From NCBI RefSeq assembly GCF_002261425.1, contig NZ_NEVJ01000003.1, positions 620,001-684,000 of the forward strand: a stretch of 64,000 nt of DNA, in the 5' to 3' direction. The number at the start of each line of letters is the position of its first letter. The first letter of the stretch is position 1. Under the pieces are notes generated by a model. The model did no database searches and was not told the DNA's origin. It saw nothing but the letters and a program-made list of their open reading frames with translations. The position numbers and the translations under genes are program-made. The DNA comes from Bordetella genomosp. 9 (GTDB lineage: Bacteria > Pseudomonadota > Gammaproteobacteria > Burkholderiales > Burkholderiaceae_B). Below are positions 1-64,000 of the stretch, piece by piece.

Positions 1-62
1 GCGCGCGAAAACGTGCCGGCGTTCAGCAAGGCGAGAAAATCTTCGAGCCAGATCAGCTTCAT
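1..62 (-). CDS. LysR-family regulator, N-terminal fragment (runs off left edge)
   Basis: Reading leftward from an ATG at 62, the frame gives MKLIWLEDFLALLNAGTFSR and then leaves the window. This is the typical opening of a LysR regulator: the first helix of the winged helix-turn-helix with the pattern LxxFLAxxxxGTFSRA. The gene is divergent from the desulfhydrase gene starting at 309, the usual arrangement for a LysR protein and its target, so it probably regulates that gene. Only about 20 residues are visible, so the effector domain cannot be judged. Confidence 0.7.
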   Translation of the reverse strand, partial: MKLIWLEDFLALLNAGTFSR

Positions 63-134
63 AGGTCCAGGCCCGGTCTATCCGGGCCGCTCAGCGCCCG
101 GCAAGGGACGGCGGTCCCTTGAATCGGGCTTATC

Positions 135-194
135 AGGTGCCGGCCCGGATGCCGGCCTGGGTGCTGGCCTGGATGCCCGCCCGGGTGCCGACCC
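135..194. repeat. 12-bp tandem repeat, about 5 copies
   Basis: Five imperfect 12-bp units follow each other between the divergent LysR and desulfhydrase genes: AGGTGCCGGCCC, GGATGCCGGCCT, GGGTGCTGGCCT, GGATGCCCGCCC, GGGTGCCGACCC. No gene is credible here. The array lies inside the likely promoter region, so copy-number change could alter spacing. An A8 run follows near 201. Confidence 0.7.
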
Positions 195-308
195 TTATGC
201 AAAAAAAACATGGGCGCCGGAAAATATAGCATTGGGCGGCGCTCCAACCTGTCCGTTACTCTCGCCCTTCCCTTACCCCCTTCCCTTATCTCTCCCGGGA
301 TTCCCACC

Positions 309-1325
309 ATGATGCATCTCGCCGCCTATCCCCGCGTACGCCTGGGCCACTTTCCCACGCCGCTGGAGCCCATGCCCAACCTGTCCCGCCACCTGGGCGG
401 GCCCAACCTGTACATCAAGCGCGACGACTGCACCGGCCTGGCGACGGGCGGCAACAAGACCCGCAAGCTGGAATTCCTGGTCGCCGAAGCGCTGGCCCAG
501 GGCGCCGACACGCTGATCACGCAAGGCGCCGTGCAATCCAACCACGCGCGCCAGACGGTGGCCGCGGCCGCGCGTTTCGGCATGGACTGCAAGATCCTGC
601 TGGAACAGCGCGTCAGCGATGGCGGTGAGGACTACGAAGAATCGGGCAACGTGATGCTGGATCGGCTGATGGGCGGCGAAATCTCCGCGCGCCTGCCCTC
701 CGGCACCAATATGCAGCAGGCCATGGAAGAACTGGCGGCGCAACTGCGCGAGCGCGGCAAGAAGCCCTACGTGATTCCCGGCGGCGGCTCCAATCCGGTC
801 GGCGCGCTGGGCTACGTGGCCTGCGCCCAGGAACTGCTGACGCAGTCCTTCGAAATGGGCCTGCGCATCGACACCGTGGTGCATGCGACCGGCAGCGCCG
901 GCACGCAGGCCGGCCTGGTGACCGGGCTGGCCGCCATGAACAGCGGTATTCCCGTGATGGGCATCAGCGTGCGCGCGGCGCAGGAACAGCAGATCGAGAA
1001 CGTGTGGAAGCTGACCCAGGCCACGCGCGACTACATGGGCCTGCCCAGCGGCTCCGTACGGCGCGAGGACGTGCTGGTGGACGCCGGCCACGTCGGCGCC
1101 GGCTACGGCGTGCCGACCGAAGGCATGGTGGAAGCCGTGCGCCTGGCCGCGCAGCTGGAAGGCATCCTGCTGGATCCGGTGTACTCGGGCAAGGGCATGG
1201 CCGGCCTGATCGCACAGATCCGCGCCGGCAGGTTCGGCAAGGACCAGAACGTGGTGTTCGTCCACACGGGCGGTTCGGCGGCGCTGTTCGCCTACCGCTC
1301 GACGTTCGACAGCCGCAAGGGCTGA
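309..1325 (+). CDS. D-cysteine desulfhydrase / L-cysteate sulfo-lyase family PLP enzyme
   Basis: A 338-residue PLP-dependent fold-type II enzyme of the ACC deaminase/D-cysteine desulfhydrase family. The PLP lysine lies in [11 protein letters not shown] near residue 50, followed by [13 protein letters not shown], which binds the substrate carboxylate, and a phosphate-binding loop [10 protein letters not shown]. Family members remove H2S and ammonia from D-cysteine (DcyD) or sulfite from L-cysteate (CuyA); both are about 330-340 residues and I cannot separate them by eye. An in-frame start at 210 exists, but homology begins at [20 protein letters not shown], so the ATG at 309 (or 312) is preferred. 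The divergent LysR gene is the likely regulator. Probable role: cytoplasmic sulfur-compound catabolism. Confidence 0.85.
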
Positions 1326-1391
1326 GCCCACGGCGCGGCGATCGGGCTGGCGGCGGCGGTCTGCCCGCGCGCCGCGGCCCGCGGTTCAGCC

Positions 1392-1482
1392 GGGCATTCC
1401 AGGCAAGCACAGCGGGCAAGCCCTCCAGGCAAGCGCATCGGGCAAGCGCATCGGGCAAGCGCGTCGGGCAAACGCCTCAGGC
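1392..1482. repeat. 13-bp tandem repeat, about 7 copies
   Basis: Imperfect units with an exact 13-bp period and consensus AAGCGCATCGGGC start at 1405, 1418, 1431, 1444, 1457 and 1470, with a degenerate copy at 1392. The units at 1431 and 1444 are identical. The array fills the gap between the convergent desulfhydrase and usp genes and reaches the last two codons of usp. Thirteen is not a multiple of three, so copy-number change would shift the end of the usp frame. Confidence 0.8.
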
Positions 1483-1950
1483 GGGCGCCGCTTCGCCTTC
1501 CGGCTCCGGCGGCCGAACCAGCAGCACCGGAACGGGCGCGGTACGCACCACCAGTTCCGCGTCGCTGCCCATGACCAGGCGATTGATGCCGCGGCGGCCG
1601 TGGGTGCCCATCACGATCACGTCGGCCTTCCAGTCCCTGGCATGGTCGACGATGATTTCGGAAACGCGGCGGCCGTCGCATTCTTCCAGGTGGCAATCGC
1701 ATTCCACGCCTTCCGCTTCCAGCACGTGCCTGGCATCCGCCAGGATGCGGTGGCCGTTGCGCAGCATGGAAGGCAGCATCTGATGCACGTAGATTTCCGG
1801 CCGTTCGAACCCGTTGGTGTACAGCAGCGTATCCAGGACGTGGATCAGGCGGATCTTGCCTTCGCTCAGCCGCGCCAGCCGGACGGCCTGCTCCAGCGCC
1901 CTGCCGCTGGTTTCGCTGCCGTCGACCGGCACCAGGATTTTCTTGTACAT
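1477..1950 (-). CDS. Universal stress protein (UspA family)
   Basis: A 157-residue single-domain universal stress protein. It starts MYKKILVPVDGSETSGRALE, the usual first strand with its conserved Asp, and carries the nucleotide-binding signature GTHGRRGINRLVMGSDAE followed by VVRTAPVPVLLVR. The G-2x-G-9x-G(S/T) pattern suggests an ATP-binding Usp. An FNR-type box at 2047-2060 lies about 100 bp upstream with a TACAGT -10-like element 31 bp from its centre, so induction at low oxygen is likely. The C-terminal codons run into the 13-bp repeat array. Cytoplasmic; its client is unknown. Confidence 0.92.
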   Translation of the reverse strand: MYKKILVPVDGSETSGRALEQAVRLARLSEGKIRLIHVLDTLLYTNGFERPEIYVHQMLPSMLRNGHRILADARHVLEAEGVECDCHLEECDGRRVSEIIVDHARDWKADVIVMGTHGRRGINRLVMGSDAELVVRTAPVPVLLVRPPEPEGEAAPA

Positions 1951-2046
1951 CGTCGCTTCCCTATCGTCTGGCCTGGATGCACCGGCCGCGCCGTGGCGGG
2001 GTGCACCCCCTCATCCCGCACTGTATCCAGCGTGCCGCGCGCCGTA

Positions 2047-2060
2047 TTGACCTGCGTCAA
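2047..2060 (-). promoter_or_regulatory. FNR/ANR-type box upstream of usp
   Basis: TTGACCTGCGTCAA matches the FNR dyad TTGAT-N4-ATCAA with one change in each half. On the minus strand a TACAGT hexamer (2020-2025) is centred 31 bp downstream, the class II activator geometry (-41.5), giving a predicted start near 2012. Confidence 0.6.
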
Positions 2061-2120
2061 CCGGTGGCCCGATCCGTCACTGGATATACTGCCCCCTATC
2101 CCCGTTACCGGAGTCGCCGC

Positions 2121-3020
2121 GTGGACCGCCTGCACGCCATGAAGACCTTCGTCACCGTGGTCGAGAGCGGTGGCTTCACCGCCGCCGCGCGCAAGCTCGA
2201 TGTCTCGCTATCGGTGGTCAGCCGCGTCATCACCGAGCTGGAAGCCCATCTGGGCGTGCGCCTGCTGACGCGCACCACGCGCGTCGTGCGGCCCACCGAA
2301 ACCGGCGCCGCCTACCTGGAGAACTGCAAGCGCATCCTGGGCGATATCGAAGAAGCCGAACTGGCCGCGGCCGGCACGCATGCGGCGCCGCGCGGCAGCC
2401 TGGTGGTGACCGCGCCCGTCCTGTTCGGCGCCCGCCACGTGACGCCCATCGTCGTCGAATACCTGCAGCGCTATCCCGAAGTGGACGTCAACTGCCTGCT
2501 GCTCGATCGCAACGTCAGCTTCATCGATGAAGGCGTGGACGTGGGCGTGCGCATCGGCGAACTGCCCAGTTCCTCATTGCAGGCCATCCCCGTGGGCCGC
2601 GTGCGGCGCGTGGTGTGCGCCGCGCCGTCCTACCTGGCGCAGCATGGCGTGCCGCGCTCCCCGGACGACCTGCTGGCGCACACGCTGATACAGACCACCG
2701 GCGTCAGCGCATTGGCCGAATGGCGCTTCATGGTCCAGGGCGAACAGAAACCCCTGCGCTTCACCCCCCGGCTGGCCACCACGACCAACGATTCCGCCAT
2801 CGCGGCGGCGGTGGCGGGCTTCGGCATGGCGCGCGTGCTGTCCTACCAGGTAGCCGGTGAGTTATGGGACGGCAAGCTGCGCGTGGTGCTCGCCGAATAC
2901 GAACCGCCCCCCATGCCTATCCAGGTGATCCACCGCGAAGGCCGGCACGCCATGCAGAAGGTGCGCGCCTTCCTGGACCTGGCGATTGATCGGCTGCGCG
3001 CGGACAAGTCGCTGAACTGA
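2121..3020 (+). CDS. LysR-family transcriptional regulator
   Basis: A 299-residue LysR regulator with its N-terminal winged helix (FVTVVESGGFTAAARKLDVS, then VVSRVITELEAHLGVRLLTR) and an effector domain ending near DRLRADKSLN. I chose the GTG at 2121 because it has GGAG 10 bp upstream and the family typically starts M-D-R-L-x-A-M-K; the ATG at 2139 would cut into the first helix. The open frame extends back to 1977 but that stretch shows no homology. The glutathione S-transferase gene lies 126 bp downstream on the same strand and may be a target. Confidence 0.88.
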   Translation: MDRLHAMKTFVTVVESGGFTAAARKLDVSLSVVSRVITELEAHLGVRLLTRTTRVVRPTETGAAYLENCKRILGDIEEAELAAAGTHAAPRGSLVVTAPVLFGARHVTPIVVEYLQRYPEVDVNCLLLDRNVSFIDEGVDVGVRIGELPSSSLQAIPVGRVRRVVCAAPSYLAQHGVPRSPDDLLAHTLIQTTGVSALAEWRFMVQGEQKPLRFTPRLATTTNDSAIAAAVAGFGMARVLSYQVAGELWDGKLRVVLAEYEPPPMPIQVIHREGRHAMQKVRAFLDLAIDRLRADKSLN

Positions 3021-3055
3021 CGCGCATTATTCTCGTTTCAAGAAGAATACCTTCT

Positions 3056-3078
3056 CCCGTGGGCCGTTTTTCCACGGG
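3056..3078. other. Inverted repeat with T-run loop between lysR and GST genes
   Basis: CCCGTGG (3056-3062) and CCACGGG (3072-3078) form a perfect 7-bp stem around a 9-base loop containing five T. No T-tract follows on the plus strand, so it is a poor intrinsic terminator; it could be an operator for the GST gene. Function undetermined. Confidence 0.4.
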
Positions 3079-3146
3079 CGTGGCCCTCCTATGATTCGTT
3101 TCAGCACGGAATTACGTGCGAAACCCGCAAACAAAGGACTGCCACC

Positions 3147-3758
3147 ATGAAGCTCTTCCACCATCCCCTGTCCGGCCACGCCCACCGCGCCCGCCTGTTC
3201 CTGTCGCTGATCGCCCAACCCGCCGAACTGGTGGAGGTCGACCTGGCCAACCGCGCGCACAAGCAGCCGGACTTCCTGAAGCTGAATCCCTTCGGCCAGG
3301 TGCCTGTCCTGGTCGACGGCGACGTGGTGATCGCCGATTCCAACGCGATCCTGGTCTACCTGGCCAAGAAGACCGGCAAGACCGACTGGCTGCCGGAAGC
3401 TCCGGTGCAGGCGGCCGCCGTGCAACGCTGGCTGTCGGTGGCCGCCGGCGATATCGCCTTCGGCCCCGCCGCGGCCCGCCTGGTCACGGTCTTCGCTGCG
3501 CCCCTGGACGCCGACGCCGCGATCGCCCGAGCCCATGTGGTGCTCAAGCGCATGGACGACGCGCTGGCGAACCAGCAGTGGATCGCCGCTGATCACCCGA
3601 CCATTGCCGACGTCGCCCTGTACAGCTACACGGCGCGCGCGCCGGAAGGTTTCGTGGACCTGAAGGACTACGCCAACGTGCGCCGCTGGCTGGCCGGCGT
3701 CGAAGCCCTGCCCGGTTTCGTCGAGTTCGAGCGCACGCCCGTCGGATTGGCCGACTGA
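3147..3758 (+). CDS. Glutathione S-transferase family protein
   Basis: A 203-residue GST. The N-terminal thioredoxin-like domain shows [20 protein letters not shown] and [20 protein letters not shown], with the cis-proline VPVL and the DSN loop that bind glutathione. The all-helical C-terminal domain contains [19 protein letters not shown], the usual N-capping Asp region. Start at the ATG with AAAGGA upstream. It sits between a LysR gene and the flavin/iron-sulfur fusion gene (48 bp gap to the latter), an arrangement suggesting a detoxification unit. Substrate unknown. Confidence 0.88.
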
Positions 3759-3806
3759 CCGGCCCCGCGCCGAACCCCTGAACGCGTCAACACCCTGGGA
3801 GTCATC

Positions 3807-5921
3807 ATGTCCACCGCACCCTGGCACGCCGGCGAACTCGCCCTGCAATCCCGCGTGGGCGTCCTCGCCCGGATGGACGACGTCGGCCGCCGCTTCATAC
3901 GTGATCACATGCCGGACCAGCACCGGGAATTCTTCGTGCAGCTGCCCTTCGTGGCGCTGGGCGCGGTGGCGCCGGATGGCACGGTCTGGGCGACGTTGCG
4001 GGCCGGGCACCCGGGTTTACTGACGTCGCCGGATCCCCGCCGCCTGGACATCGCCATCGAACGGGAAGCCGCCGATCCGGCGGACCCGGGCCTGGAGGAT
4101 GGCCAGGCCATCGGCCTGCTGGGCATCGACCTGGCGACGCGGCGCCGCAATCGCATGAACGGCGTGCTACGCCATGCGGGCGGCAAACTGTCCCACATCG
4201 ACGTGACGCACAGCTTCGGCAATTGCCCGCGCTACATCCAGCAGCGCGCGATCGTGTTCACGCGGGACCCCGCCGAACAAAGCACCGTCGCGCCGCAGGT
4301 CATGGATGCCCTGGATGCGGAAGCCCGCGCCTTGATCCAGGGGGCGGACACCCTGTTCGTCGCGTCCTACGTGGACCTGCCCGAAGGACGCCAGGTCGAT
4401 GTCTCGCATCGCGGCGGCAAGCCAGGCTTCGTGCGCCTGGACGACGACGGCGGCATGACGATTCCCGATTTCAACGGCAACCTGTTCTTCAACACGCTGG
4501 GCAACTTCATGGTGAACCCGGCGGCCGGCGTGACCTTCGCCGATTTCGAGACGGGCGAACTGCTGCAGATGACGGGCCGCGCCGAAGTCATCGTCGATTC
4601 ACCGGAGATCGCCGCTTTTCAGGGCGCCGAGCGCCTGTGGCGATTCTTCCCGCGCATCGTCGTGCGGCGCGCGGGGGCGCTGCCGCTACGCTGGGCGCGC
4701 AAGGAAGACGGCGCGTCGCCCAGTTCGCTCTTGACCGGCGACTGGACCCAGGTCGCCGACCGCTTGCGCGCCGCCGCCATGGCGCAGAACTGGCGGCCGT
4801 TCCGGGTGGCGCGCATCGTGGAAGAAAGCCGCGCCGTGCGCTCCCTGCACCTGGAGCCGGCCGACGGCGCGGGGCCCGCACCGCATCAGGCGGGCCAGTT
4901 CCTGCCTATCCGCGTCAGGCCGCCGGGCGCCGAAAAGCCGCTGACGCGTACATACACGCTGTCGGTGGCGCCTTCGGACGCCGGCTATCGCATCAGCGTG
5001 AAGCGCGACGGCGCGGTGTCGCAATTCCTGCATGACCACGTGCAGGTGGGCGACATCATCGAAGCTCGCGCGCCCGGCGGCGCCTTCACCGTGGATCCCA
5101 CCGAAAAAAGGCCGGTGGTGCTGCTGGCCGCCGGCATCGGGGTGACGCCCATGCTGGCCATGCTGCGCCACATCGTCTATGAAGGGCAGCGCAGGCAGAA
5201 GATGCGTCCGACCTGGTTCTTCCATTCGGCGCGTTCGATGGCGGAGCGGGCTTTCGCCGACGAACTGGCCGCGCTGCAGGCCGCCGGCCAGGGCGCGGTG
5301 CGCGTGTTCCGGCTGTTGAGCGACACGGCGGGCGCGCGTCTGGGTGAGGACTACGATCAGTCCGGACGGATAGACATCGATCTGCTGCGCGCCCGCCTGC
5401 CGTTTGACGACTACGACTTCTACCTGTGCGGGCCGGCTCCGTTCATGCAGTCGCTCTACGACGGATTGCGGGCGCTGAACGTGCCCGATGACCGGATCCA
5501 CGCGGAAGCCTTCGGGACGTCGTCGTTGACGCGGCAAGGCGGGCGGGTGAATGAGGCGACGGCGCCGGCAGGATTGCCGGCGGCGACGGCCGGATCGACG
5601 GCTGTCCAGGCAGCAGGCCACCCGGCAGCCCCACCGGTTGCGCGGCCGGCCACCGAATCGGTGCCGGTCATCTTCCTGCAATCCGCCAAGGAAGCGCGCT
5701 GGCAACCCGGCGGCGGGTCGCTGCTGGAACTCGCGGAAGAACGCGGGCTGGAGCCGGCCTTCGGCTGCCGTGGCGGCAGCTGCGGAACCTGCCGCACGCG
5801 GATCGTGCAAGGCGCGGTGGCGTATGCACAGCAACCTGAGTTCGACGTGCCCGAGGGCGAGGCCCTGATCTGCTGCTCGGTGCCGGCCGCGGGCGGCAAG
5901 CCCTTGCAGCTGGATCTTTGA
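3807..5921 (+). CDS. Pyridoxamine 5'-phosphate oxidase-like / ferredoxin reductase / [2Fe-2S] fusion protein
   Basis: A 704-residue three-part redox fusion. Residues about 1-330 are a pyridoxamine-phosphate-oxidase-like split-barrel (NTLGNFMVNPAAGVTFADF, probable FMN site). Residues about 335-580 are a ferredoxin-NADP reductase module with the FAD motif RTYTLS, the NAD(P) loop AAGIGVTPMLAMLRH and the C-terminal CGPAPFMQSLYDGL. An Ala/Pro-rich linker then leads to a plant-type ferredoxin domain with CRGGSCGTC plus a further Cys in ALICCS. The layout implies NAD(P)H-FAD-[2Fe-2S]-FMN electron flow within one chain. It follows lysR and GST genes in the same direction; the start has GGGAG nearby. 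Substrate unknown. Confidence 0.85.
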   Translation: MSTAPWHAGELALQSRVGVLARMDDVGRRFIRDHMPDQHREFFVQLPFVALGAVAPDGTVWATLRAGHPGLLTSPDPRRLDIAIEREAADPADPGLEDGQAIGLLGIDLATRRRNRMNGVLRHAGGKLSHIDVTHSFGNCPRYIQQRAIVFTRDPAEQSTVAPQVMDALDAEARALIQGADTLFVASYVDLPEGRQVDVSHRGGKPGFVRLDDDGGMTIPDFNGNLFFNTLGNFMVNPAAGVTFADFETGELLQMTGRAEVIVDSPEIAAFQGAERLWRFFPRIVVRRAGALPLRWARKEDGASPSSLLTGDWTQVADRLRAAAMAQNWRPFRVARIVEESRAVRSLHLEPADGAGPAPHQAGQFLPIRVRPPGAEKPLTRTYTLSVAPSDAGYRISVKRDGAVSQFLHDHVQVGDIIEARAPGGAFTVDPTEKRPVVLLAAGIGVTPMLAMLRHIVYEGQRRQKMRPTWFFHSARSMAERAFADELAALQAAGQGAVRVFRLLSDTAGARLGEDYDQSGRIDIDLLRARLPFDDYDFYLCGPAPFMQSLYDGLRALNVPDDRIHAEAFGTSSLTRQGGRVNEATAPAGLPAATAGSTAVQAAGHPAAPPVARPATESVPVIFLQSAKEARWQPGGGSLLELAEERGLEPAFGCRGGSCGTCRTRIVQGAVAYAQQPEFDVPEGEALICCSVPAAGGKPLQLDL

Positions 5922-5949
5922 CGGCCTCGGCCTGTATCCAGCAATCCCC

Positions 5950-6768
5950 TCAGGCGGCCGACTTCTGTCCCGGCTGCCGGCCCGCCGCGCGCAGGATCAG
6001 CCCGGCGATCCGCTCCGGCTGCGAGATCAGCGACAGGTGGCTGGCCTTGACCTCGATGGTCGTGGCGCCCATGCGCTTGGCCATGAACCGTTCCAGGTCG
6101 GGGTTGATGGTGCGGTCTTCGGTGGAGACCGCATAGAAGCTGGGCTTGGAACGCCAGGCCGCCTGGGTGGTCTTGCCGGTCAGCAGCGCCTTGCGGAAGG
6201 GTTGCTGCACGGCATACAGCACCATGGCCTTCTTGCGCGGCAGGTCGCCGGCGAAATCCTTGAGGAACGCTTCCTGGCTCAGGCGGCCCTCGTCGCCGTC
6301 GAACACGATGCCGGCGCTGGCGGGCGGCGTGGGAAACTTGGCGGCCAGCTGCCCGTAGTCTTCGTCGGCGTCCGGCGCGCGCGCCGCCACGTAGACCAGC
6401 GACGCCACGTTGGGATGCACGCCGGTTTCCGTCACCAGCATGCCGGAGAACGAGTGGCCGACCAGCACAGTGGGACCATCCTGCCGGTCCAGGACGCGGC
6501 GCACGGCATCCACGGCCTCCGGAAACGTCGTCAGCGGGTTCTGCACGGCGGTGGCATTCATGCCGGCGGCCTGTAGCCGCGCGATCACCTCGGTCCAGCA
6601 GGAGCCGTCGGCGAACAAGCCATGCGCCAGCACGACGTTCTTGATCGCTCCCGGGCCCGCGGCGGGCGCGGCGGCGGGAGCCGCCTGCGCGACCCGCAGG
6701 CCGGGAAGCAAGGTGGAGGCGGCGGCGCCCGCGAGCGTGGCGGCGAATGCACGGCGATTCATGGTCAT
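5950..6768 (-). CDS. Exported alpha/beta hydrolase (Tat signal)
   Basis: A 272-residue alpha/beta-fold hydrolase. The N-terminus MTMNRRAFAATLAGAAAS resembles a twin-arginine signal, so it is probably periplasmic. The mature part shows the oxyanion segment AHGLFADGSCW, the nucleophile elbow GHSFSG and a late KASHLS that supplies the catalytic His. Relatives are often annotated as esterases or EstC-type hydrolases. A LysR gene lies immediately upstream on the same strand (70 bp gap). Substrate unknown. The end is convergent with the fusion gene, 28 bp away. Confidence 0.85.
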   Translation of the reverse strand: MTMNRRAFAATLAGAAASTLLPGLRVAQAAPAAAPAAGPGAIKNVVLAHGLFADGSCWTEVIARLQAAGMNATAVQNPLTTFPEAVDAVRRVLDRQDGPTVLVGHSFSGMLVTETGVHPNVASLVYVAARAPDADEDYGQLAAKFPTPPASAGIVFDGDEGRLSQEAFLKDFAGDLPRKKAMVLYAVQQPFRKALLTGKTTQAAWRSKPSFYAVSTEDRTINPDLERFMAKRMGATTIEVKASHLSLISQPERIAGLILRAAGRQPGQKSAA

Positions 6769-6837
6769 GACGGTTCCTCTGTATCAAGATGATCGCCAGG
6801 ATAAACGCCGACTGCCGCGGGACGTTTCAAATTTTCG

Positions 6838-7773
6838 TTAGATTTCGGTTTCGCCATCGGCCGAACGATCGGCATCGAAACGCTCACGCCATTTGGCTGC
6901 CCTGCCCGCGACGAACTCGATCAAGGTCCGCGCGGCCAGGGTCTGGTACCGCCCCGGCATCCGCAGCAGGAACATGCGGGTGCCGAATACGCTGAGCCGC
7001 CAATCGGTCAGCGCCGTGACCACCCGCCCACCGATTTCGTCCGCGACGACGTAATCCGGCACCAGGCCCACGCCCAGGTCCGCCAGGAGGGCCTCGCGCA
7101 GGAACTGGAAATTCTCCGATGCCAGCGTGGGATGCAAGGTGAGTTGCCGCCGCGCGTCGCCTCGGTACGCCGATACCCGCAGGTCCCGTCCGGACACGCC
7201 GGACGTGATCAGCGGAACCTCCGCCAATTCGTCCAGCGTCGACGGCAGCGGATGGCTGCGCGCGTAGGCGGCGGAAGCACACACGACATAGCGCACTTCC
7301 GCCAACTCGGTCGCCACCATCTGCTGCGGCGGCTCGGACATCACCCTTACCGCCACGTCCACTTCGTCGCGCAGCAGATCGTCCACGCGGTTGTCGAACA
7401 GCACGTCCAGCGCGATATCCGGATACTCGCGCTTGAATTCGATCAGCCAGCCGGACATGACCATGTGCCCGAAACCGGTCGGCAGGCTGATCCGCAGCGA
7501 ACCGTGCAGTCCGCGGCCCAGCGAGGCCACGGCTTCCCGCGCGGCGAGCACCTCGTCACGGACGACCCGCCCGTGGCGATAGAGACGTTCGCCGGCTTCG
7601 GTGAGCTCGACCCGGCGCGTCGTGCGCCGCATCAGTTGCAGGCCGACGGACTTTTCCAACTGCGCCAGGTGGTAGCTGACGTTGGCGCGGCTCATTTTCA
7701 GGTTGCGCGCTGCCGCACTCAGGTTGCCGGCTTCGACGATATCCACGAAAAGCGCCAGTGACTGCGCGTCCAA
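6838..7773 (-). CDS. LysR-family transcriptional regulator (TTG start)
   Basis: A 311-residue LysR regulator; the DNA-binding domain reads LFVDIVEAGNLSAAARNLK, SRANVSYHLAQLEKSVGLQL, MRRTTRRVELT. The first codon is TTG at 7773, supported by an AGAAGGGGG ribosome-binding site about 8 bases before it and by the lack of any ATG before the helix-turn-helix. It lies between a downstream hydrolase gene on the same strand and a divergent acyl-CoA dehydrogenase gene. A perfect 19-bp palindrome lies just upstream and is probably its own operator, so autoregulation plus control of the dehydrogenase is likely. Confidence 0.88.
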   Translation of the reverse strand: MDAQSLALFVDIVEAGNLSAAARNLKMSRANVSYHLAQLEKSVGLQLMRRTTRRVELTEAGERLYRHGRVVRDEVLAAREAVASLGRGLHGSLRISLPTGFGHMVMSGWLIEFKREYPDIALDVLFDNRVDDLLRDEVDVAVRVMSEPPQQMVATELAEVRYVVCASAAYARSHPLPSTLDELAEVPLITSGVSGRDLRVSAYRGDARRQLTLHPTLASENFQFLREALLADLGVGLVPDYVVADEIGGRVVTALTDWRLSVFGTRMFLLRMPGRYQTLAARTLIEFVAGRAAKWRERFDADRSADGETEI

Positions 7774-7786
7774 TCCCGCCCCCTTC

Positions 7787-7805
7787 TGTCAAAGAATATT
7801 TGACA
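7787..7805. promoter_or_regulatory. Perfect palindrome, likely LysR operator
   Basis: TGTCAAAGAATATTTGACA has 7-bp arms TGTCAAA/TTTGACA around GAATA and includes T-N11-A spacing, the classic LysR recognition shape. A second dyad, AGACT (7805-7809) and AGTCT (7816-7820), adjoins it. The site lies between the divergent LysR and acyl-CoA dehydrogenase genes. Confidence 0.65.
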
Positions 7806-7889
7806 GACTGTTCATAGTCTTTGGGATTGTCAAGCACGTCCGGTAGGAAAATAATGCGCGGTATCAGCAGAACCCCGCCGGAGACACCG

Positions 7890-9050
7890 ATGCCCCTGGA
7901 CCAGGACACCTTCCAACTGTTGCTCGACAGCGTGCAGCGCTTCGTACGCGAGCGGCTGATGCCCGCGGAGGACGCCGTCGAGGAGCACGACGACGTGCCG
8001 GCCGACGTCGTCGCCGACATGAAGGAACTGGGCCTGTTCGGGCTGTCCATCCCGGAGGAATACGGCGGCATCGGGCTCAGCATGGCGCAGGAATGCGAAG
8101 TCGCCTACGAACTGGGCCACACCGCCCTGGCCTTCCGCTCGGTGGTCGGGACCAACATCGGGATCGGTTCGCAGGGCATCCTGATGGACGGCACCGCTGA
8201 TCAGAAGGCCGAATACCTGCCACGCATCGCCAGCGGCGAGCTGATCGTGTCCTTCGCGTTGACGGAACCGGATGCCGGCTCGGACGCGGCCTCGATCAAG
8301 ACGCGCGGCGTCAGGGACGGCGCCGACTATGTGCTGGACGGGACCAAGCGTTTCATCACCAATGCCCCGCGCGCCGGCGCCTTCACCTTGATGGCGCGCA
8401 CCGACGGCCCTGGGGCGGGCGGCATCTCGGCCTTCATCGTGCCGGCGGGCCTGCCGGGTTTGAGCCTGGGCAAGCCGGATCGCAAGATGGGCCAGCGCGG
8501 CACCAAGACCTGCGACGTCGTCCTGGACAATGTGCGGGTGCCGGCCGCCAATATCATCGGCGGCGAGCCGGGCAAGGGCTTCAAGACCGCCATGAAGGTC
8601 CTGGACCGCGGACGCCTGCACATATCGGCCGTGGCCTGCGGCATGGCCGACCGCATCCTGCGCGAAAGCGTGGCCTACGCCCGGCAGCGCAAGCAGTTCG
8701 GCCAGCGCATCGGCGATTTCCAGCTGGTGCAGGCCATGCTGGCCGACAGCCAGGCGGAATTGCTGGCCGCCTGGTCGCTGGTGCAATCGGTCGCGCGCCG
8801 CTACGACGCCAAGCCCTTCGGCGTGACCGATCCGGAAGTCAGCATGCAGGCCGCCTGCGCCAAGCTATTCAGCACGGAAATGGTCGGCCGCGTCGCCGAT
8901 CGCGGCGTGCAGGTGCACGGCGGGTCGGGCTACATCAACGAGTACAAGGTGGAGCGCTTCTATCGTGACGTGCGCCTGCTGCGCCTGTACGAAGGCACGA
9001 CGCAGATCCAGCAACTGGTGATCGGCAAGCAGTTGATGAAGTCCGCCTGA
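7890..9050 (+). CDS. Acyl-CoA dehydrogenase
   Basis: A 386-residue acyl-CoA dehydrogenase of the usual length. FAD/substrate motifs include FALTEPDAGSDAAS in the middle domain, AYARQRKQFGQRIGDFQLVQ in the C-terminal helical bundle, and QVHGGSGYINEYKVERFYRD, ending with YEGTTQIQ, whose Glu is the usual catalytic base position. It oxidises an acyl-CoA to the 2-enoyl-CoA and passes electrons to ETF. The ATG at 7890 (MPLDQDTFQLLL) has CCGGAG upstream and matches the family N-terminus; an in-frame start at 7821 lies in the regulatory region. The divergent LysR gene is its likely regulator. Confidence 0.92.
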   Translation: MPLDQDTFQLLLDSVQRFVRERLMPAEDAVEEHDDVPADVVADMKELGLFGLSIPEEYGGIGLSMAQECEVAYELGHTALAFRSVVGTNIGIGSQGILMDGTADQKAEYLPRIASGELIVSFALTEPDAGSDAASIKTRGVRDGADYVLDGTKRFITNAPRAGAFTLMARTDGPGAGGISAFIVPAGLPGLSLGKPDRKMGQRGTKTCDVVLDNVRVPAANIIGGEPGKGFKTAMKVLDRGRLHISAVACGMADRILRESVAYARQRKQFGQRIGDFQLVQAMLADSQAELLAAWSLVQSVARRYDAKPFGVTDPEVSMQAACAKLFSTEMVGRVADRGVQVHGGSGYINEYKVERFYRDVRLLRLYEGTTQIQQLVIGKQLMKSA

Positions 9051-9132
9051 GGCGGCCGGCGGCGGCCGGCGGCGCGCGGAAAGCGGCACCGCTGGAGAAA
9101 GCCGCGGTTGGCGCAAGCGCAAGGCCCGCGCG

Positions 9133-10053
9133 TCAGCGCGGCGGCGCCGGCAGCGTCTTCTGCACGGCCTCGCAGCGTTCCTTCAGCAGCCGGTACAAGG
9201 CCTGTACGCCGGGCGAATATTGCTTGCGATGCGGGCACACCAACATCAATGGCGCGGACACGCCGCTCAAGTGCGGCAGCAGGATGTGCAGGCGCCCGGT
9301 CCGCACGTCGTCGCTGACGTCCATCCAGGACTTGTAGGCAATGCCCTCTCCCGCCAGCGCCAACCGGCGCACCACGTCCCCGTCGTCGCTGTGTATGGTC
9401 CCCGTGACGTTCACCGACAGCTTGTTCTTCCCATCCCGGAATTCCCATTTGTCGTAGAGCCGGCTGCTCAGCATGTACAGCAGGCAATCGTGGCTGGCCA
9501 GATCGTCCAGCGACGACGGCACGCCGCGCCGCGACAGGTATTCGAACGAAGCCACGAGCACGCGCCGGTTCTCCGGCGCCAGCGGCAGCGCGACGTAGCT
9601 GGCGTCCTCGGCCACGCTGTAGCGCACCGCCACGTCCACCGGATCGCGGAAGACGTCGGTGACGCGATCCGAAAAGAACAGCTTCAAGGTCAAGCGCGGA
9701 TAAGGCTGGCGGAACAGCGTGAACCAGGGCAGCAGCACGTTGCGGCCCAGGTCGGATGGCGCCGCCACCTGCAGCACGCCGCGCAGCTCGCGCTGCTGGC
9801 CGTGCAGTTCCTCATGGCCGGCGCGCACGTTGTCCAGGATCGTCTGCGCATGCGGCAGATAGGCTTCGCCTTCGGCCGTCAGCCTCAGGCTGCGGGTCGA
9901 CCGGGCAAACAGGCGGGCGTCGAGTTCGCCTTCCAGGCGCTTGATGGCGGCGCTGACCTGCCCGGGTAGCAGGTCCGCCTCGCGCGCGACATCGGAAAAG
10001 CTGCCCAGGGCGGCGGAACGGACGAACAGGGCGAGGTCATCGAGTTTGATCAT
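9133..10053 (-). CDS. LysR-family transcriptional regulator
   Basis: A 306-residue LysR regulator starting MIKLDDLALFVRSAALGSFS at 10053, with the recognition helix in PGQVSAAIKRLEGELDARLF and an effector domain ending QKTLPAPPR. The open frame runs on to 10653, but that part is antisense to the nitroreductase gene and is discarded. It is divergent from the nitroreductase gene 129 bp away, its likely target. It ends convergent to the acyl-CoA dehydrogenase with 82 bp between; I see no clear terminator there. Confidence 0.88.
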   Translation of the reverse strand: MIKLDDLALFVRSAALGSFSDVAREADLLPGQVSAAIKRLEGELDARLFARSTRSLRLTAEGEAYLPHAQTILDNVRAGHEELHGQQRELRGVLQVAAPSDLGRNVLLPWFTLFRQPYPRLTLKLFFSDRVTDVFRDPVDVAVRYSVAEDASYVALPLAPENRRVLVASFEYLSRRGVPSSLDDLASHDCLLYMLSSRLYDKWEFRDGKNKLSVNVTGTIHSDDGDVVRRLALAGEGIAYKSWMDVSDDVRTGRLHILLPHLSGVSAPLMLVCPHRKQYSPGVQALYRLLKERCEAVQKTLPAPPR

Positions 10054-10182
10054 TTTCACGAAAACAGTGAAAGGCCTGCTCGATTTTCCCTGTTTTTCGT
10101 CAACTGCAGCAAGCGGAACATACGTCCACGGCGAGACGGAACGCTCGCCACTCCGACCCAACGGCACCACAAGGACATCGCC

Positions 10183-10836
10183 ATGGAAACGCTCACCGCC
10201 ATCCGGAACCGCTACACCACCAAGGCCTACGACACGTCGCGCAAGATCCCGCCGGCGCAGATCGAGCAACTGCTCGAAGGCCTGCGCATGAGCCCTTCGT
10301 CGGTCAATTCGCAACCCTGGCATTTCATCGTCGCCAGCGACGACGCCGGCAAGGCCCGCATCGCCAAGGCCGCGCAAGGCGCGTTCGGCTACAACGGGCC
10401 CAAGATCATGAACGCGTCGCACGTGATCGTCTTCGCCGCCCGGACCGATATGACGCCTCAGCATATGGAAGCCATCCTGGAGCAGGAAGAACGCGACGGC
10501 CGCTTCCAGATCGAAGGCGCCAAGGAAGGCCAGCGCAGGGGCCGGCAATCCTTCGTCGACATCCACCGCTACGAACAGAAAGACCTGCAGCATTGGATGG
10601 AAAAACAGGTCTACCTGGCCCTGGGCACGCTGATGCTGGCCGCCGCCACGCAAGGCATCGACACCACGCCCATGGAAGGCTTCGATTTCCGCCTGCTGGA
10701 CGCGGAACTGGGCCTGCGCGAACGGGGCTACAGCAGCGTGGTGCTGCTATCGCTGGGTTATCACGCCGACAAGGACTTCAACGCCCGCCTGCCGAAGTCA
10801 CGCCTGCCCCAGAGCGACGTCATGACTTTCATTTGA
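10183..10836 (+). CDS. nfsB: Oxygen-insensitive NAD(P)H nitroreductase, NfsB-like
   Basis: A 217-residue FMN nitroreductase, the same length as E. coli NfsB as I recall it. Shared features along its length include RYTTKAYD, SPSSVNSQPWHFIVAS (FMN-binding), NASHVIVFAA, EKQVYLALG, EGFDFRLLDAELGL and the C-terminal FNARLPKSRLPQ. It reduces nitro-aromatics and quinones by two-electron steps in the cytoplasm. Start at the ATG with AAGGA 9 bases upstream. The divergent LysR gene is the expected regulator. Confidence 0.9.
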   Translation: METLTAIRNRYTTKAYDTSRKIPPAQIEQLLEGLRMSPSSVNSQPWHFIVASDDAGKARIAKAAQGAFGYNGPKIMNASHVIVFAARTDMTPQHMEAILEQEERDGRFQIEGAKEGQRRGRQSFVDIHRYEQKDLQHWMEKQVYLALGTLMLAAATQGIDTTPMEGFDFRLLDAELGLRERGYSSVVLLSLGYHADKDFNARLPKSRLPQSDVMTFI

Positions 10837-10859
10837 CGCGCATCGCCCATGAACGCCCG

Positions 10860-10885
10860 GCGGACGTCCGGATCCGGACGTCCGC
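10860..10885. other. 26-bp perfect palindrome
   Basis: CGGACGTCCG (10861-10870), GATC, then CGGACGTCCG (10875-10884), flanked by G and C, reads the same on both strands. It starts 24 bp after the nitroreductase stop and ends 20 bp before the EamA remnant. It lacks a T-tract. It may be a transcript 3'-end stabiliser or a protein-binding site; its role is unproven. Confidence 0.75.
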
Positions 10886-10905
10886 GCCTCGACCCAGGAA
10901 TCGCC

Positions 10906-11287
10906 ATGAGCTGCATAGGAAACAGCATCGGCGCTCAGCCGAACAAGCCTGCCCGCTTCGCCCGTTTTGCCCATTTCACCCGCTCCGCCGGGCTCGTCAC
11001 GCCCCGCCTGCGCGGCTACGCCCTGCTGCTGGCCGCCATCGTTCTGTGGGGCGCGAACTGGCCCGTCATGAAGGCCGGCCTGGCGCACGTCACCCCCATC
11101 TGGTTTTCCGCGGTGCGCTTCGTCCTCGGCGCCGCCACGCTGTTAGCCCTGCAGGGCGTGACCGGAACGCTGCGCCGTCGCGCTGCATGAGCCCCTGACC
11201 GGCGGACTCGTCGCGGGCGTGGCCGCCATCGTGGCGGGCATCGCGGTCGTCACGATCAGCGGAGGAAGCGGCCGCCGTGGCCGGTGA
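10906..11287 (+). pseudogene. EamA/DMT-family transporter remnant with internal deletion
   Basis: Starting at the ATG at 10906, the frame encodes the N-terminus of an EamA (drug/metabolite) transporter: LRGYALLLAAIVLWGANWPV, then LAHVTPIWFSAVRFVLGA, breaking off at RRRAA with a stop at 11188-11190. In another frame, 11180-11284 encodes ALHEPLTGGLVAGVAAIVAG followed by IAVVTISGG, the characteristic last helix of the same family. About 200 central residues of the normal ten-helix protein (roughly 290 residues) are therefore missing. The junction near 11180 changes frame. This is a decayed gene, not a functional transporter. Confidence 0.8.
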
Positions 11288-11325
11288 CGTTGATGCCGCC
11301 AGCCGGCCCGAACGCACAATGCGTT

Positions 11326-12588
11326 CTACGACTGGCGCCGCGCGCGCCGCCGGCGCCACCATAGCCAGATGCCGCTGCCGCCCAGCGTGGCCAGCAGCAG
11401 GCCCAGCAGCGCGACCGCCCCCTGCCCCGCGATGCCGCCCAATTCGCCGGTGTGCAGGGGATAGATATAGGAATTGATGCGCGTGCCGGGGTCCAGCTCG
11501 TTCCAGCGCTGGGCGGCCAGGATCGCGCCGGTGCGCGGATCCAGCCATACGGTGGAACGGCCGTTGGGATGGGGATCGTCGGGCACGCGCATGCGGATGG
11601 CCAGCGGGCGGTCGGTGCGCGGCGTGTACAGGAAGTAGCCGATGGCGCCGTCCGGAAAGGCGGCGCGCGCCTGGTTCGCCAGGTCGTCCAGGGAGACGGG
11701 CCGCTGCGGTTCCGGGTTCGGTTGCGGTTGCTGTTGCGGCTGCGCCGGCAGGGCGAGCGGCGGCTGTCCCGGCCGCGCCGACGTCGGCGACAACGGCGCA
11801 GCCGGTGCGCGCAGTGCCTGCGGCAGCGTGGGCGCCACCGTGCGCGGTGCGCCGCTCAGCCAGGTGATCCAGCCGCCGATCGGCCGCCATGCCAGGTACG
11901 CCCCGCTCCCCATGCAAACGGCCAGCAGCAGGCCCGCCAAGACGCCGCCCGTGCGGTGCGCGTCGAACAAGGCGCGGGTGCCACCCTTGCCGAACTCGAT
12001 CCGCAGCGTAGGCGGCCAGCGGCGTGGCCACCACAGCACCACGCCGGTCAAGGCGAGCAGCAGGTAGGCCAGCGCCGCGCAGGCCAGCACGGCCTTGCCG
12101 GCCTGGGCCATCCACAGCGCGCTATGCAGGCCGTAGACCCATGCCACCAGGCCTTCGTCCGCGCCGCGCCGGCCCTGCTCGGCGCCGGTGGCGGGATCCA
12201 GGTACAGGCTGCCGCGCCAACTGCCGCGCACCAGGATCTGCAGGGTCTCCCCTTCCTGGCGCGGCGGCGCGAACGTGAAGGACGCGCCCGGGCCGAAGTC
12301 GGCCGCGAGACGCTGGCGCAACCCTTCCAGCGAGACCATGCGCACGCCGGGCGACCCGCCCGGTCCACTCGCCCCGCCCGGTCCACTCGCCCCGTTCGGT
12401 CCACTCGACCCGCCAGGCACGTTCGACCCGGCGGACGCCGCCTGGAAATACGCCGGATGCAGCCAGCGATCCACCGGCCGCGCCACCACCAGCAGCGACC
12501 CCGTGATGCCCGACAGCACCAGCAGCCAGCCCAGGCACAGCGCCGTCCAGCGATGGCATCGCAGCCACACGCGCCGCAAGCTCTGCAT
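11326..12588 (-). CDS. PepSY-domain membrane protein (iron-uptake associated)
   Basis: A 420-residue PepSY-associated transmembrane protein. Membrane segments are visible at the N-terminus (ALCLGWLLVLSGITGSLLVV), near residue 170 (GKAVLACAALAYLLLALTG), near 220 (GGVLAGLLLAVCMGSGAYLA) and at the C-terminus (VALLGLLLATLGGSGIWLWW). Residues about 57-78 form a Ser-Gly-Pro-rich stretch coded by an 18-bp DNA repeat, and a Pro/Gln linker lies near 260-290. Such proteins sit with TonB siderophore receptors and some (FoxB-like) help release iron from siderophores at the inner membrane. It starts 9 bp after the receptor gene, so it is the last gene of the iron operon. Confidence 0.85.
   Translation of the reverse strand: MQSLRRVWLRCHRWTALCLGWLLVLSGITGSLLVVARPVDRWLHPAYFQAASAGSNVPGGSSGPNGASGPGGASGPGGSPGVRMVSLEGLRQRLAADFGPGASFTFAPPRQEGETLQILVRGSWRGSLYLDPATGAEQGRRGADEGLVAWVYGLHSALWMAQAGKAVLACAALAYLLLALTGVVLWWPRRWPPTLRIEFGKGGTRALFDAHRTGGVLAGLLLAVCMGSGAYLAWRPIGGWITWLSGAPRTVAPTLPQALRAPAAPLSPTSARPGQPPLALPAQPQQQPQPNPEPQRPVSLDDLANQARAAFPDGAIGYFLYTPRTDRPLAIRMRVPDDPHPNGRSTVWLDPRTGAILAAQRWNELDPGTRINSYIYPLHTGELGGIAGQGAVALLGLLLATLGGSGIWLWWRRRRARRQS
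12361..12414. repeat. 18-bp tandem repeat, 3 copies, within the PepSY gene
   Basis: Units CGGTCCACTCGCCCCGCC, CGGTCCACTCGCCCCGTT and CGGTCCACTCGACCCGCC follow directly. The period is a multiple of three, so the repeat codes for an in-frame Ser-Gly-Pro-rich low-complexity stretch and copy-number change would only alter linker length. Confidence 0.8.
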
Positions 12589-12596
12589 GGGCGCGA

Positions 12597-14990
12597 TCAG
12601 TACGCCACGCGGGCCTGCACGTACACCATGCGCGGCGCGCCCACCATGCGGCCGCCATTGGTATCGGTGTTGCGCGTGTAATAGCGGCGATCGAACACGT
12701 TATTCACGCCGAACGCCAGTTCGCTGCCCTTCCACTGCGGCAACCTGTAGCTCAACTGCGCGTTCCACACGCTGAATCCCGGCACGCGCCCGTTGGTCGC
12801 GTCCGCGCTTTCCTTGTCGGTATTGGCCGTATCCGAATACTGGCTGCTCTGCGCGGTGCTGAACACATTGAAGACCCAGTTGCGCACCGTGTAGCGCCCG
12901 CCCACCGTGCCGGTCTGCCGCGAGTAGAACGGCACGTCATTGCCTTCGAACTCGCCCGACTTCTGGATGGCGCGCACGTAGGTGTAGTTGGCGTAAAGGT
13001 TCAAGCCGGCCAGCGGCCCCGCCTTGTCGAAGTCGTAGTCGACGGCGAATTCCACGCCGTTGTGCGTCGTCGCGCCCAGGTTGCGGAATAACGCCGGGTT
13101 GGTGCCCGGGATCGACAGGATCTGATTGTCGAAACGCAGGTTGAACACCGTCAGCTCGGTGTGGACCTGCTCGCCCGTATAGCGGAAACCGGCCTCCACC
13201 GTCTTGGCGACTTCCGGCTTCAGCGGATTGGAATCCGACATGGAATTCAGCTGCGTATACTGCACCGCGCCGAAGGACGTACTGTAGTTGGTGTACAGCG
13301 TCAGCCTGTCGTTGACCAGGTAGGCCACGTTCAGCGACGGCAGGCCGCGGCTGTTGCGCACCTCGAACGTCGAATCGTCGGCCGTGCCGCTGGGTTCGCG
13401 GTCGCTTTCGATCTTTTCGTAGCGTATGCCCGGCGTGACGCGCCAGTTGCCGTAGGCGATGCGGTCGTCCAGATAGAAGGAATGCGCGCGCGTGCCGTTG
13501 TCGAACACCTGCGTGGCGCCCACGCGGTCGCCGGTGGCGAGCGACGTGGAATAGCGCCGGTCTTGCCCGGTCTCGCGTATGTAGCGGTAACCCACCGTGA
13601 CGTCGTGCGTGGTGGAGCCCCACGACAGCCGCTGCGTATAGCGCGGCTCGATCCCCAGCACCTGGTTGTTGCGCGGCTGGAAATCGTTGCGGTTCACGCC
13701 CGTGTTGATCAGGGAGCTCTGGCGCGAACTGTCGTAGTGATAGAGGCGCGTCTCGAACTCCTGCGTGTCGGAGATCGTATTCAGGTAGCCGATGTCGACC
13801 TGGTCGCGCTTGCCCTTCCAGTAGTCGGTGGGATGCGTGTTCTGGAACGGATCCTGCCGGTATTCGTCCACCGTCAGCCCGCCCGGCGTCATCGACTTCA
13901 CGTCATAGTGGGCGAACTTGCCGTAGACCTCCGACGTGGGGCTGATCTCGTAGCGCCATTTCAGCGCCACGTCGTTGTAGCGGTCGTGGCTGCCGTCGCG
14001 CCATTGCTGGCCGTCCATCCCGGAATACAGCAGCGCCACGCCCAGGCCGTTGTCCATCTGCGTGCCCACGAAGGTGCTGTACTGCGTGTTCGCGCCGCCA
14101 TGGCTGAAAACGTTGTAGCGGGCCGAGGCATCCGCGGTCAGGCCGTCGCGGGTGGGAATGGAACGCGTCTTGAAATTGATGACGCCGCCGACGTTCTGCG
14201 GGCCGTAGCGAACCGCCCCGCCGCCGCGCACCACGTCGATGGACTCGATATTGCCCAGGCTGACGGGCGACAGCACCAGGTTGGGCTGGCCGTACGGCGC
14301 CATCGCCAGCGGGATGCCGTCGATCAGCATGGTGGTACGGAAGGAGTTGCGCGGATTCAGGCCGCGTATCCCCACGTGCAGCGCCACCGAACTTCCCGAG
14401 TTGCTGGTGCTGCCGCTGATCTGCACGCCGGGCACGCGGCGCAGTACGTCGGCCACGCTGGTCGCGCCGCTGTCCTGGATTTCCTGGCGCTGCACCAGCG
14501 TACGGGCGCCGCCGAAGGTCTGCACGCTGTTTTCCAGGCCGGTGCCGAGCCAGTCCCCGCTGACCTGGATGGCTTCCAGCGTGGTGGCGCCGCCGGCCCC
14601 GGTCGCGCCGTCGGCCGGATCCGGGCCGCGCACCACATAGCCCTCGCCGGGCTGGGCCACGGCCCTCAGGCCGGTGCCGCGCAGCAACTGCTCCAGCCCC
14701 TGCGCGATGGTAAGGCTGCCATGCAAGCCCTGGCTTTCCAGGCCCGCGGTGTCTTCCGGACGGAACGACACCGTCAGATCGGCGGCCTTGGCGAACGCCG
14801 ACAGCACCTGGGCCAGCGGCCCTCCAGGAATATCGAAGCTGCGCGCCGCAGGCTGGCCCGCGGCCTGCGCGTAGGCAGGCCGGGTGTCGAAAACGGCCGC
14901 GCTCGCGGCGCAGACGGCCAGCGCGGAAAACGCGAAACGCGCGGCGGCGCCGCCCACGGGTTTGCCTACGGGTTTATGTGCAGCTCCCAC
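12597..14990 (-). CDS. TonB-dependent siderophore receptor with STN signalling domain (FecA/FpvA type)
   Basis: A 797-residue outer-membrane receptor. After a signal peptide ending near PAYAQ comes a secretin/TonB N-terminal (STN) domain (FDIPGGPLAQVLSAFAKAAD, then SLTIAQGLEQLL), which marks transducer receptors that signal to FecR. The plug follows (VADVLRRVPGVQISG, DVVRGGGAVRYGPQNVGGVI), then the 22-strand barrel ending YVQARVAY with a terminal aromatic-type strand. A GTG start at 14990 is spaced correctly from GAGGGA; GTG at 14996 is an alternative, and the longer frame to 15122 is unlikely. With FecI and FecR upstream it forms a surface-signalling iron-uptake system. The ligand is unknown, probably a ferric siderophore. 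Confidence 0.92.
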   Translation of the reverse strand: MGAAHKPVGKPVGGAAARFAFSALAVCAASAAVFDTRPAYAQAAGQPAARSFDIPGGPLAQVLSAFAKAADLTVSFRPEDTAGLESQGLHGSLTIAQGLEQLLRGTGLRAVAQPGEGYVVRGPDPADGATGAGGATTLEAIQVSGDWLGTGLENSVQTFGGARTLVQRQEIQDSGATSVADVLRRVPGVQISGSTSNSGSSVALHVGIRGLNPRNSFRTTMLIDGIPLAMAPYGQPNLVLSPVSLGNIESIDVVRGGGAVRYGPQNVGGVINFKTRSIPTRDGLTADASARYNVFSHGGANTQYSTFVGTQMDNGLGVALLYSGMDGQQWRDGSHDRYNDVALKWRYEISPTSEVYGKFAHYDVKSMTPGGLTVDEYRQDPFQNTHPTDYWKGKRDQVDIGYLNTISDTQEFETRLYHYDSSRQSSLINTGVNRNDFQPRNNQVLGIEPRYTQRLSWGSTTHDVTVGYRYIRETGQDRRYSTSLATGDRVGATQVFDNGTRAHSFYLDDRIAYGNWRVTPGIRYEKIESDREPSGTADDSTFEVRNSRGLPSLNVAYLVNDRLTLYTNYSTSFGAVQYTQLNSMSDSNPLKPEVAKTVEAGFRYTGEQVHTELTVFNLRFDNQILSIPGTNPALFRNLGATTHNGVEFAVDYDFDKAGPLAGLNLYANYTYVRAIQKSGEFEGNDVPFYSRQTGTVGGRYTVRNWVFNVFSTAQSSQYSDTANTDKESADATNGRVPGFSVWNAQLSYRLPQWKGSELAFGVNNVFDRRYYTRNTDTNGGRMVGAPRMVYVQARVAY

Positions 14991-15122
14991 GTCCACTTCC
15001 CTCTTGCATCCGGTTCGTTGATGCGCCGTATGCCGAATGGGGAGCGCGAAAAGTGACAGGCGCCCTCGATGGAAGTTGAAACCAATTGAAACCGCACGCG
15101 CGGCCGGGCACCTGGGTGGCAT

Positions 15123-16169
15123 TCAGCCCGGCCGGCCGGTTACCGTGACCCAGTACGGCGTGCGGCGGACGATGCGCACGGGCAGCGTCTGGCCCACCAC
15201 CGCCAGTACGTTGTCCGTGTCGGCGAGCCGGAATACGCCGGACACCCGCAGCCCGGCGACGTCCGGGTCGCAGCGGACCACGCCGGACCGATAGCGCGAC
15301 AGCTCGGCCAGGAAGGCGTCCAGCCGCATGTTGTCCGCTTCCAGCACGCCGCGGGTCCAGGCGGGCGCGTCGCCGCCCTGCCCGCCCCGGACCGTACTAT
15401 CTCGCGGCGTACCCCGCCCGGCGCGGAATTCGCCGGCGGTGAATCGCAGCGATTCGCCCGCCTCGACGATCCTGCGCGCGCCATCCGCACGCAGCGTGAC
15501 TTCCACGCGATGTTCCAGCACGCGCAGGCAGGTCTCATCGTCCAGTTGCCGCACCTCGAAGCGCGTGCCCAGGGCCCGCAGGCTGGCCTGGCCGGTATCG
15601 ACCAGGAATGGCCGCGACCGGCCATCCACGTCCGGGGCCGTCATCACGTAGATCTCGCCGCGCCGCAGCAGCACGAGGCGCGTGTCCGGCGTGTATCGCA
15701 CCGCGACGCTGGTCGCCGTGTTCAATTGGACCTGGCTGCCGTCGGCGAGCACGACCTGGCGGTTGCCGCCCACCGCGGTACGGAAGTCGTCCGCCCCGCC
15801 GAGCAGCGGCGCGTCGCGGTAGACCAGCCAGGCGGCCGGCAGCGCCGTGCCCAGGACCAGCAGCGTCTTCATCACCGCGCGGCGGTTGACCCGCGCCTGC
15901 CGGTCGGCCGTCGACCGCGTCAGCACCGGCACGCCCAGGCCGGGCGGCAGCGCGCCGAACTGGCGGCTCAGGCGTTCCGCACGCTGCCACGCCGCTTCAT
16001 GACGCGCGTCCATGCGGCGCCAGCGCTCGAGAGCGGCGTAGTCGTCCGGGCCGGCCTGGCCGGAATGCAGGCGCACCAGCCAGCGCGCCGCTTCGCGCAC
16101 CACCGCGCCGTCCAGCCCGGCCGAAGGTTGGGAGGTCGGCACGGCGCTCAGTCCATCAGGGTCAGGCAC
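15123..16169 (-). CDS. fecR: FecR-family anti-sigma / sigma-regulator protein
   Basis: A 348-residue FecR protein. The cytoplasmic N-terminus has the DUF4880-type helical segment AARWLVRLHSGQAGPDDYAA. A single membrane helix (TLLVLGTALPAAWLVY) lies near residues 100-116, and the periplasmic FecR domain includes GGNRQVVLADGSQVQLNT. The C-terminal domain would contact the STN domain of the receptor. The first codon is GTG at 16169, overlapping the end of the sigma gene by 22 bp; a GTG at 16142 is possible. Next to fecI and the transducer receptor, its role as a regulator of the sigma factor is secure. Confidence 0.9.
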   Translation of the reverse strand: MPDPDGLSAVPTSQPSAGLDGAVVREAARWLVRLHSGQAGPDDYAALERWRRMDARHEAAWQRAERLSRQFGALPPGLGVPVLTRSTADRQARVNRRAVMKTLLVLGTALPAAWLVYRDAPLLGGADDFRTAVGGNRQVVLADGSQVQLNTATSVAVRYTPDTRLVLLRRGEIYVMTAPDVDGRSRPFLVDTGQASLRALGTRFEVRQLDDETCLRVLEHRVEVTLRADGARRIVEAGESLRFTAGEFRAGRGTPRDSTVRGGQGGDAPAWTRGVLEADNMRLDAFLAELSRYRSGVVRCDPDVAGLRVSGVFRLADTDNVLAVVGQTLPVRIVRRTPYWVTVTGRPG

Positions 16170-16639
16170 AGTTCGAAGCCCTGTGCCATGTAGCGCTTGA
16201 CCGTGCGTTCGCTGATGCCCAGCCGCGCGGCGATCCGCGCATAGCTCAGGCCTTCCAGCTGTGAAAGCACGAAGACATTGCGCGCCTGCGGCGCCAGCCC
16301 GGCCAGCAGGGCATCGAGCTGATGCAGGGCCTGGCGCATGGAAAGCAGCGCCTCCGGCGACACGGCGGCTTCCGCCGGCAGCGCCGCCACGGCGTCCAGC
16401 CAGGCACGCTCCAGCGAGCGGCGCCGCCAGTGATCGTTCAACAGGCCGCGCGCGACGGTGGTCAGGTAGGCCCGCGGTTCGCGCAGGCCGGGCATGTCCT
16501 CCGGCTTGCGCAGCAGCCTCAGGAAGGTGTCATGGGCCAGGTCGGCCGCTTCGTCGCCGCAGTCCAGCCGCCGCCGCAACCACAGGCAAAGCCAGTCATG
16601 GTTGTCTTCGTAGAGGACTCGTAGTGCAGCGGTGGACAT
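16148..16639 (-). CDS. fecI: ECF sigma factor, FecI-like
   Basis: A 163-residue ECF sigma factor. Region 2 reads DEAADLAHDTFLRLL and REPRAYLTTVARGLLNDHWR (core-binding and -10 recognition); region 4 reads GLSYARIAARLGISERTVKR (-35 recognition helix-turn-helix). The ATG at 16639 (MSTAALRVLYEDNHDWLCLW) is chosen because homology begins there; an upstream in-frame start at 16705 adds an unsupported tail. It should transcribe the TonB receptor gene when the receptor is loaded. A Fur-type 6-1-6 repeat lies about 95 bp upstream. Confidence 0.92.
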   Translation of the reverse strand: MSTAALRVLYEDNHDWLCLWLRRRLDCGDEAADLAHDTFLRLLRKPEDMPGLREPRAYLTTVARGLLNDHWRRRSLERAWLDAVAALPAEAAVSPEALLSMRQALHQLDALLAGLAPQARNVFVLSQLEGLSYARIAARLGISERTVKRYMAQGFELCLTLMD

Positions 16640-16731
16640 GGTCGATCGCCCCGGCAGCGCGCAACAGGCGGGAAAAAGCGATAGCGCGCTGGCAGGGACA
16701 GGCAACCATCGACGAATCCGGCGATGATACC

Positions 16732-16744
16732 AAGAATTATTCTT
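16732..16744 (-). promoter_or_regulatory. Fur-box-like 6-1-6 repeat upstream of fecI
   Basis: AAGAAT-T-ATTCTT is a perfect 6-1-6 inverted repeat in the only AT-rich patch of the fecI upstream region, flanked by GATGATACC on the left and ATTTGG on the right. This is the core geometry of Fur sites (GATAAT-x-ATTATC). Expected effect: repression of the sigma-factor operon in iron-replete cells. Confidence 0.65.
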
Positions 16745-16780
16745 ATTTGGTCAGCGAGAACCCGGTCCACCGCTCCCCGC

Positions 16781-17497
16781 TCAGGAACGGATCTTGGCCA
16801 GGAGGGCCTGGATGTCCGCCCTTCTGCCGTCGTCCGCCACTTCGCGGCCGGGCCGGGGCGGCGCCTTCAGCGCCTTTTCCAGGTACGGAATCGCCTCGGA
16901 CTTGCGATTGCGGTAGACGAGGTAGTCGGCATAGAAGTAGTTCGGATCGATGCCGTCCGGATTGATCGTCAGGGCCTGCTGCAGCAGCGCCTCGGCCTTT
17001 TTGTTGTCGCCGAAGCCGATGGGCCAACCGGGCACCTTGTAGTACAGGACGCCCAGGCTGTTGAGCGCCGAGCCTTCCAGCGCCTTGCTGTTGATCTGGA
17101 TCGCCGCCTCGTAGTCGGCCTTGGCCTGCTTGGCCAGGTCCAGGGCCCCCAGTCCGCCCTTCGCGCCGGCCCAGGAGCTCGTGATGATGCCTTCCCAGAT
17201 CAGCGGCTCGGCGCGGCCGTTGTAACGAGCGGTCAGCGTATGGGCCTGCTTGGACAGCGCCTCGAACTTCGCGGCGCGCTGGTCCTCCGGCGTCTTGTAC
17301 TGGATGACCGCCCATTCGGTCTGCAGGGCATGGATGCCCTGGTCCAGGTCCGCGGGCTCGGCGTGGGCCCGGGCCGAAATGCCCAGCGCCAGGGCGGCGG
17401 CCGTCAGCAGCGCGGCCGCCCAGCCGGCCAGGCGCGCCAGACGGTGCTGCCCGTGGCGCTCCGCGTGGCGCGCCGCGAAGGTGGAAACTCGATTCAT
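16781..17497 (-). CDS. Exported TPR-like protein, last gene of the thermostable-hemolysin cluster
   Basis: A 238-residue protein. It starts at 17497 with an ATG overlapping the SDR stop (ATGA). A hydrophobic segment at about 25-45 (AGWAAALLTAAALALGISA) ending ARAHAEPAD looks like a Sec signal peptide. The mature part is helical, with TPR-like segments such as AKQAKADYEAAIQINSKALE, NSLGVLYYKVPGW and NPNYFYADYL-type repeats (actual DPNYFYADYLVYRNRKSEA), then AIPYLEKALKAPPRP. It is probably a periplasmic scaffold or carrier protein. It is translationally coupled to four biosynthesis-like genes, so it likely serves their product. The precise function is unknown. Confidence 0.8.
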   Translation of the reverse strand: MNRVSTFAARHAERHGQHRLARLAGWAAALLTAAALALGISARAHAEPADLDQGIHALQTEWAVIQYKTPEDQRAAKFEALSKQAHTLTARYNGRAEPLIWEGIITSSWAGAKGGLGALDLAKQAKADYEAAIQINSKALEGSALNSLGVLYYKVPGWPIGFGDNKKAEALLQQALTINPDGIDPNYFYADYLVYRNRKSEAIPYLEKALKAPPRPGREVADDGRRADIQALLAKIRS

Positions 17498-18309
17498 GAA
17501 GATGCTCCAGGGGGTAAGGCGGACGGTTTCAGGGCGCGCCTGTGCTTGGTAAACGCCCCATCCATCCATTTCGGGAAAAGTCCGTTCAGGCGCACGGCCA
17601 GCGCTTCGACGGCGCCGACGAAGCGTTGCGGCGATTCGTCGCGCAGCATGCGCATCAGGTCGCGCGCCACCGCGTCCGGCGAGTCGCTGCGCGAGCCGGT
17701 CGCCTGGTTGAAAGCCAGCACTTCCGGCGCATTGAACGAAGTCGCGATCGCGCGCGGCGCGTAGTACTGGACGCGCACCTGCGTGTCCGCGAGCTCGCGG
17801 CGCAGCGATTCGGTATAGACGCGCAGGGCCGCCTTGCTGGCGCCGTAGGCGGAAAACCCGGGTATGCCCAGGCTGCCCAGCGTCGAGCCTATGTTGACGA
17901 TCTGCGCGCGCTTGCACGCCAGCAGTTGCGGCAGCATGCCCGCGATCAGCAGCATGGGGGCGACGATGTTGGTGTCGACCACGCGTTGCGCGTCTTCCGG
18001 CCGCAGGTCCTGGGCGCGGCCGAAGGCCGGCGCGGCGGCGTTGTTGATGAGCATGTTGGCCTCGCGGGCCGCCGCCGCGTCGATCAGGGCGGCACGGCCG
18101 TGTTCGGTCGTGATGTCCACCACCAGCGCGTCGACGCGCCATCGATCGAAAGAGCCGGTGGCCAGCGCATGCGCCAGCGCGAGCAGCGGCTCGGCCGTGC
18201 GGCCGACCAGCAGCACGCGCGCGCCGTCGTCCAGCAGGCGGCGCGCGATCGCGCTGCCCAGGCCGCCGGCGGCGCCGGTCAGCACCACGGATGCTTCGCC
18301 GGGCTTCAT
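17494..18309 (-). CDS. Short-chain dehydrogenase/reductase (SDR)
   Basis: A 271-residue classical SDR. It has the NAD(P) loop LTGAAGGLGSAIARRL near residue 10, the NNAA motif (ANMLINNAAAPAFG), catalytic Ser in NIGSTLGS, and the YxxxK motif in SAYGASKAALRVYTESL. The Arg after the second strand (VGRT) suggests NADPH preference. The start overlaps the preceding stop (ATGA), as does the next gene's start, so the cluster is read as one coupled operon. In context it probably reduces a carbonyl in the product made by the ligase and the diiron enzyme; its substrate is unknown. Confidence 0.9.
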   Translation of the reverse strand: MKPGEASVVLTGAAGGLGSAIARRLLDDGARVLLVGRTAEPLLALAHALATGSFDRWRVDALVVDITTEHGRAALIDAAAAREANMLINNAAAPAFGRAQDLRPEDAQRVVDTNIVAPMLLIAGMLPQLLACKRAQIVNIGSTLGSLGIPGFSAYGASKAALRVYTESLRRELADTQVRVQYYAPRAIATSFNAPEVLAFNQATGSRSDSPDAVARDLMRMLRDESPQRFVGAVEALAVRLNGLFPKWMDGAFTKHRRALKPSALPPGASS

Positions 18310-18977
18310 TGCGCGGCCTCCATAACCGGGACACGCGGCAGGCCGCGGAAGATGGCGCCGTAAAGCCGATAAAACATGTGGGCGGCGTGCAGCACGGCCG
18401 CCTGGTCGCCGGCATCGTCCAGGCGATCCATCAGGTCGGCGAAGTGGCGCGTATGTTCCTGGTCCAGCGTGCCATGCGAACGCAGATAGCTGAAGGCGGC
18501 CGGCGGCAGGGCCAGCGTCTGCTGGATGCGGTCGGCGGCGTTCAGGGCGAGCGCCACGCTGGTGCCTTCCAGCACGTGCACCATGCCGAAGAATCCCACC
18601 GGGTTGTTGCGCGCGATGGTGTCGTAGGCGTAGGCCACCATGACTTCGGTATCCGGACCGGGGCCCGCGCGGCGTACCGCGTCGGCATCCTGGCCCAGCG
18701 CGCGCAGGTCGTTCAGGATCCATTCGTCATGGCCCGTTTCTTCTTCGATGTATTCGTCCAGGGCGTCGTGCATCCAGGCCAGGCGGTCCGGCATCCGGGC
18801 CCGGCAGGCGTGCATCAGGGGCACCGTGTGGCGTACATGGTGATAGGCCTCGCGCAGGAAGGCGACGTAGGACGGCAGCGCGACCTGGCCGCGCAGGCAG
18901 TCCTGGATGATCGGGGTCTGCACCAGCGATGCGCGGCTTGCCTGGGTGTCGGCGACCAGCGTTTCGAAAAAGGACAT
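18306..18977 (-). CDS. Haem-oxygenase-fold diiron (TenA/UndA-like) iron-containing redox enzyme
   Basis: A 223-residue all-helical protein of the iron-containing redox enzyme group (HDO fold). Candidate metal ligands are E43 and H46/H47 (LREAYHHVRH), E80 and H83 (EEETGHDEW, the ExxH pattern seen in UndA-type enzymes), E137 (HVLEGTS) and D172/H175/H178 (DQEHTRHF). Relatives include the UndA decarboxylase and the N-oxygenase domain of SznF, which use O2 on amino acids or fatty acids. It follows the ligase by 6 bp. In context it probably oxidises an activated acid or amino acid; the reaction is not known. Confidence 0.8.
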   Translation of the reverse strand: MSFFETLVADTQASRASLVQTPIIQDCLRGQVALPSYVAFLREAYHHVRHTVPLMHACRARMPDRLAWMHDALDEYIEEETGHDEWILNDLRALGQDADAVRRAGPGPDTEVMVAYAYDTIARNNPVGFFGMVHVLEGTSVALALNAADRIQQTLALPPAAFSYLRSHGTLDQEHTRHFADLMDRLDDAGDQAAVLHAAHMFYRLYGAIFRGLPRVPVMEAAQ

Positions 18978-18983
18978 GATGGA

Positions 18984-20465
18984 TCAGGGCGAAGGGGGGA
19001 AATGGGTGCTGAGGAAAATATCGCCGTGCCGCGCCGCGATCGCCTCGCGCCGCGGACGGCCGTTGGGCGTCGCCATGCCAGCGGCGGCGGTGAACTCGGC
19101 GCGGGCGCGTACCCACACGCCGATGCGGGCGTAATCGGGCAGGCGCTGGTTGGCGCGTTCGACGCCGGCCTGGATGGTCTCGTCATCGGCGCCCGGCAGC
19201 GGCCAGACCACGGCGCCCAGGGCCGACTGCCCTTCTCCCAGGACCACGGCCTGGGCGATCCCGGCCTGGCTGGCCAGATGCAGCTCCACCCATTCCGGCG
19301 ACACATTGCGGCCGAAGCCGGTGATCAGGACGTTCTTCTTGCGGCCGCTGACGTGCAGGTAACCGTCGGCGTCGATATGGCCCAGATCGCCGGTGGGCAT
19401 CCATGCGTCCGACCAGGGCGCGTGGCCCAGATAGCCCAGGGCATGCGTACCCCCGACCTCGATCTCGCCGTCGGCGGCGACGCGCAGGCGCGCATGCGGC
19501 AGCGGCCGTCCGGCCGATCCCGCGCGGTCGGCGCCGGGCAGGTTCAGGGTCTGCACCGAACAGGCCTCCGACAGGCCATAGCCTTCGTAGGCGGGCAGGC
19601 CCACGGCGCGCGCTTGCGCCAGCAGTTCCGCGCCCACCGCGGCGCCGCCCACGGCCATGAAACGCAGGCTCGCCGGCGCCGGCGCCTGCGTCGCGCGCAG
19701 CCAGCCCGCGTAGGCCCGCAGCATCTGCGGCAGCACGATGACGCTCTGCGCGCCGCTGTCGCGCAGCGCATTGTGGAAGGCGTCCGGGTCGAAGCCCGAC
19801 GAACCCTTCATGCCGACCTCGCCCAAGGCTCGCACGGCGATCGCGGCGCCCTGCATCAGCGGCGCGTAGACGCCGGCGATGTTCTCCAGCAGGATGGGGA
19901 GCGGCAGCGCGATCAGATGGCAGCGTATGCCCAGGAACTCGGTGGCCCGGACCAGGCTGGCCGCGACGTCCAGCATGTTGCGCGCCGCCAGGCACACGCC
20001 CTTGGGCGTGCCCGTCGATCCGGACGTAAAGGTGATTTTCGCGGTGCCCGCATGCAGCGCGACCTGCGGGATGTCGCGCCGATACAGGTCCAGCGCCGGC
20101 GACAAGGCTTGCGGGTCGCCCAGCGCCAGGCTGGCCAGCGCGGGCCGCATTGCAACGCCAGCCACCACCGCGCCAACGCCCGCGGCGGCCAGGGTGGCGG
20201 CGATCTGCTCCGGCGTGAAGAACAAGGGCACCGGCAGATGCACGACGCCGGCGCGCATGCAGGCCAGGTCGTGCACGATCCACTCGGCGCCGTTGTCCAT
20301 CAGCGACGCCACGGCGCCCACGCCGGTCGCCGCCAAGGCGTCGGCCAATGACGCGACACGGCGATTCAAGGCGGCATAGCAGACCGGCCCCTCCGGCGTT
20401 TCGAGCGCCGTCATGGACGCGCGGCCCGGCTCGCGCAATAGTTCGAGAAACTCCAGCGCGCTCAT
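18984..20465 (-). CDS. AMP-dependent acyl ligase (ANL superfamily)
   Basis: A 493-residue ANL adenylating enzyme. It has the phosphate loop TFTSGSTGTPKGVCLA, the A5 motif YEGYGLSEAC, the ATP-ribose Asp in PTGDLGHIDADGYL and the hinge GRKKNVLITGFGRNVSPEWV. The C-terminal A10 segment reads ATPNGRPRREAI, so the usual catalytic Lys of NGK is Arg. This oddity could slow adenylation, although related cluster ligases may share it. The ATG at 20465 overlaps the thermostable-hemolysin stop; the open frame upstream to 20666 is discarded. It probably activates a fatty or aromatic acid for the cluster's product. Confidence 0.88.
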   Translation of the reverse strand: MSALEFLELLREPGRASMTALETPEGPVCYAALNRRVASLADALAATGVGAVASLMDNGAEWIVHDLACMRAGVVHLPVPLFFTPEQIAATLAAAGVGAVVAGVAMRPALASLALGDPQALSPALDLYRRDIPQVALHAGTAKITFTSGSTGTPKGVCLAARNMLDVAASLVRATEFLGIRCHLIALPLPILLENIAGVYAPLMQGAAIAVRALGEVGMKGSSGFDPDAFHNALRDSGAQSVIVLPQMLRAYAGWLRATQAPAPASLRFMAVGGAAVGAELLAQARAVGLPAYEGYGLSEACSVQTLNLPGADRAGSAGRPLPHARLRVAADGEIEVGGTHALGYLGHAPWSDAWMPTGDLGHIDADGYLHVSGRKKNVLITGFGRNVSPEWVELHLASQAGIAQAVVLGEGQSALGAVVWPLPGADDETIQAGVERANQRLPDYARIGVWVRARAEFTAAAGMATPNGRPRREAIAARHGDIFLSTHFPPSP

Positions 20466-21103
20466 GCGGGCTGCTCCCCGAATCGTTGCAGGATGGTGCG
20501 CAGATGGCCGGCGAAGACTTCGGGACCGTGGGCGTAGTAGTCGCCCCAGTCCTGGCGCTCCGTTTCGTCCAGGCGCGCCGCGCTGGCGATGCCCAAGGAT
20601 CGATGCGCCAGACCCATGCGGGCGAACAGATGGTGCAGCTCCGCCGTCAGCGTGCTGACCGCCCATTCATACCCCTGCCGATGCAGATGGTCCGCGAGCA
20701 AGGGGACCAGCCGGCGGCCCGCGCCCGGGCGCATGGCGGCGAAATGCCCGACTTCGACGATGCGCCCGCGGCTGACCGGCACGCCGTCCCGGCGGATGTA
20801 TTTTTCGACGGGGGCGGACAGGTAGCGCTCCAGGAACAAGGCCTGGCTGGCCGGACGGTAGCCCGCGGCGGCCAGGATCTGGCCGTCGGCCTGCAGGCTG
20901 ACCAGGACCGGCAGCCACTCCTTCAGCTGCGCGCCATAGCGCTGGCGATAGCGTTGCGCGATATACGATTCGACCTGGTGGCGCACGGGATCGTGCTCAG
21001 GATGCACTTGCAGCAGGGGCTGATGCCCGCTTTCCCCTGCCGGCCAAGGTATCGAGGACACCGGTCCCCTGGGCTGCGGCATCAATAATTCCAGACAATG
21101 CAT
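20462..21103 (-). CDS. Thermostable-hemolysin family protein (GNAT/autoinducer-synthase-like)
   Basis: A 213-residue member of what I recognise as the thermostable hemolysin family (Pfam T_hemolysin). Typical features are the early HDPVRHQVESYIAQRYRQRY, AAGYRPASQALFLERYL, the core GRIVEVGHFAAMRPGAGRRL and the late STLTAELHHLFARMGL. The family name comes from a Vibrio delta-hemolysin, but the order of elements resembles N-acyltransferases of the GNAT/LuxI type, so an acyl-transfer role is my inference. No signal peptide is visible, which argues against a secreted toxin. It is the first gene of the coupled cluster; an ATTAA direct repeat for the divergent response regulator lies upstream. Confidence 0.75.
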   Translation of the reverse strand: MHCLELLMPQPRGPVSSIPWPAGESGHQPLLQVHPEHDPVRHQVESYIAQRYRQRYGAQLKEWLPVLVSLQADGQILAAAGYRPASQALFLERYLSAPVEKYIRRDGVPVSRGRIVEVGHFAAMRPGAGRRLVPLLADHLHRQGYEWAVSTLTAELHHLFARMGLAHRSLGIASAARLDETERQDWGDYYAHGPEVFAGHLRTILQRFGEQPA

Positions 21104-21145
21104 GTTTGGTTTCCAATGCGATGCGGCGCAGCATAGGACCCCAAC

Positions 21146-21162
21146 ATTAATCGGAAATTAAC
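21146..21162. promoter_or_regulatory. PmrA/QseB-type direct repeat between cluster and two-component genes
   Basis: ATTAAT-CGGAA-ATTAAC, read on the minus strand as GTTAAT-N5-ATTAAT, is a direct repeat with an 11-bp period. This is the geometry of PmrA/QseB-class boxes (YTTAAK-N5-YTTAAK). It lies 43 bp upstream of the hemolysin-family start and 48 bp upstream of the response-regulator start, so it could serve both directions. Confidence 0.6.
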
Positions 21163-21209
21163 GGCCCGCCGGTGCTAAGCTGGGCCGCGTTGCGGTGCAA
21201 GGAACATGA

Positions 21210-21881
21210 ATGAGAATCCTCATCATCGAAGATGACCCCCTCCTCGGTGACGGCGTAAAAAAGGGCCTGGGGTTGTTGGGCTACGCGGTCGACTGGTTTA
21301 CCAGCGGCAAGGATGCGGACCACGCCCTGCAATTCGTCAAGTACGACGCGGTGGTGCTGGATCTGGGCCTGCCCGGCGAAGACGGCATGGCCCTGCTGAC
21401 ACGCTGGCGCCGTGCCGGACACAGCCTGCCCATCATCGTGCTGACGGCGCGCGACGCCATCGAAAGCCGTATCGGCGGCCTGGACGCGGGCGCCGACGAC
21501 TACCTGCTCAAGCCGATCGCGCTGGACGAACTGGCGGCGCGGCTGCGCGCGGTGACGCGCCGCGGCGCGGGCAAGCCCGAACCGGTCTGGCGGCATGGCG
21601 ACCTGGAATACCACCCGGCATCGCACGAGGTGTATTGGCAAGGACGCCGGATCGATCTGTCGTCGCGCGAAGCCTTGCTGCTGGAATTGTTCCTGACGCA
21701 TCCGAATCGCGTGCTGACCCGCGACTTCATCCGCGAAAAACTCTACGACTGGGACGCCGACGTCGAAAGCAATGCGCTGGACGTCTATGTCCACCACGTC
21801 CGCAAGAAAATCCATCCCAAGATCATCCGCACGCTGCGCGGGTCGGGATACGCGCTGGGCCAGGTGGAAGTCCAGCCATGA
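21210..21881 (+). CDS. OmpR-family response regulator (QseB/PmrA-like)
   Basis: A 223-residue response regulator. The receiver has acidic residues in LIIEDDPLLG, the phospho-acceptor Asp in AVVLDLGLPGEDGM and Lys in DDYLLKPIALDELAAR. The C-terminal winged helix includes LSSREALLLELFLTHPNRVL and NALDVYVHHVRKKI. Start at the ATG with AAGGA upstream. Its stop overlaps the kinase start (ATGA). It is divergent from the hemolysin-family cluster, with a matching direct repeat in between, which makes the cluster its prime candidate target. Confidence 0.92.
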   Translation: MRILIIEDDPLLGDGVKKGLGLLGYAVDWFTSGKDADHALQFVKYDAVVLDLGLPGEDGMALLTRWRRAGHSLPIIVLTARDAIESRIGGLDAGADDYLLKPIALDELAARLRAVTRRGAGKPEPVWRHGDLEYHPASHEVYWQGRRIDLSSREALLLELFLTHPNRVLTRDFIREKLYDWDADVESNALDVYVHHVRKKIHPKIIRTLRGSGYALGQVEVQP

Positions 21882-23236
21882 CGCTGCAGCAGAGACTGAT
21901 CGTCGCCGTATTGCTGGCCGCGCCGCTGGCCTGGGTGCTGACCGTGGCCGCCACCTACTGGCGGGCGGAACACGAGATCAACGAGCTGTACGACACCGAC
22001 ATGCTGCGCCTGGCGCAGCAGACGCTGGCGGTGGCGCGCCTGCTGCCCGCGGACGCGGCACTGCCGGCCGATCCCTTGCAGACCAGGCTGCCCGACGACC
22101 TGGGCGACGCCGGGCTGCGCGATTGGGCCGTGGCGATCTGGCGCGATGCCGGCGAGCCGCTGTCGCTGGATCCGGAGGCCCGGCAGTTCGACCGCCACGG
22201 GACGGCGGAAGGTTTCTTCGAAAGCCGCATCGACGATACGCCGTGGCGGCTGTTCTATCTGAACGACCCGGCGTCCGGCACTCGCGTGGCGGTGGGCCAG
22301 CGCAAGGGGGAGCGCGACGAACTGGCTGTGGCCTACCTGACCAGCCAGGCCCTGCCCTGGCTGTTGAGCCTGCCGGTGCTCATCGGCCTGCTCGTGTACG
22401 CGGTGCGGCGCGCCATACGGCCGGTGCGCGAGCTGTCCGGGCGCCTGGAACGGCGCGCTCCCGATGACGATACGCCGCTGCCCCTGGACGATACGCCGGC
22501 GGAGCTGCGCGTCCTGGTGCAGGCCATGAACGGCCTGCTGGCGCGCGTCTCCACGCTCATCGACCAGGAACGCCGGCTGACGGCGGACGCCGCGCACGAG
22601 CTGCGCACGCCGCTGGCCGCGCTGCGCGCGCAGTGGGACGTGGCGCGGCGCACCGACGATCCCGCCCAACGGCGCGAGGTGCAGGCCAGCGTCACCCGCG
22701 GGCTGGAACGGCTGGACCGGCTGGTCGCCCAGCTGCTCACCATGGCGCGGCTGGACAGCAACCGGCACGTGGGCTTCGGCGCGGCCATCGACTGGCGCTG
22801 CGTCGCCGAACAGGCGGTCGGCGATTGCCTGTGGATCGCCAACCGCCGCGACGTCGACATCGACGTGGAATGGCCCGCGGACGGCCAGGCGCCGCTGCCC
22901 ATCGCCGGCGATTCCGACGCGCTGGTCATCATGCTGCGCAACGTCCTGGACAATGCCGTGCGCTACGGCCCCCGGCATTCACGGGTGCGCGTGACGTTCA
23001 CCGCGTCGCGCATCCTGGTCGACGACCAGGGGCCGGGCATCCCGCCCGACCTGTTGCCGCGCATCGGCAACCGTTTCCTGCGCGCGGCGGGCAACGAGGA
23101 ATCGGGCAGCGGCCTGGGCGTGTCCATCGTCCGCCGCATCGCCCAGAACCACGGACTGGCGCTGCGCTTCGAGATGCGCGGCGCCGACAGCGATCTGGGG
23201 CCGGGCTTGCGCCTCACGATACTGCGGGGCAGTTGA
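21878..23236 (+). CDS. Sensor histidine kinase (QseC/TctE-like)
   Basis: A 452-residue membrane kinase. Two helices (IVAVLLAAPLAWVLTVAATY near residue 10 and LPWLLSLPVLIGLLVYAVRR near 165) flank a periplasmic sensor of about 130 residues. HAMP-like and HisKA segments follow, with the phospho-His in AAHELRTPLAALRAQW, then an ATPase domain with NVLDNAVRYGP, DDQGPGIP and GSGLGVSIVRRIAQNHG. The ATG at 21878 overlaps the response-regulator stop, indicating coupling. The signal is unknown; PmrB/QseC relatives respond to metals or envelope signals. Confidence 0.92.
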   Translation: MTLQQRLIVAVLLAAPLAWVLTVAATYWRAEHEINELYDTDMLRLAQQTLAVARLLPADAALPADPLQTRLPDDLGDAGLRDWAVAIWRDAGEPLSLDPEARQFDRHGTAEGFFESRIDDTPWRLFYLNDPASGTRVAVGQRKGERDELAVAYLTSQALPWLLSLPVLIGLLVYAVRRAIRPVRELSGRLERRAPDDDTPLPLDDTPAELRVLVQAMNGLLARVSTLIDQERRLTADAAHELRTPLAALRAQWDVARRTDDPAQRREVQASVTRGLERLDRLVAQLLTMARLDSNRHVGFGAAIDWRCVAEQAVGDCLWIANRRDVDIDVEWPADGQAPLPIAGDSDALVIMLRNVLDNAVRYGPRHSRVRVTFTASRILVDDQGPGIPPDLLPRIGNRFLRAAGNEESGSGLGVSIVRRIAQNHGLALRFEMRGADSDLGPGLRLTILRGS

Positions 23237-23286
23237 ACCCGGCCAGAACGTCACGAGCGCCCCTACCCCGGCACATCGCGCAACGC

Positions 23287-23300
23287 TTGACCCATGTCAA
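23287..23300 (+). promoter_or_regulatory. FNR/ANR-type box upstream of the BON gene
   Basis: TTGACCCATGTCAA matches the FNR dyad except for one base in each half. A TATGAA -10-like element lies at 23326-23331, giving near class II spacing and a predicted start around 23337. This supports an ATG at 23379 rather than 23331 for the next gene. Confidence 0.6.
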
Positions 23301-23378
23301 CGCGGGGACGCCTCCACGGCGCGAGTATGAATGCAGGGTTTCGACCGAAACCCTTACGTTCCTACTGTGGAGCACACC

Positions 23379-24059
23379 ATGGACCAGGACCGCAAGGCGC
23401 GCGACGACGAGTTGCGCCAGCACGTGATCGACGCGATGGCGGCCGACCCCGCGGTGGACGCCGCGCACGTCGGCGTCAGCGCGCGGGACGGCATCGTCAC
23501 GCTGTCCGGCGCCGTCGCGAACTACACGGAAAAATTCGACATCGAGCGCATCGTGCGCAAGGTGCGCGGCGTGCATGGCATCGCCCAGGAAATCGCCGTC
23601 CGCCATGCGGCGGACAAGCAGTTGGACGACGACCAGATCGCCGAACGCGCGCTATCCATCATCAAATGGAGCGCCGGCATCCCCGAAGACAATATCCAGG
23701 TGACGGTGCAGCACGGCTGGGTCACGCTCGACGGCCAGGTGCCATGGCACTTCCAGCGCATGGCCGCGGAAATGGCCGTGCGCAAGCTGTCCGGCGTGAC
23801 GGGCATCACCAACCATATCGAGCTGCAGCGCCGCATACGCCCGGACAACGTGCAGCACGTCATCGAAGCCGCGCTGCGCCGCGATGCCGAAGTCGAGGCC
23901 GCGGGCATCCACGTCACCCTGCGCGGCGACACGGCCGTGCTGGAAGGACACGTATCGACCTGGCACGAGAAGTCCGCCGCCGAGCGCGCATGCTGGTCGG
24001 TGCCGGGCATACAAGGCGTGGAAAACAATCTGGTCATCCGCGCCCATCCCGAAGTTTGA
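23379..24059 (+). CDS. BON-domain protein with three BON repeats
   Basis: A 226-residue protein with three BON domains and no signal peptide or membrane helix. The repeats are recognisable by HVGVSARDGIVTLSGAVANY, then IQVTVQHGWVTLDGQVPW and IHVTLRGDTAVLEGHVSTWH, each the G-x-V-x-L-x-G-x-V core; linking segments read GVHGIAQEIAV, GVTGITNHIEL and GIQGVENNLV. Such proteins (OsmY-like but cytoplasmic) are often next to Usp genes in low-oxygen or stress regulons; the biochemical role is unclear. An FNR-type box precedes it and a Usp gene follows 59 bp downstream, so the two are likely co-induced. Confidence 0.88.
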   Translation: MDQDRKARDDELRQHVIDAMAADPAVDAAHVGVSARDGIVTLSGAVANYTEKFDIERIVRKVRGVHGIAQEIAVRHAADKQLDDDQIAERALSIIKWSAGIPEDNIQVTVQHGWVTLDGQVPWHFQRMAAEMAVRKLSGVTGITNHIELQRRIRPDNVQHVIEAALRRDAEVEAAGIHVTLRGDTAVLEGHVSTWHEKSAAERACWSVPGIQGVENNLVIRAHPEV

Positions 24060-24070
24060 CGTGCGGGTCC

Positions 24071-24085
24071 GGGTGCCAGGCACCC
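24071..24085 (+). other. Hairpin between BON and usp genes
   Basis: GGGTGCC-A-GGCACCC is a near-perfect dyad, best folded as a 6-bp stem with a CAG loop and followed by TTT. It may partly terminate or stabilise the BON transcript ahead of usp. The T-run is too short for a confident terminator. Confidence 0.45.
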
Positions 24086-24118
24086 TTTGCCCGCGATCAA
24101 TGACAAGCGAGAACCATC

Positions 24119-24955
24119 ATGTTGAAACGCATCGCCCTGCACATCGAAAAAGACCAGGCCTGCGCGGGCCGCACCGCCGCCGCGCTGGCGCTCGCGCAGC
24201 GCTTCGAAGCGGAGCTGCTGGGCATCTACGTCGACTACACGTGGGTGCATTATCCCTACGGCGAAAGCATCATTCCCAGCGCGGCGTACGAGGTCATGCA
24301 GCAGCAGGCCAGGCAGGAGCACGACAGCTGCCACCGGCAGTTCGAGCGTGGCGTGGCCGATCGCGGCGTCCCGGCGCAGTGGCGCTACCCCGGCGGCCGC
24401 CCCGACGAAGTCCTGCCCCTGCACGCCCGTTGCGCGGACCTGCTGGTGCTGAGCCAGGCCCATGAACGCGAGACCGACTCCATCGTCGACCCCTACATGG
24501 TGGAGAACGTCATCATGAACGCCGGCCGGCCGGTGCTGGTGGTGCCCTACGCCGGCGAATACGTCAGCATCGGCAACCGGATCCTGGTGTGCTGGGACGG
24601 CGGGCGCGAAGCGGCGCGCGCCCTCGCGGACGCCGCGCCATTCCTGGCGCGTGCGGAAGAAGTCTGCGTACTGACGCTGGACACCGATTCGGACGCCATG
24701 CGCGACCGCGCCACGGTCCCGGGCGACCTGCAGGCCTGGTTCCGCGCCCAGGGCTACGCCGAGCCCCGGTTACTGACGCGCGAAACCGCCGGGCTGGGCT
24801 ACGGCAACGCCATCCTGAACGCCGCGTCCGACCACAGCTGCGACCTGATCGTCATGGGGCTCTACGGACACAGCCGGATGCGCGAATGGGTGCTGGGCGG
24901 CGCTTCCCGGGACATGCTGGACGCGATGACCGTGCCGGTGCTGTTCTCGCACTGA
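24119..24955 (+). CDS. Universal stress protein, tandem-domain
   Basis: A 278-residue tandem Usp protein. The first domain (about 1-145) begins MLKRIALHIEKDQACAGRTA and ends VLVVPYAGEY but lacks a clear ATP loop. The second (about 150-278) shows RILVCWDGGREAARALADA and the nucleotide signature GLYGHSRMREWVLGGASRDM, ending MTVPVLFSH. It follows the BON gene by 59 bp and is probably in the same FNR-controlled transcript. Such two-domain Usp proteins are common in anaerobic/hypoxic regulons of beta- and gamma-proteobacteria. Confidence 0.9.
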   Translation: MLKRIALHIEKDQACAGRTAAALALAQRFEAELLGIYVDYTWVHYPYGESIIPSAAYEVMQQQARQEHDSCHRQFERGVADRGVPAQWRYPGGRPDEVLPLHARCADLLVLSQAHERETDSIVDPYMVENVIMNAGRPVLVVPYAGEYVSIGNRILVCWDGGREAARALADAAPFLARAEEVCVLTLDTDSDAMRDRATVPGDLQAWFRAQGYAEPRLLTRETAGLGYGNAILNAASDHSCDLIVMGLYGHSRMREWVLGGASRDMLDAMTVPVLFSH

Positions 24956-24984
24956 AACCCGCGGGCCGCGCGGCATCCGCGCGC

Positions 24985-25896
24985 CTACTCGCGATCGGCG
25001 TATCCCGCGCTGCCGGGCACGATGCCGTCCGGCAGCGACTCGATGAAGCCGCAGATCTCCCCGGCCCTGGCCAGCCAGACCTGGTCGCGCTGCTCCATGA
25101 TGTGCTCGATCACATAGCGGAACTGGCGCAGCCGATGCGGCTGCCCCAGGATGAAACTGTGCAGGACGATGCTCATGACCAGGGGCCGGCGCTGGGATTC
25201 TTCCAGCATCTCGTCGAACTGGTCGAGCAGGTTCTCGCAGAACAGCTGCGACGGCGTGCGGCGCGTCACGGCCTCCAGCGAATCGTTCAGGTCGTGGGAA
25301 TACGGCACCGCCAGGATGCGGCCATGCCGGGTGGCGAACCACACCGGCTGGTCGTCCAGCGGCCAGTCCATCATGTAGCGGTAACCGGCTTCCTTGAGCA
25401 GGTCCAGCGAATCGTGCGTCTGCGAAATGTAGGGCGCCAGCCACCCCATGGGCTTGCGGCCCTCGTGCCTTTCGATGGCCGCGGTGGCTTCCTGGATGAC
25501 GGCGCGCTCCTCTTCGTAGCCCATGTCGCCCTGGCGTTCGGAATTGGTGCGTCCATGGCCGACGATCTCGTCGCCGCGCGCGCGAAAGGCCGCGATCATC
25601 TTGGGGCAGTAGTCGTAGAGCTCGGTATTCACCAGCAGCTCCAGCGGCAGCTCGTACTTGTCGGCGAATTCCAGCAGGCGCCAGGCGCCGACCCGGTTGC
25701 CATAGTCGCGCCAGGCATAGCTGCGCGTATTAGGCTGCGCCTGCGGCGCGCCGTAGTCGTTGCCCAGGCCTTCGCCGAAGGCGAAATGCTCCACGTTCAG
25801 CGACAGGTGCACGGCCAGCCGCTTGCCGTCGGGAAAGCTGTAGTCCGGGCGATGCGCGATAGCCGAGTAGTCGTAGCGTCCGTGGGTTTTCAGCAT
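24985..25896 (-). CDS. Polysaccharide deacetylase family protein (PuuE-like)
   Basis: A 303-residue NodB-homology-type deacetylase of the allantoinase PuuE-like branch. Visible features are LAVHLSLNVEHFAFGEG, GNRVGAWRLLEFADKYELPL, DEIVGHGRTNSERQG, GWLAPYISQTHDSLDLLKEA and a late MSIVLHSFILGQPHR whose His would close the metal site. There is no signal peptide, so it acts in the cytoplasm on a small amide rather than on cell-wall sugar. It is last in a LysR-Bug-PrpD-deacetylase series on the minus strand (52 bp after PrpD), which suggests degradation of an imported carboxylate or amide. Substrate unknown. Confidence 0.83.
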   Translation of the reverse strand: MLKTHGRYDYSAIAHRPDYSFPDGKRLAVHLSLNVEHFAFGEGLGNDYGAPQAQPNTRSYAWRDYGNRVGAWRLLEFADKYELPLELLVNTELYDYCPKMIAAFRARGDEIVGHGRTNSERQGDMGYEEERAVIQEATAAIERHEGRKPMGWLAPYISQTHDSLDLLKEAGYRYMMDWPLDDQPVWFATRHGRILAVPYSHDLNDSLEAVTRRTPSQLFCENLLDQFDEMLEESQRRPLVMSIVLHSFILGQPHRLRQFRYVIEHIMEQRDQVWLARAGEICGFIESLPDGIVPGSAGYADRE

Positions 25897-25948
25897 GGGT
25901 AGGGTCCGCCTTGCGTCATTGCGACATTGCGTCGGTTGGAAAGCGGAC

Positions 25949-27304
25949 TCACAACGCGAGCCCGGCCGAAAACTCGCCGATATCGGCGATCTGCTCGATC
26001 CGCATGCATGCCTCGTACAGGCGTTGCGTCGTGGCCTGGCCCCAGATCGGCTGGCCCAGCGCCATGAACTTTCCCCGCAGCTCCTGCTCGGTGTGGGGCC
26101 GCTCGCGCTCGCCCTTGGTCATCTCGCAACGGCCCGTGACGGCGCCCCTGCCCGCCAGGTGCAGGGTGACGTCGCAGCGCTGCCGCCCAGGATACTCCGC
26201 CGTGTAGCCGGTGTCTTCCTCCACGAAGACGCGCCGGACCAGGGCCTGGACCGCGGGATTGGCCACGGCGGCGTCGTCGAACGACGCCAGCCCCGACTGG
26301 CCGTGGTGCAGGATGGTGGCCAGCGCGTACGGCACCGAAAACCGTCCGCCGAAACTGGTGGTGATGTCCTTGCCGTTCAGCATCGCCGCCAGCTTGTAGG
26401 CCTTGACGTCGATGCGTTCGATGGCGGACGGGTCGATGGGGCCGCCCGCCCGCGCCAGCGCGTCTTCCAGCGCGTCGATCGCGCTGTGCACGTAGCGGCC
26501 CGTGGGATGCAGCTTGAAGTAGCCCATCTCCATCAGCCATTCCGTCCCGAGTCCTTCCATCACGCGGGCCTCGTCATAGCGGTCCGAGACCACGCCGCCG
26601 CCGTACACCGAGCGCACGCCGTCCATCTCCCCCTTGAAGCCCGCCTGCGCCATCTGCACGGCGATCTGCCCCATATAGGCGGAATGGCCCGAGTAGATGT
26701 TGCGCACCGTGGAGCCTTCCAGCAGCGTGTTGCGGCTGGTGGCCATGCCCATGGTGGCGGACATGCTGATCAGCTCGCGCATCCGGGCCGCCGGCAGGCC
26801 GCGCAGCCGGCCCACCGCGACCGCCGCGCCGATCACGCCATAGGTGCCGTGCGGATGGATGCTCAGGCGCATATCGGCCGCGCGGCTGATGCGCGACGAT
26901 ACCTCGTAGCCCAGGATGGTGGCCAGCAGCAGCTCGGCGCCGGATGCCCCGGTCTCCTGCGCCACGGCCAGGGCGGCCGGCACCACCTGGATGCCGGGAT
27001 GTCCCTTGGCGAACTGGTTGCCTTCGTCCAGCTCCTGCCAACAGCCGGCGCTGCCGTTCAGCAGGCCCGCGTCCAGCGGGGCGGCGCGCCGGCCCGTGCC
27101 CAATACCCAGGCGCGCCCGGCCCCGGCCTGCGCCAGGTGGGCGTCGGCGAACGCCCGCATCTCCGGCAGCTGCATGCCGGACGCCACCACGGGCAGCGTA
27201 TCGGCGATCACCCAGCGGCCATGCCGCAACGTGGACGCGTCCAGGTCCGCCAGGCGCGCATCGCAGATGAAATCCGCCAGCCTGTCCAGGTAGTGCCGCG
27301 CCAT
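25949..27304 (-). CDS. MmgE/PrpD family protein
   Basis: A 451-residue MmgE/PrpD protein, the normal family length. Visible landmarks are the helical first domain (LADFICDARLADLD), GTGRRAAPLDAGLLNGSAGC, ATILGYEVSSRIS, HPHGTYGVIGAAVA and RYVHSAIDALEDALAR. Members include 2-methylcitrate dehydratase and cis-aconitate decarboxylase, but many sit in Bug-receptor loci and act on unknown tricarboxylates or isomerise them. Only 3 bp separate it from the Bug receptor stop, so the two are co-translated. Confidence 0.88.
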   Translation of the reverse strand: MARHYLDRLADFICDARLADLDASTLRHGRWVIADTLPVVASGMQLPEMRAFADAHLAQAGAGRAWVLGTGRRAAPLDAGLLNGSAGCWQELDEGNQFAKGHPGIQVVPAALAVAQETGASGAELLLATILGYEVSSRISRAADMRLSIHPHGTYGVIGAAVAVGRLRGLPAARMRELISMSATMGMATSRNTLLEGSTVRNIYSGHSAYMGQIAVQMAQAGFKGEMDGVRSVYGGGVVSDRYDEARVMEGLGTEWLMEMGYFKLHPTGRYVHSAIDALEDALARAGGPIDPSAIERIDVKAYKLAAMLNGKDITTSFGGRFSVPYALATILHHGQSGLASFDDAAVANPAVQALVRRVFVEEDTGYTAEYPGRQRCDVTLHLAGRGAVTGRCEMTKGERERPHTEQELRGKFMALGQPIWGQATTQRLYEACMRIEQIADIGEFSAGLAL

Positions 27305-27307
27305 CCC

Positions 27308-28282
27308 CTACTCCACCTTGATGCCGTTGGCCTTGATGACCTCGGCCCATTTCTTCGAATCGCCGGCGATATAGGCGGCGAACTCGCCGGGCGTGCTGGT
27401 GTGCGGCAGCAGGCCGGCATCGATCAGTTGCCGGCGCACTTCCGGGTCTTTCAGCACTTCCGCCGTTTCCTTGTTTATCCGGTCGATCACCGCGGGCGGC
27501 GTTCCGACCGGCGCGAACAGGCCATACCAGGCCACCGACTCGTAGCCCGGCACGCCGGCCTGGGCGATCGTCGGCACGTCGGGCAGGACCTCCAGGCGCT
27601 GGGAAGACGTGACGCCCAGCGCGCGCAGATGGCCGGCCTTGATCTGGGCCACCGCCGGCGCCACCGCCGAGAACATGAAGTCGGTGTTGCCGGCGATCAG
27701 GTCCACCATGGCCGGACCGCCGCCCTTGTAGGGAATGTTGGTCATGCGGGTACCCGTCAAGGACATGAAAAGCTGGGTCGCCATGTCATCGGACGCGCCC
27801 ACGCCGGACGAGCCGAAATTGAGCTTGCCGGGCTTGCCCTTGGCCATGTCGATGAAGGCCGGAACCGTGGCCGCCGGGTTGTCGGGACGCACCACCAGGA
27901 CGTTGACGCCATCGACCACCGGCGTGATCGGGGCCAGGTCCTTGATGGGGTCGAAGGGCATGTTCTTGTATAGATAGGGCCCGATGGAGATGATGCCGGC
28001 GCTGGCCATCACGATGCTGTAGCCGTCCGGCGCCGACTTGACCACGCTCTGCGTGCCCGGAAACCCGGCGGCCCCGGCGCGGTTCTCCACCACGATCGCC
28101 TGGCCCAGCCGCGGCCCCAGGCCCTTGGCGAGGATGCGCGCGGTGACGTCCACCGAGCCCCCGGCCGCGAACGGCACCACCATGCGGATCGGCCGCGCCG
28201 GCCATTCCTGGGCGATCGCGCCGCCGGACCCGGTGAGCAGGCAGGCGAGCACCGCCCACCCCGCGATAAACGTGCGTTTCAT
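27308..28282 (-). CDS. Bug-family tripartite tricarboxylate transporter substrate-binding protein
   Basis: A 324-residue periplasmic receptor of the Bug (TctC) family. A signal peptide ends near GGAIAQEWP; the mature protein starts WPARPIRMVVPFAAGGSVD, with VVENRAGAAGFPGTQSVVKS, the ligand loop FGSSGVGASDDMATQLFMS and PDVPTIAQAGVPGYESVAWY. The ATG at 28282 is chosen since the signal peptide starts there. Members bind carboxylates, but no TctA/TctB membrane partners are in this window, as is common for the many orphan Bug proteins of Bordetella. It heads the PrpD-deacetylase series. Confidence 0.92.
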   Translation of the reverse strand: MKRTFIAGWAVLACLLTGSGGAIAQEWPARPIRMVVPFAAGGSVDVTARILAKGLGPRLGQAIVVENRAGAAGFPGTQSVVKSAPDGYSIVMASAGIISIGPYLYKNMPFDPIKDLAPITPVVDGVNVLVVRPDNPAATVPAFIDMAKGKPGKLNFGSSGVGASDDMATQLFMSLTGTRMTNIPYKGGGPAMVDLIAGNTDFMFSAVAPAVAQIKAGHLRALGVTSSQRLEVLPDVPTIAQAGVPGYESVAWYGLFAPVGTPPAVIDRINKETAEVLKDPEVRRQLIDAGLLPHTSTPGEFAAYIAGDSKKWAEVIKANGIKVE

Positions 28283-28382
28283 GACATCCCCTTGTCGAAG
28301 CTCCGCGATCCTGACGCCGCGGATGTGGGGCACTCTAACTAGACGGCAAGCGCTTGGACAGTCTGTGTTTCGTATAGGGCCA

Positions 28383-29324
28383 TCACGAAAACTGATCGGA
28401 CAGGCAGGCGTCCGGCCAGCGCGCGTCCTGCACCAGGGTGCGCACGCAGTGGGTCAGCACCAGGCGGGTGCACAGGGCCGCCGGCGACAGCTCGTCGTCG
28501 GCCAGGCTGCACAGGACGTTGACGTGGCGGTTCTGCAGGTCGTCGATCTCGCTGAGCGTGAAGCGTTCCGCCGCATCGGGGTAGCGCCGCACCGCCGCGC
28601 TGGGCTGGATGGTGGCGCCCAGGCCCGCGTCGACCGACTCCATCAACATGGTCAGCGAATCGATTTCGGCCACCACCATCGGTTTGACGCCGGCCCGCTG
28701 GAAGGCGGCGTCGATCTTGTTGCGCAGGCCGTGCGATTCCGTCGGCAGGATCATGGGTATGTCCTTCAAGGCGGACATTTGCGTGATCGGTCCCGCGGCA
28801 TGGGTGAGGCCATTGCGCGTGGATTGCACCAGGAACAGTTTTTCCTCGATCAGGGGCTGGACGTTCCACTTGGCGGAAACGTCGACGTTGAACAGGATGG
28901 CGAAATCCAGCTGCCGGCGTTCCAGCATATCGGCCAGGTGGCCGGACAGGCTTTCCACCATGTGCAGGCGCACATCCGGGTAGCGCTCGCGCATGGCCCG
29001 CATGAAGGGCAGCGCCAGCACCGACGCCGTGGTCGGCGCCAGGCCCACGCTGGCCGTGCCGCTCAAGCGCGCCAGTTGCGCCGCCCGACGCGCCTGCTCG
29101 GCGTGGCGCAGGATCAGCCTGGCTTCCGGCAGGAAAGCCAGCCCGGCCTGGGTCGCGGTGATGCCGCGCCGGGTGCGGGTCAGCAGGCGCACGCTCAACT
29201 CGCCTTCCAGGCGGCTGATCTGCTGACTGAGCGCCGACTGGACGACACCCAGATCCGCGGCCGCGCGGCTCATGCTGCCGACTTCGACCACCCTGACGAA
29301 ATAGCGGATCTGGCGCAGCTCCAT
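28383..29324 (-). CDS. LysR-family transcriptional regulator
   Basis: A 313-residue LysR regulator starting MELRQIRYFVRVVEVGSMSR at 29324, with recognition helix region GVVQSALSQQISRLEGELSV. It resembles the Nac/CynR branch that begins MELRQLRYFV. It lies 100 bp upstream of the Bug receptor on the same strand, and its transcript may run into that operon, so it is the likely regulator of Bug-PrpD-deacetylase. The longer frame to 29360 has no homology. Confidence 0.88.
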   Translation of the reverse strand: MELRQIRYFVRVVEVGSMSRAAADLGVVQSALSQQISRLEGELSVRLLTRTRRGITATQAGLAFLPEARLILRHAEQARRAAQLARLSGTASVGLAPTTASVLALPFMRAMRERYPDVRLHMVESLSGHLADMLERRQLDFAILFNVDVSAKWNVQPLIEEKLFLVQSTRNGLTHAAGPITQMSALKDIPMILPTESHGLRNKIDAAFQRAGVKPMVVAEIDSLTMLMESVDAGLGATIQPSAAVRRYPDAAERFTLSEIDDLQNRHVNVLCSLADDELSPAALCTRLVLTHCVRTLVQDARWPDACLSDQFS

Positions 29325-29467
29325 GGACGGTGCTCCGGCGCGGGTGGACGCATACGGCACGGGCTCCGCGATGCGCCTCGTGCCAGACCCGCCGGGCTGC
29401 GGTCGGGGAGCCCGATCCTAGCAGAAGCGGGCCGGCGTTGACTGCACCGAGCCGCCCCTGCCCGGCC

Positions 29468-30790
29468 TTATCGCACCGGCGCGGGCTGCGCCGCCACGGC
29501 CTTGCGCACCTTGGCGACCTGGTCGGCGTTGACGGCGGGCGCCTGATTGCCCCAGCTGTTGCGCACGAAGGTCACGACCGAGGCGACTTCAGCGTCGGTC
29601 AGGCGATAGTCGAAGCCCGGCATCGCGTACGCCGTGGGCGCCGCGCTCGTCCCCGGCATCTGCGCGCCCTTGAGCACCAGATGGATCAAGGAAGTGGGAT
29701 CCTTGCTCAATACCGTCGAGCTCTGCGCCAGCTGCGGGAAAGTCTCCGCATAGCCCTTGCCGCTGCTGCGGTGGCAGGCCGCGCAGTTGTTCAGGAAATT
29801 GATGGCGCCGTCGCTCTTGTCGCCGCCGGTGCGCAAAGCCTGGCCCGTTGCGGCGTTGTAGGCGAGCTTGGTCTGTCCTTCCTTATCGGCCGGCTTCAGC
29901 GTCTTCAGATAGGCCGCGATGGCGTTCAGATCGGCGTCGCTCATGTACTGCGTGCTGTCCCGCACCACCTGCGCCATGCCGCCGAAGGCGGCGGAATGCG
30001 CATTGCGGCCGCTCTTCAGGAACGCGACGATATCTTCCCTGCTCCACCCGCCCAGCCCGCTGTTGACGTCGCCGCGCAGGTCTTTCGCCAGCCAGCCGTC
30101 CACGACGCCGCCGGACAGGAATTCGGTGCCGTCGGCGTCGGTGCCGGCCTTTTCCTGCAGTGCGAAGCCGCGCGGGGTATGGCAGGCGCCGCAGTGGCCC
30201 AGGCCCTCCACCAGATAGCGCCCGCGCAGCACCTGGTCGCCGCCGGCGGCCGCCGCGCCTGCATCGGCGCCGGGCGCCGGCCCGGCGGCGACGTCCGGCG
30301 CGAACATCGCCCGCCAGATGCCCAGGGGCCAGCGCATCGACAGCGGCCAGGGAATATCCGCGTCCTTGTCAGGCTGGCTGACCGGCGCCACGCCATGCAT
30401 GAAGTACGCGTACAGGGCCTTGACGTCGTCAGGCCGGATATGGGCATACGACGTATAGGGCATGGCCGGATACAGGTTGCCGGTCCCCTTGCCCACGCCG
30501 TGGCGCAAGGCGCGGTCGAAGTCCTCGTAGCTGTACCCGCCGATGCCGGTGTCCTTGTCCGGCGTGATATTGCTGGAATACACCGTACCGATCGGTGTCT
30601 CGAAGGCCAGCCCGCCGGCGTAGGGCTTGCCCCCCGGCACGGTATGGCAGGCCACGCAATCGGCCGCGCGCGACAGATACTCGCCTTGCTTGATCATTTG
30701 CGCATCGGCATTGCCCGGCGCGGGCGCCTGTGCCCACGCCTGGGTGGCCGCCAGGGTGAAGGCGGCGGCGACGAAATGGTGTTTCATCAT
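29468..30790 (-). CDS. Tri-haem membrane-associated cytochrome c (dehydrogenase subunit)
   Basis: A 440-residue cytochrome c with three haem motifs, CVACHT (near residue 45), CGACHT (near 200) and CAACHR (near 335), and axial Met candidates such as AMPYTSY and YAMPGFDYRL. A signal peptide (HHFVAAAFTLAATQAWAQA) directs it to the periplasm. This is the cytochrome subunit type of gluconate, sorbitol or alcohol dehydrogenases and passes electrons to ubiquinone. It follows the GMC subunit by 12 bp and completes the three-subunit set. No C-terminal anchor is obvious. Confidence 0.9.
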   Translation of the reverse strand: MMKHHFVAAAFTLAATQAWAQAPAPGNADAQMIKQGEYLSRAADCVACHTVPGGKPYAGGLAFETPIGTVYSSNITPDKDTGIGGYSYEDFDRALRHGVGKGTGNLYPAMPYTSYAHIRPDDVKALYAYFMHGVAPVSQPDKDADIPWPLSMRWPLGIWRAMFAPDVAAGPAPGADAGAAAAGGDQVLRGRYLVEGLGHCGACHTPRGFALQEKAGTDADGTEFLSGGVVDGWLAKDLRGDVNSGLGGWSREDIVAFLKSGRNAHSAAFGGMAQVVRDSTQYMSDADLNAIAAYLKTLKPADKEGQTKLAYNAATGQALRTGGDKSDGAINFLNNCAACHRSSGKGYAETFPQLAQSSTVLSKDPTSLIHLVLKGAQMPGTSAAPTAYAMPGFDYRLTDAEVASVVTFVRNSWGNQAPAVNADQVAKVRKAVAAQPAPVR

Positions 30791-30802
30791 GTTGACGCCT
30801 CC

Positions 30803-32578
30803 TTATGCCTGCACCAGCGGCCCGGGATTCTTCAGATACTGCTCACGGATATGATGCGCGGACCAGTACGCCAGCGCCGCCACCACGCCCGTCGGGTTGT
30901 AGCCCATGTTCTGCGGGAACAGGCAGGCGCCCATCACGAAGACGTTGGGAACGTCCCAGCTTTGCAGATACCGGTTGACCACGCTTTCCTTGGGATTGGT
31001 TCCCATGATCGCGCCACCCGTGTTGTGCGTGCTCTGGTAGACGCGGGTGTCGTAGTGCGAACCCTTCTTGCGCACGGCGACGAAGTGCTTTTCCGGGTTC
31101 ATGGCCTTGGCGACTTCTTCCATGCGCTTGCCGAGGTAGCCGATCGTATCGAACTCGTTGTCGTGCCAGTCGAAGGTCATGCGCAACAGCGGTTGGCCGA
31201 ACGCATCCTTGTAGGTCGGATCCAGCGACAGATAGGCATCGCGGTAGGACATCACCGATCCCGAAATGCCGATGCTCATATAACGCTGGTAGGTATCCTG
31301 CACGGCCGCCTTCCAGCCGCTGCCCCAGCGCGGCGCGCCGGGCATGGTGGGCGTCTGCGCGATGGGCCGGCCGCCATAGCGGATATGCCGGATCGACGCG
31401 CCGCCGACGAAGCCCAGCGGCCCGTGATCGAACTGGTCGCCGTTCAGGTCGTCCATCGACACGCCGCCCGCCCCGGTGCCGACGAAGGGATTGAGCTGCG
31501 TGCCTTTGGGCAGCAGGACATTGACCGAGCCGTTGTTCTGGTACGCGTAGTTCTTGCCCACCGTACCTTCGTTGGTGACGGGATCGTACGGCTTGCCGAT
31601 GCCCGACAGCAGCAGCAGGCGCACGTTGTGCATCTGGTACGCGGTCAGGATCACCAGATCGGCGGGCTGCTCGACTTCCCGTCCCTGCGGGTCGATGTAG
31701 ACGACGCCCGTCGCCTTCTTGCCCGAGGAATCCAGCGTGACCTTGAGCACGTGCGAATTCGCACGCAGTTCGAAATTCGGTTTCTTCAGCAGGACGGGCA
31801 GGATGGTGGTCTGCGGCGACGCCTTGGCGTACATATAGCAGCCGTAGTTTTCGCAGAAACCGCAGAAATTACAGGGCCCCAGGCGCACGCCATAGGGATT
31901 GGTGTACGGTTCGGATGCATTGGCGGCCGGCGCCGGATAGGGATGGAAGCCGACATCGCGCGCGGCCTTCTCGAATAGCTGGGCGCCCAGGGTGTTCGGC
32001 AGCGGCGGCACAGGATACTCCTTGCTGCGCGGACCTTCGAGCGGATTGCCTCCAGGTACGATCTTGCCCTGCAGGTTGCCCGCCTTGCCCGACGTGCCGC
32101 ACACGTACTCGAACTGGGTAAAGAACGGTTCCAGTTCCTCGTAGGTCACGCCGAAATCCTGGATCGTCATGTTCTCCGGGATGAACTTCTTGCCGTAGCG
32201 CTCCTCGTAGCGCGTGCGCAGCTGCAATTCCTCGGGCAGCGCCCGGTAGTGCATGCCGTTCCAATGGAAGCCCGCGCCGCCCACCCCGTTGCCCAGCAGG
32301 AAGGACCCGTTCTGCCGATAAGGCACCGCAAGGTCATTCAACCCGTGGCGTATCGTCACGGTTTCCTTGGCCAGCTCCTGGTAAAGCTTGCCGCGTATCG
32401 AGTACGCCAGTTCGTCGATCACCTTCGGATATTGCGCGTCCGTCGGCGTATCCCGCATGGGGCCGCGCTCCAGCGCCAGGACATTGAGGCCCGCTTCCGT
32501 CAGCTCCTGTCCCATGATTGCGCCGGTCCAGCCGAATCCGACCAGCACCACGTCGACTTTATCTCGCTTGATCGCCAT
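30803..32578 (-). CDS. GMC-family FAD dehydrogenase large subunit (gluconate 2-dehydrogenase-like)
   Basis: A 591-residue flavoprotein of the GMC family. The FAD loop VDVVLVGFGWTGAIMGQELT is at the N-terminus. GGAGFHWNGMHYRALP follows, and the cysteine-rich GPCNFCGFCENYGCYMYAKA may hold an iron-sulfur centre, as in sorbitol/fructose dehydrogenase relatives. The C-terminal active-site region reads YQSTHNTGGAIMGTNP and NPTGVVAALAYWS. It oxidises a sugar acid or polyol in the periplasm, exported with the small Tat-signal subunit encoded 3 bp upstream. The sugar substrate cannot be assigned. Confidence 0.9.
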   Translation of the reverse strand: MAIKRDKVDVVLVGFGWTGAIMGQELTEAGLNVLALERGPMRDTPTDAQYPKVIDELAYSIRGKLYQELAKETVTIRHGLNDLAVPYRQNGSFLLGNGVGGAGFHWNGMHYRALPEELQLRTRYEERYGKKFIPENMTIQDFGVTYEELEPFFTQFEYVCGTSGKAGNLQGKIVPGGNPLEGPRSKEYPVPPLPNTLGAQLFEKAARDVGFHPYPAPAANASEPYTNPYGVRLGPCNFCGFCENYGCYMYAKASPQTTILPVLLKKPNFELRANSHVLKVTLDSSGKKATGVVYIDPQGREVEQPADLVILTAYQMHNVRLLLLSGIGKPYDPVTNEGTVGKNYAYQNNGSVNVLLPKGTQLNPFVGTGAGGVSMDDLNGDQFDHGPLGFVGGASIRHIRYGGRPIAQTPTMPGAPRWGSGWKAAVQDTYQRYMSIGISGSVMSYRDAYLSLDPTYKDAFGQPLLRMTFDWHDNEFDTIGYLGKRMEEVAKAMNPEKHFVAVRKKGSHYDTRVYQSTHNTGGAIMGTNPKESVVNRYLQSWDVPNVFVMGACLFPQNMGYNPTGVVAALAYWSAHHIREQYLKNPGPLVQA

Positions 32579-32581
32579 GGC

Positions 32582-33316
32582 TCAGCCCTTTTCGCCGGAG
32601 ATGGACACCGGTCCGTACGGGTACTTGACGTTGGGCTGGTCGGTCCAGTCCGCGAAGTCCGCCCGGGCGCCCGGGAAACCCACCATTTTCCACCCTGCCA
32701 TCTGCTTGTTTCCGCCGTAGATGGGGTCCGCGAAATAGCCTTCTTTCGTGTTGGAAAGCAGGAAGTTGAAGAAGGTACGCGACGGCACGTTGTCGAAGGC
32801 GATCTTGCCAGCGTCCAGATCCTTCAGGATCTGTTCCTGCTGCGGCTTGTCCAGGTCCCCGAAGACCTTGCCATGCTGCTGTTTGCACCAGGCATCGCAC
32901 GCGGCGATGCCGTGGCGGTAGACGTCGCGCGGCGTCTGGTTGATCTGGTAGCCGAGCTCCGGCACCACGTCCGGATGAAACGGGCCCTGCATGTACCACA
33001 GCTGGCCATGGCCCCATGGGGTTTCCATCTGCCGGTCGATGAATTCCGGAACACCTGCCTGGATGGCGCCGGCACCGTACTGGTCTGCGGGGATCAGGTG
33101 ATCCACCGCGGCCGTGACGAATTTCCATTCCGCATCGGTGAAGTACGTCGGGCTGTAGGGCTTGGGGGGATGCGCGTCCGCCGCCGTGCCGGTCTGCGCC
33201 GGCTGATTCGTACAGCCCGTCTGGCTGACCGCGGCACCCGCGGCCAATGTCGAGGCGGGCACGATGGCCAATACCTGCTGCAGGAAACGCCTGCGCGGCT
33301 CTCGCTCTTGCGTCAT
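32582..33316 (-). CDS. Gluconate 2-dehydrogenase subunit 3 family protein (Tat-exported small subunit)
   Basis: A 244-residue small subunit. The N-terminus REPRRRFLQQVLAIVPAST is a twin-arginine signal (RRRFLQ) that should carry the folded flavosubunit across the membrane. A Cys in VSQTGCTNQP could act as a lipobox. The body matches the subunit 3 family: FTDAEWKFVTAAVDHLIPAD, GVPEFIDRQMETPWGHGQLW and a C-terminal FADWTDQPNVKYPYGPVS. It is first in the three-gene operon and divergent from the cbb3-related genes, with 231 bp between. Confidence 0.9.
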   Translation of the reverse strand: MTQEREPRRRFLQQVLAIVPASTLAAGAAVSQTGCTNQPAQTGTAADAHPPKPYSPTYFTDAEWKFVTAAVDHLIPADQYGAGAIQAGVPEFIDRQMETPWGHGQLWYMQGPFHPDVVPELGYQINQTPRDVYRHGIAACDAWCKQQHGKVFGDLDKPQQEQILKDLDAGKIAFDNVPSRTFFNFLLSNTKEGYFADPIYGGNKQMAGWKMVGFPGARADFADWTDQPNVKYPYGPVSISGEKG

Positions 33317-33498
33317 GAAGCTTCTCCGTGGAAACCGGCGGCGAAAAAGCCTCTATGAACAGCCTTCGGGCCGCTTTTCGCCGGAGCCGGATGCGGCACT
33401 TATATCAGACAACGCCTTGCAAAGTCCTAACGGGTTCGCGAAAGGGGTCCGCGAGCGCGGTTCGCGAGCGCGCCCGATCGGGGGCAAGCGGCGCAGGC

Positions 33499-33512
33499 TT
33501 GATCTGAGTCAA
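33499..33512 (+). promoter_or_regulatory. FNR/ANR-type box upstream of the ATPase-shell gene
   Basis: TTGATCTGAGTCAA: one half is a perfect FNR half-site, the other has one change. A TACGCT -10-like hexamer at 33535-33540 gives class II geometry and a predicted start at about 33547, one base before the ATG at 33548. Confidence 0.65.
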
Positions 33513-33547
33513 GCCGCGCCCCGCCCTGCCGCCCTACGCTGCCTGCC

Positions 33548-34591
33548 ATGCGTCCATACTCCATCTTCGCCCTGCCCGCCGGCCTGCCCGCGACGGCGCG
33601 CCGCGCGCGTCGTCATGCGCTGCTGCGCCTGGGGCTGGCCTGGCTGGTCATGATGCAGGTCATGATGCTGGCCTGGCCCGCCTATGTGCGCCACGACGGC
33701 CTGGCCGCCGGCAATCTGGCGACGCTGGACTGGGCGATCGGCCTGATGAACTGGACCAGCCTGGCCCTGACCGTGCCGGTGCTGGCCTATTCCGCCTGGC
33801 CGCTGTGGCGCGGCGCCGCGCTGCGGCTGTGGCAGGGCCGTGTCGGGATGGACCTGCCGGTGGCCGTCGGCATGGCCGCCGCTTTCCTGCCCAGCGTCCA
33901 CGCCACCGTCGTCGGCGCGGGCGACGTCTACTTCGATTCCGTGACGATGTTCGTCGCCTTCCTGCTGACCGCGCGCTACCTGGCCTTGTGCGCCCGGCAG
34001 TCGCGTCATGCCGGCCGGCGGGACCGCCTGCGGCGCCTGCGCTCGCTGCTGACGCTGTACGCGGACCGGCGCGCCGCCCTCTTCTGCACGCTGCAGCTGG
34101 CCGCCACGTTCGTGACCGGCGTGGCCTGGATCTGGATCGACGCCGACCGCTTCCTGCCGGTGACGGTCGCCATGCTGGTCATCAGCTGTCCCTGCGCGAT
34201 GTCGATGTCGGTGCCATCCGTCATGGCCAGCGCGGACGCCGTGCTGGGCGGACTGCCGGATAACCGGGACGCCGACCTCGCGGTCATCCAGGCCATCCAG
34301 GCCCTGGCCACGCGCAAGGCCATGCAGAACCTGTACGGCAGCGCGGCGTTCCACCTGCTGATGATGCCGCTGGCGGCCTTCGGCTGGGTCACGCCCTGGC
34401 TGGCCGCGCTCACGATGCTGGCGTCGTCGCTGGCCGTGGCCCTGAACGCCTGGGGGCTGCGCCGGCGCTGGACGGCGCGCACCGCGATGCCCGGCGATTC
34501 CCCGCCCACGCCCTGGGCGGCGGTAGCTGACGGCGCCGCGATCGACTTGGCGGGCCCGGCGCGCGACGACGCCTACGCCAAGGTCCGATGA
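33548..34591 (+). CDS. P1B-type ATPase membrane shell lacking all catalytic domains (CcoI/FixI-like)
   Basis: A 347-residue membrane protein that aligns by eye to the eight-helix core of CcoI/FixI copper ATPases. Helices lie at about 28-46, 60-82, 103-123, 128-146, 176-197 and 202-226 (with the metal motif ISCPCAMSMSVP, C214-P-C216), then two more in 258-300, including MQNLYGSAAFHLLMMPLAAF and WLAALTMLASSLAVALN. The actuator domain between helices 4 and 5 is reduced to about 30 residues, and the DKTG phosphorylation/ATP-binding domains between helices 6 and 7 to about 28. No N-terminal metal-binding domain is seen. The frame is intact. It lies just upstream of ccoS and ccoN behind an FNR box, so it may bind or conduct copper for cbb3 assembly without ATP hydrolysis. 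Confidence 0.8.
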   Translation: MRPYSIFALPAGLPATARRARRHALLRLGLAWLVMMQVMMLAWPAYVRHDGLAAGNLATLDWAIGLMNWTSLALTVPVLAYSAWPLWRGAALRLWQGRVGMDLPVAVGMAAAFLPSVHATVVGAGDVYFDSVTMFVAFLLTARYLALCARQSRHAGRRDRLRRLRSLLTLYADRRAALFCTLQLAATFVTGVAWIWIDADRFLPVTVAMLVISCPCAMSMSVPSVMASADAVLGGLPDNRDADLAVIQAIQALATRKAMQNLYGSAAFHLLMMPLAAFGWVTPWLAALTMLASSLAVALNAWGLRRRWTARTAMPGDSPPTPWAAVADGAAIDLAGPARDDAYAKVR

Positions 34592-34598
34592 AGGTTCC

Positions 34599-34736
34599 AT
34601 GAGCATCCTGCTGCTGCTGCTGCCGCTGTCGCTGCTGTTCGTCGCCGCCATCGGCGGCTTCCTGGCCTGGGCCGTCCTCAGCGGCCAATACGACGAAACG
34701 GATGCCACGGCGGGCAAGCTGCCGGACGGCGAGTGA
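34599..34736 (+). CDS. ccoS: Cbb3-type oxidase assembly protein CcoS
   Basis: A 45-residue single-helix protein, MSILLLLLPLSLLFVAAIGG followed by FLAWAVLSGQYDETDA and a short acidic tail. The helix and the W-x-x-x-S-G-Q-Y/F-D/E pattern are the CcoS hallmark. CcoS is needed for cofactor (haem/copper) insertion into cbb3 oxidase. It starts 7 bp after the ATPase-shell stop, the same order as ccoI-ccoS elsewhere, which supports the identity of both genes. Confidence 0.9.
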   Translation: MSILLLLLPLSLLFVAAIGGFLAWAVLSGQYDETDATAGKLPDGE

Positions 34737-34796
34737 CGCTTTCCCGCCACAGCCAGGCCCCGCCACGCACGACCTGCTCATCGTGACGTATTCCGC

Positions 34797-34810
34797 TTGA
34801 TCGATGTCAA
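34797..34810 (+). promoter_or_regulatory. FNR/ANR-type box upstream of ccoN
   Basis: TTGATCGATGTCAA, within the longer dyad CTTGATCGATGTCAAG, has a perfect left half-site and one change on the right. It is centred 64 bp before the ccoN ATG; a class II start would fall near 34845, with AGGGGAGAAA as ribosome-binding site. FNR control of cco operons is well established in proteobacteria. Confidence 0.75.
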
Positions 34811-34867
34811 GCGACCCGGCTTGCCGCTGCACCATCATGGCGCCAACGCAAACCAGGGGAGAAAATC

Positions 34868-36352
34868 ATGAGGGACAGCCCAGCGGCGACGGCCGAAACC
34901 TTCAACTACGGCGTCGTGCGGCGCTTCGCGCTGATGACCATCGTCTGGGGCATCGTCGGCATGGCCGTCGGCGTGGTGATCGCCGCGCAATTGATTTGGC
35001 CGTCCCTGAACTTCGACACCGCCTGGCTCACGTACGGCCGCCTGCGCCCCCTGCACACCAACGCGGTGATCTTCGCCTTCGGGGGCTGCGGGCTGTTCGC
35101 CACGTCCTACTACGTCGTGCAGCGCACCTGTCAGGCGCGGCTGTTCTGCGGCTGGCTGGCCGAATTCACGTTCTGGGGCTGGCAGGCCGTGATCGTGGCG
35201 GCCGCGATCACCCTGCCCATGGGCCTGACCAGCAGCAAGGAATACGCCGAACTCGAATGGCCCATCGACATCCTGATCACCCTGGTGTGGGTGGCCTACG
35301 CCGTGGTGTTCTTCGGCACCATCGTCAAGCGCAGGATCCGCCACATCTACGTGGCCAACTGGTTCTTCGGCGCCTACATCCTGACCATCGCCATCCTGCA
35401 CATCGTCAACAACGTCGAACTGCCGGTGACGATGTGGAAGTCCTATTCGGCCTACGCCGGCGTGCAGGACGCCATGGTGCAGTGGTGGTATGGCCATAAC
35501 GCGGTGGGTTTCTTCCTGACCACCAGCTTCCTGGGCATGATGTACTACTTCGTGCCCAAGCAGGCCGGCCGTCCCATCTATTCCTACCGCCTGTCCATCA
35601 TCCACTTCTGGGCCCTGGCCTTCACCTATATGTGGGCCGGCCCGCACCACCTGCTGTACACCTCGCTGCCGGACTGGACGCAGTCGCTGGGCATGACCTT
35701 CTCGCTGATCCTGCTGGCGCCGTCGTGGGGCGGCATGATCAACGGCATCATGACCCTGCAGGGCGCCTGGCACAAGCTGCGCACCGATCCCATCCTGAAG
35801 TTCCTGGTGACCGCCCTGTCCTTCTACGGCATGGCCACCTTCGAAGGCTCGATGATGTCGATCCGCAGCGTGAACGCGCTGTCGCACTACACCGACTGGA
35901 CCATCGGCCACGTGCATTCCGGCGCCCTGGGCTGGGTGGCGATGATCACCTTCGGCTCGCTCTACTACCTGATCCCCCGGCTGTACGGCAGGGACCGCAT
36001 GTACAGCGTGCGCGCCATCGAACTGCACTTCTGGGTCGCCACGCTGGGCGTGGTGCTGTACATCGCCGCGATGTGGACGGCCGGCGTGCAGCAAGGCCTG
36101 ATGTGGCGCGCCACCGCGCCGGACGGCACGCTGGTCTACAGCTTCGTCGAGGAACTGAAGACGCGCGTGCCGTATTACCTGATCCGGCTGCTGGGCGGGA
36201 CGCTGTTCCTGGGCGGCGTGCTGGTCATGGCCTGGAATACCTGGATGACGGTGCGCTCGGCCGCCCCCGTGAATCCCGCGATTCCCGACGCCGTCCCGGC
36301 GCCCGCCGAGGCGCCGCGCGGCGAGCCCGTCGTCGCCACCACTCCCGCTTGA
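34868..36352 (+). CDS. ccoN: Cytochrome c oxidase cbb3-type subunit I
   Basis: A 494-residue catalytic subunit with the conserved haem-copper helices: [18 protein letters not shown] holds a haem b ligand His, [20 protein letters not shown] holds the CuB His and cross-linked Tyr region, [16 protein letters not shown] supplies further CuB His ligands and [17 protein letters not shown] the haem ligands. Twelve or more membrane spans are expected. It reduces O2 with high affinity at low oxygen. The start follows AGGGGAG. First gene of ccoNOQP. Confidence 0.98.
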
Positions 36353-36362
36353 AAGGCCGACC

Positions 36363-37022
36363 ATGACTACCGGTAAGCAATCCTTCTTCTCGCACCACAC
36401 GCTGGAGAAGAACATCGGCCTGATGATCATCGCCACCATCGTCGTCGTGTCGATGGCCGGCCTGGTGCAGATCATTCCGCTGTTCTTCCAGCACTCCACC
36501 ACCGAGGCCGAAGCGGGCATCGAACCCTACAGCCCCCTGCGCCTGATGGGCCGCGACGTCTACATCCGCGAAGGCTGTGTCGGCTGCCACTCGCAGCAGG
36601 TACGCATGCTGCAGTCCGAAGTCCAGCGCTACGGCCCGTATTCGACGGCCGGCGAATCGGTGTTCGACCATCCCTTCCTGTGGGGCTCCAAGCGCACCGG
36701 CCCCGACCTGGCCCGCGTGGGCGAACGCTATTCCGACGCCTGGCATCGGGAACACCTGCGCGATCCGCGCGCCGTGGTGCCGGAATCGAACATGCCGGCC
36801 TACCCATGGCTGCGCACCGCCTCGCTGGCCGGACAGAACGTCGCGGCCCGCATGCGCGCCCTGCGGCAGCTGGGCGTGCCATACAGCGACCAGGACATCG
36901 CCGACGCGCCCAAGGCGCTGGAAGGCAAGACCGAGGAAGACGCGCTGGTGGCCTACCTGCAGGGACTGGGCCTGGCGGCCCGCAAGAACATACCGGCGCC
37001 TGCGCCGTCCACGGGGAAGTGA
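36363..37022 (+). CDS. ccoO: Cytochrome c oxidase cbb3-type subunit II
   Basis: A 219-residue mono-haem membrane cytochrome c. One N-terminal helix ([20 protein letters not shown]) is followed by the haem motif [14 protein letters not shown] and the distal Met in [11 protein letters not shown]. It transfers electrons from CcoP to CcoN. It starts 10 bp after ccoN. Length and motifs are fully typical. Confidence 0.98.
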
Positions 37023-37025
37023 ACC

Positions 37026-37202
37026 ATGGCCTACCTGACCGGAATCATCACCGCCCTCTCCATGGCGACCTTCGTGGGCATCATCGCGTGGGCATGGTCG
37101 CGCGCCCGCCAGCCCGCCAACCGCGCATCCGCCCTGATCCCCTTCGCGCTGCCGGAGGAGTTCCACGCCCCGCAAGCCGGCAAAGGACGTCCCCATGAGT
37201 GA
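37026..37202 (+). CDS. ccoQ: Cbb3-type oxidase subunit CcoQ/FixQ
   Basis: A 58-residue single-helix protein: MAYLTGIITALSMATFVGII, then AWAWSRARQPANRASALIPF and LPEEF. The A-W-A-x-S/R pattern after the helix is typical of FixQ, which stabilises the complex. It starts 3 bp after ccoO and overlaps the ccoP start by 8 bp. Confidence 0.92.
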   Translation: MAYLTGIITALSMATFVGIIAWAWSRARQPANRASALIPFALPEEFHAPQAGKGRPHE

Positions 37203-38256
37203 CTTCACCACGCCTTTCTGGGGCTATTTCGTCGGCATCATCGCCATGGTCGGCATCGTGTGGTGCCTGTGGCTGCTGTACACCCAACGCCGCTGGCTGG
37301 GCCGGAGTAATGCGCCCCCACGCCGCGCCTCCGGCTTGCTGCCCCCCGAGGGGGCCCTTTTGCCTCGGGGCGGCCCAGCGGCAAAAGACGCCTACCAGCC
37401 CGCCGACACCGGCCACGTCTGGGACGGCGACCTGACCGAACTGAACAATCCCGTGCCGCGCTGGTGGACGGTGATGTATCTGCTGATGTGCCTGTTCGCG
37501 GTGGGCTACCTGCTGCTGTTTCCCGGCCTGGGCCATTACGCCGGCACGCTGGGATACACCAGCGCGGACGACGTGCGCAGGCAGCAAGAGGCGCAGGACA
37601 CCGCCACGCGGCCGCTGTACGCGCGCTACGAGGCCATGCCGGTGCCGGAGATCGCGCGCGATTCCCGCGCCCTGGAGATCGGCCAGCGCCTGTTCCTGAA
37701 CAACTGCGCCCAATGCCATGGCTCGGACGCCAAGGGCGCGCCCGGCTTTCCCAACCTGACCGACGGCGATTGGCTGTACGGCGGCGCGCCGGAAACCATC
37801 CTGCAGACCATCACCAAGGGCCGTCACGGCGTGATGCCGGCGTGGAGCGGGACGATCGACGCCCGCACCGCCTCCGACCTCGCCGACTACGTACGGTCGT
37901 TGTCGGGGCTGGGCGTGGACCGCTCGCGGATCTTCAACGGCAAGGACGCCTACGCGACGTATTGCGTGGCCTGCCACGGCGTCGACGCCAAGGGCAACCA
38001 GGCGCTGGGCGCGCCCAACCTGACCGACGACGTCTGGCTGTACGGCAGTTCGCAGCGCACCATCGAGGCCACCATCCTGAACGGCCGCGACAGCCGCATG
38101 CCGGCGCAGGAAGGCGTGCTGACGCCCGCGCAGATCCGCATCCTGACCGCCTGGGTATGGCGGCAATCCAATGGAAACGCCAATGGCGGCGGCGCGGCCT
38201 CGGCTGCCGGTAACGCCGGCGACCTTGCCCGCGCCACGGCGTCGGGCAAGCCATGA
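37195..38256 (+). CDS. ccoP: Cytochrome c oxidase cbb3-type subunit III (with in-frame repeat insertion)
   Basis: A 353-residue di-haem cytochrome. Helix 1 (FWGYFVGIIAMVGIVWCLWL) is followed by RRWLG; the region at about residues 39-63 (SNAPPRRASGLLPPEGALL and on) is coded by a GC-rich hairpin sequence and has no counterpart in standard CcoP. Normal sequence resumes with TGHVWDGDLTELNNPVPRWW and helix 2. Haem motifs are CAQCHG (near 178) and CVACHG (near 260). It accepts electrons from soluble cytochromes. The insertion keeps the frame and lies in the cytoplasmic loop, so function is probably kept. Stop overlaps ccoG start. Confidence 0.96.
   Translation: MSDFTTPFWGYFVGIIAMVGIVWCLWLLYTQRRWLGRSNAPPRRASGLLPPEGALLPRGGPAAKDAYQPADTGHVWDGDLTELNNPVPRWWTVMYLLMCLFAVGYLLLFPGLGHYAGTLGYTSADDVRRQQEAQDTATRPLYARYEAMPVPEIARDSRALEIGQRLFLNNCAQCHGSDAKGAPGFPNLTDGDWLYGGAPETILQTITKGRHGVMPAWSGTIDARTASDLADYVRSLSGLGVDRSRIFNGKDAYATYCVACHGVDAKGNQALGAPNLTDDVWLYGSSQRTIEATILNGRDSRMPAQEGVLTPAQIRILTAWVWRQSNGNANGGGAASAAGNAGDLARATASGKP
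37309..37389. repeat. GC-rich hairpin (REP-like) element inserted in ccoP
   Basis: The segment contains CCCCGAG (37344-37350) and CTCGGGG (37364-37370) as a 7-bp stem with a 13-base loop, embedded in GCTGCCCCCCGAGGGGGCCC and CGGGGCGGCCCAGCGGC. I recall near-identical hairpins as dispersed intergenic elements in Bordetella/Achromobacter genomes; that is from memory and not searched. Here it is in frame inside a gene. Exact borders are uncertain. Confidence 0.6.
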
Positions 38257-39632
38257 GCGCCGTCGACGCCAAGATCTACGCCCGCGCCGTCACCGGGACC
38301 TTCGCGCGCTGGCGCATCGCCTTCGTGTTCCTGACCCAGGCCCTGTTCTACGGGCTGCCCTGGCTGCAATGGGACGGCCGGCAGGCGGTGCTGTTCGACC
38401 TGGGCGCGCGGCGCTTCTACCTGTTCGGCCTGGTGCTGTGGCCGCAGGACATGGTCTACCTGGCCATCCTGCTGTTGATCAGCGCCGTCGGCCTGTTCCT
38501 GTTCACCGCCCTGGCGGGCCGGCTGTTCTGCGGCTACGCCTGTCCGCAGACGGTGTATTCGGAGATCTTCGCCTGGATCGAACGCAGGATCGAAGGCGAC
38601 CGGGCGGCCCGGCAGCGGCTGGACCAGGCGCCCTGGTCGGCGCGCAAGCTGCGGCTCAAGGCCGGCAAGCACCTGCTGTGGCTGGCGATCGCCTGGTGGA
38701 CCGGCAGCACCTTCATCGGCTACTTCGCGCCCATCCGCCAACTGGCGCATGACCTGTTCACGCTGCAGCTGGGGCCCTGGCAGTGGTTCTGGATCGTGTT
38801 CTACAGCCTGGCGACCTGGGGCAACGCGGGCTTCCTGCGCGAATCGGTATGCAAGTACATGTGCCCCTACGCCCGCTTCCAGAGCGTGATGGTCGACCGC
38901 GATACGCTGGTGGTGGCCTATGACCAAGGCCGTGGCGAACCGCGCGGCGGGCGTTCGCGGCAGGTCGACGCCCGCGCGCAGGGCCTGGGCGACTGCGTGG
39001 ATTGCGGCTGGTGCGTGCAGGTGTGCCCCACCGGCATCGACATCCGCGACGGCCTGCAATACATGTGCATAGGCTGCGGGGCCTGCGTGGACGCCTGCGG
39101 CGACGTCATGAAGAAAATGCACTATGCGCCCGGCCTGATCCGCTATGCGTCGGAACGCGTGATGACCGAAGGCATATCGCGCGGCGCGGCCCTGCGGCGG
39201 CTGTTGCGCCCGCGCACCGCCGTGTACGGCACGCTGCTCGCCGCGCTGCTGCTGGCCTTGGCGGGCGCGCTGTGGCTGCGCCAGCCCTTGCGCATGGACG
39301 TGATCCGCGATCGCGGCATCCTGGGCCGCGAGGCGGCCGGCGGGATGGTGGAAAACGTCTATCGCCTGCAATTCATCAACACGTCCAACCTGCCCTTGCA
39401 GGTAGCCTTGTCCGCCGACGGGATGGAAGGCATCGTGGTGACCGCGCCGGATGGCACGGCCAGCGTCCACGTCGACGCCCTGGACAACAAGGTGATCGCG
39501 GCCGTGGCCCGCGCGCCGGGCGCCGCCGCCGAGCCGGGCGCGCACCGCATCGTCATACACGCGGCCGGCACCGCGCCCGACGGATCGGTCGTGCGCGCGG
39601 ACGAACCGGCCAGTTTTTTCATTCCGCGATAG
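38253..39632 (+). CDS. ccoG: Cytochrome c oxidase accessory protein CcoG (RdxA/FixG)
   Basis: A 459-residue membrane iron-sulfur protein. Membrane helices lie in the first 230 residues (LFYGLPWLQW, MVYLAILLLISAVGLFLFTA), with FCGYACPQTVYSEIF and CKYMCPYARFQ. Two ferredoxin motifs follow: CVDCGWCVQVCPTG and CIGCGACVDACGD. A further helix near 325 and a periplasmic immunoglobulin-like tail complete the family architecture. CcoG is reported to act in copper reduction during cbb3 assembly. Start overlaps ccoP (ATGA). Confidence 0.96.
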   Translation: MSAVDAKIYARAVTGTFARWRIAFVFLTQALFYGLPWLQWDGRQAVLFDLGARRFYLFGLVLWPQDMVYLAILLLISAVGLFLFTALAGRLFCGYACPQTVYSEIFAWIERRIEGDRAARQRLDQAPWSARKLRLKAGKHLLWLAIAWWTGSTFIGYFAPIRQLAHDLFTLQLGPWQWFWIVFYSLATWGNAGFLRESVCKYMCPYARFQSVMVDRDTLVVAYDQGRGEPRGGRSRQVDARAQGLGDCVDCGWCVQVCPTGIDIRDGLQYMCIGCGACVDACGDVMKKMHYAPGLIRYASERVMTEGISRGAALRRLLRPRTAVYGTLLAALLLALAGALWLRQPLRMDVIRDRGILGREAAGGMVENVYRLQFINTSNLPLQVALSADGMEGIVVTAPDGTASVHVDALDNKVIAAVARAPGAAAEPGAHRIVIHAAGTAPDGSVVRADEPASFFIPR

Positions 39633-39653
39633 CGGGTTTGCCTGGGAGAGGAA

Positions 39654-39950
39654 ATGAAAACGGACGACGCAATGGGCCAGGCAATGGACAACGTGGTGGG
39701 CAAGGCGATGGACAACGCGATGGACCGCGCGACCGACAACGCCGCCGCCCCTGCCCGCCCCTGGTACCGCGAGCCGTGGCCCTGGATCCTGATGGCGGGC
39801 CCCGCGGTCGCCCTGGTGGGCTGCATGGTCACGATGTACCTGGCGGCCAACCGCTATGTCGATGCGCCGATCACCGAAGGCGCGACGCGTCAGGGGCTGG
39901 TCGTCACCAAGACGCCGGCGGCGATCGCCAAGGCGCCGGCGGCGCGGTAG
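39654..39950 (+). CDS. Short FixH/CcoH-like protein with repetitive N-terminus
   Basis: A 98-residue protein. The core PWYREPWPWILMAGPAVALV and GCMVTMYLAANRYVD matches the short FixH/CcoH proteins of beta-proteobacteria (one helix after W-Y-R-E-x-W-P-W). Residues 6-29 are an added repeat rich in MDN/TDN units (GQAMDNVVGKAMDNAMDRAT), not normal for the family. The usual DDYYKQGL motif after the helix is degenerate (APITEGATRQGL). GGGAGAGG precedes the ATG. Last gene of the cco cluster, probably an assembly factor. Confidence 0.8.
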   Translation: MKTDDAMGQAMDNVVGKAMDNAMDRATDNAAAPARPWYREPWPWILMAGPAVALVGCMVTMYLAANRYVDAPITEGATRQGLVVTKTPAAIAKAPAAR

Positions 39951-40008
39951 CGCGCATCACGAATCCGCGTCAAGAATCCGCATCACCTGTCCATCACGCC
40001 CGCCCGCG

Positions 40009-40650
40009 TTACATCAACAGGCCGTTCTCCGCGGCGTAGCGCGCCAGTTCGGCGTTGCTGCGCACGCCCATTTTTTCCAGGATGCGCGCGCGGTAGGTGG
40101 TGACGGTCTTGGGGCTCAGGTGCAGGACTTCCGCGATGCGCGCCAGGCTTTCGCCCTTGGCGATCATCTTCAGCACTTCGAGCTCGCGGTTGGACAGGGT
40201 TTCATGCGTGGCCGCGCTGCCGCCCGCCATCATGAGGGCGAACCGCTCCATCAGCGACGGACTGACGTACTTGCCGCCGGCCGCGGCCTTGCGCACCGCT
40301 TCGATCAGGGTCGTGGTGGGACTGTCCTTGGTCAGGTAGCCGGCGGCGCCCAGCTTCAGGGCCCGCACGGCGTAGATATCCTCGGCATAGGTGCTCAACA
40401 CCAGCACCGCCAGCCCCGGCCGCTCGACACGCAGCGATTGCAGCAGGTCCAGGCCGTTCTTGCCCGGCATCGCAATATCGATCAGCGCGACGTCGAACTC
40501 CTGTTCCTTGACGCGTTCCAGGGCCTGCCTGGCGTTTTCCGCTTCGCCGGCGACCTGGATGTCGGCGGCCGAACTGAGCATCAGCCGCACGCCGTTGCGC
40601 ACCACGGTATGGTCGTCGACCAGCAGGACCTTGATCTGTTCACCGGCCAT
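40009..40650 (-). CDS. NarL/FixJ-family response regulator
   Basis: A 213-residue response regulator. Receiver: LLVDDHTVVRNGVRLML, phospho-acceptor in VALIDIAMPGKNGLDLL, and Lys in GYLTKDSPTTTLIEAV. The C-terminal LuxR-type domain reads LSNRELEVLKMIAKGESLAR and LHLSPKTVTTYRARILEKMG. Its start overlaps the end of the hybrid kinase gene by 11 bp. It is last in a four-gene signalling operon that ends convergent to ccoH (58 bp apart); with the FixL-like kinase at the operon's head it may control low-oxygen genes. Confidence 0.92.
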   Translation of the reverse strand: MAGEQIKVLLVDDHTVVRNGVRLMLSSAADIQVAGEAENARQALERVKEQEFDVALIDIAMPGKNGLDLLQSLRVERPGLAVLVLSTYAEDIYAVRALKLGAAGYLTKDSPTTTLIEAVRKAAAGGKYVSPSLMERFALMMAGGSAATHETLSNRELEVLKMIAKGESLARIAEVLHLSPKTVTTYRARILEKMGVRSNAELARYAAENGLLM

Positions 40651-42121
40651 CGTTATCCGCCAGGGGCAATCGCAGGGCCACGCGCGTGCCGCGCCCCGCC
40701 GTGCTCGACACCGTCAATTGGCCGCCGAAATGGCGGGTACGTTCCTGCATGCCCTGGATGCCCCAGGAGTGGCGCTCCGCCGGCGACTCGTCGGCGAAAC
40801 CCTTGCCATCGTCGCAGATCTCCAGCAGCACCACGCCGTCCTTCACCGCGGCCAGCACGGTGACCAGGGACGCGTCCGCATGGCGCACCACGTTGGTCAG
40901 GGATTCCTGCACGATGCGGAACAACATGATGCTGCGGTCGGCGTCGACCTCGGTCGCCGCCGCCGATGGCGCGATGATGCAGTCGCATACCAGCCCGAAG
41001 CGGCTCTCCACCTGGCTGACGTGCCAGGCGATGGCTTCCCACACGCCCAGCTGGTCCAGCACGCTGGGTCGCAGATCGTTGATCACGCGGCGCACCGCCT
41101 GGATCGCTTCTTCCGTCAGCCTGGCGGCTTCCACCAACAGCGGATCGGGCGTGCCGCCGGCCTGCGCGATGCGTTCGGCCGACACCGATACGTGGGCCTT
41201 GATACCGGTCAGGAGCGCGCCCAGTTCGTCGTGGATTTCCTGCGCGATGCGCTTGCGCTCGCTTTCCTTGATGCTTTCCTGGTGCGCCGCCAGCCGCCGC
41301 AAGGCTTCGCGCGATTCCCGCAGGGCTTCCTCGGCCAGCTTGTCCTGGGTGATGTCGATCAGGATGCCTTGCAGGAACAGCTTGCGGCCGGCCGGGTCGC
41401 GCACGACCTCGGCCTCGTCGCGGAACCAGCGCTCGCGGCCGTCCCTGCCCGTCAGGCGGTATTCCAGCCGCATGGGCGTGCCCTGGGCCAGGTTGCCCGC
41501 GATCGCCGCTTCGGCGCGCGTTCGGTCGGCGGGATGGATGGCGGACAGGCGCAGGGTCGGATCCGCCAGCCATTCCTCGGCGGTGTAGCCCAGCGTGCGC
41601 ACCTGGGGGCTGACGTAGCGGTAGGCGCCTTCCGCGCCCAGTTCGCGCACGTAGGTGATCGCCTGCGTCTGTTCCACCAGCGTGCGGAACATGGCCTCCG
41701 CCTGGCGCTTGTCTTCGAGCAGGCGCTGCCCGCGCAGCATCCGCTCGATGGCGGCCGGCAAGGCCGGCAGGTAATGGCGGTCCTGGTCCTTGTAGAGATA
41801 GTCGCGCGCACCATGGCGCATCATCTCCACGGCGACGGTGGCGCTTTCTTCGCCCGTCAGCGCCAGTACCGGAATGGGAACCTCACCGGCGCCGTCGGCC
41901 AGCGCGGCCAGGAACTCCAGTCCGGTCTGGTCCGGCAGGCGGTAGTCGAGCAGGACGGCGTCGAAGTCCTCCGAACGCAGGCGCTGCAGCGCGTCCTGCG
42001 CGGTTTCGGTTTCGATGATCTCGAACTGATGGCTTTGATCGGCCGCCAGGGCGCGGCGGCACGCGATGCGGTCGACCACATCGTCTTCCACCAGCAGGAT
42101 ACGGATGCGCGGCTTGCCCAT
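40640..42121 (-). CDS. Receiver-PAS-histidine kinase (NarX-type HisKA_3)
   Basis: A 493-residue soluble hybrid kinase. The N-terminal receiver (IRILLVEDDVVDRIACRRAL, Asp in DAVLLDYRLPDQTGL) is followed by a PAS domain (YRYVSPQVRTLGYTAEEWLA with a PAC segment), then HisKA_3 with the phospho-His in SERKRIAQEIHDELGALLTG, and the ATPase motifs QESLTNVVRHADA, CDDGKGF and WGIQGMQERTRHFGG. There is no membrane helix. The N-terminal receiver means it can take a phosphate or a signal from the upstream kinase, then pass it to the NarL-type regulator that overlaps it. Confidence 0.92.
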   Translation of the reverse strand: MGKPRIRILLVEDDVVDRIACRRALAADQSHQFEIIETETAQDALQRLRSEDFDAVLLDYRLPDQTGLEFLAALADGAGEVPIPVLALTGEESATVAVEMMRHGARDYLYKDQDRHYLPALPAAIERMLRGQRLLEDKRQAEAMFRTLVEQTQAITYVRELGAEGAYRYVSPQVRTLGYTAEEWLADPTLRLSAIHPADRTRAEAAIAGNLAQGTPMRLEYRLTGRDGRERWFRDEAEVVRDPAGRKLFLQGILIDITQDKLAEEALRESREALRRLAAHQESIKESERKRIAQEIHDELGALLTGIKAHVSVSAERIAQAGGTPDPLLVEAARLTEEAIQAVRRVINDLRPSVLDQLGVWEAIAWHVSQVESRFGLVCDCIIAPSAAATEVDADRSIMLFRIVQESLTNVVRHADASLVTVLAAVKDGVVLLEICDDGKGFADESPAERHSWGIQGMQERTRHFGGQLTVSSTAGRGTRVALRLPLADNDGR

Positions 42122-42147
42122 ATCGGCCCTTCTATCGTGCGCGGCGA

Positions 42148-42561
42148 CTACGGCAGTTCACTGATGGTCCAATAAAGATCGATGGACCGCATGACGCCGA
42201 CGAACTGCCGGTAGTCCACCGGCTTGGCGATATAGCCGGCCACGCTCATATTGAAGCTGTTGATCTTGTCCTGCTGCTCTTCCGACGTCGTCAGCACGAT
42301 GACCGGCAGGCGCCGCAACTGCTCGTCGGCCTTGATGACGTGCAGGAACTCGATGCCGTTCATCACGGGCATGTTCAAGTCCAGCAGGATGATGCAGGGG
42401 CGCTCGTTGCCGGCGTCACGCAGGTACTCGATGGCTTCCTCGCCATTTTCCCGGCGCACCAGCGGGTTCGCGACATTGATTTCCTTGAGCGCCCGCTTGA
42501 CGGTCATGGCGTCGACCGTATCGTCTTCGACCAGCAGTATGGGACTCGTCGTGGTTTTCAT
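42148..42561 (-). CDS. Single-domain response regulator (Rcp1-like)
   Basis: A 137-residue stand-alone receiver of the Rcp1 type: ILLVEDDTVDAMTVKRALKE, phospho-Asp in CIILLDLNMPVMNGIEFL, Thr/Lys in VIVLTTSEEQQDKINSF and GYIAKPVDYRQF. Rcp1-like regulators partner with phytochrome-style kinases, matching the kinase directly upstream, whose stop overlaps this ATG by 4 bp. With no output domain it probably shuttles phosphate to the downstream hybrid kinase or acts by protein contact. Confidence 0.92.
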   Translation of the reverse strand: MKTTTSPILLVEDDTVDAMTVKRALKEINVANPLVRRENGEEAIEYLRDAGNERPCIILLDLNMPVMNGIEFLHVIKADEQLRRLPVIVLTTSEEQQDKINSFNMSVAGYIAKPVDYRQFVGVMRSIDLYWTISELP

Positions 42562-44057
42562 GAAAGCATTTCCGGTTCGGTCGGCGTCGGTCTTGCATCC
42601 AGGATAGGCAGGGTGAACGAGAATGTGGTGCCGGCGCCGAGGACGGATTGTACGTAGATCTCGGAGCCGTACATCTCGACGATTTTCTTCACCAGGGTCA
42701 GTCCGACGCCGGTGCTTTCGATGCGGTCCCGCGGCGCCAGGGTCTGGAACAACTGGAAAATCCGTTCGTGATGGCGTTCTTCGATGCCCGGGCCGTTGTC
42801 GGCCACGGCGAAACGCCACCGCTCGCCGGCAGGCTCGCAGCTGATGCGGACCACGCCTTCCGGCTTGTCCATGTATTTGATTGCATTTGAAAGCAAATTC
42901 TGGAAGAGCTGCTGCATCCGGGTGCGGTCCGCGTGGACGACCGGCAGCGGGTTTTCCACGCGCACCTGGATATTCGCCGGCGGCGCCAGCGAATCGACGA
43001 TTTCGCGCACCAGGACGTCCAGATCGACCGACACACGGGCTTCCTTGATGCGGCCGATGCGCGAGTACTCGAGTATGCCATCGATCAGGCCGCTCATGCG
43101 ATGTACGCGCCCCACCAGCAGGCGCAGGTGTTCGCGTCCTTCATCATCGAGCTTGTCCGCGTAGTCGGCGACCAGCCAGTTGGCCAGCGAGCTGATGCCG
43201 CGCAGCGGCGCCTTCAGGTCGTGCGAGACGATGTAGGCGAAGTTGGTCAGTTCCTCATTGGCGCTGGTGACTTCGCGCAGCAGCTCGGCGTAGCGCGCCT
43301 CCGCGCGCTTGCGCTCGGTGATGTCGCGGACCATGCCGGTGAACATGCGGCGATCCCCGACACGCATTTCGGCCACCGCCAGGTCCATGGGGAAGACCTC
43401 CCCGCCCTTGCGCATGCCCAGCACCTCGCGGCCGATGCCGATGATCTTCTTTTCACCGGTATCCAGGTAATTGTCCAGGTAGCGGTCATGCATCTCCTGG
43501 TACGGGCTGGGCATCAGCATGGAGACGTTGCGCCCCATCACTTCGTCCTCGGTGTAGCCGAATACCCGCACGGCGGCCGGATTGAAGCGCTCGATGCGGC
43601 CCTGCTCGTCGATGGTGACGATGGCGTCCACGGCGGTATCGAATACCGCGCGCAGGCGCGCTTCGTTGTCCCGCACCGCCTGTTCCGCCTGTTTGCGCGC
43701 ACGGATGTCGCGGATGCTGATCATGTGCAGCATCAGGCCCCAGTGCGTGGTCAGCGGCGAGATGCAGATTTCCACCGGCAGCGCGGTGCCGTCGGCGCGG
43801 CGGCCGGCGACTTCAAGGACCTCGGCCGTATCCCGCGCCGCCGGATCGCCGTCGCCGGCGCGCTCGCCCAGCATGACGTCGGGCAGGATGTCGTTCAGCC
43901 GCACCCCGCCGAGCCCGTCGGCAGGAAGTCCGAACAATTGCGCCGTGGCGCCGTTGCCGATCAGGATGCGGCCCGCCGGATCGGTGATCACGATGGCTTC
44001 CTTGGCCGATCGTATAAGCCAGTCCAGGGTCTGGCTTTCCAGAAGGTGGTCTTTCAT
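42558..44057 (-). CDS. PAS-PAS sensor histidine kinase with FixL-like oxygen-sensing PAS
   Basis: A 499-residue soluble kinase. PAS1 is at about 8-118; PAS2 is at about 130-245 and carries the FixL-type stretch NVSMLMPSPYQEMHDRYLDN, then KKIIGIGREVLGMRKGGEVF. H190 and R210 are 20 residues apart, as are the haem ligand His200 and Arg220 in Bradyrhizobium FixL. HisKA has the phospho-His in IVSHDLKAPLRGISSLANWL, and the ATPase domain has NLLSNAIKYMD, DNGPGI and STGVGLTLVKKIVEMYG. I chose ATG 44057 because PAS1 begins there. It is the first gene of the phosphorelay operon next to cbb3 oxidase, so O2 sensing is plausible but unproven. Confidence 0.9.
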   Translation of the reverse strand: MKDHLLESQTLDWLIRSAKEAIVITDPAGRILIGNGATAQLFGLPADGLGGVRLNDILPDVMLGERAGDGDPAARDTAEVLEVAGRRADGTALPVEICISPLTTHWGLMLHMISIRDIRARKQAEQAVRDNEARLRAVFDTAVDAIVTIDEQGRIERFNPAAVRVFGYTEDEVMGRNVSMLMPSPYQEMHDRYLDNYLDTGEKKIIGIGREVLGMRKGGEVFPMDLAVAEMRVGDRRMFTGMVRDITERKRAEARYAELLREVTSANEELTNFAYIVSHDLKAPLRGISSLANWLVADYADKLDDEGREHLRLLVGRVHRMSGLIDGILEYSRIGRIKEARVSVDLDVLVREIVDSLAPPANIQVRVENPLPVVHADRTRMQQLFQNLLSNAIKYMDKPEGVVRISCEPAGERWRFAVADNGPGIEERHHERIFQLFQTLAPRDRIESTGVGLTLVKKIVEMYGSEIYVQSVLGAGTTFSFTLPILDARPTPTEPEMLS

Positions 44058-44214
44058 GCGATGGCGTCGGGGCTGCCGGGAGGGTTGGTTGGACGAATTC
44101 AAACGCCCCCGGGCAGCATGGTCGACGAATGCGCCGGCCGCGACGCGGGGCCTGGCCGCGATTTTAAGCGAGCGCGCGCCAGGCCTCGACGTATAAGGTC
44201 GCGTGGCCACCCGG

Positions 44215-46947
44215 TCAACCGATATGGGCGGGATGGGCGGCGGGCGCTGCGGCGGTCGCCGTCCGGCCGTCGGCGCCGTTCAGCGCCAGCTTGACGCGCA
44301 CCTCCGACCCCATCCCGTGCGGTTCGGCGCTGAAGCCGCAGCGCCGGGCGACCTCCAGCATCGCATCGTTATCGGCCATGACGATCCCGTGCAACACCCC
44401 GATGCCGTGCCCGGTGCAGTAGCGCACCAGGCGGGACAGCAGCAAGGTCCCCAGGCCGCGATTCTTGCAATCGGATCGCACCATCAGCGCGAACTCGGCG
44501 ACATCCTTGTCCGGATCGGCCACCGCGCGCGCCTCTCCGACGATCTGGTCCGCCCCGGAGGCATCCTTGCGCACGGCCAGGAAGGCCATCTCGCGGTCGT
44601 AATCGAGCTGCGCCATCCGCGCCAGGTCCCGTTGCTGCAACGGGCCGAACATGCCGAAGAAGCGCCGGCGCAGATCGTCGGGCGTCAGGGCCGCCAGGAA
44701 GCGGGCATACAGCGCCTCGTCTTCCGGACGGGCCGGTCGGATCAGGATCGTTCCGTCACCCCATGGCATGCGCTCTTCCAGTTCGACCGGATACGGCAGG
44801 ATGGACAACCGGTCGGAAGCCAGGCCGGCATATCGCGCCACGCTCATGCGGGCATCGACGGCGACGACGCCCGCCGCATCCGCCAGCAGCGGGTTGATGT
44901 CCAGGCTGACGATCTGCGGGATATCGCACATCAGGCGCGATACCTGGATCAGCACCCGGTACAGCGCCGGATGATCGATGGGCGGACGTTCGCGATAGCC
45001 CGCCAGCAAGGCCGACACCCGGGTGCGCGACACCATGTCGCGCGCCAGGGGCTCGTTCAGCGGCACCAGGCCCACGGAACGATCGGCGACCACCTCCACG
45101 GCGGTGCCGCCCTGGCCGAACAGCACGACGGGGCCGAACACGGGATCCACGGAGGCGCCGACGATCAATTCATGCGCCTGCGGACGCCGCAGCATCTTCT
45201 GCACGATGAAGCCCTGGATGGACGCGTCGGGCCGCAGCTGCGCGACCCGGCGCAGCATGGCGGCGGCCGCGTCCCGCACCTGTTCATCGCTTTCCAGGTC
45301 CAGCGCGACGCCGCCGACATCGGACTTGTGCGATATCGCCGGGGACAGGATCTTCAATGCGACGGGATAGCCCAGCGCGGCCGCGCTGGCGGCGGCCTGC
45401 CCGGCGTCGCGGGCGATTTCGCTGCGCGCCACCGGGATGCCGTAGGCGGACAGCACCGCCTTGGCCTCGTCATCGGTCAGCATGGCGCGGCCCGCCGAGA
45501 GCACGCCGGCCACGATCGCGCGCGCCTTCGCCGCGTCGCCGGGCGGCGGGCCGGCATCCGTCGACGGCGTTTCCATCAACAAACCCTGGTTGCGGCGGTA
45601 TTCCACCGCGTCCAGGAAAGCGCCCACCGCCTGTTCCGGCGTGTCATACGTGGGGATGCCGGCCCGCCGAAAGCGCTTGCGCGCATGCAGCACCGCATCA
45701 CCGCCCAGCCAGGAGGAAAACACATTGCGCGACGATCCGACGATATGTGGCTGCATCGCCGCCGCGATATCCTCGCTGGGGACGATGGCGGTCGGCGCAT
45801 GGATGAATAGCACGGCGTCGCTGCCGCGGTCGCGCAGCAGGATCTCAATGGCGTCGACATAGCGGTGGACGGGCGCGTCGCCAACGATATCGACCGGATT
45901 GGCGTGCGACCAGGTGTCGGGCAGCACCGTATTCAGCGCTTCTATCGTCGCCGGGTCCAGCGTCGCCAGGGTGCCGCCGCCGCGCACCAGCGCGTCGGTC
46001 GCCATGACGCCCGCGCCGCCGCCGTTGGTCAGGATGGCCAGGCGTTCGCCGCGCAGCGGACGCGCGCGGGCCAGGGTCTCGACGGCGTCGAACAGGGCAT
46101 CGGTGGTATCCACGCGCAGCATGCCGGCGCGGCGGATCGCGGCGTCGTAGACGATGTCCGACCCCGCCAGGGCGCCGGTATGCGTGGCGGCGGCGCGCGC
46201 GCCTTCGGCCACCCTGCCCGACTTGACGACCACCACCGGCTTTTTCCGCGCCGCGCGCCGCGCCGCCGACATGAACTTGCGGGCGGCGGTCACCGACTCG
46301 ACGTACAGCAGGATGGCGTTGGCGTCGACGGTATCGGCCAGGTAGTCCAGCACGTCGCCCAGGTCCACGTCGGCGCTGTCGCCCAGGGTGATGAAATGCG
46401 AAAAGCCGATGTTCCGGCTATTCGACCAGTCCAGCACCGCGGTCGCCAGCGCGCCGGATTGCGAGACGAAGGCCAGGCGGCCGCGCAGGGCCATGGCGGG
46501 GGCGAAGCTGGCGTTCAGGCCCAGCCCCGGCACCAGCAGGCCCAGGCAGTTCGGCCCGAGTATGCGCAGCAGGTGGGGACGCGCCGCCCGCAGCATGGCG
46601 TCGCGCAGCGTGCCGCCGCCGGGCGCCGCGGCCGCCAGGCCGGCGCTCAGCACCACCGCCGCCTTGGTGCCCTTGGCGCCCAATTGCTCGATCAGCGCCG
46701 GGACCGTCGCCGCGGGCGTGCAGATGACCGCCAGGTCCGGCGCCTGCGGCAGGCTGGCGACGTCGGGATGGCAGGGCAATCCCCGCACCACGCAATACTT
46801 CGGATTCACCGCGTACGTGGTGCCGGCATAGCCGGCCGCGAGCAGGTTGGACAGCACGTGCGCGCCGACCGTATAGGGCTGCTCGGAAGCGCCGATGACC
46901 GCGACCGACTGCGGCCGGAACAATGCGTGCAGATTTCTGATGGACAT
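44215..46947 (-). CDS. Acyl-CoA synthetase (NDP-forming)-like protein with C-terminal GNAT: PatZ/Pka-type protein lysine acetyltransferase
   Basis: A 910-residue fusion. Residues about 1-690 match the ADP-forming acyl-CoA synthetase alpha and beta parts: VAVIGASEQPYTVGAHVLSN, ILGPNCLGLLVPG, SQSGALATAVLDW, then an ATP-grasp region (PVALKILSPAISHKSDVGGV). Residues about 720-890 are a GNAT acetyltransferase with RSDCKNRGLGTLLLSRLVRY, the acetyl-CoA loop. The order matches E. coli PatZ and Salmonella Pat, which acetylate Acs and other proteins. It starts 37 bp after the usp stop, so it likely belongs to the same FNR-box transcript. I did not check the synthetase active-site His. Confidence 0.88.
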   Translation of the reverse strand: MSIRNLHALFRPQSVAVIGASEQPYTVGAHVLSNLLAAGYAGTTYAVNPKYCVVRGLPCHPDVASLPQAPDLAVICTPAATVPALIEQLGAKGTKAAVVLSAGLAAAAPGGGTLRDAMLRAARPHLLRILGPNCLGLLVPGLGLNASFAPAMALRGRLAFVSQSGALATAVLDWSNSRNIGFSHFITLGDSADVDLGDVLDYLADTVDANAILLYVESVTAARKFMSAARRAARKKPVVVVKSGRVAEGARAAATHTGALAGSDIVYDAAIRRAGMLRVDTTDALFDAVETLARARPLRGERLAILTNGGGAGVMATDALVRGGGTLATLDPATIEALNTVLPDTWSHANPVDIVGDAPVHRYVDAIEILLRDRGSDAVLFIHAPTAIVPSEDIAAAMQPHIVGSSRNVFSSWLGGDAVLHARKRFRRAGIPTYDTPEQAVGAFLDAVEYRRNQGLLMETPSTDAGPPPGDAAKARAIVAGVLSAGRAMLTDDEAKAVLSAYGIPVARSEIARDAGQAAASAAALGYPVALKILSPAISHKSDVGGVALDLESDEQVRDAAAAMLRRVAQLRPDASIQGFIVQKMLRRPQAHELIVGASVDPVFGPVVLFGQGGTAVEVVADRSVGLVPLNEPLARDMVSRTRVSALLAGYRERPPIDHPALYRVLIQVSRLMCDIPQIVSLDINPLLADAAGVVAVDARMSVARYAGLASDRLSILPYPVELEERMPWGDGTILIRPARPEDEALYARFLAALTPDDLRRRFFGMFGPLQQRDLARMAQLDYDREMAFLAVRKDASGADQIVGEARAVADPDKDVAEFALMVRSDCKNRGLGTLLLSRLVRYCTGHGIGVLHGIVMADNDAMLEVARRCGFSAEPHGMGSEVRVKLALNGADGRTATAAAPAAHPAHIG

Positions 46948-46984
46948 GGCCGCTCCCCCTGGGAATACCGGCGGGCATTGCTCG

Positions 46985-47452
46985 TCAGGCCGAGGCCGGC
47001 TTGGCTTCTTTGTGCGGCACCAGCATCACCGGGCACGCCGACAGGCGCACGAAGCTTTCGGCGACGCTGCCCAGCATGAGCCGCTGGAAACCGCGGCGGC
47101 CGTGCGTGCCCATCACCACCAGGTCGGCGCCGGCTTCGGCGGCCGCGTCCGCCAGCTGTTCGGCGATCGTGCCGCTGAGCACGCCCGCGTCGACCATCTT
47201 GACCGCGCCCTTCACGCCGGCATCGCGGAACTTGGCCTGGGCCACGTCGAGCACGGACCGCGCTTCTTCGACCATGGCGTCGTGGAAAGGCTCGACGTCG
47301 ATGAAGGCGGAGGAATACATGGAGCTGGGATACTCCACGATATAGACGGCCAGGATGCGTGCGTCCTCGACGCGCGCCAGCGAGATCGCATGGTCCAGCG
47401 CGCGTTCGGAAGTGACGCTGCCGTCGACGGCAACCAGAATGTGTCGATACAT
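46985..47452 (-). CDS. Universal stress protein (UspA family)
   Basis: A 155-residue Usp with MYRHILVAVDGSVTSERALD and the nucleotide-binding stretch GTHGRRGFQRLMLGSVAESF, ending CPVMLVPHKE. The ATG at 47452 follows GGAGAC and fits the family; the in-frame extension to 47503 lies over the FNR box. It resembles the Usp encoded at 1477-1950. It is first in a probable operon with the PatZ-type acetyltransferase. Confidence 0.92.
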   Translation of the reverse strand: MYRHILVAVDGSVTSERALDHAISLARVEDARILAVYIVEYPSSMYSSAFIDVEPFHDAMVEEARSVLDVAQAKFRDAGVKGAVKMVDAGVLSGTIAEQLADAAAEAGADLVVMGTHGRRGFQRLMLGSVAESFVRLSACPVMLVPHKEAKPASA

Positions 47453-47502
47453 GATGTCTCCTTGGGGAAGACCCACTTTATCGGCACCCGGCGCCGCCCC
47501 CA

Positions 47503-47516
47503 TTGATATGCGTCAA
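47503..47516 (-). promoter_or_regulatory. FNR/ANR-type box upstream of usp-pat
   Basis: TTGATATGCGTCAA, read as TTGACGCATATCAA on the minus strand, has one perfect half-site and one with a single change. TAAAGT (47475-47480) is centred 32 bp downstream, giving a class II start near 47468, 16 bp before the usp ATG. Confidence 0.7.
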
Positions 47517-49081
47517 CGCGGGCGATCGTTGCTGGCGACCGCGCCCGCCGACGCGCCAGGCGCCCCGTCCGCCACCCCGGCCGGCGCGACGTCCCAGCCG
47601 CCGCCCAGCGCCCGGAACACGCCGACCGCCGCGCGCGCCGATTCGGCGCGCACGCCGTCCAGGTTGTCCCGCGCCACCAGCAACTGCCGATCGGCATCGA
47701 GCACGTCGGTCAGCGTGATCGCGCCGGCTTTGTACGCCTTTTCGGACAATTCGCGGGCGCGCGTCAGCGCGTCGACCTCGGCCGCCAGTTCCTGGCGCCG
47801 CACCTGCGACTGATTCAGCAGCGTGACGGCGTTCTCGACGTCCTCGGCCGCCCGCAGGACGGTCTGCCGGTACACCGCCAGGGCTTCCGCATAGCCGCCC
47901 TTGGCCTGGCGCACCTCGGCGTCGACTTTGCCGAAGTCGAAGATGCGCCAGCGCAAGCCCGCCGTGCCCAGCGGCTGGAAGGAGCGGTTGCGGAACATGC
48001 CGTTGGTGGTGATGCTGTCGAAGCCCAGTATTCCCGACAACGACACCTTGGGGTAGTAATCGGAGATCGCCACGCCGATGCGCTCGTTGGAAGCCGCCAG
48101 CTGGCGCTCCGCCGCGATCACGTCGGGGCGCCGGCGCAGTACGTCCACGGGGCTGCCGGCGTCGGCCATCACCGGCACGGCCGGGATATCCGACTTCTGC
48201 TCCAGGGTCCGCGCGTAAGTGCCCGGCTGCACGCCCAACAGCACGTCCAGCCGGTTCGATTGCGCCTCCAGCGCGATGCGAAGCAGCGGGACGGTGGACC
48301 GCGCCTGGCGCAGCAGCGCCTCGGCCTGCGCTACCTCGCGATCGTCGGCCGCGCCCAGCTGGCGGCGCAGCTTCACCAGGTCGAGCAGGCGACTATCGGT
48401 ATCGATCTGGTCCAGCGCCACGGCGATGCGGGACTGGTAACCGCGTATCTGCACATAGGCATCCGCGGCGTCGGCCGCCACCGTGACGCGGGTGCCGATC
48501 TGGCCGGCTTCGGCGGCCTGCGCCTCGGCGCGGGCGGCAGCCGCGTTGCGGCGCAGCCCGCCGGCCAGGTCGATTTCCCAGGTGGCGGCCGCCCCGGCCG
48601 TATATTCGCGCTGGTTGCGGTCGTAGCCGGGCAAGCCCCTGGCCAGCGTGCCGAGCGGGCTCTGCAGGCTCTGGCGCAAGGCGGTGGCCGACGCGGTGGC
48701 GTCCAGCGTGGGCAGCAGGGCCGCGCCGGCGGCCTGGGCGCTGGCCCGCGCCTGGTCGACGCGCGCCAGGGCGGCCGCCAGTTCCAGGTTCTGGTCCAGC
48801 GCCCGCTGGACGATGCCGACCAGTTGCGGATCGTCGAAACCTTCCCACCAGCGATCCAGCGGCGGCGGGCTGGCATGCCGGTCCTGCCGCGCGGCCTGGA
48901 GCTCGGTGTGGAACGGCGCCAGCGCGGTGTCGGGCCGGGCATAATCGGGGCCCACGGCGCAGCCGGCCAGGGCCAGCGCGGCCGCCAGGGCAGTGGCAGC
49001 CAGCGCCACGGTCGCCAGGCCGGCATGCCGCGTCCCGCGCGGTGCGTATGGGTTGGGGGTCATCGGCGCGAAGTCGTCCAT
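47513..49081 (-). CDS. RND efflux outer-membrane lipoprotein (OprM/NodT family)
   Basis: A 522-residue outer-membrane factor. The lipobox ALALAGCAVGPDYARPD near residue 41 and the OprM-family opening (GPDYxRPxxxxP) are clear. Repeated helical segments follow, e.g. QNLELAAALARVDQARASAQ and RQLGAADDREVAQAEALLRQ, with QVRRQELAAEVDALTRAREL in the second half. It forms the trimeric exit duct for the pump encoded upstream (28 bp gap). The start ATG at 49081 precedes an additional in-frame ATG at 49063. Confidence 0.92.
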   Translation of the reverse strand: MDDFAPMTPNPYAPRGTRHAGLATVALAATALAAALALAGCAVGPDYARPDTALAPFHTELQAARQDRHASPPPLDRWWEGFDDPQLVGIVQRALDQNLELAAALARVDQARASAQAAGAALLPTLDATASATALRQSLQSPLGTLARGLPGYDRNQREYTAGAAATWEIDLAGGLRRNAAAARAEAQAAEAGQIGTRVTVAADAADAYVQIRGYQSRIAVALDQIDTDSRLLDLVKLRRQLGAADDREVAQAEALLRQARSTVPLLRIALEAQSNRLDVLLGVQPGTYARTLEQKSDIPAVPVMADAGSPVDVLRRRPDVIAAERQLAASNERIGVAISDYYPKVSLSGILGFDSITTNGMFRNRSFQPLGTAGLRWRIFDFGKVDAEVRQAKGGYAEALAVYRQTVLRAAEDVENAVTLLNQSQVRRQELAAEVDALTRARELSEKAYKAGAITLTDVLDADRQLLVARDNLDGVRAESARAAVGVFRALGGGWDVAPAGVADGAPGASAGAVASNDRPR

Positions 49082-49108
49082 GATCTATCCGTTTTCTCGT
49101 TTGACGGT

Positions 49109-52100
49109 TTACCGGCTGGCGGGCGTATAGGTTTCCTTCGGCGCGGCCGCTTTCCGGCGGCCGAACTTGCGGATGAAGATGTAGAACGCCGGCGTGAACA
49201 GCAGACCGAAGACGGTCACGCCCAGCATGCCGAAGAACACGGCCGTGCCCAGCGACTGCCGCATCTCGGCGCCCGCCCCCGTCGCCAGCGTCAACGGCGC
49301 GACGCCCAGGATGAAGGCCAGCGACGTCATCAGGATGGGACGCAGCCGCGTCCGCGACGCATGCACGGCCGCGTCCACCGCGGAAGCGCCCTCCTCGTCC
49401 TGGTGCTGGCGGGCGAACTCGACGATCAGGATCGCGTTCTTCGCCGCCAGGCCGATCAGCACCACGAAGCCGATCTGCGCCAGGATGTCGATGGGCATGC
49501 CGCGAAACGACAATCCGGTGACCGACGCCAGGATGCACATCGGCACGATCAGGATGATCGCCAGCGGCAGGCGCCAGCTTTCGTACTGCGCCACCAGCAC
49601 CAGGAAGCAGAACAGCGCGGCCGCGGCGAAGACCAGCACGGTGGACGTGCCCGTCTGCTGCTGCTGGAAGGCCAGTTCCGTCCACTCGAAATCCATGCCG
49701 CGCGGCAGGATTTCCCGGGCCAGCTGCTCCATGCGGCGCAGCGCGACGCCGGACGCCACCCCGGGCGCCGCGGTGCCCTGCACTTCCGCCGCGGGGTACA
49801 GGTTGAAGCGCGGCACACGATAGGGAATCGTGCGATCCTCGATGGACGCGACGGTGCCCAGGGGGACCATGTCGCCGGCATCGTTGCGCGCCTTCAGCCG
49901 GGTGATGTCCTGCGCATTGCGGCGGAACTCCCCATCGGCCTGCGCGATGACCTGGTAGGTCCGGCCCAGGTAATTGAAGTCGTTCACATACTGCGAACCC
50001 AGATAGACCTGCAGGGTGGAGAAGACGTCCGTGGGCCGCAGGCCGACCTTCTCGGTCTTGACGCGGTCGACGTTGGCGAAGATCGATGGCGAACCCGCGT
50101 TGTACAGCGTGAACACGCGCGACAGGGCCGGATCCTGGTTGGCCGCGGCCACCAGTTTCCTGGACGCCTCGACCAGGGCCTGCGGCCCCAGGCCGGCGCG
50201 GTCCTCGATCATCATCTTGAAGCCGCCCGAATTGCCCAGCCCCTGCACCGGCGGCGGCGGGATGGTCAGCACATAGGCATCCTTGATGACCGACAGGCGC
50301 TTGCGCAGGTCGGCCAGCACGGTATTGGCGTTGACGCCCTTGATATCGTGGCTGTACAGCGAAGGCAGGCCGGTGAACACCGTGCCCGAGTTCGAGGCCA
50401 CCGTGTTGGTGGTCGCGTCCAGCCCGACGAAGGGCGCCGCATGCTCGATGCCGGGCGTGGCCAGCGCGATGTCGATGACCTGGCGCACGACCTTTTCCGT
50501 ACGATCCAGCGACGCCCCCGGCGGCAGCTGCACGATGGTGATCAGGTAACCCTGGTCCTGCTCGGGGATGAAGCCGGTCGGGGTACGGGCGAACTGCACG
50601 CCCGTCAGGGCGATCAGGCCGACGTAGACCACCAACACCAGCCCGAGTATCCGCGCCAGCCGGCGGGTCAGGCTGCCGTAGCCCATCGACAGGCGGTCGA
50701 AACCGCGATTGAACCGGCCGAAACCGGCGTCCAGCATGCGCCGCACGGGGTTGCGCGAACGGTGCCCGGCGTCGTGCGGCTTGAACAGTACCGCGCACAG
50801 CGCGGGGCTCAGGGTCAGCGACACCACGCAGGAAATGATCGTGGACGCGGCGATCGTAATGGCGAACTGCCGGAAGAACAGTCCCGAAATGCCGCCCAGG
50901 AAGGCCGCCGGCACGAACACCGCGCACAGCGTCAACGCGATCGATACCAGGGCGCCGCCCACCTCGTCCATGGTGCGATGCGCCGCCTGGTAGGGCGACA
51001 TGCCGGCCTGGATGTTGCGCTCGACGTTCTCCACCACCACGATGGCGTCGTCGACCACGATACCGACCGCCAGCACCAGCCCGAACAGGGAAAGATTGTT
51101 CAGGGAGATGCCGCAGGCATACAGGACGATGAAGGACCCGAGCAGCGAAATCGGAATGGCGACCACCGGCACGATGGTGGCCCGCCAGTTCTGCAGGAAC
51201 AGGAAGACCACGGCCACCACCAGCACGATGGCTTCCAGGATGGTCTGCACCACTTCATCCACCGATTTGCCGATGAAGATGGTCGGGTCGTAGATGATCT
51301 TGTAATCCACGCCCTGCGGGAAATCCTTTTTCAGGTCCTGCATGGCGGCCAGCACGCGGTGCTCGACGTCGAGCGAATTGGCGCCCGGCTGGGCGTAGAT
51401 CAACATCGCCGCCGCGTCGCTGCGGTCCATGAACGCGGTCGAGCCATAGTCCGCGGCGCCGACCTCCACCCGGCCGATGTCGCGCACGCGCGTGACGCGG
51501 CCCTGGCTGTCCGACTTGATGACGATGTCGGCGAACTCCTCGGGCGTGGCCAGCCGGCCCAGGACTTCCACATTCACCTGATAGGCCTCGGGCCGCGGCG
51601 TCGGCGGCTGGTTCAGCACGCCGGCCGACACCTGCAGGTTCTGCTGGCGCAGCGCGGCCAGGATTTCGCTGGCGTTCAGCTTGTTGGCGGCGGCCTTGTC
51701 CGGGTCTATCCATATCCGCATGGCGTATTCGCGGCCGCCCACGAACTGGGCGTCGCCCACGCCGGGGATGCGCGCCAGCACGTCCTTGACGTGCAGCGTG
51801 GCATAGTTCGACAGGTACAGCGTGTCGCGGCTCGCATCCGGCGAAAAGATGTGCACCGCCATCAGGATGCTGGGCGTGGACTTGCGCACCTGCACGCCCA
51901 GGCGCTGCACGTCCTCCGGCAGGCGCTGCAAGGCGTTCTGCACGCGGTTCTGCGTCAGGTTCTGCGCGACGTTCAGGTCGGTGCCGATGCGAAAGGTCAC
52001 CGTGATGGTCAGCTTGCCGTCGCCGGTGGACTGGCTGCTCATATAGAGCATGTCTTCCACGCCGTTGATCTGCTGTTCCAGCGGCGTGGCCACGGTGCGC

Positions 52101-52279
52101 GCGATGGTCTCGGCCGAAGCGCCGGGATAGGAGGTGGTCACCTGGACGGTGGGCGGCACGATTTCCGGGTACTGCGCGACGGGCAGGACGAACAGCGCGC
52201 CCAGGCCCAGCAGGGTCAGGAAGCAGCTGACGACGGTCGCGAATCGCGGGCGGTCGATGAAGAAGTGTGCGATGCGCAT
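49109..52279 (-). CDS. RND efflux pump inner-membrane transporter (HAE1/MexB-AcrB type)
   Basis: A 1056-residue HAE1 transporter of normal length. It begins RIAHFFIDRPRFATVVSCFL; helix 4 contains VGIVVDDAIVVVENVERN, with the paired Asp of the proton relay; helix 10 contains GFVVLIGLAAKNAILIVEFA, with the conserved Lys. PEIVPPTVQVTTSYPGAS and SYPGA-type porter motifs are present. It uses proton motive force to export drugs or lipophilic compounds across both membranes together with the adaptor upstream (4 bp gap) and OprM. Substrate range unknown. Confidence 0.96.
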   Translation of the reverse strand: MRIAHFFIDRPRFATVVSCFLTLLGLGALFVLPVAQYPEIVPPTVQVTTSYPGASAETIARTVATPLEQQINGVEDMLYMSSQSTGDGKLTITVTFRIGTDLNVAQNLTQNRVQNALQRLPEDVQRLGVQVRKSTPSILMAVHIFSPDASRDTLYLSNYATLHVKDVLARIPGVGDAQFVGGREYAMRIWIDPDKAAANKLNASEILAALRQQNLQVSAGVLNQPPTPRPEAYQVNVEVLGRLATPEEFADIVIKSDSQGRVTRVRDIGRVEVGAADYGSTAFMDRSDAAAMLIYAQPGANSLDVEHRVLAAMQDLKKDFPQGVDYKIIYDPTIFIGKSVDEVVQTILEAIVLVVAVVFLFLQNWRATIVPVVAIPISLLGSFIVLYACGISLNNLSLFGLVLAVGIVVDDAIVVVENVERNIQAGMSPYQAAHRTMDEVGGALVSIALTLCAVFVPAAFLGGISGLFFRQFAITIAASTIISCVVSLTLSPALCAVLFKPHDAGHRSRNPVRRMLDAGFGRFNRGFDRLSMGYGSLTRRLARILGLVLVVYVGLIALTGVQFARTPTGFIPEQDQGYLITIVQLPPGASLDRTEKVVRQVIDIALATPGIEHAAPFVGLDATTNTVASNSGTVFTGLPSLYSHDIKGVNANTVLADLRKRLSVIKDAYVLTIPPPPVQGLGNSGGFKMMIEDRAGLGPQALVEASRKLVAAANQDPALSRVFTLYNAGSPSIFANVDRVKTEKVGLRPTDVFSTLQVYLGSQYVNDFNYLGRTYQVIAQADGEFRRNAQDITRLKARNDAGDMVPLGTVASIEDRTIPYRVPRFNLYPAAEVQGTAAPGVASGVALRRMEQLAREILPRGMDFEWTELAFQQQQTGTSTVLVFAAAALFCFLVLVAQYESWRLPLAIILIVPMCILASVTGLSFRGMPIDILAQIGFVVLIGLAAKNAILIVEFARQHQDEEGASAVDAAVHASRTRLRPILMTSLAFILGVAPLTLATGAGAEMRQSLGTAVFFGMLGVTVFGLLFTPAFYIFIRKFGRRKAAAPKETYTPASR

Positions 52280-52283
52280 GGCG

Positions 52284-53459
52284 TCAATCCTCGGTGCGGT
52301 CCGCGGTGGGCTCGATCGCCGCCGTCTTGGTGGCGACCTTGGCGCCCGGCGTCGCGTAGGGCAAGCCGCCGACGATCACCTGGTCGTCAGGCGCCAGCCC
52401 GCTTCTGATGACCCGCAGGCCGCTCCTGATATCGCCCACCTGCACGCCCTTGGGCGTGACGGTGCCGTCCTTGGCGACGACCAGCACGATGTGCCGGGAC
52501 TGGTCCGGCAGCACGGCCGCATCGGGCACCAGGAGCGCGGTCGTGGGCTGGTCCACCACCACGCGCACCCGGGCGAACTCGCCCGGCGTCAGGCGCAGGT
52601 TGGCGTTGGGCACCGTGGCCCGCGCGTGTATCGTCCCGCTGGCCCGGTCCAGCACATTGTTGATGAAGTCGAATTTGCCGACCCGCGAATACGCCTTGTC
52701 GCCGCCCAGCGCCAGTTCGATGGCGTCGGAGGCCTGGCCCGGATGGTCGGCGCGATAGCGCGACAGGCTCTGGTAGTCCGCTTCGCTCAGATCGAAGTTC
52801 AGATAGATGGGATCAAGCGAGACCAGCGTGGCCAGCAGCGTCGTCGGGCTGCTGGCGGCGCGGCTGCCCGCGACCAGGTTGCCGACCGAGACCAGGTGAT
52901 TGCTGATGCGGCCGGTAAAGGGCGCGGCGATGCGGCAACGGTCCAGGTCGAACTGGGCGTCGTCGACTTCCGCATTGGCGGCGGCGATGGCGGCCTGCGC
53001 GACTTGCCGGTCGGCGCGGCGCTGCTCGGAATTCTGGACCGTGCCCGCGGCGCCCTGCTCCAGCGCGACGGCGCGCCGCAACTCGCTGTCGGCCAACGCC
53101 AGCCGTGCCCGCGCGGTATCGAGCTGCGCCTTGGCGCGCGCCAGGCGGATCTCATAGGGCTTGGGGTCGATGGTGAACAGCAAGGCGCCTTTCTGCACGA
53201 CGTCGCCGTCGCGGAAGAAAATACCCGTCAACGTGCCGCCGACCTGCGGCCGCAATTCCAGCTGGTTCACCGCCGAGAACTGGCCCAGCGCGCCCATGCG
53301 GCTGTCCAGCTGCCGGACCAGCGGCGTCGCCACGGTCACTTCCGGCAAGGCGGCCGGCGCCGCCGCCACGGCCGGGGCGCCGGACCACAGATAGCTCGCA
53401 CCTGTGACCACAGCGACGGCCGCCACGGCGGCCAGGGTACCTACATAGAGCGTTTTCAC
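52284..53459 (-). CDS. RND efflux periplasmic adaptor (membrane fusion protein)
   Basis: A 391-residue adaptor of the MexA/AcrA-like HlyD family. The N-terminal signal/anchor is VGTLAAVAAVAVVTGASYLW. The lipoyl half RPQVGGTLTGIFFRDGDVVQ, the coiled-coil hairpin RAKAQLDTARARLALADSEL and RCRIAAPFTGRISNHLVSVG follow. The first codon is GTG at 53459 with AAGGA 8 bases upstream; no ATG competes. First gene of the efflux operon; two 20-bp operator-like repeats lie about 95-140 bp upstream. Confidence 0.93.
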   Translation of the reverse strand: MKTLYVGTLAAVAAVAVVTGASYLWSGAPAVAAAPAALPEVTVATPLVRQLDSRMGALGQFSAVNQLELRPQVGGTLTGIFFRDGDVVQKGALLFTIDPKPYEIRLARAKAQLDTARARLALADSELRRAVALEQGAAGTVQNSEQRRADRQVAQAAIAAANAEVDDAQFDLDRCRIAAPFTGRISNHLVSVGNLVAGSRAASSPTTLLATLVSLDPIYLNFDLSEADYQSLSRYRADHPGQASDAIELALGGDKAYSRVGKFDFINNVLDRASGTIHARATVPNANLRLTPGEFARVRVVVDQPTTALLVPDAAVLPDQSRHIVLVVAKDGTVTPKGVQVGDIRSGLRVIRSGLAPDDQVIVGGLPYATPGAKVATKTAAIEPTADRTED

Positions 53460-53797
53460 CGCGAAGTCCTTGATAGGCGGCGAAACCGGGTTCCAGCAGC
53501 CGGCCGCCGTGATTGATGTGGGGACATCGATAGCGGCAACGGCCTATATAGATGTCACTTGACATCCATAATACCTGACAGATGTCGTTTGACATCCATA
53601 TCCCTTGCAAGGAAGCGGACTTTTTGTGCAGTGCGATGGAGAAATGCAACAGCGCCCCGGGGCCCCGAGAGCCAGAGCCGCCTGGATCGGCAGGCCGCCG
53701 CGCCGGAGCGGCGCGCCACAGGGGAATGGTGCGATCGGGCGAAAGCCCAGGCGGGCACGGCCTTTGCGCAGGCCGGCTTGACTAGCTGGAATCCATC
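53460..53797. other. 338-bp divergent intergenic region (efflux operon / topoisomerase IB)
   Basis: The left 90 bp form the leader of the efflux operon. Positions 53551-53600 hold two operator-like repeats. From about 53640 to 53797 the sequence is GC-rich with a CGGGGCCCCG dyad near 53660; short open frames there lack any coding support. I see no regulator gene for the pump. Confidence 0.6.
53551..53600 (-). promoter_or_regulatory. Two 20-bp direct repeats, each palindromic: likely efflux-pump operator
   Basis: GATGTCACTTGACATCCATA (53551-53570) and GATGTCGTTTGACATCCATA (53581-53600) differ at two bases and start exactly 30 bp apart. Each is centred on a dyad, ATGTCA-CT-TGACAT or ATGTCG-TT-TGACAT. 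Spacing of about three helical turns favours cooperative binding of two dimers on one DNA face. The regulator is not encoded nearby. Confidence 0.75.
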
Positions 53798-55117
53798 ATG
53801 CCGACCGCACAGAAGACCGCCGCCCCCCCACCGGCCGTGAGCGCCGCCCGAGATCCCGATGCCGCCCCGCCCGGCGCCAGCCCCTGCTGCGAAGTGGCCG
53901 GCCTGGTCTACGTCGACGACCGCGGGCCCGGCATCACGCGCCGCATCTCCGGCGACGTCTACGAATACTACGACCCCAAGGGCAAGCGCATCCGTGACGC
54001 CGGGGTCATCGCGCGCATCAACGCGCTGGTGATCCCGCCGGCGTACACGGACGTCTGGATATGCCCGGATCCCGACGGCCACATCCAGGCCACGGGCCGC
54101 GACGCCCGCGGGCGCAAGCAGTACCGCTACCACCCGTCCTGGCACGCCGTGCGCGACGCCAACAAATACGAGCAGTTGACCGCCTTCGCCGCCGCCCTGC
54201 CCCGCATCCGCCGCAAGGTCGAACGCAACCTGCGCATGCCGGGCCTGACGCACGACAAGGTGGTCTCGGTCGTGGTGCGGCTGCTGGAAACCACCTTCAT
54301 ACGCATCGGCTCATCCACCTATGCGCGCACCAACGGTTCCTATGGCCTGACGACGCTGCGCCGCCGGCATACCACCATCGCCGGCCACCGCATCCGCTTC
54401 CGCTTCAAGGGCAAGAGCGGCGTGGAGCACGACGTGACGGTGCAGGACCGCCGGATCGCCGCGGTGGTGAAGCGCTGCATGGAAATCACGGGGCACGAAT
54501 TGTTCACCTATCGGGAAGCGGACGGCAAGGTGCGCACGGTGGATTCCGGCTGCGTCAACGATTACCTGCGCGAAGCGGGCCAGGCCGATTTCACCGCCAA
54601 GCACTACCGCACCTGGGCGGGGTCCGTGCTGGCGCTCGCCGAGCTCAGCAAACGGCCGTGGAAAACCCCGACCGAAGCCAAGCGCAATATGGTGGAAGTG
54701 GTCAAGGCGGTGGCCAAGCGGCTGGGCAATACGCCGACGGTCTGCCGGCAGTGCTACATCCACCCGCGCATCCTGGAAGCCTATCTGGCCGGTGAAATGC
54801 CGCGCTGCGGCGCCGCGCCGTCCACCCCGCGCGGCCTGAATGCCGATGAACGGCGGCTGCTGCATTTCCTGTCCGCGCCGCCGTCGCGGGCCGAACGCGT
54901 GGCCGGCGTGGCGGAAAAGCCCGAAATGCCACTGGACGAGCGGCCGGCCAGTTCGCCCGGGAAGGAAAAGCAGCTGCGCCAGAAGGATCGCGTCCAGGGG
55001 ATCGCGACGGCCAAGCCCGACGGGAAGCCCGGTACGGCAGGCCGCCGGGGCACCGCGCGTGGTGCGCGTGGTGCGCGTGCCGCCGGCAGCGGCACGGCGG
55101 CGCCCGCCGGCGCCTGA
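53798..55117 (+). CDS. DNA topoisomerase IB
   Basis: A 439-residue bacterial type IB topoisomerase, which relaxes supercoils through a 3'-phosphotyrosine link. Features are GPGITRRISGDVYEYYDPKG, VIPPAYTDVWICPDPDGHIQ, ARGRKQYRYHPSW, catalytic Arg in NGSYGLTTLRRRH, FRFKGKSGVEHDV, FTAKHYRTWAGSVLAL and the nucleophile Tyr in VCRQCYIHPRILEAYLAG. An N-terminal Ala/Pro-rich stretch and a C-terminal Ala/Arg/Gly tail (after about 370) are low-complexity. The stop codon lies inside a 13-bp tandem repeat array. Confidence 0.94.
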   Translation: MPTAQKTAAPPPAVSAARDPDAAPPGASPCCEVAGLVYVDDRGPGITRRISGDVYEYYDPKGKRIRDAGVIARINALVIPPAYTDVWICPDPDGHIQATGRDARGRKQYRYHPSWHAVRDANKYEQLTAFAAALPRIRRKVERNLRMPGLTHDKVVSVVVRLLETTFIRIGSSTYARTNGSYGLTTLRRRHTTIAGHRIRFRFKGKSGVEHDVTVQDRRIAAVVKRCMEITGHELFTYREADGKVRTVDSGCVNDYLREAGQADFTAKHYRTWAGSVLALAELSKRPWKTPTEAKRNMVEVVKAVAKRLGNTPTVCRQCYIHPRILEAYLAGEMPRCGAAPSTPRGLNADERRLLHFLSAPPSRAERVAGVAEKPEMPLDERPASSPGKEKQLRQKDRVQGIATAKPDGKPGTAGRRGTARGARGARAAGSGTAAPAGA

Positions 55118-55201
55118 TCAGGCCGCCTGATCAGGCCGCCTGCTTACGCCGCCCGATTCAGCCGCCCGATTCCGCCGCCTGCTCAGGCCGCCTGCGCGTG
55201 G
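55111..55201. repeat. 13-bp tandem repeat, about 7 copies, at convergent gene ends
   Basis: Seven imperfect 13-bp units start at 55111, 55124, 55137, 55150, 55163, 55176 and 55189, consensus CGCCTGATCAGGC; the first two are identical and the unit itself is nearly palindromic. The array contains the topoisomerase stop and the last codons and stop of the PfpI gene, so copy-number change would alter both protein ends. Confidence 0.8.
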
Positions 55202-55749
55202 GCGGACTTCGCCACCAGGGCGACGAATTCGCGGTTGAACGCCGGCAGGTCGTCCGGCTTGCGGCTGCTGACCCAGTTGCGGTCGACCATCACTTCCTTG
55301 TCCACCCAGGTCGCGCCCGCATTGCGCAGGTCATCCTGCAGGGATGGCCAACTGGTCAGCGTGCGGCCTTTCGCCAATCCGGCGGAGATCAGCAGCCAGG
55401 GCCCATGGCAGATCACGCCGATCGGCTTGCCCGCCGCATCCATGCGCCGCACGAAATCCTGCGCCTTGGGATGGCGGCGGATCTCGTCGGCGTTGACCAC
55501 CCCGCCGGGCAACATGACGGCATCGAACTTGTCCGGTTCGGCATCCACGTCGACGAAGGTCAGGTCCACCTTCACGGTGTCGCCCTTGTCGGTGTGCTTG
55601 AAGCCCTGGATCGGCTCCAGCGTGTTCGATACGATCACCGCCCGGCCGCCCGCGGCTGCGATCGCCTTGCAGGGTTCGATCAGCTCGGCCTGTTCGAAGC
55701 CGTCGACCGCCAGGATCGCCACGGATACATCCTTCAATTCCTCAGCCAT
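55183..55749 (-). CDS. DJ-1/PfpI family protein (YhbO/PfpI-type)
   Basis: A 188-residue PfpI-type protein. It opens MAEELKDVSVAILAVDGFEQ, with FDAVMLPGGVVNADEIRRHP and the nucleophile-elbow Cys in IGVICHGPWLLISAGLAKGR, the usual C-H pair. Relatives are general-stress glyoxalases/deglycases or chaperones. GGAG sits 8 bases before ATG 55749, which rules out the longer frame. The C-terminus (SAHAQAA) is coded by the 13-bp repeat array. Confidence 0.9.
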   Translation of the reverse strand: MAEELKDVSVAILAVDGFEQAELIEPCKAIAAAGGRAVIVSNTLEPIQGFKHTDKGDTVKVDLTFVDVDAEPDKFDAVMLPGGVVNADEIRRHPKAQDFVRRMDAAGKPIGVICHGPWLLISAGLAKGRTLTSWPSLQDDLRNAGATWVDKEVMVDRNWVSSRKPDDLPAFNREFVALVAKSAHAQAA

Positions 55750-55957
55750 TGCATACTCCATCGAGGTAAGGGTTACGAGCCACGCCGGCGTGGCCGGCGA
55801 TGCGCCGTCTCCAGCAAACCGGGTGCCGGCGGGCGCAGCTGACGACAGGCTGAAGCGCCTTCTCCATAATCCAGGCACAATCGCGATCGTACGGGCCGAG
55901 CCTCAGGCCGAACATCGAAAACGCCCGATGCATCGACAATCAAAACGGAGATATCCC

Positions 55958-56950
55958 ATGAAGACATACGCAACGCGCGTCCTGGCGTCGGCGGGACTCG
56001 CGGCGACGCTGCTCATCCAGGGTGCGCCGGCCATGGCGCAGGCCGGCGGCAACTACCCCAGCAAGCCCATCACCATCGTCATCCCCTACGCCCCCGGCGG
56101 CTTCGCCGATACGCGCATGCGGCTGATCGCCGCCAAGCTGGAACCGCGGCTCAAGCAGACGGTGATCGTGGAAAACCGGGCCGGCGCCGGCGGCGTGGTG
56201 GGCACGACCTTCATCGCGCGGGCCAATCCCGACGGCTACACCATCGGCGCCGGCAACCTGGCGCCGATGGCCGTCAATCCTTCCTTGATGCAGAGCATCC
56301 CCTACGATCCCGTCAAGGACCTGGCGCCCGTCATCCTGATCGAAAACAGCCCCCTGGTGCTCAGCGTCAACAACACCGTCAAGGCGAAGAACCTGCAGGA
56401 GCTGATCGCGCTGGCCAAGGCCGAACCGGGCAGGCTGACGTTTGGCTCGTCCGGTGTCGGCGGCGCCCACCATCTGTCCGGCGAGATGTTCGCCGAACAG
56501 GCGCACATCGAAATCACCCATGTGCCCTACAAGGGCGGCAACCTGGCGTCCACGGACCTGATGGGCGGGCACATCACCATGATGTTCGAAATGGGCTATG
56601 CCGCCCTGCCCGCGATCCAGGGCAACAAGGTGCGCCCCATCGCGGTCACCGCCGCCAAGCGGCTGGCGGTGCTGCCGGACGTGCCGACCATGGCGGAAGC
56701 CGGACTGCCGGGCTATGAATCCTACAACTGGCAGGGCATCGTGGCGCCGGCGGGCACGCCGCGTCCCATCATCGACCGACTGAACCAGGAACTGAACGCG
56801 GTGCTGAAGGATCCGGAAGTCGCCAAGTCCATCGTCGATACGGGCAGCCAGGCGGCGGGCGGCACGCCGGAAGCGTTCGCGGCCTTCATCCAATCCGAAA
56901 CCGCAAAATGGGCGCAGGTGATCAAGGAAGCCAGGATCGCGCCGCAATAA
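55958..56950 (+). CDS. Bug-family tripartite tricarboxylate transporter substrate-binding protein
   Basis: A 330-residue Bug receptor. The signal peptide ends GAPAMAQAGG; the mature protein has YPSKPITIVIPYAPGGFADT, VVENRAGAGG-type (actual VIVENRAGAGGVVGTTFIAR), FGSSGVGGAHHLSGEMFAEQ and PDVPTMAEAGLPGYESYNWQ. CGGAG precedes the ATG at 55958; a longer open frame from 55235 is antisense to the PfpI gene. It stands alone between a divergent PfpI gene and a convergent monooxygenase, with its own terminator; an orphan receptor for an unknown carboxylate. Confidence 0.93.
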   Translation: MKTYATRVLASAGLAATLLIQGAPAMAQAGGNYPSKPITIVIPYAPGGFADTRMRLIAAKLEPRLKQTVIVENRAGAGGVVGTTFIARANPDGYTIGAGNLAPMAVNPSLMQSIPYDPVKDLAPVILIENSPLVLSVNNTVKAKNLQELIALAKAEPGRLTFGSSGVGGAHHLSGEMFAEQAHIEITHVPYKGGNLASTDLMGGHITMMFEMGYAALPAIQGNKVRPIAVTAAKRLAVLPDVPTMAEAGLPGYESYNWQGIVAPAGTPRPIIDRLNQELNAVLKDPEVAKSIVDTGSQAAGGTPEAFAAFIQSETAKWAQVIKEARIAPQ

Positions 56951-56977
56951 GGCGCGTCGCCCTGGCGGCGCGCGAGC

Positions 56978-57011
56978 GGGCGGACGGGCCGGGCGGCCCG
57001 CCCGCCCTTTT
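56978..57011 (+). terminator. Rho-independent terminator after the Bug receptor gene
   Basis: GGGCGGACGGGCC (56978-56990) pairs with GGCCCGCCCGCCC (56995-57007) with one mismatch and a GGGC loop, followed by TTTT. It starts 28 bp after the stop codon. Confidence 0.8.
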
Positions 57012-57035
57012 CACAGGCGGCCCGGGACTTCCGGT

Positions 57036-58286
57036 TCAGGACTTCTCGTAGGCCAGGTAATCCATATGGATACCGATGTGGTCCGCGATGTACTTGGCGT
57101 CATGCCAGACGCCCCAGATGAACGACGACGACCGGTTCGTCTGGTTGGGCAGGCCCAGGAAATAAATCCCTTTCTCCATGGAAATGCCGCGCTTGTGGAT
57201 CGGGTAGCCCTTCTCGTCGAAGGTATCGATCTCCATCCACGAATAGTCCATCTTGAACCCCGTCGCCCAGACGATGCTCTTGATGCCCGCCTGCGCCAGG
57301 TTCAGCGCCAGGATGGGGTGGGTCAGGCATTCCGGGTCGTCCAGCAGCTTCCAGGCTTCCGGCTCCGGCGGCAGGTCCAGGCCGTTCTGCTCGATATAGG
57401 CATCGGCCTCGCGCAGCACCTCGAAATAGTCCGCGTCGCCTTGCGCGACGTTGGCGGCCAGGCCTTCCTCGAAGGTCAGGGTGCCGTTCTCATAGCCCTT
57501 GGTGATACCCACCAGCGTGATGCCGGCGTGCGCCAGGCGGCGGAAGTCCACAGTCTTGCCGCCTTCGTAGCCGCTGACGGCGAACGCCACGTGCTCGCGC
57601 TTCGGCTTTTTCTTGACCTCGTCCCACATGCCCAGGGCGCCCAGCCACCAGCAGTAATCGCGCTGGCGATACGAGCGCGGCGGCCGGTAATGCTCGCCCA
57701 CCGACAGGTAGACGGTGCGGCCGGCCTGCCGCAATTCCTCGGCGATCTGCGAGCCCGACGCGCCGGCGCCCACGACCAGCACGGCGCCTTCGGCCAGTTG
57801 GCCGGGATTCTTGTAGGCCGACGAATGCAGCTGCTGGATGCCGGCGCTGTCCGGGACGATCCTGGGATAGCTGGGAATCTGGAAGGCGCCCGTCGCCGCC
57901 ACCACGTGTTGGGCCTCGATCACGCCGGCGGAAGTCGTCACGGTGAAACCCGGCCGCTTCTCGTTGCGCGTGACCTTCAGCACCTCCACGCCGGTGCGGA
58001 CCGGCGCCTCTATCATCCGGGCGTAGTCCTCGAAGTACTGCGCCATGCGTTCCTTGGGCGGGAAGACGTCGGCCGCGACGTCACCGAACTTCAGGCCCGG
58101 GAAGCGGTCGTGCCAGGCCGGGCCATTGGCCACCAGCGAGTCCCAGCGCTCGGAACGCCAGCGCTCGGCAATACGCTTGCGTTCCAGCACGATGTGCGGA
58201 ATACCCATCCTGCCCAGGTGCTCGCTCATCGCGATGCCGGCCTGGCCGGCGCCGATCACCAGCGTATTGGTTTTTTCGACTGACAT
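57036..58286 (-). CDS. Flavin-dependent monooxygenase (FMO/YUCCA-like)
   Basis: A 416-residue FAD/NADPH monooxygenase of the flavin-containing monooxygenase group. FAD loop NTLVIGAGQAGIAMSEHLGR, then RWDSLVANGPAWHDRFPG. NADPH loop VLVVGAGASGSQIAEELRQA lies near residue 175. The late motif VWATGFKMDYSWM matches the FMO ATG motif. AAGGAA lies 9 bases before ATG 58286, which is preferred over 58301. It faces the Bug receptor gene across a terminator and is divergent from the ABC ATPase gene. Substrate unknown. Confidence 0.88.
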   Translation of the reverse strand: MSVEKTNTLVIGAGQAGIAMSEHLGRMGIPHIVLERKRIAERWRSERWDSLVANGPAWHDRFPGLKFGDVAADVFPPKERMAQYFEDYARMIEAPVRTGVEVLKVTRNEKRPGFTVTTSAGVIEAQHVVAATGAFQIPSYPRIVPDSAGIQQLHSSAYKNPGQLAEGAVLVVGAGASGSQIAEELRQAGRTVYLSVGEHYRPPRSYRQRDYCWWLGALGMWDEVKKKPKREHVAFAVSGYEGGKTVDFRRLAHAGITLVGITKGYENGTLTFEEGLAANVAQGDADYFEVLREADAYIEQNGLDLPPEPEAWKLLDDPECLTHPILALNLAQAGIKSIVWATGFKMDYSWMEIDTFDEKGYPIHKRGISMEKGIYFLGLPNQTNRSSSFIWGVWHDAKYIADHIGIHMDYLAYEKS

Positions 58287-58507
58287 TTGGAGTTCCTTCA
58301 CTCACTCATGGATGGCAGGCAGTGTGAGCCAGAACCCCAGGCTTGATAACTTCGATTTTCGGACGCCGGACTTAGGAAAAAGCAAATGGCAGGGGCAAGG
58401 GCCCGGCTTTCGTTTTTTCCGATGAACGGCCTCAGCATCCACAAAGGGCCGCCGCCCGGCCCTTCCCGTATTCTTTCCCCATCCATCGTGTCTAAATTGC
58501 CGCCGCC

Positions 58508-59629
58508 ATGCAGAACAGCCCCTCTCTTCCGGATCCCTCTTGCGCGGTCAGTCTGGAAGGAGTGGTAAAGAAATACCGCGACCAGACTGTGCTGCACGAC
58601 GTGTCGATCAAGATCCGGCGCGGCGAATTCCTGACCCTGCTCGGCCCGTCCGGCTGCGGCAAGACCACCTTGCTGAACCTGATCGCCGGCTTCGCCGACG
58701 CCGACAACGGCGAGATCTTCATCGACGGCCAGCTGGTCACCGACCTGCCGCCCTATCAGCGCGAGATCGGCATCGTCTTCCAGAACTACGCGCTGTTTCC
58801 GCACATGACGGTCGAGCGCAACATCGGCTATGGCCTGCGCATGCGGCGCGTGCCGTCCAAGGAAATCGCCGAGCGCGTCATGGAAGTCATGGCCCTGGTC
58901 AAGCTGGACGGCCTGGGCCAGCGCAGGCCGCGCGAACTGTCCGGCGGACAGCAGCAGCGCGTCGCCCTGGCGCGCGCCCTGGTGATCCGGCCCAAGGTCC
59001 TGCTGCTGGACGAACCGTTCTCGGCCCTGGACAAAAGCCTGCGCGGCGCCATGCAGGTCGAAATCCGCGACATACAGCGCCGGCTGGGCGTGACCACCGT
59101 CTTCGTCACGCACGACCAGGGCGAAGCCCTGAGCATGTCCGACCGCATCGCCGTCATGTCGGCCGGCGTCATCCGCCAGATCGCCAGCCCGGGCGAACTC
59201 TACCGCAATCCCCAGGATCCCTTCGTGGCGTCCTTCCTGGGCGACGTCAATATCCTGCCCGCCCATTACCACGGCGCGGATTCCGACGGCATCCACCTGC
59301 GCCTGGGCGCCGGCCTGATCCGCGTGCCGCGCGAACGCCTGGTCGGCGGCTCGCACGAAGGGCGCCGCCTGGACGTCTACGTGCGTCCCGAGCAGATCGC
59401 GCTGGAAAGCCTGCACGGCAATTCGGTGCTGAGCGGCACCGTCGTCAATCACGTCTTCCAGGGCGACCACATCGACTCTTATATCGACGTCGATATCCCC
59501 GTGGCCGGACGCCAGCGCGTCATGGTGCGCAGCGCCGGACTCGACGCCATGCAGCAGTGGCCGGTTGGCGCCGTGGCGGGACTGGTGCTGCCCGATGAAG
59601 GAATCAGCGTCTTCAATGCTTCCGCCTGA
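58508..59629 (+). CDS. ABC transporter ATP-binding protein (PotA/CysA-type)
   Basis: A 373-residue ABC ATPase. Walker A GPSGCGKTTLLNLIAG near residue 46, Q-loop FQNYALFPHMTVERNIGYGL, signature LSGGQQQRVALARAL, Walker B KVLLLDEPFSALDKSLRGAM, switch His in VFVTHDQGEALSMSDRI. The C-terminal TOBE-like domain (DVYVRPEQIALESLHGNSVL) is typical of spermidine/putrescine and iron(III) importers. It heads a plus-strand run of five genes. The matching permeases are on the opposite strand at 62880-64000. Confidence 0.95.
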   Translation: MQNSPSLPDPSCAVSLEGVVKKYRDQTVLHDVSIKIRRGEFLTLLGPSGCGKTTLLNLIAGFADADNGEIFIDGQLVTDLPPYQREIGIVFQNYALFPHMTVERNIGYGLRMRRVPSKEIAERVMEVMALVKLDGLGQRRPRELSGGQQQRVALARALVIRPKVLLLDEPFSALDKSLRGAMQVEIRDIQRRLGVTTVFVTHDQGEALSMSDRIAVMSAGVIRQIASPGELYRNPQDPFVASFLGDVNILPAHYHGADSDGIHLRLGAGLIRVPRERLVGGSHEGRRLDVYVRPEQIALESLHGNSVLSGTVVNHVFQGDHIDSYIDVDIPVAGRQRVMVRSAGLDAMQQWPVGAVAGLVLPDEGISVFNASA

Positions 59630-59633
59630 ACCC

Positions 59634-60632
59634 ATGACCGATATCCCCCGCACCATGCAGGCCGTCATCGCCACCCAGCCGGGCGATGCCGGCGTACTGG
59701 CCCTGGCCGAACGCCCCGTTCCCGCGCCGGGTCCCGGCGAAGTCCTGCTGCGCGTGCGCGCGGCCGGCGTCAACCGGCCCGACATCATGCAGCGCCAGGG
59801 CCTGTCCCGGCCGGCGGAAGGCGTCACCGACGTCCTGGGCCTGGAAGCCTGCGGCGAGGTCGCCGCATGCGGGCCCGGCGTGCCGTCCGCGCTGCAAGGC
59901 CAGCGGCTGATGAGCCTGCTGCCCGGCGGCGGCTACGCCCCCTGGTGCGTGGCCCGCGTCGATCACTCGCTGCCCGTGCCGGACGACGTGGACGATCTCG
60001 CGGCCGCCGCGCTGCCGGAAGGCCTGTTCACCGTCTGGCACAACCTTTTCGAGCTGGGCCGGCTGCGCATGGGCGAGACCGTGCTGGTGCACGGCGCCGC
60101 CGGCGGCATCGGCACGCTGGCCATCCGCATGGCCCACGCCGCCGGCGCGCGCGTCATCGCCACCGCCGGCCGGGCCGAACGCCTGCCGGCGCTGCGCGAG
60201 CTGGGCGCGGCCCAGGCGATCTGCTACCGTGACACCGATTTCGTCGTCGCCTGCCAGGATGACACGCGGGGACGTGGCGTGGACGTCGTGCTCGATATGG
60301 TCGGCGGCGACTACGTCCGCCGCAACCTGCAGGCGCTGGGCTTCGGCGGGCGCCATATCAGCCTGTCCTTCCTGCAAGGATCGTCGGTGGACATCGAATT
60401 GCTGACCTTGATGCAGAAGCAGCTGAGCCTGCACTCGTCCACCCTGCGTCCGCAGACGGCGGCGGAAAAAACCCGCATGGCGATCGAGATCACGCGCCAT
60501 GTCCTGCCCCTGGTCGAAGACGGCCGGGTGCGTCCCAAACTGCATGCCGGCCTGCCCCTGGCCCAGGCCGCCGATGCGCATCGACTGCTGGAAAGCGGCG
60601 AGGTGTTCGGCAAACTCGTGCTGGTGCCCTGA
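59634..60632 (+). CDS. NAD(P)H quinone oxidoreductase (zinc-independent MDR, PIG3-like)
   Basis: A 332-residue medium-chain reductase. It starts MTDIPRTMQAVIATQPGDAG; the catalytic domain has VLLRVRAAGVNRPDIMQRQG and GLEACGEVAACGPG. The nucleotide loop VLVHGAAGGIGTLAIRMAHA (AAGGIG) indicates NADPH. No zinc Cys/His set is visible, as expected for quinone reductases. The start follows the ATPase stop by 4 bp; ATG at 59655 is an alternative. Next gene is 35 bp on. Confidence 0.9.
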   Translation: MTDIPRTMQAVIATQPGDAGVLALAERPVPAPGPGEVLLRVRAAGVNRPDIMQRQGLSRPAEGVTDVLGLEACGEVAACGPGVPSALQGQRLMSLLPGGGYAPWCVARVDHSLPVPDDVDDLAAAALPEGLFTVWHNLFELGRLRMGETVLVHGAAGGIGTLAIRMAHAAGARVIATAGRAERLPALRELGAAQAICYRDTDFVVACQDDTRGRGVDVVLDMVGGDYVRRNLQALGFGGRHISLSFLQGSSVDIELLTLMQKQLSLHSSTLRPQTAAEKTRMAIEITRHVLPLVEDGRVRPKLHAGLPLAQAADAHRLLESGEVFGKLVLVP

Positions 60633-60667
60633 TGGCCGCCCTGCCCTCCGCCCCCGAACCCCACGCC

Positions 60668-61285
60668 ATGCAACTCTTCTACGCCCCCACTTCCCCCTAC
60701 GTGCGCAAGGTCATGGCCTGCGCGCACCTGTGCGGCATCGTCGACCGCATCGCGCTGCTGGACAGCGCCGCCCATCCCATCCGGCGCGATGCCCGCATCG
60801 CGGCCCACAACCCGCTGGCCAAGATCCCCACCCTGATCCTGGCCGACGGCGCCGCGCTCTATGACAGCCGCGTCATCTGCGAATACATCGCCGACCTGGC
60901 CGGCAACGATCACCTGTTCCCACCGGCGGGACCGCAACGCTGGCGCGCCCTGACGTGGCAGGCACTGGGCGACGGCCTGCTGGACGCGGCCCTGCTGGCC
61001 CGCTATGAAATCGCCGCCCGGCCGCCCGAATCGCAATGGCAGGATTGGCGCGCGGCGCAGTTGAAAAAGGTCGAGGCCAGCCTGGACGAACTGGAACCGC
61101 AGGCGGCATCCCTGGCCGTGCAACGGCCCACCATCGGTGAAATCACCCTGGGCTGCGCCCTGGGCTACCTGGATTTCCGCTTCGCCGAGCTGGACTGGCG
61201 CGCCACCCATCCGCACACCGCGCGCTGGTTCGACGCCTTCGGGCAACTGCCCGCCATGCGGGCCACCACGCCGCGCGACGCCTGA
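60668..61285 (+). CDS. Glutathione S-transferase family protein
   Basis: A 205-residue GST: MQLFYAPTSPYVRKVMACAH opens the thioredoxin-like domain, with NPLAKIPTLILADGAALYDS, the cis-Pro and the DS glutathione loop. The helical domain follows with VQRPTIGEITLGCALGYLDF. I chose ATG 60668 since GSTs of this type start there; an in-frame ATG at 60632 overlaps the reductase stop and would add 12 residues. Its neighbours suggest a reductive detoxification or catabolic unit. Confidence 0.9.
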   Translation: MQLFYAPTSPYVRKVMACAHLCGIVDRIALLDSAAHPIRRDARIAAHNPLAKIPTLILADGAALYDSRVICEYIADLAGNDHLFPPAGPQRWRALTWQALGDGLLDAALLARYEIAARPPESQWQDWRAAQLKKVEASLDELEPQAASLAVQRPTIGEITLGCALGYLDFRFAELDWRATHPHTARWFDAFGQLPAMRATTPRDA

Positions 61286-61301
61286 CCATCCGAACGCCAC
61301 C

Positions 61302-61799
61302 ATGAACGCCACCGCCACCGCCGCCCCCGCCACGCCTTCCGCCGGCAACACCACCAAGGTGTGGTTCCTGAACGGCCCCAACGCCAATCTCTATGGCCTG
61401 GACGCCAACAAGACCTACGGCTCCGAAAGCTTCCCCATGCTGCGCCAGCGCTGCGAAAACAAGGCCGCCGAGCTCGGTATCGCCCTGAATTTCGTCCAGT
61501 CCAACCATGAAGGCCAGCTCATCGACTGGATCCAGGAAGCGCGCGGCGACGCCCAGGGCGTCATCATCAATGCCGCGGGCCTGACCTACACGTCCATCCC
61601 CCTGCTGGATGCCCTGTTGTCCTTTTCCGGCCGCATCATCGAAGTGCACATGAGCAATATCTGGAAGCGCGAGCCCTTCCGCCACCACTCCTATATTTCC
61701 AAGGCCGCCGACGGCGTGATCGCCGGGCTGGGCGCCGAGGGCTATGAACTCGCCATCGAAGCCATGGCACGCCTGATCCGCCGCCCCGCGCTGGCCTGA
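61302..61799 (+). CDS. Type II 3-dehydroquinate dehydratase-like protein with altered active-site lid
   Basis: A 165-residue dehydroquinase II homologue. NGPNANLYGLDANKTYGSES, QSNHEGQLIDWIQEA, GVIINAAGLTYTSIPLLDAL and EVHMSNIWKREPFRHHSYIS match the fold. Tyr39 (Mtb Tyr24), Asn90 and catalytic His116 (Mtb His101) are kept. The lid segment that reads GRREPAVYG in M. tuberculosis is GLDANKTYG here, so the catalytic Arg19 is Asp34, and His81 of the LTHTS motif is Tyr96. Such changes argue that it acts on another substrate. It lies in a transporter/oxidoreductase operon, not with aro genes. Confidence 0.85.
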   Translation: MNATATAAPATPSAGNTTKVWFLNGPNANLYGLDANKTYGSESFPMLRQRCENKAAELGIALNFVQSNHEGQLIDWIQEARGDAQGVIINAAGLTYTSIPLLDALLSFSGRIIEVHMSNIWKREPFRHHSYISKAADGVIAGLGAEGYELAIEAMARLIRRPALA

Positions 61800-61833
61800 A
61801 CCCGCCGCCTCGCCCCAGACCGAACACCGCCCT

Positions 61834-62793
61834 ATGACCGCCATCCACAACGGGGAATGCTCCGGCTCCCTGGTCTTCTACAGCGAGTTCGACAGCTTCG
61901 ACGTGTGGAAATCCGCGCTGCGGGCCCAGTTGCCCCGCCTGCGCGTCCTGCATGCCGGCGAAGTCACCGATCCCGCCGACGTCCATTACGCCCTGGCCTG
62001 GAAGCCGCCGGAGGGCTTCTTCGACCGCATGTCCAACCTGCGCCTCATCATCAACCTGGGCGCTGGCGTCGATACCCTGGTCGGCCGCAAGGACCTGCCC
62101 GCGGGCATCCCCATCACCCGTATCACCGACCCCAACATGGGCCGCATGATGGCCGGCTACGTGCTGTTCGCCACCCTGCGCTACGCCCGCGACATCCCCT
62201 GGTTCGAACAGGCGCAGCGGCGCGCCGAATGGGCCTACCGCCATCCGCGTTCGCCGGAGGAAATCCGCGTCGCCGTCCTCGGGCTGGGCGAACTGGGCGC
62301 GTATGCCGCCCGCGAACTGCAACGCCAGGGCCTGACCGTGCTGGGCTGGTCGCGCAGCCCGCGCCAGATCGACGGCGTCCAGTGCTACTCGGGCATGGAG
62401 AACCTGGACAGCGTGCTGTCCCAGGCCGACATCCTGGTCGTCATGCTGCCGCTGACGCCGGAAACGCGCGAGCTGCTGACGCGCGAGCGCCTGCGGAAGC
62501 TGCCCCGCGGCGCATCCCTGATCAACGTCGCCCGCGGCGCCCTGCTCGACCAGGCGGCCCTGACGGAGCTGCTGCAAAGCGGCCACCTGGCGGGCGCCAC
62601 GCTGGACGTCTTCGAGCGCGAACCCTTGCCCGCTGACGATCCGCTCTGGAAGATGGACACGGTGCTGATCACCCCGCACCTGGCGTCCGTCGCCATCCCC
62701 GCGTCGGCGGCCACGCAGATCGCCGAGAACATCGTGCGCGTCTCCAACGGCCAGGATCCGGTCAACCGCATCGATCCCGCGCGCGGCTACTAG
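61834..62793 (+). CDS. D-2-hydroxyacid dehydrogenase (GhrA-like glyoxylate/hydroxypyruvate reductase)
   Basis: A 319-residue D-isomer 2-hydroxyacid dehydrogenase of the GhrA type. The substrate domain has LRLIINLGAGVDTLVGR; the NAD(P) loop is VAVLGLGELGAYAARELQ, with WSRSPRQ after strand 2 (NADPH-type). Catalytic residues appear in NVARGALLDQ (Arg), DVFEREPLP (Glu) and ITPHLAS (His). It starts 34 bp after the dehydroquinase-like gene. It probably reduces a 2-oxoacid formed by the pathway. Confidence 0.92.
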   Translation: MTAIHNGECSGSLVFYSEFDSFDVWKSALRAQLPRLRVLHAGEVTDPADVHYALAWKPPEGFFDRMSNLRLIINLGAGVDTLVGRKDLPAGIPITRITDPNMGRMMAGYVLFATLRYARDIPWFEQAQRRAEWAYRHPRSPEEIRVAVLGLGELGAYAARELQRQGLTVLGWSRSPRQIDGVQCYSGMENLDSVLSQADILVVMLPLTPETRELLTRERLRKLPRGASLINVARGALLDQAALTELLQSGHLAGATLDVFEREPLPADDPLWKMDTVLITPHLASVAIPASAATQIAENIVRVSNGQDPVNRIDPARGY

Positions 62794-62879
62794 GCCGCGG
62801 CTGCGCGGCACACACGCACGCACGCATACGCACGGCCGCCGGTGGATCTGCCCGCCGGCGCCGCGCGGCGCGCGGCCCG

Positions 62880-63701
62880 CTAGCGCGGCTCCTCGATGTT
62901 CAGCACCTTCCCCAATCCCAGAAAGCCGTTCGCCACCGCCAGCACCGCCGCGGTCACGAAGATGTAGACCACCGACAGCGCCGCCAGGGTCGGATCGGCG
63001 AATTCCCGCACATAGTTGTACATGGACACCGGCAAGGTCTGCGTGCTCTGGGTCGTCACGAACAGCGACGCGGTGAACTCGCTGAACGACATGATGGCGG
63101 CGAACAGCCAGCCGCCGAACAGGCCCGGCGCCAGCAGCGGCACCGTGATCGTGAACAGCACCCGCACAGGCGACGCGCCCAGGCTGGCCGCGCTCTGCTC
63201 CAGGCGCGCATCCAGGTTCTCCATGGACACGTAGACGCTGCGCAGCACGAAAGGCAATACCAGCATGACGTGGCACAGGATCACCAGGCCATAGCCGCGA
63301 TCCAGGTCCAGCTGCGCGACCAGGATCAGCAAGCCCAGTCCCAGGGTGAAATGCGGTATCACCAGCGGCGACAGCAACACCGCCTGCAGGACGTTCTTCC
63401 CGGGAAACTCCAGCCGCTTCACGGCGATCGCCAGCGCCGTCCCGATCACCAGCGCCAGCAGCGACGCCCATAGCGTCACCACCATGCTGGCCCGGAAGCC
63501 ATCCTGGAAATCCGGGTAGGTGAAGGCCCTTTCGAACCACCGCAGGGACCAGTTCTGCGGGGGGAACGTCAGCAGCGCCTTGTCGTTGAAGGACGCCATC
63601 GTGACCACCACCACCGGCAGCAGGATGAAGGCCAGGATCAGGACGATCAGCAGCGGCGCGCCCACGCGCAGCCACATCGGCACGGTATTGCGTTTCTTCA
63701 T
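62880..63701 (-). CDS. ABC transporter permease (PotC/PotI-like)
   Basis: A 273-residue permease with about six helices: PLLIVLILAFILLPVVVVTM at the start, ALVIGTALAIAVKRLEF, LSPLVIPHFTLGLGLLILVA and VYIFVTAAVLAVANGFLGL at the end. The EAA-type loop ENLDARLEQSAASLGASPVR contacts the ATPase. It is the second permease of a spermidine/putrescine-type importer; its ATG is separated from the previous permease stop by 1 bp. It is convergent with the hydroxyacid dehydrogenase gene (86 bp apart, no clear terminator). Confidence 0.94.
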   Translation of the reverse strand: MKKRNTVPMWLRVGAPLLIVLILAFILLPVVVVTMASFNDKALLTFPPQNWSLRWFERAFTYPDFQDGFRASMVVTLWASLLALVIGTALAIAVKRLEFPGKNVLQAVLLSPLVIPHFTLGLGLLILVAQLDLDRGYGLVILCHVMLVLPFVLRSVYVSMENLDARLEQSAASLGASPVRVLFTITVPLLAPGLFGGWLFAAIMSFSEFTASLFVTTQSTQTLPVSMYNYVREFADPTLAALSVVYIFVTAAVLAVANGFLGLGKVLNIEEPR

Positions 63702-63702
63702 C

Positions 63703-64000
63703 TCAATGCACCTGTATGGCCTTGAACCGCCGGGTCAGCCGCCCCAGCAGCATCAGCGACACCACCGTCAGCGCCAGGCCCGACACGCTCAGGCTGGCGG
63801 CCAGGGGGAAATTCATCGACGAAAAGCCCAGCTGGTAGACCAGCGTCGAGACCGTCGGCACGCGGCCGCCGCCTATCATCTGCGGCGTCGCGAAGGCGCT
63901 GAACGTCCAGGCGAACGACGTCGTCACGCTGGCCAGGATGCCGGGCATCGACAAGGGCAGCGTCACTGTCAGGAACGTGCGCACCGGCCCGGCGCCCAGG
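63703..64000 (-). CDS. ABC transporter permease, C-terminal part (runs off right edge)
   Basis: The last 98 or so residues of a PotB/PotH-like permease: LGAGPVRTFLTVTLPLSMPG is the end of the EAA loop, followed by VTTSFAWTFSAFATPQMIGG and SLSVSGLALTVVSLMLLGRL. The start lies beyond 64000. It pairs with the permease directly downstream. The substrate-binding protein is expected outside the window. Confidence 0.92.
   Translation of the reverse strand, partial: LGAGPVRTFLTVTLPLSMPGILASVTTSFAWTFSAFATPQMIGGGRVPTVSTLVYQLGFSSMNFPLAASLSVSGLALTVVSLMLLGRLTRRFKAIQVH

Follow-up and report, generated by a model that had tools for sequence, protein, structure and literature searches.

The stretch of DNA analyzed here, called the window below, comprises 64,000 nucleotides of Bordetella genomosp. 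9 (contig NZ_NEVJ01000003.1, positions 620,001 to 684,000 of the forward strand). It carries a gene for a short protein related to P-type copper ATPases, followed on the same strand by genes of a cbb3 oxidase. A first-pass annotation, made from the letters of the window, had placed a short P-type gene upstream of ccoS-ccoNOQP, and this order is what we find, with ccoS next and then ccoN. The features of the locus, in window coordinates, are as follows.

33499..33512, + strand: FNR-like box TTGATCTGAGTCAA, its centre about 42 nt 5' of the start codon of the short gene
33548..34591, + strand: short CcoI gene, one open frame of 347 aa from ATG 33548 to TGA 34591
33650..33667, + strand: MMQVMM of helix 1 (residues 35-40), common to most full-length CcoI but not to CopA
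33848..33850, + strand: Met101, in the column taken for the copper-entry Met158 of AfCopA
34001..34057, + strand: linker (residues 152-170) in place of the actuator domain
34187..34195, + strand: CPC metal motif (residues 214-216)
34241..34312, + strand: linker (residues 232-255) standing in for the absent phosphorylation and nucleotide-binding domains
34349..34354, + strand: Phe268-His269, at the position of the Tyr-Asn ligand pair
34415..34429, + strand: MxxSS of the last helix (residues 290-294; M290, S293, S294)
34599..34736, + strand: ccoS (45 aa), small cbb3 assembly protein, resembling the annotated CcoS at the same place in a related locus, L081
34797..34810, + strand: second FNR-like box, 5' of ccoN
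34868..36352, + strand: ccoN, catalytic subunit of the cbb3 oxidase (TIGR00780, 764 bits), with the WWYGHN and GPHHL histidines
36363..37022, + strand: ccoO, matching the annotated ccoO of L081
37026..37202, + strand: ccoQ-like small ORF, named by position as in L081
37195..38256, + strand: ccoP, named by position and by two CxxCH sites seen in the translation
38253..39632, + strand: ccoG, whose homologues lie 3' of ccoNO in related loci; the order is that annotated in L081
39654..39950, + strand: FixH/CcoH-like gene, tentative (Pfam, 21 bits, below the cut-off of 23)

Anatomy and copper path of the short protein

The homology of the helices to P1B ATPases, on which the first-pass annotation depended, was borne out. 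TIGR01511 matched the short protein with 61.4 bits, split over three stretches, PDB CopA chains matched with E ~2e-8 over three stretches in order, and Pfam E1-E2_ATPase matched with 24.8 bits, which is under its cut-off of 28.1. The fold is kept in a predicted model, the Foldseek match of which is modest by itself (E 2.9e-4, TM 0.42). Alignment with three full-length CcoI proteins, two from Variovorax and one from Halomonas, finds the membrane helices collinear, in one intact frame with CPC at residues 214-216 as previously described, and the N-terminal metal-binding, actuator, phosphorylation and nucleotide-binding domains all absent. Compared with a full-length relative of 832 aa (L144), the short protein is without residues 10-179, 320-427, 507-734 and 746-772, stretches that contain three CxxC motifs, TGE, DKTGT, HP and GDGxND. 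The catalytic domains had been described as replaced by linkers of about 30 residues through two losses; the actuator, P and N domains are indeed gone, but the linkers are closer to 20 and 24 residues, and the losses are three, since the N-terminal metal-binding region is absent as well. About 25 residues precede helix 1, with no CxxC among them.

With CcoI/FixI/CtpA (the CopA2-type P1B-1 ATPases) the short protein shares the eight-helix membrane domain, CPC, MxxSS, an MMQ-type helix 1, the position 5' of ccoS-ccoNOQP and, as set out below, a place nested in the CcoI family tree. Unlike these ATPases it has no N-terminal metal-binding region, TGE actuator, DKTGT or nucleotide-binding domain, its YN is replaced by (W/F)H, and no part of it could hydrolyse ATP. 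The membrane fold and copper path are also those of CopA (the CopA1-type copper export ATPase), but CopA is a complete detoxification pump, whereas the domains of the catalytic cycle are incomplete here, and identity in the membrane columns is 22-26%. As read from its sequence, the short protein is a complete P1B membrane domain with zero catalytic domains. A phosphorylation cycle requires the P, N and A domains; since these are missing, anatomy excludes powered P-type transport by the short protein alone. The soluble P-type ATPase of Methanocaldococcus jannaschii, which has catalytic domains and no membrane part, is the mirror case.

Conservation along the copper path was assessed in 193 distinct short sequences (the 120 best protein hits, related loci and the window protein), which represent the better-scoring part of the family. 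The patterns used to scan for loci contained MMQVMM, the conservation of which is therefore partly due to sample selection, but none of the ligand columns. The copper sites of AfCopA are reported to be formed by C380/C382, Y682, N683, M711 and S715 (PMC9433437, PMC7558416), and M158 to act in copper entry (PMC9433437). CPC, M101, M290 and S293 are present in 193/193 short sequences, and S294 in 192/193. Column 130, which we take to be the "exit acid", is Asp or Glu in 193/193, while residue 146 is Glu in 175 and Ala in the rest, the window protein being one of these 18, and column 173 is Asp in 127 and Asn in 66. The earlier reading of the helix 7 YN motif as FH is correct for the window protein, in which F268-H269 occupy this position; across the sample the Tyr column holds Trp (183) or Phe (10) and the Asn column holds His in 193/193. 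Full-length CcoI-type sequences have Asn in 15/15 and Tyr in 14/15, and CopA sequences have both in 29/29. All membrane copper-ligand columns are retained or swapped for another ligand type, except for the change of Tyr to Trp/Phe, and the change of Asn to His throughout the sample indicates that the site has not been left to decay.

These columns bear on an alternative that we consider unlikely, namely that the protein is a metal-free scaffold or stability factor for the assembly of CcoN and CcoS, its copper ligands being relics of the fold. CcoI has been called a hub of cbb3 assembly (PMC8475189), and the position in the operon would suit such a factor; but its ligand residues would be free to drift, while C214, P215, C216, M290 and S293 are invariant and the Asn column has changed to a different ligand type in every sequence. 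The first-pass annotation had suggested a copper channel, scaffold or chaperone for cbb3 assembly. Ligand conservation argues for metal binding and against a metal-free scaffold, but it does not choose between a relay and a channel for copper.

Distribution, selection and descent

Homologues bearing the same deletions, for which the first-pass annotation had proposed a search, are numerous: the best 120 of 618 matches (E<=1e-3) are all 312-393 aa long, in a search limited to lengths between 0.55 and 1.75 times that of the query, which full-length ATPases exceed. Members among these best 120 of 618 matches are filed as 'hypothetical protein' or 'P-type ATPase', and the nearest named homologue, from Bordetella sp. 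H567, has 84% identity over 88%. Scanning named genomes with the DNA patterns MMQVMM[FL] and AFLLTARY[LF] yielded at least 535 relatives, the best 80 of which were kept; these come from genera that we assign to Alcaligenaceae or from Alcaligenaceae bacteria, with one labelled Burkholderiaceae. A sequencing artefact or a truncation particular to the window was rejected, since the same short form occurs in many homologues and relatives. All 80 loci have a single open frame over the match, and DKTG occurs in none of the 80 ORFs. The linkage to cbb3 genes that marks CcoI/FixI is present, with ccoN 3' on the same strand in 78/80 loci. Of the other two, L066 has no ccoN before the contig end, and in L047 (G006:C15:491152-493644, Bordetella sp. 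LUAb4) the short gene adjoins a divergent ccoN, with which it cannot share a transcript, yet it is kept next to it.

The FNR box claimed upstream of the short gene is likewise conserved in relatives. The box TTGAYNNNNRTCAA lies at most 300 nt upstream of the short gene in 68 of 79 usable loci, against a background of 0.0077 per kb, and its centre is 38-45 nt 5' of the start codon in 67 of these 68 and 84 nt in one. A second box stands between the short gene and ccoN in 52/77 loci. FNR-type activator boxes are usually situated about 41 nt 5' of the transcription start; with the box about 41-42 nt 5' of the start codon, many of the transcripts may be leaderless, with their first nucleotide in or directly beside the start codon. 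The window as a whole holds five FNR-like patterns where 0.03 would be expected. The three outside the locus (2047-2060, 23287-23300 and 47503-47516) adjoin ORFs that by eye resemble universal-stress-type proteins (1477-1950 on the - strand, 24119-24955 on the + strand and 46985-47503 on the - strand).

We surveyed 250 genomes from the family of one carrier with a profile of the short protein (E<=1e-12), which matched in 189, 24 of them with E > 1e-100. Three of the weaker matches are damaged or cut-off short forms, by an insertion (G101), a contig end (G076) or a contig end with unknown bases (G190); a reading of the last as a shorter, 250-aa form was rejected, since with unknown bases present there is no deletion. 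The remaining 21 were counted as full-length type, and 17 were examined: the frame is open over 672-858 aa in 16 and split in one (G093). One genome of the full-length type (G121) is without ccoN, and its ATPase may not be a CcoI. Short-form genomes number 168, with open frames seen for most; G140 and G155 were dismissed as exceptions, their TGA closing a frame of 309 residues in which all helices are present. At E<=1e-80, ccoN was found in 189/250 genomes, 165 with the short form, 20 with the full-length type and four with neither (G085, G114, G149 and G163), ccoN starting less than 400 bases from a contig end in G085 and G163. The short form is thus accompanied by ccoN in 165/168 genomes, and the other three (G076, G106 and G190) have the short gene at a contig end.

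Selection was estimated by Nei and Gojobori counting, pooled over 272 non-independent pairs from 39 sequences (dS 0.05-0.6). Pooled dN/dS is 0.19 for the whole short gene, close to the median of 0.18 from an earlier, looser comparison. The helix regions have 0.11 (residues 25-150), 0.126 (171-231) and 0.155 (256-303); outside the helices the values are 0.29 for the first 24 residues, 0.20 and 0.35 for the two linkers and 0.66 for the C-terminal tail. For ccoN the same pairs give 0.092, which indicates strong purifying selection; together with the histidines of WWY(G/A)HN and HHL, kept in 77/77 CcoN examined, this means that CuB is presumably still made.

That the gene is a decaying ccoI remnant, kept by chance or linkage, is largely refuted and, in our judgment, extremely improbable. 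The insertion in the short gene of G101 and the ccoN of G192, which looks frame-broken next to an intact short gene, are what can be said for it, against one frame in all 80 loci, helix dN/dS of 0.11-0.16 and residues that are invariant across the clade. A pseudogene reading was accordingly rejected on open frames and purifying selection. The first-pass annotation had favoured a maintained protein over decay and had named dN/dS and frameshifts in sister strains as the check. Its view is upheld by the purifying selection, the single clade, the fixed motif change and the conserved promoter and operon; one surveyed genome, G101, has an insertion in the gene.

At this G101 locus (L146, ~5045-6122), the short gene is split by about 1.1 kb of inserted sequence, and the ccoN match falls into two parts. 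The reverse strand of the insert has a 332-residue open stretch resembling an integrase-type transposase, which we presume to be IS481-like. The ccoN of B. pertussis has been reported with a premature stop (PMC11257404); G101 could be B. pertussis, in which case the short gene and ccoN would be lost together.

A tree was built from the shared membrane columns of 34 short, 15 full-length CcoI-type and 12 CopA sequences. With IQ-TREE the short forms make up one clade (100/100) within a 100/100 clade holding the full-length CcoI of three genomes, which places their descent in CcoI; the full-length CcoI genes of these three nearest genomes also lie 5' of ccoN. FastTree support for the short clade after re-rooting is 0.388, and the immediate sister among full-length CcoI has a support of 8.6/50. 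In its membrane columns the window protein shares 47-49% identity with the two nearest full-length CcoI, as against the 22-26% with CopA given above. Among the full-length CcoI-type references, 10/15 precede ccoN, and L083, L148, L152, L153 and L157 are arranged otherwise. Judged from these sequence comparisons, the short form stands where full-length CcoI would otherwise be. A long stem leads to the short clade (0.74 substitutions per site), a length that would fit rapid change when the domains were lost and constraint thereafter.

Other copper ATPases and chaperones in carrier genomes

Twenty-four carriers other than the source genome of the window were searched for full-length CcoI in three ways. 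With TIGR01511, all 24 showed a match of CopA type (575-608 bits), G006 only when neighbouring in-frame pieces were added. A Variovorax CcoI query, with controls of 1717 bits against itself and 465 bits against Halomonas CcoI, gave a best score of 313 bits at 26-35% identity, and no full-length CcoI was found in the 24 carriers; the short genes themselves were 41-45% identical to this query over the first helices. The DNA pattern for MMQVMM occurred once in 19/24 carriers, always within the short gene, and was absent in five. TIGR01511 at E<=1e-60 matched in 43 of 48 further carriers, 40 of them above the cut-off, and contig numbers suggest that the assemblies of the other five are fragmented. 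One surveyed carrier, G192 (L157, L158), holds both a short form and a full-length CcoI-type ATPase. It has two cbb3-like clusters, one with the short form and the ccoN that appears frame-broken, the other with the full-length ATPase and divergent ccoN (31%) and ccoO (38%).

The supply of other ATPases raises the idea that the short protein works with an ATPase in trans, for example CopA or a separate soluble ATP domain. We regard this as quite improbable. The TIGR01511 matches above the cut-off in all 24 first-tested carriers and in 40 of the further 48 would provide a partner, but five of the 48 have no match at E<=1e-60, the short cytoplasmic linkers give a partner little to act on, and no stand-alone actuator/P/N-domain protein recurs among the matches listed for the 24 carriers, which include one 186-aa fragment in G014 and some split ATPases.

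SCO1-SenC was present in 19/19 genomes searched (15 with the short form, four with full-length CcoI) and does not discriminate between them. In Pelistega suis (G022, L161, 5372-9813) a CopA-type ATPase gene adjoins a PCuAC-like gene, recognized by eye, and a Sco gene (PF02630); together these may form an export-to-chaperone unit able to supply the short CcoI. The MFS importer CcoA, the cupric reductase CcoG and the chaperones SenC/PCuAC have folds unrelated to that of the short CcoI. They too are described as dedicated copper-delivery factors of cbb3 (PMC5829832, PMC7558416).

A putative role in cbb3 assembly

We propose, with roughly even confidence, that the product of the short gene is a membrane protein derived from CcoI, ATP-independent and Cu(I)-binding, which acts as a periplasmic-side relay or insertase in the assembly of the adjoining cbb3 oxidase. 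Cu(I), either exported by CopA or present in the periplasm and carried by Sco/PCuAC chaperones, would bind at the Cys/His/Met site that the short protein has within the membrane. From there it would be passed on inside the membrane, from the periplasmic side, to the nascent CuB of CcoN, a handover in which CcoS and CcoH probably assist. CopA would perform the ATP-driven transport, with the short protein retaining just the oxidase-specific relay and docking role of CcoI. On this view a P-type ATPase would have become, in a single event and lastingly throughout a bacterial family, a copper insertase or carrier that acts within the membrane independently of ATP. The membrane core of the pump would operate by itself, its Cys-Cys/His/Met site re-engineered to metallate the CuB of cbb3. 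We hold this evolutionary reading to be evenly balanced between true and false.

The relay is supported by the fold of the model, the purifying selection that is strongest in the helices, the co-occurrence with ccoN and the FNR-type box. In R. capsulatus, extra CopA is reported not to replace CcoI and a CPC mutant to be inactive (PMC8475189), which hints at a role of CcoI beyond bulk export. Reported Cu(I) affinities are 6e-22 M for CopZ, 1e-15 for the membrane sites of CopA, 8e-16 for PccA and 3e-15 for SenC (PMC7558416), values that come from other species and from YN-bearing sites. P1B membrane sites thus lie near SenC and PccA, whereas CopZ binds some six orders of magnitude more tightly; an unpowered site could therefore exchange copper with periplasmic chaperones but could hardly strip CopZ.

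The same affinities shape the alternative of an ATP-independent Cu(I) channel or facilitator derived from the pump, a possibility that we find doubtful. Net flow would run downhill from periplasmic chaperones to the cytosolic pool, making the channel an importer that feeds CopA or CcoG-linked steps. Retention of all the membrane helices and of most of the entry Met, entry acid and exit acid (M101 193/193, E146 175/193, D/E130 193/193) would suit it, but an open femtomolar site would probably make a poor channel, the switch to His suggests holding rather than passing, and the gene is tightly linked to ccoN, not to copper-resistance genes. Taken together, the affinities and the position in the cbb3 operon favour the relay or insertase over the channel, the scaffold and the ATPase in trans, which we rank in that descending order.

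Several observations count against the relay. CcoI is reported to transport only with hydrolysable ATP (PMC8475189) and FixI to be strictly needed for cbb3 in Caulobacter (PMC12617631), so the ATP-driven CcoI/FixI required in R. capsulatus and Caulobacter weighs on the other side, and no precedent for a working ATP-less CcoI was found in the open-licence literature. Added copper is described as restoring about 30% of activity to R. capsulatus delta-ccoI in one assay, which suggests that CcoN may obtain some copper even when CcoI is absent. A cbb3-only strain of B. bronchiseptica reportedly could not be made although no locus had more transcript than ccoN; translation, assembly or cofactors are the causes suspected by its authors (PMC11257404). 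By analogy this failure may also speak against a working relay. The kept chaperone-entry residues M101 and E146 would fit cytosolic access as well, and the loss of the Tyr ligand likewise counts against the relay.

As far as our searches of the open-licence literature go, these proteins represent an undescribed family of P-type ATPases lacking catalytic domains. No description of a truncated CcoI without catalytic domains was found there, nor in the excerpted texts of PMC8475189, PMC5829832, PMC7558416, PMC9433437, PMC12617631, PMC11257404, PMC13038864, PMC10903467, PMC10654040 and PMC6769254. The last, a survey of beta-proteobacterial copper proteins, states that it left out ATPases supplying respiratory complexes (PMC6769254). 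The carriers are bacteria related to Bordetella and Alcaligenes, with the short gene beside genes of high-affinity oxygen respiration. A review finds it puzzling that the copper of CuB enters cbb3 from the periplasm, yet strictly needs an ATP-driven exporter that uses cytosolic copper (PMC7558416). A clade that keeps cbb3 with just the membrane core of CcoI is a natural experiment that separates transport from insertion and makes this question directly testable. It suggests that copper handling for oxidase assembly is possible without a pump; if that is true, the dependence of cbb3 on a dedicated ATP-driven CcoI pump would not be universal.
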